A stretch of 20,386 nt of DNA, from positions 1 to 20,386 of IMG/VR virus record IMGVR_UViG_3300028840_003745. One strand, 5' to 3'. The stretch's first letter is position 1, and each line of letters starts with the position of its first letter. The position numbers were made by a program, and so were the translations under genes. Shown one piece after another: positions 1 through 20,386 of this stretch. This stretch comes from a virus. The notes beneath the pieces were generated by a model that worked only from the letters and a program-made list of their open reading frames with translations, was not told where the DNA came from and did no database searches.

Positions 1-222
1 CCAGAAGAGGTGACTGCCGCCTTCCTTCGATCTTGTTCGAAGTTAGCTGAGAAGGGGAAGGTGAATATATATCGCGGAGGACAGCGGACATTCGCCAGCT
101 CACTCATGGATAGAGATAAGTTGACGTATATATTAACCATAGATGTGAAGAGGACGCAGGTGAGGATTGAAGATCGTGAGTGGTTTAACTTTTATGTAGA
201 GAAGGAAAGAGGTGCATTATGA
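1..222 (+). CDS. Hypothetical protein, 3' part only
   Basis: The reading frame is open from the first base of the window and stops with TGA at 220-222, so the start lies upstream. The visible 73 residues are mixed charged and aromatic, with no signal peptide, membrane segment or motif that I recognise. The Val codon (GTG) at position 10 could be taken for a start, but no ribosome site precedes it and the frame continues leftwards, so this is best read as a truncated C-terminal part. Its stop overlaps the start of the next gene by 4 nt (ATGA), showing translational coupling in one operon. Function unknown. Confidence 0.6.
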   Translation, partial: PEEVTAAFLRSCSKLAEKGKVNIYRGGQRTFASSLMDRDKLTYILTIDVKRTQVRIEDREWFNFYVEKERGAL

Positions 223-524
223 CGATAAGATGGCAGTTGGAAGAAGTTGCTCAGAAGCTACAAGAGGAGATTGAATATTTGGATTCACTTTTTGAGGATC
301 TCTTCAAAGGCGGCAATGGAGATAGGGTGGTTGATAGTGCGGTGATCATGTGGAGATTCACTCGCCTTCGGATAAATAAAGTTTGGTTGAAGTATATTGC
401 GGTTGGGGCAGAGTCACCCGCAAAGGAAAGTTTGCAAAAAAATATAGCGGGTTGGGTTTCTGTGATCGACGAACTGATGTTGATATATATGAATTTGAAT
501 GCTGGCTTTGGCAAAAAAACATAA
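219..524 (+). CDS. Hypothetical protein (101 aa)
   Basis: The ATG at 219 overlaps the previous stop (ATGA) and is preceded by GAAAGAGG at 204-212. The 101-residue product is predicted soluble. The first 30 residues are acidic and look helical (many Glu, Leu and Gln), followed by a Trp/Arg-rich middle. There is no cysteine cluster and no recognised domain. It is the last gene before an intergenic gap of more than 800 nt. I see no clear intrinsic terminator behind it, so transcription may run on into the AT-rich region. Function not recognised. Confidence 0.65.
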   Translation: MTIRWQLEEVAQKLQEEIEYLDSLFEDLFKGGNGDRVVDSAVIMWRFTRLRINKVWLKYIAVGAESPAKESLQKNIAGWVSVIDELMLIYMNLNAGFGKKT

Positions 525-735
525 TTTTAAGTTTCTTCAATGATATCAAAGTGTTATTCAAGGTACGCTCAAAAACGACAAAAATCGCCAAAAAATGCTA
601 CAAAGTGGTATATTTTCAGTTTATTTTTCAAAGTCTATCCAAATAAATTTTAAATTATTTTTAAGGTTTCGTGTAAGTGGCTGAAATCATTAATAATTTT
701 TTTTCAAAAAAATATCATTATTTTATAATAAACTA
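525..735. other. AT-rich intergenic region with no gene
   Basis: This stretch is conspicuously AT-rich, with several A and T runs (for example 693-713). It contains no open frame with a ribosome site; short frames here overlap the upstream gene out of phase. It leads into the promoter at 736-764. I see no iteron set, tRNA or strong hairpin. It could be an upstream promoter region or simply a spacer. Confidence 0.5.
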
Positions 736-764
736 TTGACATTATTTTTTATTCATGTTAAGTT
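736..764 (+). promoter_or_regulatory. Sigma-70-like promoter for the large non-coding RNA
   Basis: A perfect -35 hexamer TTGACA (736-741) is followed after 17 nt by TAAGTT (759-764), a weak -10 box strengthened by an extended TG at 756-757. The predicted transcription start is near 771, at the foot of the first hairpin of the RNA. The -35 box is classical, unlike the three other promoters in this window (5337, 10788, 19162). This RNA may therefore be read by unmodified host polymerase. The start site is inferred from spacing only. Confidence 0.55.
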
Positions 765-775
765 GTAATCAACTT
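760..775. promoter_or_regulatory. Perfect palindrome over -10 and start site, possible operator
   Basis: AAGTTG (760-765), a TAAT spacer and CAACTT (770-775) form a perfect 6+6 inverted repeat covering the -10 box and predicted start of the promoter at 736-764. A repressor bound here would block polymerase. At RNA level the right arm would instead join the 771-796 hairpin, so the palindrome makes most sense as DNA. No repressor gene is recognised nearby; the operator role is an inference from position. Confidence 0.3.
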
Positions 776-1301
776 GTTAATCACAAAAAACAAGTTTTTC
801 GTTCTTTGAAATAAAGGCACCTTGGACATTAGATTAATCGGTGATTCCGTGAGCCAAGGACAAGCCCCTCAAAAGCCCACAATCAAAACGGGCAAGGTCA
901 AAGATTCAATCCTGTCAGGCACAACGATCTGGTGACCGAACTACGACAGCGAAAATTGAGACCAAAAGAAAATGGATACAGCTCAACCTCCCACTCGTTT
1001 TAATCAATGCCGATCAATCGGTACTGTTAAGAAATCCCTGTGATAAGTGATCGCATGTAAATCTTCCGGCATGGTTTTTATGTCAAAGGAAGTTTTGCTA
1101 TCGGTGCTGGGCACACTTCACGCCAAGGGGTAGAGATCGGGATGTTGAATAGCTTTTATATCAGGCGCGAGGCGAAATGGCGAGCTTGCTTTAAACGTAG
1201 CAAGGGTTAAAGAGTAGTCTGCAAAAGGTATCCCCAAGGCATTCCATCACAGCAACGGTAATAAGTCTGTGTTCAATTCTGGTTTGCTGAGGTAAAAAAA
1301 T

Positions 1302-1314
1302 CTCCTCCTCCTTT
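1302..1314 (+). other. Anti-Shine-Dalgarno-like tract in the RNA
   Basis: CTCCTCCTCCTTT contains CCTCCTTT, the same word found at the 3' end of bacterial 16S rRNA. Its CTCCTCCTTT part (1305-1314) is exactly complementary to the AAAGGAGGAG ribosome sites at 2130-2139, 2793-2802 and 4526-4535, and nearly so to those at 3336 and 10865. Part of the tract can pair locally (1307-1310 with 1315-1318). Any regulatory role is an inference. Confidence 0.4.
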
Positions 1315-1319
1315 GAGGG

Positions 1320-1345
1320 TGGTTGCAGGGTTCGCCCTGCTACCA
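1320..1345 (+). terminator. UUCG-capped hairpin, possible terminator or attenuator
   Basis: Positions 1320-1330 pair with 1335-1345 around a TTCG loop, giving ten base pairs and one U-U mismatch. Only a short T-rich stretch (ATTTAAGTT) follows, so it is a weak intrinsic terminator at best. Its 3' arm (1338-1345) is also the outer part of the 25-bp long-range repeat, so the two structures exclude each other, as in an attenuator. Confidence 0.45.
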
Positions 1346-1638
1346 TTTAAGTTCATCGGGCAGAGAAAGAGAGAATGCTATGTTGACAAATTTGATAATT
1401 GTAAAAGGTAGTCAAAAAGAGATTGAAGAAATAGAAAATGATTATCGCGTAAAACTTTGTCCCGGTATGGTTAATATATGTAATGACCGTATTGAACTTC
1501 ACTTTAGATCTTCGATGAAAGCGGATCAATTTTTTGAGTATTAGTCTCCTCGCAGTGATGCAATGCTTGAACTTCAATATAATGTCCAAACAGCATATTA
1601 AAAAAAAAGAACTTGTCCGATGAATTTAAACGGTAGCA
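1338..1638. repeat. 25-bp inverted repeat enclosing a small ORF
   Basis: Positions 1338-1362 pair with 1614-1638: 24 of 25 positions pair, with one A-C mismatch (1345/1631) and two G-U pairs (1351/1625, 1360/1616). The 251-nt interior contains the ORF 1380-1544 and a nine-base A run near 1600-1608. The G-U pairs suggest pressure on RNA pairing rather than DNA identity. The alternative is a small element with terminal inverted repeats; I see no obvious target-site duplication outside the arms. Confidence 0.7.
1380..1544 (+). CDS. Small hypothetical protein (54 aa) inside an inverted repeat
   Basis: The ATG at 1380 gives 54 residues ending at TAG 1542-1544. The frame stays open upstream to 1323 (TTG), but that lies inside the UUCG hairpin, so 1380 is preferred. 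The ribosome site is poor (purine run GAGAAAGAGAGA upstream). The product begins with a beta-like hydrophobic stretch (LTNLIIVKG), has a Glu-rich helix and two cysteines, and resembles nothing I know. It lies entirely inside the 1338-1638 inverted repeat. It may be a true small gene controlled by that structure, or a chance frame within a longer RNA. Confidence 0.35.
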   Translation: MLTNLIIVKGSQKEIEEIENDYRVKLCPGMVNICNDRIELHFRSSMKADQFFEY

Positions 1639-1675
1639 CGGAAAACAAACAACCAAAAAGAGGGGAGAGAATAAA

Positions 1676-2059
1676 ATGGCAACTGTATTAAAGATGAAAG
1701 GCAAAGTTCAAAAAAGTCTGAAAAGTGATATCGCCGCATATTTTGAGTTGAAGTCACAACTTGAAGATATGAAGGCAGATATCATTTCGCAGATGGAACG
1801 GAACGATTTGAGAAAGATTGAGACGAGCGACTTTGTTGCGAGCCTCACAGAAGTTCAGCGGAAAGAGATTGATGCTGAAGACTTCTACAACAATCTTTCC
1901 AAAAAGGAACGGAAATACTGGTTTCAAATGATCAATGTTGTCAAGTCAAAAGCCAAGAAGTTTGTTGGCGATGACAGCATTGAAGAGTTTGAAGTGCTGA
2001 CATCAACTTATGATCGGTTCGATGTCAAGCGCAAAAAGAAGATTCTCAAAAAGAAGTAG
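1676..2059 (+). CDS. Hypothetical basic, coiled protein (127 aa)
   Basis: The ATG at 1676 follows an AGAGGGGAGAGA purine tract (1659-1670). The 127-residue product is Lys-rich. Residues 12-45 look helical and heptad-like (ELKSQLEDMKADIISQMER), residues 46-90 are mixed, and the tail ends with a Lys cluster (KRKKKILKKK), suggesting nucleic-acid or acidic-protein binding. There are no Cys clusters or membrane segments. It sits just after the inverted repeat and before the denV-like gene, separated from the latter by a 12-bp hairpin. The family is not recognised, and the coiled-coil call is by eye. Confidence 0.65.
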   Translation: MATVLKMKGKVQKSLKSDIAAYFELKSQLEDMKADIISQMERNDLRKIETSDFVASLTEVQRKEIDAEDFYNNLSKKERKYWFQMINVVKSKAKKFVGDDSIEEFEVLTSTYDRFDVKRKKKILKKK

Positions 2060-2072
2060 TTCAATTTCGATC

Positions 2073-2106
2073 TTGCCCTTAAATGCAAACAATGATTTGA
2101 GGGCAA
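2073..2106 (+). promoter_or_regulatory. 12-bp intergenic hairpin before the denV-like gene
   Basis: TTGCCCTTAAAT (2073-2084) pairs with 2095-2106 over all 12 positions, including one G-U pair, around a 10-nt loop. No T run follows, so it is not a standard terminator. It could be an RNA-processing or stability element between the genes at 1676 and 2146/2158. Confidence 0.45.
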
Positions 2107-2157
2107 ACATGGTGGTTAAACAACAAACAAAAGGAGGAGAGAACTATGAGAATGTAG

Positions 2158-2469
2158 ATGGTTGACACGCCAACAATGTGTCGAAGACATCTACTTGGTG
2201 AACACGTCGAACTTCATATGCTTGTCGGTTGCATATTGAAGGGGAAGTGTATTGACGGATATTTCAGTCTCGTCGAAGTTCACAATATAAGGCGAAGACA
2301 TACTGAAATATCCAGAGAAATGAAGCGGAGAGGTTATAACCACAAGTCTTCACTTCCTGATTTTAGGTCATTCAAGTTTGGTGAAGTTGACACGGTTGAT
2401 TCTCTTTATGATCTTCATGGGAGATGTCAAGAATGTGAAGAACTTTACTGGAGGTGTCATGGCAAGTAA
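2158..2469 (+). CDS. T4 endonuclease V-like pyrimidine-dimer glycosylase (N-terminal amber)
   Basis: The product matches the pyrimidine-dimer DNA glycosylase (T4 DenV, Pyr_excise) family. HLLGEHVE (residues 11-18) aligns with HLMAEYRE of T4 endonuclease V, placing Glu18 at catalytic Glu23, and RGYNHKS matches RGFNIKD. These enzymes excise UV-induced pyrimidine dimers and cut the strand by beta-elimination using the N-terminal amine. The natural start is almost certainly ATG 2146, placed 6-8 nt after AAAGGAGGAG (2130-2139): it gives M-R-M-stop-M, where homologues as I remember them read MR-x-W. The TAG at 2155-2157 replaces the conserved Trp codon (TGG to TAG, one transition). Reinitiation at ATG 2158 would give 103 residues lacking the N-terminal amine position and conserved Arg, so the short form is probably inactive. 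The C-terminal part looks complete. Alternatives are suppression, gene decay or a sequencing error. Confidence 0.7.
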   Translation: MVDTPTMCRRHLLGEHVELHMLVGCILKGKCIDGYFSLVEVHNIRRRHTEISREMKRRGYNHKSSLPDFRSFKFGEVDTVDSLYDLHGRCQECEELYWRCHGK

Positions 2470-2794
2470 AAAATATCCAAATGAATGTGTGAGGTGTGGC
2501 TTCTGCTGCATGTGGGAGTTGTGTCCAGTGGCGAAGTTATTGAATCCATTCTCTTCGCCGCCTTGCCTCTTCATGTCGTTTAATGGTGAGGTGGCAACTT
2601 GTGAATTGGCAGGGGATATCGTCCCTATCGGTGATGGGTGTTGTATTCTCGCCAAAGCATATAAAGATGGTGTTCAGATAGACTTTGCGAGTATGCCGCC
2701 AAACATGAAGAAGATGGCGGTTAAACAACTTCTCCATCAACAATTAATTAGAAGAAAAAAGAGGTGGATGAATTATTACAAACTAATAGCATAA
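2459..2794 (+). CDS. CxxCxxCC cysteine-cluster protein (YkgJ-like)
   Basis: The ATG at 2459 follows GGAGG (2450-2454) and overlaps the end of the previous gene by 11 nt. The frame extends upstream to 2378, but that part lies inside the denV-like gene. The 111-residue product starts with a dense cysteine cluster, CVRCGFCCMWELC (residues 10-22), followed by Cys at PPC, ATC and DGCC, and ends in a basic helix. The C-x2-C-x2-CC pattern matches the YkgJ family, described as a putative zinc- or iron-chelating domain. The substrate is unknown and I infer only metal or Fe-S binding. It sits among small accessory genes in the same transcript. Confidence 0.65.
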   Translation: MASKKYPNECVRCGFCCMWELCPVAKLLNPFSSPPCLFMSFNGEVATCELAGDIVPIGDGCCILAKAYKDGVQIDFASMPPNMKKMAVKQLLHQQLIRRKKRWMNYYKLIA

Positions 2795-2805
2795 AGGAGG
2801 AGAAA

Positions 2806-3081
2806 ATGACAATTAGGGATCAGCTATATTCAAAAGATCCCATCCGTGTTGTTATGACGGAGAAGATGTTGAAAAACGGGTGGGGTGACAGGCGGGTGAT
2901 GCCAATGAGAAACTACACAAAAGAGTTTCTTGCTGATGATTCACTTGGCATTGTTCATATCACAGACAAGTTGAAAGTGTATATTGGTTGTATGTTCTTT
3001 CAGTCAACATTCAAAGAAGAGAATTCGATCAAGTTTCATTCAGTTGAAGATTTAATTGAAGCTGGCTGGCTGGTAGATTAA
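2806..3081 (+). CDS. Hypothetical protein (91 aa)
   Basis: The ATG at 2806 sits 3 nt after a perfect AAAGGAGGAG (2793-2802). An earlier in-frame ATG at 2764 overlaps the previous gene and has no ribosome site, so 2806 is chosen. The 91 residues are mixed alpha/beta, with a YIGCMFFQS strand and an acidic C-terminal helix (HSVEDLIEAGWLVD). No known motif is visible. The next small ORF follows 9 nt downstream. Confidence 0.6.
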   Translation: MTIRDQLYSKDPIRVVMTEKMLKNGWGDRRVMPMRNYTKEFLADDSLGIVHITDKLKVYIGCMFFQSTFKEENSIKFHSVEDLIEAGWLVD

Positions 3082-3090
3082 GGGGGTGAT

Positions 3091-3162
3091 ATGAAAAAGA
3101 AGAAAGTTCGAAGATATTGGGAGAAGTCATACAGTGAAATGGCCGCTTTCGGAGGAGAATAG
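3091..3162 (+). CDS. Very small ORF, probably frameshifted (23 aa)
   Basis: The ATG at 3091 follows a strong AGGGGGTGAT site and reads MKKKKVRRYW...AAFGGE before TAG at 3160-3162. Frame 3 (starting at 3138) continues directly as IEDRLRKDEMATKVVALLLDVKLDD and stops at 3234-3236. Joining the two by one base gives a plausible 48-residue protein, which suggests a single-base deletion in the GAATAGAA region. No slippery heptamer is present for programmed frameshifting. The block ends just before the terminator at 3264. It may be a broken gene, a real mini-protein or a sequence error. Confidence 0.35.
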   Translation: MKKKKVRRYWEKSYSEMAAFGGE

Positions 3163-3263
3163 AAGATCGTCTACGCAAGGATGAGATGGCAACAAAGGTT
3201 GTTGCACTTCTCCTTGACGTTAAGTTAGACGATTAGCTACGGCACCGGCGAAAGCCAAAGCAA

Positions 3264-3313
3264 GGGCGCATCGAACAGAATCTAATAGATCCCTAGTAGG
3301 TGCGCCCTTTTTT
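3264..3313 (+). terminator. Intrinsic terminator of the accessory operon
   Basis: GGGCGCA (3264-3270) pairs perfectly with TGCGCCC (3301-3307), followed directly by six T (3308-3313). The 30-nt apical part can fold further (3280-3283 with 3287-3290), giving a branched top. Just upstream, GGC-GAAA-GCC (3247-3256) is a short GNRA hairpin. This closes the transcript of the small genes from 1676. Confidence 0.8.
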
Positions 3314-3351
3314 ATTGGGCAAACTTATCAAACTAAAAGGAGGAAGAAGAA

Positions 3352-4128
3352 ATGCCAGAAAAAGTAGAGGATTATGAATTGGCAAGGACACATGGGGCAA
3401 AGGCTATTCACTTGATGAAGTTGGGAAAGAAGAAAAGTGACTTCTCAACAATGGTATGCACAGGAAAGGTTTTGAAAAACCCAGAAGAGTTTGAACTTGA
3501 TCTTGCATTGATCACTTGTAAAAACTGTCTGCGCAATCCCATTTATAAGGAACTTTCCGGTGAGATTGATGGGGCAGTTGAATCCAAAGAAGAGAAAAAA
3601 GTGGATATGATTCCAGAAGCAGGGGTCATAACTCAAACGATTGATGATGAATTCAAACAGAATCATACACGGGTGTTTTCAGCATCCACAAAGAATCAAA
3701 AGCCATTATTCACGGTGGTTGCGGATAACTTTGAAGATGCGAAAGAGAAGATTGAGGCTGAAAAGAAGAAGTCAAATGGCAAGTTGAAAACTTGGCAAGT
3801 TTGGGATCGCGGTGGAAATGTGATCATACAAAGATGGGTACCAAATGAAATGATCAAAGGCATCCTATCAAAAGAAGAGAAGTCGTTGATACAATCCGTA
3901 AGGACACTTGACATAAGGACCGATGTCAAGCGTATTGCTGATGCACTTGAAAGTCAGATTAAAATAATGTCTGACTTCACTGTCACCATTGCAAAGGCGA
4001 CAGAAACAATCGTCAAGTTGATGTACTTTGGAAATAAGGGGGTGATTGATCAAGGAATTGAATCTGAAGAGGAAGTAAAGACAAAGCGGATTGTTAAGAA
4101 GAGTTCTCGCAAGATCTTTAAGCGGTAA
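3352..4128 (+). CDS. Hypothetical protein with N-terminal zinc-type cysteines (258 aa)
   Basis: The ATG at 3352 follows AAAGGAGGA (3336-3344). Residues His20, Cys36, Cys56 and Cys59 (pattern H...C...C-x2-C, in ITCKNCLRNP) look like a small zinc-binding module at the N-terminus, a layout I have seen in phage and actinobacterial hypotheticals. The middle is highly charged, including KEEKK and EKKKSNGK stretches, with a compact beta-like segment around LKTWQVWDRGGNVIIQRWV. The last 70 residues are helical and end in a basic tail (KRIVKKSSRKIFKR). There is no enzyme motif. The gene lies between two terminators (3264 and 4138), though I see no clear own promoter. Function unknown; nucleic-acid binding is only a guess. 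Confidence 0.7.
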   Translation: MPEKVEDYELARTHGAKAIHLMKLGKKKSDFSTMVCTGKVLKNPEEFELDLALITCKNCLRNPIYKELSGEIDGAVESKEEKKVDMIPEAGVITQTIDDEFKQNHTRVFSASTKNQKPLFTVVADNFEDAKEKIEAEKKKSNGKLKTWQVWDRGGNVIIQRWVPNEMIKGILSKEEKSLIQSVRTLDIRTDVKRIADALESQIKIMSDFTVTIAKATETIVKLMYFGNKGVIDQGIESEEEVKTKRIVKKSSRKIFKR

Positions 4129-4137
4129 GTCAAATCA

Positions 4138-4168
4138 GTGGGTCGACTTCGGTTGGCCCACTCGTTTG
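4138..4168 (+). terminator. Intrinsic terminator with C(UUCG)G loop
   Basis: GTGGGTCGAC (4138-4147) pairs with 4152-4161 over all ten positions (two G-U), extended by A4137-T4162, around an ideal C-TTCG-G tetraloop. A T-rich tail (TCGTTTGCTTT) follows. It begins 10 nt after the stop of the upstream gene. The tail is interrupted, so read-through into the next gene is possible. Confidence 0.75.
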
Positions 4169-4200
4169 CTTTATCGTCATCTAACGAAAGGAGGGGAAAG

Positions 4201-4539
4201 TTGAAATTAATCAAGAAGAAGCGAAGAGTTATATTCAAGGTGAAGTCAAAGAAGAAGGTGGTGAAGAAGATTATGAAGCAAAGAGATAAACTCGAACCGA
4301 CGTATAACAAGTCAGAATATTTTTGGTGTAGTGATTATGGCTGTTGGTTGTCACCTGCCGTTTGTATTCATCGTGAGATGAACTGGCAAAAGTATGATGG
4401 ATGGAAGCGGTGTTCCGGTTGTGTTTATGCGGAGAAGTTCAGATCATTAAAGGATCAAGGTATGAGATCTGAAAGGGAGATGATTGACATAGTTCTTGAA
4501 AGACGAAGTAAACGGAAGATAATAAAAAGGAGGAGATGA
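4201..4539 (+). CDS. Hypothetical cysteine-cluster protein (112 aa), TTG start
   Basis: A TTG at 4201 lies 5 nt after AAAGGAGGGG, which decides the start. The frame is open back to a GTG at 4138, but that codon is inside the terminator stem. The first 30 residues are extremely basic (IKKKRRVIFKVKSKKKVVKKI). The middle holds WCSDYGCWLSPAVCIHREM and RCSGCVYAEKF, that is five Cys plus a His, arranged like a zinc finger. The C-terminal 30 residues are again basic. Basic ends around a metal-binding core suggest DNA or RNA binding; this is inference, and I do not recognise the family. The stop is 4 nt before the next start. Confidence 0.65.
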   Translation: MKLIKKKRRVIFKVKSKKKVVKKIMKQRDKLEPTYNKSEYFWCSDYGCWLSPAVCIHREMNWQKYDGWKRCSGCVYAEKFRSLKDQGMRSEREMIDIVLERRSKRKIIKRRR

Positions 4540-4543
4540 GCTT

Positions 4544-4894
4544 ATGTGGATAATGAATACAGATGGATTCTTCAGTGTTGTGAAAGATGATTTTTGTAAA
4601 CGAGGTCAACTAGTAGTCAGGGCGAGACGAAGAGGTGATCTTGAAAGTTTGATCAAGTCAGCTATGGATTTTGGAATCATTAAGAGTAAAGTTAAAATTC
4701 ACAAGTTTGATGAAGCAGATTATCTCTATCGCATATACCTGAACCGAACAATTTTTGCGGAGTATCTTTCTATGTCTGGAATGTTCATTGATTATCCAAA
4801 CTTCAAAGCGACATTGCAGAAGGGTGATATTGATAGGCATAAGGCTTACTATGGTTGTTGGCGGGAACTTCTAAAACTTGAAAGAGGAGATTGA
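4544..4894 (+). CDS. Conserved hypothetical protein (116 aa)
   Basis: The ATG at 4544 is preceded by a perfect AAAGGAGGAG (4526-4535). The product begins MWIMNTDGFFSVVKD and has LVVRARRRGDLESL, DYLYRIYLNR and IDYPNFK motifs, ending YYGCWRELLKL. This arrangement matches a widespread family of about 120-residue hypotheticals in bacteria and phages, as I remember it. The family has no assigned function that I know. It looks like a compact alpha/beta protein, soluble, with no catalytic signature. The next start lies 2 nt beyond its stop. Confidence 0.7.
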   Translation: MWIMNTDGFFSVVKDDFCKRGQLVVRARRRGDLESLIKSAMDFGIIKSKVKIHKFDEADYLYRIYLNRTIFAEYLSMSGMFIDYPNFKATLQKGDIDRHKAYYGCWRELLKLERGD

Positions 4895-4896
4895 AT

Positions 4897-5340
4897 ATGA
4901 AGACGAAAGGGAGCGGGACATTTGAATATGAAACATTGTGTGCAATAAGGTTACTCTTCTATGAAAGTGATACACTCATATCGCTTGATAGTGAATACAG
5001 TGATGTTGAACAAGAAGAGGTGATAGATCCCATTCTTCTTGAAGTCAGCACATCTCAATGTATTCCAAATCCAGAACAAGAATTAATCCTTAAAGAAGCA
5101 TTTGAAAATCTGAGTGATGATTCAAAAGATCTATTGGCGATTATAATTCATTGGCCTGATGAGTTAGATGAAATGATTGGGTATGATTTGACTCCACGAA
5201 GAGGGAGACCAAATTACTTCAAAATAAGGAGAGGCCTTCTCCGTATATTCAGGGCGAGGGGTTGTAGGGTCGCCAGAATGTTACGTGAACTTAGTGATTT
5301 CACAAAGATATACTTCGAGATAGAGTCGGCTGTAAATTAA
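4897..5340 (+). CDS. Hypothetical regulator-like helical protein (147 aa)
   Basis: The ATG at 4897 lies 7 nt after GAGGAG; a TTG at 4891 in the same frame is too close to that site. The second half reads AFENLSDDSKDLLAIII...DELDEMI and then IRRGLLRIFRARGCRVARMLRELSDF. This is a two-part helical pattern recalling phage hypotheticals with sigma-like or helix-turn-helix segments (an SDDSKDLL helix, a linker, and a basic helix ending in a turn and a second helix). No known domain can be named with certainty. Its TAA stop (5338-5340) lies inside the next promoter, so it closes the early small-gene group. A role in transcription is an inference with low confidence. Confidence 0.6.
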   Translation: MKTKGSGTFEYETLCAIRLLFYESDTLISLDSEYSDVEQEEVIDPILLEVSTSQCIPNPEQELILKEAFENLSDDSKDLLAIIIHWPDELDEMIGYDLTPRRGRPNYFKIRRGLLRIFRARGCRVARMLRELSDFTKIYFEIESAVN

Positions 5341-5360
5341 TTCAAAAAATATGGTATAAT
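5337..5360 (+). promoter_or_regulatory. Phage promoter copy 1 (replication operon)
   Basis: TTAATTCAAAAAA is followed by TATGGTATAAT, a perfect extended -10 (TGG plus TATAAT at 5355-5360). The same 24-nt design with identical internal spacing recurs at 10788 and 19162. No TTGACA-like -35 is present at the usual distance. The start would be near 5367, giving a leader of about 25 nt before the helicase start. Confidence 0.8.
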
Positions 5361-5391
5361 GTATATATGCACTTGAAGGGGGTGATTAGAT

Positions 5392-6762
5392 TTGAAGCGT
5401 ATGAAGATTGAGAAGATAGATGCCGTCCATTGTCGCGTAAATACTAAGGACAGGTTGAAGTTATTAAACTGCCTTGGATACAAAGAGGTGATATGGATTC
5501 AGGGTCAATATGGGAAGAGACCTAAAGAAACGAAGAAGTTTTTTATTGATCGAAATGGGTACTTCTTCACAGGATTACTTCCAAGAGTTGAAGATTATCT
5601 TGAAAGAAAGGGTTATGTAATAGAGTTTGTCGGTCGTTTCAGGAGACTTCAATCGCACAAGCCAAATATTAAGGGGATAAAATTCAGATCTGATCAATTA
5701 GATGCAATTGAAGATGCGAGACGAATTCAGCGAGGAGTGATTCACTTTCCTACTGGTAGTGGAAAGACGGTGATCGCCGCCGGTTTGATAAGTTGTTTCT
5801 TACCAAAGAAGAGGGTGTTGTTCCTTTGTCATACGATAGATATATTGACTCAAACGTATCAACGCTTCAGGGGGTATGGCTTCCCCAATATCAAGATACT
5901 TGGTGGGAAGCATAAAGACAGGGAGGGTTTTTTAAAAGGGCAAGTTTGTCTTTCAACTATCCAATCATTCTCTTCTTTCAATCCGAAGGATTATGTTGAT
6001 CAATATGACATAGTAATTGTTGATGAGGCACATCACATATCTTCAAAGGGGACACAATATGGTCAAGTACTTCAGCAGATGTTGGCCCCTGTCAGGGTTG
6101 GATTGACAGCGACAGTGCCAGAGAAGAGGGAGAGTATATTCACTGTTGAAGGGCTGATTGGTCCTGTTATTGCCAAGATGACAAGTGAAGAGGCTGTCAA
6201 TAAAAAGATACTGGCACAAGTTAAATTGAATCTCATCACCGTTCCGAAGACTTCAAGTGTAAGTGGATTGAGGGGTTTCAAAGTTGCATATCGAGATGGT
6301 ATAGTTAGAAACAGGGTGAGGAATAAATTGATTGTTCAAGAGTTGGAAAGGAGCATAAATAATGGTGAGACGACACTTGTTATGATACGTGAACTTGAAC
6401 ATGGTGAGAACTTGATGAAGATGTGTCGCCTGTTTAAAGTTGAGACAATCTTTCTTCAAGGTAGTGATAATAGTGACATCAGGAGGAAGGTTGCAGAAGG
6501 ATTTGACAAGAAGAAGATCAAATGCGTAATTGCTAGTGCAATATGGAAAGAGGGAATTGACATCCCTTCGCTGAACCATGTGATCAATGCGTTCGGAGGG
6601 AAGGGAGAGATTCCCACTGTTCAAGTTGCCGGTCGGGGGACGAGAACTGATAAGGGGAGAAAGTCAGTAGTTAAGATGACAGACTTTCTTGATCCATATC
6701 GTTACTTGGCAGAACATACGGTGAGGAGGATTCAAATCTACCGTGAAAGGGGGTGGTTATAA
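5392..6762 (+). CDS. UvsW-like superfamily 2 DNA helicase
   Basis: This is a 456-residue SF2 helicase. Walker A FPTGSGKT (119-126), DEAHH (211-215), motif III-like GLTAT (237-241), motif V IWKEGIDIP (384-392) and motif VI QVAGRGTRTDKGR (411-423) are all present, so both RecA-like domains look intact. The 95-residue N-terminal extension resembles the small DNA-binding domain in front of the helicase core in T4 UvsW, which reverses and remodels forks and helps recombination-dependent replication. A TTG start at 5392 is chosen because AAGGGGGTGAT ends 5 nt upstream; an ATG at 5401 is the alternative. It is the first gene of the replication operon. An origin-opening or transcription-repair (XPB/RecG-like) role cannot be excluded. 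Confidence 0.85.
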   Translation: MKRMKIEKIDAVHCRVNTKDRLKLLNCLGYKEVIWIQGQYGKRPKETKKFFIDRNGYFFTGLLPRVEDYLERKGYVIEFVGRFRRLQSHKPNIKGIKFRSDQLDAIEDARRIQRGVIHFPTGSGKTVIAAGLISCFLPKKRVLFLCHTIDILTQTYQRFRGYGFPNIKILGGKHKDREGFLKGQVCLSTIQSFSSFNPKDYVDQYDIVIVDEAHHISSKGTQYGQVLQQMLAPVRVGLTATVPEKRESIFTVEGLIGPVIAKMTSEEAVNKKILAQVKLNLITVPKTSSVSGLRGFKVAYRDGIVRNRVRNKLIVQELERSINNGETTLVMIRELEHGENLMKMCRLFKVETIFLQGSDNSDIRRKVAEGFDKKKIKCVIASAIWKEGIDIPSLNHVINAFGGKGEIPTVQVAGRGTRTDKGRKSVVKMTDFLDPYRYLAEHTVRRIQIYRERGWL

Positions 6763-6969
6763 GTGCCATTTACGAAGTATGATAAAGAACATCAGAAGGG
6801 GAGACTTTTCGTAGAGATGGGCATGAGTAAAGGGACCGTCGCTGATGTAGACTTTGGAATTCAGATTGCAAGTGATGGTCGAGTCTGGATCTGCATCAAT
6901 GATGTTGCTGCCTTAAGGTTCCAACCATACGTGGAGGCGATTCATGGTAGTGGTGAAAAGGAGACATAG
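6763..6969 (+). CDS. Small hypothetical protein (68 aa), GTG start
   Basis: The GTG at 6763 follows the helicase stop with no gap and is served by AGGGGGTGG in the helicase tail. The 68 residues look like a small beta-rich fold (ADVDFGIQIASDGRVWICINDVAALRF), with no metal cluster or known motif. The last 26 nt overlap the following zinc-ribbon gene in another frame. Its place between helicase and primase genes suggests a replication accessory, but this is context only. Confidence 0.65.
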   Translation: MPFTKYDKEHQKGRLFVEMGMSKGTVADVDFGIQIASDGRVWICINDVAALRFQPYVEAIHGSGEKET

Positions 6970-7120
6970 GCTAGAGATCATATGCGCAAACCCTTACTGT
7001 GATGTGTCATTCCCATATAAGCGGTCAAAGTACACGTTCAAAGTGTTAACTTGCAGTAAGGGTTGCCATATGGTAATTGTCAAACGAAGATTAGAGAAGC
7101 GAGGAGTGAAGTTTGATTGA
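6944..7120 (+). CDS. Small zinc-ribbon protein (58 aa)
   Basis: The ATG at 6944 follows GGAGG (6933-6937) at a good distance. The product reads MVVVKRRHRLEII, then CANPYC, a basic linker, and CSKGC followed by a basic helix (VIVKRRLEKRGVKFD). Two C-x4-C or C-x3-C knuckles about 25 residues apart make a treble-clef or zinc-ribbon-like finger with basic flanks, fit for DNA or RNA binding. The gene fills the otherwise empty space between 6970 and 7112 and overlaps the primase start by 8 nt, as expected in this tightly packed operon. The family is not named. Confidence 0.6.
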   Translation: MVVVKRRHRLEIICANPYCDVSFPYKRSKYTFKVLTCSKGCHMVIVKRRLEKRGVKFD

Positions 7121-8039
7121 TTACTTCGATGATAGGGGAATCAAGTACACTGTTGGTCCCGCGAAGAATGTGGCGAAGGGGCGCATCGGGATAAAGTGCC
7201 CCTTCGCAGGGTGTCAAGACAGGTCTAACCATTGCGGTATAGAATTATCAACTCTCCGTTTTCATTGCTTCGTATGCGGTGAAAGTGGTGACGCGGTCAA
7301 ACTCATAAGGGAAATTGAAGAGTGTAGCTTTAAAGAAGCGAAGGGGATCATTCGAAGGTTTAATTTGGGTGCTGTTACACGACCAACACCGACCGGCGGT
7401 TCCTCTCCTCTCTCCGCCGGGGAAGTGGACAGCACTCAAATTAAGACTTTGAGTTATCCAAAAGATGTGGTCACATTGAAAGGGATGCCAAAGTCACACC
7501 GAAGATATCTATCAAAGAGGGGATTTGATCCAAGTTATATTTGGAAGAAGTATAAACTCGCAGCAACTTCTCACTTGGGTCATCGTTTCAAATATCGAAT
7601 TCTGATACCATACTTCTATAAGCGGAAGATGGTGACATTCACTTCGAGAGACATCACGGACAAGTCTGAACTTAAATATCAACACTTGTCAGATGAAGAA
7701 TCATCTATACCTATCAAATCCCTTTTATATGGCGAAGAGTTTTGTGGCGACAAGGTGATAATAGTCGAGGGGCCGATGGACGTTTGGCGGATAGGGGATG
7801 GCGCTTGCGCATTGATGACTACGTCGATGACAAATGATCAGATGTTGAGGTTGATTGATATGGGGGTGATGATGGTATATATACTCCTTGATTCTGACGC
7901 CGTATTACAGGCCAGACGGCTCAAATTCCAGTTGAGGGGTATCATACCCTATGTTGAGGTGATATCGATGGATAGGGGCGATCCTGCTGATTCATTGACA
8001 CGTACGAATATCAAGTTCCTGAGGGGATTATTAAAATGA
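7113..8039 (+). CDS. DnaG-type DNA primase (zinc finger + Toprim)
   Basis: This 308-residue protein has an N-terminal CHC2-like zinc module (Cys29-x4-Cys34, His51-Cys52-x2-Cys55 in FHCFVCGESGD) followed by a Toprim core: IIVEGPMD (Glu219), LLDSDA (Asp260, Asp262) and a third acidic site GDPAD (290-293). It would lay RNA primers at the fork. It is shorter than cellular DnaG and has no helicase-binding tail and no fused helicase; the separate DnaB-type gene at 9201 supplies that. The linker around residues 90-105 is Pro/Gly/Ser-rich. The TTG start at 7113 is supported by GAGGAG (7101-7106). Its stop overlaps the next start by 4 nt (ATGA). Confidence 0.88.
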   Translation: MIDYFDDRGIKYTVGPAKNVAKGRIGIKCPFAGCQDRSNHCGIELSTLRFHCFVCGESGDAVKLIREIEECSFKEAKGIIRRFNLGAVTRPTPTGGSSPLSAGEVDSTQIKTLSYPKDVVTLKGMPKSHRRYLSKRGFDPSYIWKKYKLAATSHLGHRFKYRILIPYFYKRKMVTFTSRDITDKSELKYQHLSDEESSIPIKSLLYGEEFCGDKVIIVEGPMDVWRIGDGACALMTTSMTNDQMLRLIDMGVMMVYILLDSDAVLQARRLKFQLRGIIPYVEVISMDRGDPADSLTRTNIKFLRGLLK

Positions 8040-9196
8040 GCGAAGAGCATTCATATGAAGTAGATCATGTAACTATTCCCGGTGAAGTTGCTTTCAATCC
8101 AAAGTTAAAGTATGTTGATATGTTCGTCTTTTGGGTTATTAAAATGATCAATGACTCTCCATCAAACAGGGATAGATATTTCTATGGATCGAATAAATGG
8201 TTAGCTAAAGTTTTGGGGGTTACAGAGAGAACAGTTATTAGGTCGATTAATTCACTTATTAATGAGGGTTATCTGAAGAGGTCAATTAAAAATAACAATA
8301 AGAGAGTTCTTCAAATTGATAGTCGATATGTTAAAACGAAGAAGGATCTCATATCTCGATACAATAGAAGTGAAGGCATGAGGGGGTATGACAATTCTGT
8401 CACTGGGGGGTGTCAAAAATGTCATACAATAAATAATAATAAATTAAAATACACTTTTATTAAAAATAAAAGTGTATTGCTCGCTTCGCGAGCCGGACCC
8501 CAGAAAAAGAGGGTTGTTTACAAAGGGTTGAAAGAGTTAGGAAGTTTCTTTGACGAGAGAAGTGAAGAAGTTGAGAAATGTATAAAGTATTGGAATTCAC
8601 TTGGTAAGCCATTCACATCTCATAAAGTTGATGAGGGTTCGAAGATAATAAGGAGGTCGAGAAAGTTAGTTCGTCAACTCCTTCAAGAGGGTTACAAGGG
8701 GGTGCAGATTCGCAAGGCGATGGGAGATTGGCACTCATTATTGAGAGAGAGGAATACGGTATTCAACATCAATTACACTTACTTTAATAAGAAACAAAAT
8801 TTGCCAGACTTCATTAAACCTGATAGGAAGGTGGTTGCACAGATACAGGCGCACAAGCCGAAGTTGAATATGACATCCCCTTTCAATGAAGCTATCAAAG
8901 GGTGGGGCCACTTGAAGCGGAAGTATATGAAGCGCGATGATATGAAGAGGTTAACTAGTGCAATCGCTTCAATGTGGTCTAATAGACATAGCGGTGGAAG
9001 TCTGGATGATTTCATGACGGCCTCGAAGAAGTGGGCAGCAAGGTTTGACCACTGGGTGATAGCATATGACAAGAGGGATCGATTGGAATATGTGATCAAT
9101 AAGATACCGACCCATTATAACTCAAGTTACATAACATCTAACCAGTTTTGGAATGATTTTGTTCCTGAGAAGTTAAAAGAATACTATGGGGGATGA
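8036..9196 (+). CDS. Winged-helix replication initiator / helicase loader-like protein
   Basis: This 386-residue protein has an N-terminal winged helix: residues 52-81 (NKWLAKVLGVTERTVIRSINSLINEGYLKR) are a clear recognition helix plus wing. Phage initiator and helicase-loader proteins (lambda O, DnaD and phi29-like replisome organisers) have this layout. The middle (120-175) is low in structure and is encoded by the origin-like DNA at 8386-8493. The C-terminal half is helical and basic, with many Trp, and probably contacts the helicase. It sits between primase and DnaB-type helicase with ATGA overlaps, supporting an initiation or loading role. The ATG at 8036 overlaps the primase stop. No ATPase motif is present, so it is not a DnaC-type loader. 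Confidence 0.7.
   Translation: MSEEHSYEVDHVTIPGEVAFNPKLKYVDMFVFWVIKMINDSPSNRDRYFYGSNKWLAKVLGVTERTVIRSINSLINEGYLKRSIKNNNKRVLQIDSRYVKTKKDLISRYNRSEGMRGYDNSVTGGCQKCHTINNNKLKYTFIKNKSVLLASRAGPQKKRVVYKGLKELGSFFDERSEEVEKCIKYWNSLGKPFTSHKVDEGSKIIRRSRKLVRQLLQEGYKGVQIRKAMGDWHSLLRERNTVFNINYTYFNKKQNLPDFIKPDRKVVAQIQAHKPKLNMTSPFNEAIKGWGHLKRKYMKRDDMKRLTSAIASMWSNRHSGGSLDDFMTASKKWAARFDHWVIAYDKRDRLEYVINKIPTHYNSSYITSNQFWNDFVPEKLKEYYGG
8386..8493. other. Probable replication origin inside the initiator gene
   Basis: In order there are: an 8-bp inverted pair GTATGACA (8386-8393) and TGTCATAC (8420-8427) with further TGTCA words at 8398 and 8411; an A/T-only run (8429-8450, AATAATAATAAATTAAAAT); a perfect 14-bp inverted repeat AATACACTTTTATT (8448-8461) with its partner at 8465-8478 around AAA; and directly after, GCTCGC-TTC-GCGAGC (8479-8493). 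Iteron-like words, an unwinding tract and hairpins inside an initiator gene match the lambda O/ori arrangement. Origin function is an inference. Confidence 0.55.
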
Positions 9197-9200
9197 TAGT

Positions 9201-10769
9201 ATGGCGATACTCAGACGTGAAGGTGGCGAAGGTGGTGCGGTAGAAGAGAAGATTGTCGCTTGCATGATAATAAGCACAAGGTTCTGTTTTGAAGTTGAGA
9301 GGCGTTACAAGCCTGATTATATAACTTCTAAATATATATCAACTGTTATTGGTTGGATACTTAGATATTTTGATGAATATGGGAAACATCCCGGTGCGAC
9401 GATAATGGACATATATGAAGTTGAGAAGAGTGAACTTGAGCGAAGTGAATCGAGGATTATATTCACATTGCTTGCGAGGATTCGTCGGAAATATAATAAG
9501 AAGAATCTAAATGTTGATTATATACTTGATAAGGCGAAAGAGTATTTCAAGCAGAGGGCTACCACCTTGCTATTTGAACGCGGTGAGAAGTTGGTCGCTG
9601 CTAGTCGATTGGCTGAGGCGGATGCATTAGTTGAGGCTCATAAAGAAGTGTCCGTGTCAACATCAAAGAGGTTTAACCCGTTTGATAGGGATTCGATTAT
9701 AACTTTTAGAAGTGAAAGTTTGGAGAACAGATTATTCTCCATGCCAGACTATCTTGGAGAGTATTTGGGATCACTTGAGAAAGGGTGGCTTGTATCAATA
9801 GCTGGTCCAGAGAAGAGGGGTAAGACGTGGTGGTTGATGGAATTCGCATACCAGGCATTAATGGCAGGGTTGAGGGTGATCTTCTTCTCTCTTGAAATGG
9901 CAGACTATGCGGTAAAAGTGAGATTGTATAAGCGGCTGACGGGATTTTTGACCGATAGGGAGTTATTGAGAATTGAGAGGTCGAATATTGATTATGTCAG
10001 GTACCCTGTATTCGATTGTGAATGGGGGCGTCATGGGAAGTGCAAGTTGAAGCGGGGTAAGCGGGTGAGATTGGAAAGTTATGATGATTTCTCCCCAAGT
10101 TTAAGGTACAAACCTTGCACAGATTGTAGAGTGAAAGATCCAAGGAGATATAAGACCGACTATTGGTTCGACTATATACCATTGAAAAATATAAAGACGA
10201 TGACGTTGAAAGCGATAGAGAGAAAAGTGAGTGACTTCACTTCCCTTTACAGGGATAACTTTAGGGTGAGGACATTCCCAAGATTCAGCGCGACTTTCAA
10301 AGACATAAAGAGGGAATTGGATGATCTGGCATATTCAGAAGATTTCATACCGCAAGTTGTGGTGGTCGATTACTTCGATATAATGGCAAGTGAGACATTC
10401 TCATATCAAAGTGAGAGGACCCCTGTTAATGCGACTTGGATGACCGGTGGGCAATTGGCGGCTGAACGGCACTGTTGTGTTATTACAGGTGATCAGACGA
10501 AGATGAAGAGTCGGAATAAGATTAATATAGGGGAAGATGATACAACTGAAGACAAGAGGAAGGATGCTCACGTTGACATGAAGGTAGTGTTGAATCAGAC
10601 GGGAATGGAGTACAATCATGGGATCATGCGCTTGAACTTGTTGTTTCACAGGCACAGGGAGACGCCGAAGAACTTACAGGCGATGGTCACTCAATCATTA
10701 AAGTTCGGTCAACCGTTGATGGATAGTGAACGGTTTTGGCGTGAAGAGAAAGGGGGTGAATCGGAATAG
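9201..10769 (+). CDS. DnaB-type replicative helicase with zinc-like insertion
   Basis: This 522-residue protein has an N-terminal helical domain (1-150) and a RecA-type core: Walker A GPEKRGKT (202-209), the DnaB-typical FFSLEM (228-233) and Walker B VVVVDYFD (386-393). A late H-x-H-R stretch (LLFHRHRETPKN) may hold the arginine finger region. It would unwind DNA 5' to 3' as a ring. Between FFSLEM and Walker B there is an unusual insertion with Cys273, Cys281, Cys306 and Cys309 (C-x7-C ... C-x2-C), probably a zinc ribbon. The ATG at 9201 is chosen because GGGGGATGAT lies just before it; an ATG at 9186 lies before that site. The frame overlaps nothing downstream and the operon ends here. Confidence 0.85.
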   Translation: MAILRREGGEGGAVEEKIVACMIISTRFCFEVERRYKPDYITSKYISTVIGWILRYFDEYGKHPGATIMDIYEVEKSELERSESRIIFTLLARIRRKYNKKNLNVDYILDKAKEYFKQRATTLLFERGEKLVAASRLAEADALVEAHKEVSVSTSKRFNPFDRDSIITFRSESLENRLFSMPDYLGEYLGSLEKGWLVSIAGPEKRGKTWWLMEFAYQALMAGLRVIFFSLEMADYAVKVRLYKRLTGFLTDRELLRIERSNIDYVRYPVFDCEWGRHGKCKLKRGKRVRLESYDDFSPSLRYKPCTDCRVKDPRRYKTDYWFDYIPLKNIKTMTLKAIERKVSDFTSLYRDNFRVRTFPRFSATFKDIKRELDDLAYSEDFIPQVVVVDYFDIMASETFSYQSERTPVNATWMTGGQLAAERHCCVITGDQTKMKSRNKINIGEDDTTEDKRKDAHVDMKVVLNQTGMEYNHGIMRLNLLFHRHRETPKNLQAMVTQSLKFGQPLMDSERFWREEKGGESE

Positions 10770-10787
10770 GGGAAAAGTTTTTGGGTA

Positions 10788-10811
10788 TTAATTCAAAAAG
10801 TATGGTATAAT
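10788..10811 (+). promoter_or_regulatory. Phage promoter copy 2 (acidic-tract gene)
   Basis: TTAATTCAAAAAG is followed by TATGGTATAAT; the -10 is 10806-10811 with extended TGG. It differs from the copy at 5337 at only one of 24 positions. The start would be near 10818, leaving a leader of about 60 nt that ends in AAAGGAGGAAG before ATG 10881. Confidence 0.8.
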
Positions 10812-10880
10812 ATAATTAGAATTTGAAATCGCGTCAATGGTGGCGCAAAAAAAACACAATACGCAAAGGAGGAAGTAACA

Positions 10881-11909
10881 ATGGCAAAAAAAGTAACTGA
10901 AGCAATGGTAAAGAAGGCTCTCAAGGCAATCAATGGAAACAAGAAGCTGGTCAAGATCACTGGCAAACTTTCATTGGCTGGAAGTCTCGATGATCTCATG
11001 AAGAGATTGTGTGAGGCCATTGAGGAGATTGGTGAAGATAAGATTGATCTTCTTGATGATGCAGCGTATGAAGTCTACGTCAAGGTTGCTGAAAAACTCG
11101 GACTCTCTGAAGATGAGGACGAAGATGAGGACGAAGATGACGAAGATGAAGATGAAGATGACGAAGATGAAGATGAAGATGACGAAGATGAAGATGAAGA
11201 CGAAGACGAAGATGAAGACGAAGACGAAGATGAAGATGACGAAGATGAAGACGAAGACGAAGACGAAGACGAAGACGAAGACGAAGACGAAGAAGTTGAC
11301 CTTGATAAGATGGACAAAGAAGAGATGTTGGAACTTGCCAAGGACAATGCTGATGAGCTTGGCCTGAAAAAGAAGGATCTTGCGAAGCTAAAGAAGTTGA
11401 AGGTGAAGGCACTTCGCAAGAAACTTCAAGGATTGATCGATGCTGCTGGTGAAGATGAAGAGGAAGAAGAGGAAGATGAAATGTCTGAACTGGCACAGTT
11501 GATCATGGGAGTGGTTGGTCAGGCGTCTCGCAAAGAAGTGGAATCTGCCCTTGATGAGATTGAGTGGCCGAAGGCTGTAAAGAAAGAGAAAGTAGCAAAG
11601 AAAGAAGAGGCCAAGACCAAGGATAAAGGTAAGAAGAAGGCTTTAACGAAGTCTGCAATATCAAATGCAACCATGCTGAAGATTTATAAAGCATGGGTCG
11701 GCACAGGCAAAGGCAGCGTTGGGGATGTCTACGAAAAGATCAAGAAGCTAAAAGAAGTTGATGATCATGAGAATCCGAAAAAGTTTCTCAACAATCTTCT
11801 TTATGCATGGAAGAATGGGAAGCGGTTGCCTGATGGGTATGAGAGTGTTAAAGGCGGAGGTAAGAAGGGGAAGAAGAAGAAAGGTGGCAAAAAAGGTAAG
11901 AAGAAATAG
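10881..11909 (+). CDS. Acidic-tract protein with Lys/Gly tail (342 aa)
   Basis: The ATG at 10881 follows AAAGGAGGAAG. Regions in order: a helical basic N-terminus (1-75); an unbroken run of 62 Asp/Glu residues (77-138) encoded by GAA/GAT/GAC/GAG repeats; a helical segment EEMLELAKDNADELGL...KALRKKLQGLI (147-185) resembling a SAP/HeH-type helix-extended-loop-helix; a second short acidic run near 190; a helical domain; and a C-terminal tail of Lys and Gly. Such charge separation fits a DNA mimic, a histone-like or DNA-condensing protein, or a scaffold, but I do not recognise a family. It has its own promoter and terminator, suggesting high or separately timed expression. The repeat may vary in length by slippage. 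Confidence 0.8.
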   Translation: MAKKVTEAMVKKALKAINGNKKLVKITGKLSLAGSLDDLMKRLCEAIEEIGEDKIDLLDDAAYEVYVKVAEKLGLSEDEDEDEDEDDEDEDEDDEDEDEDDEDEDEDEDEDEDEDEDEDDEDEDEDEDEDEDEDEDEEVDLDKMDKEEMLELAKDNADELGLKKKDLAKLKKLKVKALRKKLQGLIDAAGEDEEEEEEDEMSELAQLIMGVVGQASRKEVESALDEIEWPKAVKKEKVAKKEEAKTKDKGKKKALTKSAISNATMLKIYKAWVGTGKGSVGDVYEKIKKLKEVDDHENPKKFLNNLLYAWKNGKRLPDGYESVKGGGKKGKKKKGGKKGKKK

Positions 11910-11949
11910 CAACCATTTTTGAGGTTGAGGAGGAGATAATATTATGATG

Positions 11950-11988
11950 AAAAGGCACACTGGTATTGACTGGTGTGCCTTTTTTTTT
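11950..11988 (+). terminator. Strong intrinsic terminator
   Basis: AAGGCACAC (11952-11960) pairs perfectly with GTGTGCCTT (11973-11981), followed by an unbroken T run to 11988. It ends the acidic-tract transcript. An open frame with ATG at 11944 and GAGGAGGAGATAAT before it runs through the hairpin, so it is not the true start of the clamp gene. Confidence 0.85.
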
Positions 11989-11995
11989 GTCTTTT

Positions 11996-12028
11996 GGAGG
12001 TGGAGTGATGACGGAGGTGGAGTGATGA
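11996..12028 (+). repeat. Tandem duplication of ribosome site and start codon
   Basis: GGAGGTGGAGTGATGA occurs at 11996-12011 and again at 12013-12028, separated by one C. The first copy starts a five-codon frame (MTEVE, 12008-12025) whose TGA overlaps the second ATG (12025) as TGATG. The second copy starts the clamp gene in frame. This looks like a minimal leader cistron coupled to the clamp start. Confidence 0.75.
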
Positions 12029-13104
12029 TTGTGAGAAGGGGAAAGAGTGATGGTAAGTTGAATGATCACGGTTATGATCATGTGAAGTTAAAGGAACTTG
12101 ATAAGAAGATTCGTCATATAGTTGGAGTTGTTATGGAGACCAAGGAGTCAAACAATATATACTTTCTTGGCGACAGGGTTGCTTGCTATAATGACGATGT
12201 CTTCGCTTTTGTGAAGTTTAAGTCTGGTATGAATGTGGCAGTTCATGGTGTAAGTTTTTTGAATATCGTTAGTAGAATATCTGTTGATGAATTGGGAGTA
12301 TTTATAGAAGATGACGGAGGTGTATTGAAGATTGAAGGGAAGGGGTATAACTTTAAGATTCCAAAGTCTGATTATGACCAGATTTCGTCTGCCCTCGATA
12401 TGCTGACTATTGATAAAGTGAAGTTTAAGACCCCTCCAAAAGACTTTGCAGAAGGACTTGCTTCTTGTTTGTTTAGTGTTGGTAAAGATACAGGGCAGTT
12501 TGGATTTTCTTGTCTTCAAGTTGATGGATTGAGGATCATCTCAAGTGATAATATTCGTGTCAGTAGGTATAGTATGAGTGGGGAGTTTAAGAAGTCATTC
12601 ATGATAAGTGGAAAGGCTGTGGAAAGTATTTTGAGATTTACTGGTGGAAAGATAGATGGATTTCATAAAGGAAAGTCATGGCTATACTTTAGAAGTGGCA
12701 GTGACGTGATATGCGCAAGGGTTATCAATCTTACTTTTCCCGACAGTAGTGAAGTATTTAATTTTAGCGGTATCAATATAAAGTTTCCAAAACTCCTTAG
12801 CAGCGCTGTTGATATGATATCCGTCATAGTGAAAGAAGATTTTGATTATCAGCGAAGGGTCACTGTAGAAGTTAGTGGTGATGAGATTACGATTCGAGGG
12901 GAGGGCGAGGCTGGATTTGGTTATCAGTCGATCCCTTTTGACAATACTAAAAATATTAACGTGAAGTTTAAAATAAACCCCGACTTCTTTCGTGCGATAC
13001 TATCAAAGACGACGAAGGTGAAGATTGGCACTAGCGAAAATAAAGTGATGTTCAGACAAAAAGCATTTGAGCACTTGATTGGTGTTTGGAGGGGTGATGA
13101 TTAA
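12025..13104 (+). CDS. DnaN-like DNA polymerase sliding clamp
   Basis: The 359-residue length fits three clamp domains of about 120 residues (DnaN is about 370). CLQVDGLRIISSDNIRVSRY (about 166-185) matches the DnaN pattern for the domain-2 strand region (VATDGHRLA-like), and ARVINLTFPDSSEVF matches the KLIDGKFPDY-like segment. Overall identity is low, so this rests on length, order and context: clamp loader and DnaE polymerase follow. It would encircle DNA and tether the DnaE polymerase, which carries a QMGLW clamp-binding motif. The ATG at 12025 is chosen from the duplicated ribosome site; an upstream in-frame ATG (11944) is inside the terminator. It overlaps the methyltransferase start by 8 nt. 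Confidence 0.7.
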   Translation: MIVRRGKSDGKLNDHGYDHVKLKELDKKIRHIVGVVMETKESNNIYFLGDRVACYNDDVFAFVKFKSGMNVAVHGVSFLNIVSRISVDELGVFIEDDGGVLKIEGKGYNFKIPKSDYDQISSALDMLTIDKVKFKTPPKDFAEGLASCLFSVGKDTGQFGFSCLQVDGLRIISSDNIRVSRYSMSGEFKKSFMISGKAVESILRFTGGKIDGFHKGKSWLYFRSGSDVICARVINLTFPDSSEVFNFSGINIKFPKLLSSAVDMISVIVKEDFDYQRRVTVEVSGDEITIRGEGEAGFGYQSIPFDNTKNINVKFKINPDFFRAILSKTTKVKIGTSENKVMFRQKAFEHLIGVWRGDD

Positions 13105-13762
13105 ACCATACTATGAGACGAAGTTGGGGAAGTTATATCATGGTCATAACTTGATCATTATGCCATATCTTCCGAAAGTTGACCTCCTATTGACAGATCC
13201 ACCATTTGGAATTGGCAACTACATTCAACTTGGTGGGAATGTAAGTGGCAGAGGGAAGTACAAGGGCGTCGCCGTCCCTTGGAACGATAGTGTTCCGACT
13301 AATAAGTTCTTTAATCTTGTACGTATGAAGTCAAAACACAGGATAATATGGGGTGCTAACTTCTTCAACTGTTTCGAAGGGGATGGCGGAGCAATAGTGT
13401 GGTTGAAGAAGCAGAATATGCCAAACTTTAGTAAGGTTGAGATTGCGAGCTGTACGCACTTGAAGAAGACGGAGTTGATTCACGGAATTCACTGGACTGG
13501 TAGTGAGGCGAGTAGGGACGCGGAGACGGATCACCCGAGTGAGAGGCCTCCGGAATTATATGCATGGTGTATTAACTATGTTCCGAAAGTTGAGACCGTG
13601 ATGGACCCTTTCCTTGGCAGTGGGTCTGTCGCTATAGCGTGCGAACGACTTAACAAGAGGTGGTACGGTATAGAGTTGTCAGAAGAATATTGTGAAGATA
13701 TTGCAAAGAGGGTTGAGAAGGAAGTCAACAAACCGAAACTATTTCAAGATCAGATGGGGTGA
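13097..13762 (+). CDS. DNA adenine-N6 or cytosine-N4 methyltransferase (beta-type order)
   Basis: The 221-residue protein has the catalytic motif IV TDPPFG (33-38) first and the AdoMet motif I MDPFLGSGS (169-177) near the C-terminus, with HPSERPPEL just before it and IELSEEYC after; this is the beta-class order. It would methylate an amino group of A or C in phage DNA, protecting it from host restriction or marking it. The target domain between them is short, so the recognition sequence is probably short. The frame opens upstream at 13079, but GGAGGGG before ATG 13097 decides the start. No restriction partner is seen, so it is an orphan enzyme. It overlaps the clamp end by 8 nt. Confidence 0.85.
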   Translation: MIKPYYETKLGKLYHGHNLIIMPYLPKVDLLLTDPPFGIGNYIQLGGNVSGRGKYKGVAVPWNDSVPTNKFFNLVRMKSKHRIIWGANFFNCFEGDGGAIVWLKKQNMPNFSKVEIASCTHLKKTELIHGIHWTGSEASRDAETDHPSERPPELYAWCINYVPKVETVMDPFLGSGSVAIACERLNKRWYGIELSEEYCEDIAKRVEKEVNKPKLFQDQMG

Positions 13763-13764
13763 TC

Positions 13765-14727
13765 ATGAAGAAAGTGATTAAGAAGAAGGTGAAGAGTGAC
13801 AATCTCTCCCTTGCTGTGAAGTATAGACCATTAGACTTTGATCATGTCTATGGTCAAGATGGGGTGAAGGAACTTCTAATAACACACTTGGCGTTGGATA
13901 GTTGTCCAAGGGTGATGTTATTTTATGGGCCGAGGGGTTGTGGGAAGACTACTGTTGCGAGAATAGTTGCTAACATGCTTGGTGCAAGGGGTAGAGATCT
14001 GGTAGAATTTAACATTGCACATACAGGTGGGAAGGATAGAGCGAGAGAGATCGCCGATAATGCCAACTATGCACCATTTGAGTCAGATGTGAAGATTTAC
14101 ATCTTTGATGAATGTCATAGGGCAACGAAAGACTTTCAAGATGCTTTGTTGAAAGTGATTGAAGAACCTCCACCATATGTCTACTTCATATTCTGCACAA
14201 CTGAAGAGGATAGGTTATTGGCGACCATAAAGAGTCGTTGCACCCCATTTGAATTTTCACCATTGAAGTCTGCTGATCTGAAAAAGGTGATTGATAATAT
14301 ATTAGAATCAGAAGATGAAGTGATTGACACTTCGCTTGTCAGAGAGATAATTAGTCAGGTGGATGGTGATTGTCGAAGGGCGATCAAACTGCTTGAGATG
14401 ACTTTTGGTGTTGAAGAACCCAATATTGAAAGTATACTTCCAATTGCAAGTCGAAAAGATATAAGGGAGTTGTGCCGAGCGTTGCTTGATGGCAAGGGCT
14501 GGAAGATTGTATCAGGGATGTTAAAAGGTTTGAGAGAAGAAGATCATGAACAGATTCGCAGGGCTGTTCTTAGATATATGGGGAAAGTACTTTTGAGTGG
14601 TGATAATATAAGGGCATATATGATACTTGAAGCATTCTCTGAGCCTTGGCATAGTGTAGGTGGTTATAATGGATTGATTTATTCTTGTTATGCAGTAGCG
14701 AAGGCGAAGGAGTTGATGAAGATATGA
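13765..14727 (+). CDS. DnaX-like clamp loader ATPase
   Basis: A 320-residue AAA+ clamp loader: LAVKYRPLDFDHVYGQ opening motif, Walker A GPRGCGKT (55-62), Walker B IFDECH (113-118), sensor 1 FCTTE (143-147) and the SRC arginine-finger motif IKSRCTPFEF (155-164). It would open the clamp and place it on primed DNA. The zinc module of bacterial DnaX is missing and the tau C-terminus is absent, so it resembles a minimal, RFC-small-type loader. No separate delta subunit is visible; the complex may use one gene product or host subunits. The ATG at 13765 is preferred over a GTG at 13759 because GGGGTGATC precedes it. The last 4 nt overlap the polymerase gene (ATGA). Confidence 0.88.
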   Translation: MKKVIKKKVKSDNLSLAVKYRPLDFDHVYGQDGVKELLITHLALDSCPRVMLFYGPRGCGKTTVARIVANMLGARGRDLVEFNIAHTGGKDRAREIADNANYAPFESDVKIYIFDECHRATKDFQDALLKVIEEPPPYVYFIFCTTEEDRLLATIKSRCTPFEFSPLKSADLKKVIDNILESEDEVIDTSLVREIISQVDGDCRRAIKLLEMTFGVEEPNIESILPIASRKDIRELCRALLDGKGWKIVSGMLKGLREEDHEQIRRAVLRYMGKVLLSGDNIRAYMILEAFSEPWHSVGGYNGLIYSCYAVAKAKELMKI

Positions 14728-17700
14728 GTTTTTGTCATCTGCACGTCCATAATGAATTTTCACTTCTTGATGGTTTTGGCCGCGCTGAACACTATGCGAA
14801 AGAAGCAAAAGAGAAGGGATTTAAGTATATCGCCCTAACTAATCATGGCAACATAGATGGCTTGATTAAGTGGCAGAAGGCTTGTGATAAGTTTGGGGTT
14901 GTGCCAATCTTTGGTGTTGAATGTTATATCGTTGAAGACTACACTGTGAAAGAGAAGGGGGAGAAGAGGGGTCACATAACCTTATTGATAAAGAATGAAC
15001 AGGGATTTAGAAATGTTTGCAAACTTCTCACGACAGCAAACATAGAAGGCTTCTACTACAGGCCGAGAATAGATTGTGATCTCCTGCTTCAGCATCTTGA
15101 TGGACTTGTAGTGATGACTGCCTGTATTAGCTCTTTCATTGGTAAAGATTGGGGCGCGAGGCTATTTGAAGATATTCATGATGAGATAGGGGGCGATCTA
15201 TATGTAGAAGTAATGCCGCACAATGCAGAAGAACAAGTTGAGATAAACAAGTTGGCGAAGGCATTCTACGATGAATATGGTGTATCTATGGTGGCGACTA
15301 ATGATTGTCACTATGTTAAGCGTCATCAATGGGAGTCACAAGAAGTACTACTCGCACTGAACAGGAAGGATACATGGGACAATCCGGAGAGGTTCAAGTT
15401 TCCGTTCAATGGTCTCCATCTGCGAACAGAAGTTGAGATGCGCAAAGCATTTAAGAAGCAAGGTTGCTTGTCGAAGTCTGCCTATTCTCGTGCAATTAAG
15501 AACACTATGAGGGTTGCAAAGAAGTGTTCTAATTTTAGAATAGAGAAGCGGGCGATCAGACTGCCAAAGATTGATGTTGGGATGGATCATGCCGAGTACA
15601 TCAGACGATTGTGCGAGCGTAAGATAAGATCAATGCCAATTAGTAGGCGGGGCAGGTTCATATATCGTGCGAGATATATGAGGGAACTTGATCTAATAAA
15701 GAGGAAAGGTTTTGAATCGTACTTCGTTCTCTTCAGGAAACTTATAGAATACTGTGACAGGGAAGGGATATGGAGAGGTCCGGGTCGTGGCAGTGTCGGT
15801 TGTTCACTAGTAGCTTACCTGCTTGACATAACGAATATTGATTCATTGAAGTACAAGTTGCCAATAGATAGGTTCATATCAGAAGATAGAATTGACTATC
15901 CTGATATAGATATGGACTTCGAAGATAATAAGACGGATCTTGTTCGGTCATATCTTGAAGAAGAGTTTGAGGAAGAAAGAGTTTTTGGTGTGTCGACTTT
16001 CAGCAAGATGAAGGGGAGGGCTGTCGTCCGTGATGTTTCACGAGTCTTTGGTGTTCCACTTTCTGAAGTTGATGAGTTTGCAAAGTCTGTTGATGAGGTT
16101 TCAAAACAGGAGAAGGGTTCTTTTGACTCAGTTAGTAGGGCGGCTAATGAAGATATTGGTCGAGATTTCAAGAAGAGATATCCAAGGGTTGTCAAAAATG
16201 CGATTGAACTTGAAGGTCAGACGAGACACGCAAGTCAACATGCTGCTGCAATAATAGTTGCCGCAGAAGATCCGACGAATAATTCTGTTGGAGTACTTCG
16301 CAATGGTGTGTTGATGTGCAATTGGGATATGGATGATGTAGAGTATATGGGATTCGTCAAACTTGATATTCTGAAGTTGAATACGATGACCATATTACAT
16401 GAGGCATCTAATCTTATTAAGGAAAACAAGGATGAAGAGATTGATTTAAAACATTTGAAGTTTGATGATGATTCTGTATATGCAGAATTGAATAAAGGGA
16501 ATGTGACGGGGTGCTTTCAGGTCAGTGGTTGGTCGACGAAGAAAGTGGCGATGAATATAGAAGTAGAGAACTTTCAACAATTATCTGACGCCATAGCATT
16601 GTCAAGACCGGGACCGAAAGATAGTGGTATGACAGATGAGTATGTTAGGAGGCGACATGGGGGCAAATGGAAGAGTAAACATCATTTATTTGAAAAAGAG
16701 ACCCGTAGTACATACGGCGTGGTTGTATATCAAGAACAGGTTATGGGCATTCTTCGTTCTGTGGCTGGTATGTCTTATTCAGATGCAGATCGGATCAGAA
16801 AAGTTATTGGCAAGAAGCGTTCTAAAAAAGAGTTTGCTCCTTTTAAACAGCAGTTTATTCTCGGTGCGCTTAAAAGAAGAACTTTCACTCGTAAAGAAGC
16901 GGAAGATTTTTGGTCTGGGCTAGAAAATCATTCTCGATATAGTTTTAACCTCGCCCATAGTATTGGATATTCAATGGTGGCATATTGGGATCTCTACTTG
17001 AAAGTGCATTATCCACTTGAGTTTATATGTGCCTCACTCACTTATGGTCCTGATGATAAAGATAAGAAAGAGGAGTTGATTGAAGATGCGAAGCGGATGG
17101 GATTGAAGATAATGCCACCGAAAGTTGGTATATCAAAGTTTCGACAGTGGGTAGTTAATGGGGATGGGCTTTACGTCCCTTTCATAGAGATTGATGGCAT
17201 TGGTCAGAAGTCAGAGGGATTGATTGAAGAGGCTAGTGATAACAGCACTAGTCAGATGGGCCTATGGGGTGAGATTGAACAGGAGTTGAGTGGTAAGGCG
17301 AAGCGTGTCAGGGGTATACTTGAGAAGGTTGGCGCTTTTGATGAGTTGGCAGTGCCAGAAGACATAGAGAAGTATGTAAGCTATGACTTTTGGCAGAATC
17401 CTGTGAAGATAAATAAGATAAGATTTAAAGTGAACAAGCGGCTGTTAAAGTGTAAGTCTTGCCCACTTTGGAGGGAATGCACTCTCCCTGTTCAACCATC
17501 ACCGGGAAAGTATAATGTGATGGTTGGTGGGGAAGCTCCCGGTTTCAATGAAGATAAGGTGGGTAAGGGTTTCGTTGGCCGTGCTGGTGATCTTCTATGG
17601 GAGAAGTTAAGTGAATATGGATTGAAGAGGGGGATGTTTCATATCACAAATTGCAATAAGTGTTATCCAAAGTCTTCAAAGACGCCATCACATGAAGAAG

Positions 17701-18002
17701 TCAACATATGCTTTAAAAAGTGGATGAGGGGTGAGATTGAATCGATAGTGTGTGGTTTGATGTTGGCTTTTGGAAATACTCTTCGATATGCATTGACTGG
17801 GAAGATGTCTGGAATTCGTGCGATGAGTGGGTCAACTGAATTGATAGACTTTGAATATGGAAAGTTGAAAGTTGTATGGTGTGTTCATCCTGCCTCTGTT
17901 CTTCGTGGTGATGAAGAGAATAAGTTGGCTTTTGAAAAAGGGTTGAAGAAGTTTGTTGAAGAGTTGAGGATTGCACAAGGGTTTGATGAGGTGATGTTTT
18001 GA
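14724..18002 (+). CDS. DNA polymerase III alpha (DnaE-type) fused to family-4 uracil-DNA glycosylase
   Basis: A 1092-residue replicative polymerase. Residues 1-210: PHP domain with HLHVHNEFSLLDG, TNHGNIDG, GVECY, HITLL, TACIS and NDCHY, so the metal ligands look intact. Residues 330-560: C-family active site with GRGSVGCSL, YPDIDMDFED (Asp395/Asp397) and VKLDIL (Asp548). Residues 815-838: helix-hairpin-helix (IDGIGQKSEGLIEEA). Residues 844-848: QMGLW clamp-binding motif. The usual OB-fold and tau-binding C-terminus are replaced by a family-4 UDG (906-1081): Fe-S cysteines C910, C913, C980 and C996, GGEAPGFNED and FVGRAG (935-955), TNCNKC, and HPASVLRG (1055-1062). UDG removes uracil from DNA. 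The start at 14724 overlaps the DnaX stop; an in-frame TTG at 14685 lies inside the loader gene. Both domains appear complete. Confidence 0.92.
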   Translation: MSFCHLHVHNEFSLLDGFGRAEHYAKEAKEKGFKYIALTNHGNIDGLIKWQKACDKFGVVPIFGVECYIVEDYTVKEKGEKRGHITLLIKNEQGFRNVCKLLTTANIEGFYYRPRIDCDLLLQHLDGLVVMTACISSFIGKDWGARLFEDIHDEIGGDLYVEVMPHNAEEQVEINKLAKAFYDEYGVSMVATNDCHYVKRHQWESQEVLLALNRKDTWDNPERFKFPFNGLHLRTEVEMRKAFKKQGCLSKSAYSRAIKNTMRVAKKCSNFRIEKRAIRLPKIDVGMDHAEYIRRLCERKIRSMPISRRGRFIYRARYMRELDLIKRKGFESYFVLFRKLIEYCDREGIWRGPGRGSVGCSLVAYLLDITNIDSLKYKLPIDRFISEDRIDYPDIDMDFEDNKTDLVRSYLEEEFEEERVFGVSTFSKMKGRAVVRDVSRVFGVPLSEVDEFAKSVDEVSKQEKGSFDSVSRAANEDIGRDFKKRYPRVVKNAIELEGQTRHASQHAAAIIVAAEDPTNNSVGVLRNGVLMCNWDMDDVEYMGFVKLDILKLNTMTILHEASNLIKENKDEEIDLKHLKFDDDSVYAELNKGNVTGCFQVSGWSTKKVAMNIEVENFQQLSDAIALSRPGPKDSGMTDEYVRRRHGGKWKSKHHLFEKETRSTYGVVVYQEQVMGILRSVAGMSYSDADRIRKVIGKKRSKKEFAPFKQQFILGALKRRTFTRKEAEDFWSGLENHSRYSFNLAHSIGYSMVAYWDLYLKVHYPLEFICASLTYGPDDKDKKEELIEDAKRMGLKIMPPKVGISKFRQWVVNGDGLYVPFIEIDGIGQKSEGLIEEASDNSTSQMGLWGEIEQELSGKAKRVRGILEKVGAFDELAVPEDIEKYVSYDFWQNPVKINKIRFKVNKRLLKCKSCPLWRECTLPVQPSPGKYNVMVGGEAPGFNEDKVGKGFVGRAGDLLWEKLSEYGLKRGMFHITNCNKCYPKSSKTPSHEEVNICFKKWMRGEIESIVCGLMLAFGNTLRYALTGKMSGIRAMSGSTELIDFEYGKLKVVWCVHPASVLRGDEENKLAFEKGLKKFVEELRIAQGFDEVMF

Positions 18003-19165
18003 AAATTATAAGAAGGCGAGATATAAGAAAAGTTTATAGAAGATTTACCTTTATAGATCTATTTGCTGGTATTGGTGGATTTAGAATTGGGTGTGAAAGA
18101 AATTTTATGAAGTGTGTTTTTTCAAGTGAGATAGATAAATATGCTTGTGAGACTTATCTTAGAAATTTTGGTGAAGATCCAATGAATGATATAATAAAAA
18201 CTCCTTCTCATTTAATTCCTTCTCATGATTTATTATGTGGTGGTTTTCCATGTCAGACTTTTAGTATAGCGGGAAAGAGGAAAGGATTTGATGATATAAG
18301 AGGAACTTTATTTTTTGAGATAGCGAGAATATTAAGAGATAAGAGACCAAAAGTTTTCTTACTTGAAAATGTTGAAGGGTTAATATCGCATGATGGAGGT
18401 AGAACTCTTTCTATAATTTTAGGAATATTATCAAGAAGTATAAATGGTAATAATTTATTATTTCTTGATAAAGATTCTTTGAAGTATGATGTTTATTGGA
18501 CTGTTTTGAATAGTGCTGATTTTGGGCTAGCTCAAAATAGAAGACGTATATTTATTGTTGGTTTTAGAAATGATTTAAAAATAATAGAATTTAGTTTTCC
18601 GAGAGGTGATAATAATAAAGTTATTATTGGTAATATTTTAGAAGAGAAAGTTGATGAGAAATATTTTATTACAAAAAGTGAAATGCAAAGACTTGTAAAA
18701 AGAAGAAGTGGTTTTTGTGGATATTTAAATAATTATAATGATAAGTGTAGTACTCTTGTTTCTGGAAGTTATGGTAAAGGTGGATATATGGCTAATCATA
18801 TTTTAATAAGAGGTAAAATTAAAAAGAAAGATAGGGCTTATACTTTAGGTTATAGTAGTCATAAAGGTGGATATATGGCTAATTATTTATCTATTGATAG
18901 TAAGTGTAACACAGTTTTACCTGAATTTGCAAAAAGAAGTAAATTGACTTTTAATCAATTTAGTCATCAATTCAAAGATAAAAATCAAAGAATTAGAATA
19001 TTTACTCAAAGAGAGTGTGCAAGACTTCAAGGATTTCCCGATAGTTTTAAAATTCATAAAAAAGATAATCAAGCATATAAACAGATAGGGAATGCAGTTT
19101 CACCGCCAGTAATATATGAGATAGTAAAGAATATTTTGAAGGTTTTAAAAGAAAGTAAAAATTAA
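17999..19165 (+). CDS. DNA cytosine-5 methyltransferase
   Basis: A 388-residue C5-methyltransferase with motifs in order: I FIDLFAGIGGFRIG (18-31), IV GGFPCQTFS with catalytic Cys85, VI ENV (123-125), VIII QNRRRIFIVGFR, IX RECARLQGFPDSF, X QIGNAVSPPV. It transfers a methyl group from AdoMet to cytosine C5. The TTG start overlaps the polymerase stop; GAGGTGAT precedes it. The gene is visibly more AT-rich than its neighbours (codons such as AGA, TTA and TTT), pointing to recent transfer. The target-recognition region contains a repeated KGGYMAN segment. No restriction gene is adjacent; it is an orphan enzyme probably protecting phage DNA. Confidence 0.93.
   Translation: MKIIRRRDIRKVYRRFTFIDLFAGIGGFRIGCERNFMKCVFSSEIDKYACETYLRNFGEDPMNDIIKTPSHLIPSHDLLCGGFPCQTFSIAGKRKGFDDIRGTLFFEIARILRDKRPKVFLLENVEGLISHDGGRTLSIILGILSRSINGNNLLFLDKDSLKYDVYWTVLNSADFGLAQNRRRIFIVGFRNDLKIIEFSFPRGDNNKVIIGNILEEKVDEKYFITKSEMQRLVKRRSGFCGYLNNYNDKCSTLVSGSYGKGGYMANHILIRGKIKKKDRAYTLGYSSHKGGYMANYLSIDSKCNTVLPEFAKRSKLTFNQFSHQFKDKNQRIRIFTQRECARLQGFPDSFKIHKKDNQAYKQIGNAVSPPVIYEIVKNILKVLKESKN
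18776..18883 (+). repeat. Direct repeat in the methyltransferase target domain
   Basis: The same 21 nt occur at 18776-18796 and 18863-18883, 87 nt (29 codons) apart and in frame, each encoding KGGYMAN. The flanking codons are similar but not identical (GSY-GKGGYMANHI versus GYSSHKGGYMANYL). This suggests a duplication in the part that reads the DNA target. Confidence 0.7.
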
Positions 19166-19185
19166 CCCAAAAAATATGTTATAAT
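19162..19185 (+). promoter_or_regulatory. Phage promoter copy 3 (UvsY-like gene)
   Basis: TTAACCCAAAAAA is followed by TATGTTATAAT; the -10 is 19180-19185 with extended TGT. Spacing between all parts equals the copies at 5337 and 10788. It overlaps the methyltransferase stop. The predicted start falls at about 19192, the A of the next gene's ATG. Confidence 0.8.
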
Positions 19186-19191
19186 AATATT

Positions 19192-19707
19192 ATGGATTAC
19201 AAAAAGGATACATACGTCGACCCTGATAATATTGATCGTGAAATATTGGAGCATGGTCAACGATACATGGAATATGCGGAAGCGGCTGCTGAAGCAGATG
19301 AAGAGAAGAATCTTGCTCAGCAAAGGACTAAACTCATAAGAAGTAGAGTTGCGAGGGAAGTCAGGCGGAAGCCGAAGAAGTATGGTCTTGATGGATATCC
19401 ACCAACGGTAGTAGAGAAGATGGTTAAGGATATCGTCGAGACCCATCCGAAGGTGATAAAGGTTGATCGGCAATATTATGAAGTTTCAAAGAGGGCTTCA
19501 ATTCTTGCTAGTGCTGCTCATGCAATGGGTAGTTATAAGAAGAACTCAATTCAAAAGTATGCTGAAATGGTGTTGCGTGGATTCTTTTCAGAACCAAGAT
19601 TGCAACTTGAAAGTGATGATTATGCAAACTTGATGAGGGATAAAGGTAGAAGTAAAGAGATGTCTATTAAACAGCGGAAGTTAACAAGAAAGAAAAGGAG
19701 GAAGTGA
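19192..19707 (+). CDS. UvsY-like recombination mediator, probably leaderless
   Basis: A 171-residue helical, charged protein. Features parallel to T4 UvsY (the mediator that loads the UvsX recombinase onto gp32-coated ssDNA) are: an N-terminal KKDTYVDPDN-I-x3-I segment (UvsY: KDVFIDSTKL), a central basic helix, then HPKVIKVDRQYYEVSKRASIL (UvsY: DVLKVDTSLQYWGILLD) and a closing A-x-A-x-AMGSYKK-x-SIQKY helix (UvsY: ALDAIKSRGFAIKHI). Matching is by motif order and by the next gene being gp32-like, so confidence is moderate. No Shine-Dalgarno precedes ATG 19192, and the promoter places transcription start at that ATG. The next in-frame ATG (19267) would remove the first UvsY-like segment. It overlaps the next gene by 1 nt. 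Confidence 0.6.
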   Translation: MDYKKDTYVDPDNIDREILEHGQRYMEYAEAAAEADEEKNLAQQRTKLIRSRVAREVRRKPKKYGLDGYPPTVVEKMVKDIVETHPKVIKVDRQYYEVSKRASILASAAHAMGSYKKNSIQKYAEMVLRGFFSEPRLQLESDDYANLMRDKGRSKEMSIKQRKLTRKKRRK

Positions 19708-20386
19708 TGGCAATTAAAAGTGGCAAGGGGTCGAGCGCAAAACAAGCATTGCTCGACCGATATAAGAGGAGTACGGAGAAGAGACCGGCGATGACTTTCA
19801 AGTCTTATACTGATCCAGAGAAGACAAAGGATCTTAACTTCTTCAAGCCCGGTGAGGGTGATCATTTGATGAATATCATAAAGTATAAAACAGGTGAAAA
19901 TGATATTTATGATCCGCCCGGAACTTGGACTCACTGTTGCGAAATATTCGTTCATAAGAATGTTGGCCCCGCAAATGATATGTACTTATGCCTCAATGAA
20001 CATGGTAGTTCAACGGATACTTGTCCTATCTGTCTGGAGAGGGAGAGGTTGCGCTCTAGTGGTGAAGAAGATGATATCGTCAATGCACTTTGGCCTCAAC
20101 GCAGAACTCTTTATAATGTTGAAGTTGTAACCAACAGGGAAGAACGGAGGAGGGGTGTTCAGATCCTTGACCTTTGGTATAGCTACATGGAAGAAGTTCT
20201 ACTGAAAAAAGCACAAAAGGCAGTTAGAAAGGGAAAGAAAGAGATAAATCCAAATCTTAACTTCGCAAGTCTTGAAGAGGATGGGAAGACGATTAGTTTT
20301 GAAGTTGGCACAAAGAAGGTGAAGATACGCGGAAAGAGGGCGACGATTCCAGAGTTTGAAGAACATGAATTTATAGATCGTGATGA
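19707..20386 (+). CDS. gp32-like single-stranded DNA-binding protein, 3' end outside window
   Basis: The ATG at 19707 overlaps the previous stop (TGATG) and follows AAAAGGAGGAAG. About 226 residues are visible and the frame is still open at the window end. The N-terminus is basic with a KSYTDPEKTKDLNFFKPGEGDHLMNII segment. A zinc module follows: THCCEIFVH, YLCLNEHG and CPICLERERLR (Cys-x2-Cys), comparable to the zinc knuckle within the OB fold of T4 gp32. Aromatic and basic strands (LWPQRRTLYNVEVV, ILDLWYSYMEEVL) follow in the order expected for phage SSB. It would coat ssDNA at the fork and in recombination, working with the UvsY-like protein upstream. Confidence 0.75.
   Translation, partial: MAIKSGKGSSAKQALLDRYKRSTEKRPAMTFKSYTDPEKTKDLNFFKPGEGDHLMNIIKYKTGENDIYDPPGTWTHCCEIFVHKNVGPANDMYLCLNEHGSSTDTCPICLERERLRSSGEEDDIVNALWPQRRTLYNVEVVTNREERRRGVQILDLWYSYMEEVLLKKAQKAVRKGKKEINPNLNFASLEEDGKTISFEVGTKKVKIRGKRATIPEFEEHEFIDRD

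Follow-up and report, generated by a model that had tools for sequence, protein, structure and literature searches.

Why would a phage place two complementary 25-nucleotide arms around a gene of only 54 codons, and do these arms act in RNA or in DNA? The locus lies in an IMG/VR record of a fragment from an uncultured phage. The whole record, 20,386 bases in length, was analysed and is called the window here. The plus strand of the window carries a replication module encoding a UvsW-like helicase, a zinc-ribbon primase, a DnaB-like helicase, and DnaE, together with clamp-like and clamp-loader-like proteins (names by sequence reading only). The DnaE-type polymerase and a C-terminal uracil-DNA glycosylase domain form a single protein (positions 14685-18002), and a small pyrimidine dimer glycosylase resembling T4 endonuclease V is encoded at 2158-2469. 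A tRNA and tmRNA search of the window found none. The features of the locus, and those of related phages discussed below, are collected in Table 1.

Table 1. Features around the long-range helix of the window, and stems found after the primase gene in related phages (positions of the respective record).
Feature	Position	Strand	Remarks
Promoter-like TTGACA (736-741) with inverted repeat AAGTTG-TAAT-CAACTT	736-777	+	Within the AT-rich block; putative promoter
boxA-like antitermination motif GTTCTTTGA	801-809	+	Found once in the window, both strands considered
Non-coding leader, about 45% GC	812-1337	+	No coding signal, Rfam match or excess folding stability
Local hairpin GGTTGCAGGG-UUCG-CCCUGCUACC	1320-1345	+	Competition with the helix limited to its outer 7 bp
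25-bp long-range helix, left arm (TGCTACCATTTAAGTTCATCGGGCA)	1338-1362	+	Pairing, shuffle test, fold prediction
54-codon ORF in the helix loop	1380-1544	+	Coding-like codon use, moderate Shine-Dalgarno sequence, no homologue found
25-bp long-range helix, right arm (TGTCCGATGAATTTAAACGGTAGCA)	1614-1638	+	Pairing, shuffle test, fold prediction
Next operon gene, 127 aa, no family	1676-2059	+	Own ribosome site; outside the helix
Post-primase stem, L010	9614-9728		
Post-primase stem, L011	11037-11169		
Post-primase stem, L016	4778-4896		
Post-primase stem, L020	11085-11189		
Post-primase stem, L021	8524-8638		
Post-primase stem, L026	10986-11111		
Post-primase stem, L088	10727-10838		
Post-primase stem, L105	9271-9369		
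Post-primase stems, L004, L018, L023, L029, L033, L040, L045 and L048			

The original prediction that the two arms pair at 24 of 25 positions, with two G-U pairs and one mismatch, was recomputed and is correct. The G-U pairs are at 1351-1625 and 1360-1616, and the mismatch is an A-C at 1345/1631. The arms are about 250 nucleotides apart, and the whole unit spans 301 bp. In a scan of the whole window with arms allowed within 1 kb, this was the sole 25-bp helix of such quality, and a comparable helix was found in none of 100 windows generated by local dinucleotide shuffling. A second scan with another scoring and a loop of up to 400 nucleotides gave two strong stems in the window, namely this helix and a stem within the primase gene; on 677 kb of shuffled sequences of the relatives it gave a single match. 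The predicted energy of the duplex is -34.8 kcal/mol, and most of its pair probabilities at equilibrium exceed 0.95. The segment from 1338 to 1638 has a folding z of -4.8, versus +0.4 for its interior (1363-1613). Thus, the folding signal of the segment comes from the helix alone. The 25-bp helix is real and far beyond chance.

Is the unit a small mobile element? Its length of 301 bp and its inverted ends would suit a MITE-like element with 25-bp terminal inverted repeats, one of the identities first suggested for it. However, the two flanks differ and there is no target duplication, the pairing runs past the arms (1335-1336 with 1640-1641), and the enclosed ORF does not resemble any transposase. 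Copies were also searched for. The consensus of the arms has no copy in IMG/VR, and in 84,980 genomes it has one match, of 26 nucleotides, where an unrelated gene ends. By arithmetic on the pattern, this is about what chance would give in 257 billion bases. These results weaken the suggestion, and a mobile element is highly improbable.

The same arms could instead act in DNA, as a site of replication or recombination, of protein binding, or of cruciform formation. The near-perfect 25-bp arms form an inverted repeat beside the replication gene cluster. On the other hand, a separation of 251 bp is unusual for an operator or an origin hairpin. The repeat is imperfect at three positions, of which two remain paired, as G-U, in a plus-strand RNA and one in a minus-strand RNA; these are too few to decide the strand or to weigh against DNA. 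I regard a DNA-level function as improbable.

What is enclosed by the helix? The 54-codon ORF that had been noticed between the arms is present. Its codon score is 0.27 bits per codon, versus a median of 0.28 for the genes of this phage, and exceeds 97.5% of off-frame pieces (97.5th percentile, 0.21). It thus scores as a real gene. The Shine-Dalgarno pairing is -9.7 kcal/mol, and the 54-aa product is predicted with moderate confidence (pLDDT 64) to have a beta-alpha-beta-beta structure. Both arms are outside this ORF, so that its translation need not disrupt the helix. Just 3' of the helix, the coding region 1676-2080 folds far better than shuffled sequences (plus-strand z down to -5.1).

It had been claimed that the helix and the local hairpin exclude each other, since they share the left arm. 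This holds for the outer 7 bp (1338-1344/1632-1638), whereas the inner 17 pairs coexist with the hairpin. The energy of the hairpin is about -17.7 kcal/mol, versus that given above for the duplex, and its predicted equilibrium probability is about 0.001, the helix being the dominant fold. Compared with the full helix, the combination of the hairpin and the inner 17 bp is less stable by only about 4 kcal/mol when 795-1660 is folded and by about 3-4 kcal/mol for 1310-1645. The two structures are thus only partly exclusive. In addition, the UUCG loop is closed by a G-C pair, and the hairpin is therefore not an extra-stable C(UUCG)G tetraloop.

Such a pair of folds may recall an attenuator or a switch, in which the hairpin alternates with the helix and the two regulate the 54-codon gene or the operon that follows. 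The overlap and the small energy difference between the states would allow it. However, neither a terminator nor a T-run was found in the sequence beside the helix or the hairpin, and 17 bp of the helix remain in either state. The accessibility of the ribosome site of the ORF is 0.62 versus 0.60, that is, unchanged by the helix, and that of the next gene is likewise independent of it. Since the ribosome sites are indifferent to the helix and a terminator is lacking, the attenuator proposed earlier loses its support, and I consider it distinctly unlikely.

Upstream of the helix lie about 540 nucleotides of non-coding sequence, preceded by an AT-rich block (540-790; about 20-27% GC). The block contains the promoter-like TTGACA, for which the -10 element at the proper spacing is poor, and no strong site was found there. 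Just 3' of the block, at the start of the non-coding stretch, is the boxA word, which places it near the start of what would be a long untranslated transcript. A word of nine bases could occur there by chance.

Is the helix then one domain of a much larger RNA? The original prediction considered the arms as a possible outer helix of an RNA of about 870 nucleotides. The helix does appear to belong to a longer transcript, given the boxA-led leader upstream and the intercistronic position, but it is not the outer helix of the whole, as it encloses only 1363-1613 and the upstream 540 nucleotides have no excess stability. A related possibility is that about 800-1640 forms a large and structured non-coding RNA, belonging to a new class of ornate phage RNAs, with the ORF inserted in a peripheral loop. 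The region is about 830 nucleotides in length, has no long ORF except the 54 codons, is led by boxA, and has a GC content above its surroundings. GOLLD RNAs occur in phages and have tRNA insertions in a linker (PMC12286853), and the locus would be like GOLLD and ROOL in giving a long phage RNA that is non-coding; in the case of GOLLD, an insertion is shared as well. In contrast to these RNAs, there is no covariance-model match here and no excess stability outside the 25-bp helix; the folding z of 795-1337 is 0.0, the same as for shuffled sequence. Rfam covariance models, including those of GOLLD, ROOL, OLE, and introns, gave no gathering-level match and no relevant hit even at E 10. A pseudoknot in which the leader would pair with the helix loop (for example, 822-835 with 1576-1589) was also tried and was not significant (p 0.13). 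It is rather doubtful that the helix is one domain of such an RNA, and it is unlikely that the boxA-led 800-1640 region represents a large phage non-coding RNA of a new class, with a small protein gene inside a 25-bp-helix stalk. A group I or II intron was also rejected, with neither a covariance-model match nor a split gene.

Are the leader, the helix and the small gene found in other phages? About 150 loci were gathered through primase- and helicase-based searches, and the nearest relatives have 40-44% identity for the helicase and the primase. The phage records, IMG/VR, and the GTDB species genomes, the last being scanned for the arms only, yielded no homologue of the 54-aa protein, of the leader, or of the arms. 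When the leader was compared with about 90 relatives by blastn and nhmmer, and 50 whole records were searched as well, only matches of 15-25 nucleotides were obtained, which were taken as chance; two of these loci were inspected, and in one the match is inside a coding gene. Neither the leader (blastn) nor a similar helix in place is present in any of the relatives found. A fairly close relative, L011, has a similar layout upstream of its helicase gene: a palindrome occurs twice (4623-4690 and 4916-4979), a 62-codon ORF lies in between, and the copies pair with each other as a 37-bp long-range helix. Since this layout derives from a duplicated hairpin, it is an analogy and not a homologue.

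The boxA word was found before non-coding RNA in two relatives. In L029 (7775-9470), a hairpin is followed by a boxA (7863), a repeat array, and a 330-aa Tas-like protein. The array has 9-nucleotide spacers between alternating GAGCGAGYC and GAGAAACCC repeats with a period of 36, and the protein matches the NCBIfam model TIGR_Tas_endo (E 2e-27) with 96.5 bits, just under the cut-off of 100. As read from its sequence, this locus is a TIGR-Tas system with a boxA leader; boxA is not mentioned in the original TIGR-Tas paper. A TIGR array was also considered for 790-1340 of the window and rejected, as the 36-nucleotide periodicity is absent there, unlike in L029. In L045 (14050-14275), a TATAAT and the boxA GTTCTTTGAAAT precede a 165-nucleotide RNA, whose ends resemble a tRNA acceptor with a T-arm and CCA and which matches the tmRNA model weakly (11 bits, under the gathering score). 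These two loci support a role of boxA as a mark of untranslated RNAs in this phage group. Another relative, L020, has a type II hammerhead ribozyme (2712-2786) just over the gathering score.

In about 16 related phages, a stem of 20-38 bp with a loop of 31-67 nucleotides lies within about 300 nucleotides of the end of the primase match. Comparable stems lie farther downstream of the primase in L012, L017, and L074. The arm sequences diverge between phages and the pairing is kept. Of 18 copies tested, 10 have a loop that pairs with the 5' or the 3' flank (p <=0.025), which suggests that the hairpin is pseudoknotted. An Rfam scan of seven of these loci gave no match, and the stem is possibly a new RNA (or origin) element. 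The window lacks a copy after its primase gene. The helix of the window resembles these hairpins in stem length, in score (50.5, versus 46-88), and in belonging to the same phage group. It differs from them in its loop (249 versus 31-74 nucleotides) and in its location 5.5 kb upstream of the primase gene, whereas theirs is directly downstream, and the pairing of loop and flank that is common in them is not significant here. The stem within the primase gene of the window is 32 bp in length (7345-7459; codons 78-116) and lies between the zinc ribbon and the rest of the protein. The best in-gene stems of L045 (codons 75-109; 10225-10326) and L019 (codons 78-103) are at the same place. This hairpin may be connected with internal initiation or with a pause in translation.

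For the helix of the window, the reading that I favour, at somewhat less than an even chance, is a leader-trailer or RNase III-type helix for the processing or stabilisation of a small cistron. The helix would act as RNA, within a long early transcript of the plus strand. Transcription would start in the AT-rich block near 740-790, and boxA should load a Nus antitermination complex, on which the polymerase would depend to cross the long untranslated leader and reach the small cistron. The two arms would then close a double-stranded stalk of 24 pairs around the gene, and the stalk would be a substrate for RNase III or for another double-strand-specific step. This step would excise or protect the small mRNA and separate the leader from the downstream early genes. 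The leader-trailer type of reading is favoured by the uniqueness of the helix (0 of 100 shuffles), its energy, and pair probabilities near 1. It is also favoured by arms that lie outside the ORF, by a next gene with its own ribosome site, and by a lone boxA at the start of the non-coding stretch, the same word being placed before non-coding RNA in L029 and L045.

The RNase III sites of T7-type phage early mRNAs are local hairpins between genes. The helix is like them in being a double-stranded stem at an intercistronic position of a putative early polycistronic message, and unlike them in that its arms flank a gene at a distance of 251 nucleotides. Its most likely use is that known from ribosomal RNA. 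In the leader-trailer helices of E. coli rRNA, more than 17 bp are needed in 16S and 27 bp are present in 23S (PMC10250234). The 24 pairs form a near-perfect double strand of the kind (about 20 bp or more) that RNase III or a leader-trailer helix calls for, and this length, within the range of known helices of both types, likewise favours the leader-trailer type of reading. Like the E. coli rrn operons (PMC10250234), the locus has a boxA near the predicted transcript start, an enclosing helix of more than 20 bp made of flanking sequences, and no terminator between them. Unlike in rrn, the enclosed segment is a small mRNA and not an rRNA, and the cleavage is a prediction. The left strand lies about 530 nucleotides after boxA here, versus about 20 in rrn, and the boxA-led leader is outside the helix, unlike in the rRNA helices.

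Should the helix prove to be a processing stalk, the logic of rRNA, a boxA with a long enclosing helix, would have been borrowed by phages for the excision of a tiny mRNA from a long early transcript, or for its protection. Long paired stems that diverge fast are recurrent in this phage group, most of all downstream of the primase gene, and covariation is testable there.

Follow-up and report, generated by a model that had tools for sequence, protein, structure and literature searches.

In some strains of Yersinia pestis and Salmonella enterica, an extra DnaE polymerase carries an archaeal-type uracil-DNA glycosylase (UDG; PF03167) in place of the OB domain and the C-terminal domain (CTD) (Timinskas et al. 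2013, PMC3919608). This DnaE-UDG order was reported there in one sentence and for a few plasmid-borne polymerases (DnaEX). Other DnaE variants, too, are known to have lost OB and CTD (PMC3919608). SPO1, relatives of PaBG and Shbh1 have family A polymerases that carry a UDG at the N-terminus, and a role of the domain in processivity has been suggested (PMC7412058, PMC5135824). Bacterial replicases are reported to be blind to uracil (Wardle 2008, as cited in PMC2669801 and PMC12934983).

The stretch of DNA analysed here, referred to as the window, is a 20,386-base contig from an uncultivated virus (IMG/VR record IMGVR_UViG_3300028840_003745). Its DnaE protein has the architecture of the published DnaEX-UDG polymerases, i.e. 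a core of PHP, Pol3 and helix-hairpin-helix (HhH) parts followed by a PF03167-type domain that replaces OB and CTD. An earlier note on this DNA regarded a UDG fused to a C-family polymerase as new. This was not borne out, as Timinskas et al. had reported the architecture. Further reports of DnaE-UDG fusions were not found in the openly accessible literature. Within the searchable literature, the novelty lies in a large clade of phages whose fused UDG, judged by its sequence, is mostly catalytically intact.

We infer that the published Yersinia and Salmonella cases belong to SSU5-type phages or phage-plasmids, and the SSU5 phage polymerase was examined as a stand-in for the Yersinia example, which is probably located on a virulence plasmid. 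The polymerase tails of SSU5, of the Rhizobium phage RHph_Y2_11 and of Cupriavidus, Pararhizobium and Aeromonas plasmid homologues match the UDG profile (2.8e-25 to 6.6e-13); the decayed domain of RHph_Y2_11 was detected only on aligning the polymerase tail. All SSU5-type homologues examined have lost the Glu of motif A, the Asn and the His. The Fe-S cysteines are lost in the SSU5, RHph_Y2_11, Pararhizobium and Aeromonas copies; the dnaE of the Cupriavidus plasmid (L260) keeps three of the four, an intermediate state of decay. In contrast to these decayed copies, the UDG is mostly intact in the window clade, which is a DnaE branch of its own. With the SPO1-, PaBG- and Shbh1-type polymerases the window protein shares a UDG-superfamily domain joined to a phage replicative polymerase. 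Their polymerase is of family A and their UDG is N-terminal and lies in another part of the UDG tree, whereas the window combines a C-family polymerase with a C-terminal UDG.

Domain architecture of the window polymerase

A stop-free frame (14685-18002, + strand) spans the region from the clamp-loader gene to a C5-methyltransferase gene (Table 1). The ATG at 14724 is the likely start; it is preceded by an AAGGAG Shine-Dalgarno-like sequence and overlaps the stop of the clamp-loader gene (ATGA). Residues 880-905, singled out beforehand as the region that could refute the fusion, contain neither a stop nor a frameshift in the window sequence. We give virtually no credence to an artefact, be it a chimeric assembly or a missed stop separating two genes: apart from the record being a contig of an uncultivated virus, nothing was found in its favour, and proteins of the same architecture, 40-50% identical, are encoded on dozens of independent contigs as well as in two bacterial MAG bins. 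This recurrence rules out a chimeric assembly and, together with the continuous ORF, led us to reject a frameshift as well.

Table 1. Features of the window around the fused polymerase
Feature	Position	Strand	Remarks
DnaG-like primase	7113..8039	+	
DnaB-like replicative helicase	9186..10769	+	
Sliding clamp (phrog_947)	11944..13104	+	
DnaX-like clamp loader	13759..14727	+	Stop overlaps polymerase start; same neighbour in many fused loci
DnaE-UDG fusion polymerase	14724..18002	+	1092 aa, ATG start; one uninterrupted ORF
PHP domain (PF02811)	14736..15212	+	Pfam E 2.8e-36
DNA_pol3_alpha (PF07733)	15594..16373	+	Pfam 5.5e-64
DNA_pol3_finger (PF17657)	16383..16874	+	Pfam 1.2e-41
QMGLW, clamp-binding-like motif	17253..17267	+	Putative clamp binding
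Family-4-type uracil-DNA glycosylase domain	17451..17960	+	TIGR00758; PF03167 at 17511-17939
Fe-S cysteine pair 1, C910 and C913 (CxxC)	17451..17462	+	
Motif A GEAPG with E937, plus E943	17532..17552	+	
N976 (uracil-pocket Asn) and Fe-S cysteine 3, C980	17649..17663	+	
Fe-S cysteine 4, C996	17709..17711	+	
Motif B HPASVLR with H1055	17886..17906	+	
Conserved replisome-linked protein, Cys-rich motif	19704..20384	+	Without PHROG match; judged SSB-like by eye; truncated by window end

The matches to PHP, DNA_pol3_alpha, DNA_pol3_finger and PF03167 all exceed the Pfam cut-offs, and the palm aspartates D394, D396 and D548 are invariant in the 50 fusions compared. An AlphaFold2 model of the whole protein, built with 50 relatives, has a mean pLDDT of 89.5 and was aligned by Foldseek with the Pol III alpha structure 2hpi over about 940 columns (E 3.8e-61). 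PHP, the Pol3 palm and fingers with their catalytic aspartates and the match to 2hpi assign the protein to the C-family (DnaE), as the earlier note had proposed; it is the replicative polymerase in a lineage of tailed phages. A typical DnaE1 continues past the HhH with an OB domain and a tau-binding CTD. In the window protein, no OB match was obtained by Pfam or in the model, and HhH and UDG are separated by only about 37 residues, in line with the proposed replacement of this region. The QMGLW loop has a pLDDT below 50, as expected for a linear motif that is exposed; a GFF is conserved at this position in aligned relatives, and QMGLW presumably binds the sliding clamp.

The UDG makes up the last ~185 residues of the protein. 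PF03167 matches at 1.2e-16 in the whole protein and at 6.8e-18 in the tail alone, and its 65.5 bits against a gathering score of 24.3 place the C-terminus inside the UDG superfamily. NCBIfam TIGR00758 (UDG_fam4) is the top-scoring UDG model (6.4e-29); as its 100.9 bits fall short of the curated cut-off of 125.3, we refer to the domain as family-4-type, and the family-4 assignment of the earlier note stands in this form. By sequence, the closest solved structures are the family-4 UDGs of Thermotoga, Sulfolobus tokodaii and Thermus. The UDG blocks of the AlphaFold2 model have pLDDT values of mostly 89-95, and the structure check agreed with the assignment, as Foldseek aligned the region with the Sulfolobus tokodaii family-4 UDG 4zbx over 185 columns (TM 0.81 on target, rmsd 2.3 A). 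The residues typical of family 4 are present, namely the four [4Fe-4S] cysteines, motif A GE(A/G)PG, the Asn and the His of motif B. Cysteines 910, 913, 980 and 996 as well as GGEAPG, FVGRAG and HPASVL are all where the earlier note had read them. The fused UDG has retained the residues needed for uracil binding and excision, and the continuous frame, the domain HMMs and the fold agree with a polymerase and a C-terminal UDG in one protein.

Family 4 UDGs remove uracil from both ss and ds DNA. With free family 4 UDGs (Thermus 1ui0, Sulfolobus tokodaii 4zbx, Thermotoga TM0511) the domain shares the fold, the four cysteines, motif A GE(A/G)PG, the Asn and motif B HP(A/S). It differs from them in being fused to DnaE and in the signatures of the window clade, KCYPxxxKTP and CWCxHPASVL(H/Y/R), which read KCRPPxNRTP and TFHPAxLLR in the free enzymes. 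UdgX (family 7) carries a KRRIH-type insert with a covalent His. This family was rejected for the window, which has GEAP and KCYPKSSKTPSHEEVNIC; the UdgX model reached 91.2 bits against a cut-off of 189.95. Motif A of UdgX is GEQP (PMC5295032).

Recurrence and history of the fusion

Neither the window UDG nor the entire polymerase, used as single-sequence queries, gave matches in viral or bacterial contigs, and GenBank phage records queried with the window UDG returned PolA-UDG fusions and free UDGs only, no DnaE-UDG. Alignment queries were needed because the relatives share only 40-50% identity. An alignment-based UDG scan of IMG/VR revealed a cluster of DnaE-UDG single ORFs at 38-49% identity, clearly apart from PolA-UDG fusions and free UDGs. 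With fused UDGs as the query, 165 relatives were obtained; nearly all of the 80 kept are fusions or are cut by the contig end. Two more fusions lie in bacterial MAG bins. The contig of the one labelled Sulfuricurvum also carries major head protein, portal, head-morphogenesis and terminase genes, and it is a phage or prophage. The search for the same architecture elsewhere, which the earlier note had suggested, thus yielded about 80 distinct fused domains in total, mostly from IMG/VR (124 fused ORFs were counted, a figure that includes overlapping fetches of the same contigs).

Several loci deviate from the simple fusion. In L060, L076 and L085, the two halves of DnaE are encoded by separate genes, and a free-standing UDG gene lies between them. 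The fused polymerases of L019, L041/L169, L159 and L207 are unusually long (1423-1898 aa) and contain large insertions that might be inteins or homing endonucleases; the frame of L207 ends in a stretch that looks nuclease-like by eye. In the fused member L208 (7060-7200), the frame is broken inside the UDG past cysteine pair 1 by a frameshift or deletion, and motif A is absent.

The history of the fusion was followed in quick trees of DnaE and UDG with SH-aLRT as the sole measure of support. In the DnaE tree, the window falls into a clade with good support (SH-aLRT 98), and a UDG is present in nearly all of its members. In the UDG tree, the fused domains group together (98 for the main group), apart from PolA-fused and free UDGs. 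One main clade in both trees argues for co-inheritance of polymerase and UDG. A number of related polymerases (L188, L190, L192-L194, L196, L197, L203-L205; 39-46% identity) end at about 890-970 aa, just past the HhH. They contain neither OB nor UDG, and no UDG was found nearby. Within the clade, the members without a UDG (L188, the group L190-L197 and L204) are nested or early-branching. Most simply, the ancestor of the clade would already have had the UDG, and two or three losses of the entire domain would have followed. L188 represents a clear loss since it is sister to the fused member L176, and L204 at the base of the clade could reflect an original absence of the UDG instead of a loss. 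As the deep branches, including L064 and SSU5/RHph, lack resolution, the trees do not settle a single origin of all DnaE-UDG fusions.

Replication module and gene content

The replication module of the window comprises a helicase, a primase, an initiator-like protein, a DnaB-like helicase, clamp, clamp loader, DnaE-UDG and an SSB-like protein. The neighbourhood of clamp loader, DnaE-UDG and SSB-like protein is conserved. Across loci L101-L178, a clamp was found near the fused polymerase in 23 loci, a clamp loader in 36 and an SSB-like protein in 62. A small charged protein (19192-19707 in the window) adjoins the fused polymerase in 53 of these loci. Two methyltransferase genes are rarely shared with relatives: an N4/N6-type DNA methyltransferase upstream (13079-13762) and a C5-cytosine methyltransferase directly downstream of the replication genes (17999-19165). 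Between the helicase and clamp genes lies a long Asp/Glu-repeat protein (10881-11909) with a weak match to phrog_30618.

Sixteen long relatives (58-112 kb) have one DnaE each and one PF03167 domain each, the fused one. PolA, the trimeric dUTPase PF00692 and dUTPase_2 were absent above cut-off from these records, AP endonuclease family PF01261 gave two sub-threshold matches only, and a DnaQ-type exonuclease is present in three of the 16. The absences carry little weight because the records may be incomplete. A PolA-UDG fusion of the SPO1 type was rejected for the window, given the C-family polymerase, the C-terminal UDG and the 16 related records without PolA.

Conservation and possible roles of the fused UDG

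Among 72 distinct fused domains found via UDG motifs, C910, C913, C980, C996, E943, N976 and H1055 are conserved in 72/72 each, F950 in 70/72 and E937 in 68/72 (Q in the other four). These near-complete figures are partly built in, because the UDG-motif patterns, used two motifs per scan, together cover E937, N976 and C980; C910, C913, C996, E943 and H1055 are absent from all viral search patterns. Since the UDG-motif set is biased in this way, a set obtained with polymerase motifs only was taken as the fair test. In that scan, 23 of the 80 nearest DnaEs carry a UDG. Every complete fusion has kept the four cysteines, and Asn and His are kept in 20 of the 22 complete ones. L184 (3917-7306) and L191 (3983-7399) have kept the four Fe-S cysteines with the catalytic Asn and His replaced by T and S/N, and by these residues they are natural catalysis-lost variants. 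As estimated from dN/dS, the fused UDG is shown to be under purifying selection, with values of 0.057-0.132 for the UDG domain (six close pairs where computable) and 0.057-0.086 for the polymerase part (five pairs).

The earlier note had offered two uses of the domain, uracil checking coupled to the fork and a structural use of the Fe-S fold. Both gain from the comparison, the former because most members keep the whole active site, the latter because the fold outlives the active site in two clade members and in the SSU5-type polymerases, which shows a non-catalytic use to be possible. On balance, we lean towards a UDG selected mainly for uracil surveillance, in physical connection with the phage replicase; the intact active site of most members favours this. 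As read from the sequence, polymerase, clamp, clamp loader and UDG share one replisome operon, and UDG and polymerase form one polypeptide. The UDG would sit beside the DNA being copied and capture uracil, which could stem from cytosine deamination in the template or from dUTP incorporated into fresh DNA. By excising the uracil or stalling on it, the enzyme would keep it from being passed on. The abasic site might then mainly be left to host repair, since most relatives are without an AP endonuclease of the one family tested. Unless the enzyme confines itself to binding or stalling, it would leave an abasic site at the fork, which is harmful in its own right; this counts against the reading. 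The full proposal, in which an active [4Fe-4S] UDG reads the fork DNA and excises or stalls at uracil, making the enzyme a self-checking C-family replicase of a widespread phage lineage, is tentative and in our estimate somewhat short of an even chance.

Vaccinia D4 is a UDG that serves as a polymerase processivity factor, and catalysis is not required for that role. By analogy, the fused UDG might chiefly be a DNA-binding or processivity module that replaces the lost OB domain, with uracil excision as a secondary or residual activity. The absence of an OB domain from the window protein, the fold kept without catalytic residues in L184, L191 and the SSU5-type polymerases, and the processivity aid suggested for the SPO1-type UDG domain (PMC5135824) are in accordance with this reading. 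However, the catalytic and Fe-S residues are complete in most members, and the UDG-free relatives end after the HhH, too early to accommodate an OB domain, so that we consider it rather unlikely. Because such UDG-free polymerases exist among close relatives and as sisters of fused ones, the UDG is dispensable for replication, a processivity role is not obligatory, and neither the uracil-related nor the structural role is indispensable. Besides uracil surveillance, the UDG likely has a secondary DNA-binding or structural role in lieu of the missing OB domain that would be able to outlive catalysis, as the loss of catalytic residues in L184, L191 and the SSU5-type lineage indicates that the fused fold can serve other purposes than excision.

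It seems improbable that the fusion merely tethers an ordinary repair UDG for co-production and delivery with the replisome, in the absence of any coupling to the polymerase active site. Such tethering would fit the separate UDG gene beside the split DnaE in L060, L076 and L085 and the fused copy as the sole UDG of the 16 long records, but the phylogeny points to long-term co-inheritance as one polypeptide, and breaks into separate genes are rare within the main clade.

A replicase with a built-in, mostly intact UDG would tie copying directly to base repair. If uracil surveillance holds true, these phages would possess a bacterial-type uracil-sensing replicase. It would be analogous to the archaeal family B polymerases, in which a pocket of the replicase notices uracil, and unrelated to them in fold and mechanism. 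That phages have apparently linked UDGs with polymerases of families A and C, which are unrelated to each other, suggests an advantage that recurs. The intact, catalysis-lost (L184, L191), decayed (SSU5-type) and UDG-free polymerases constitute a natural experiment by which excision and a structural role can be told apart.
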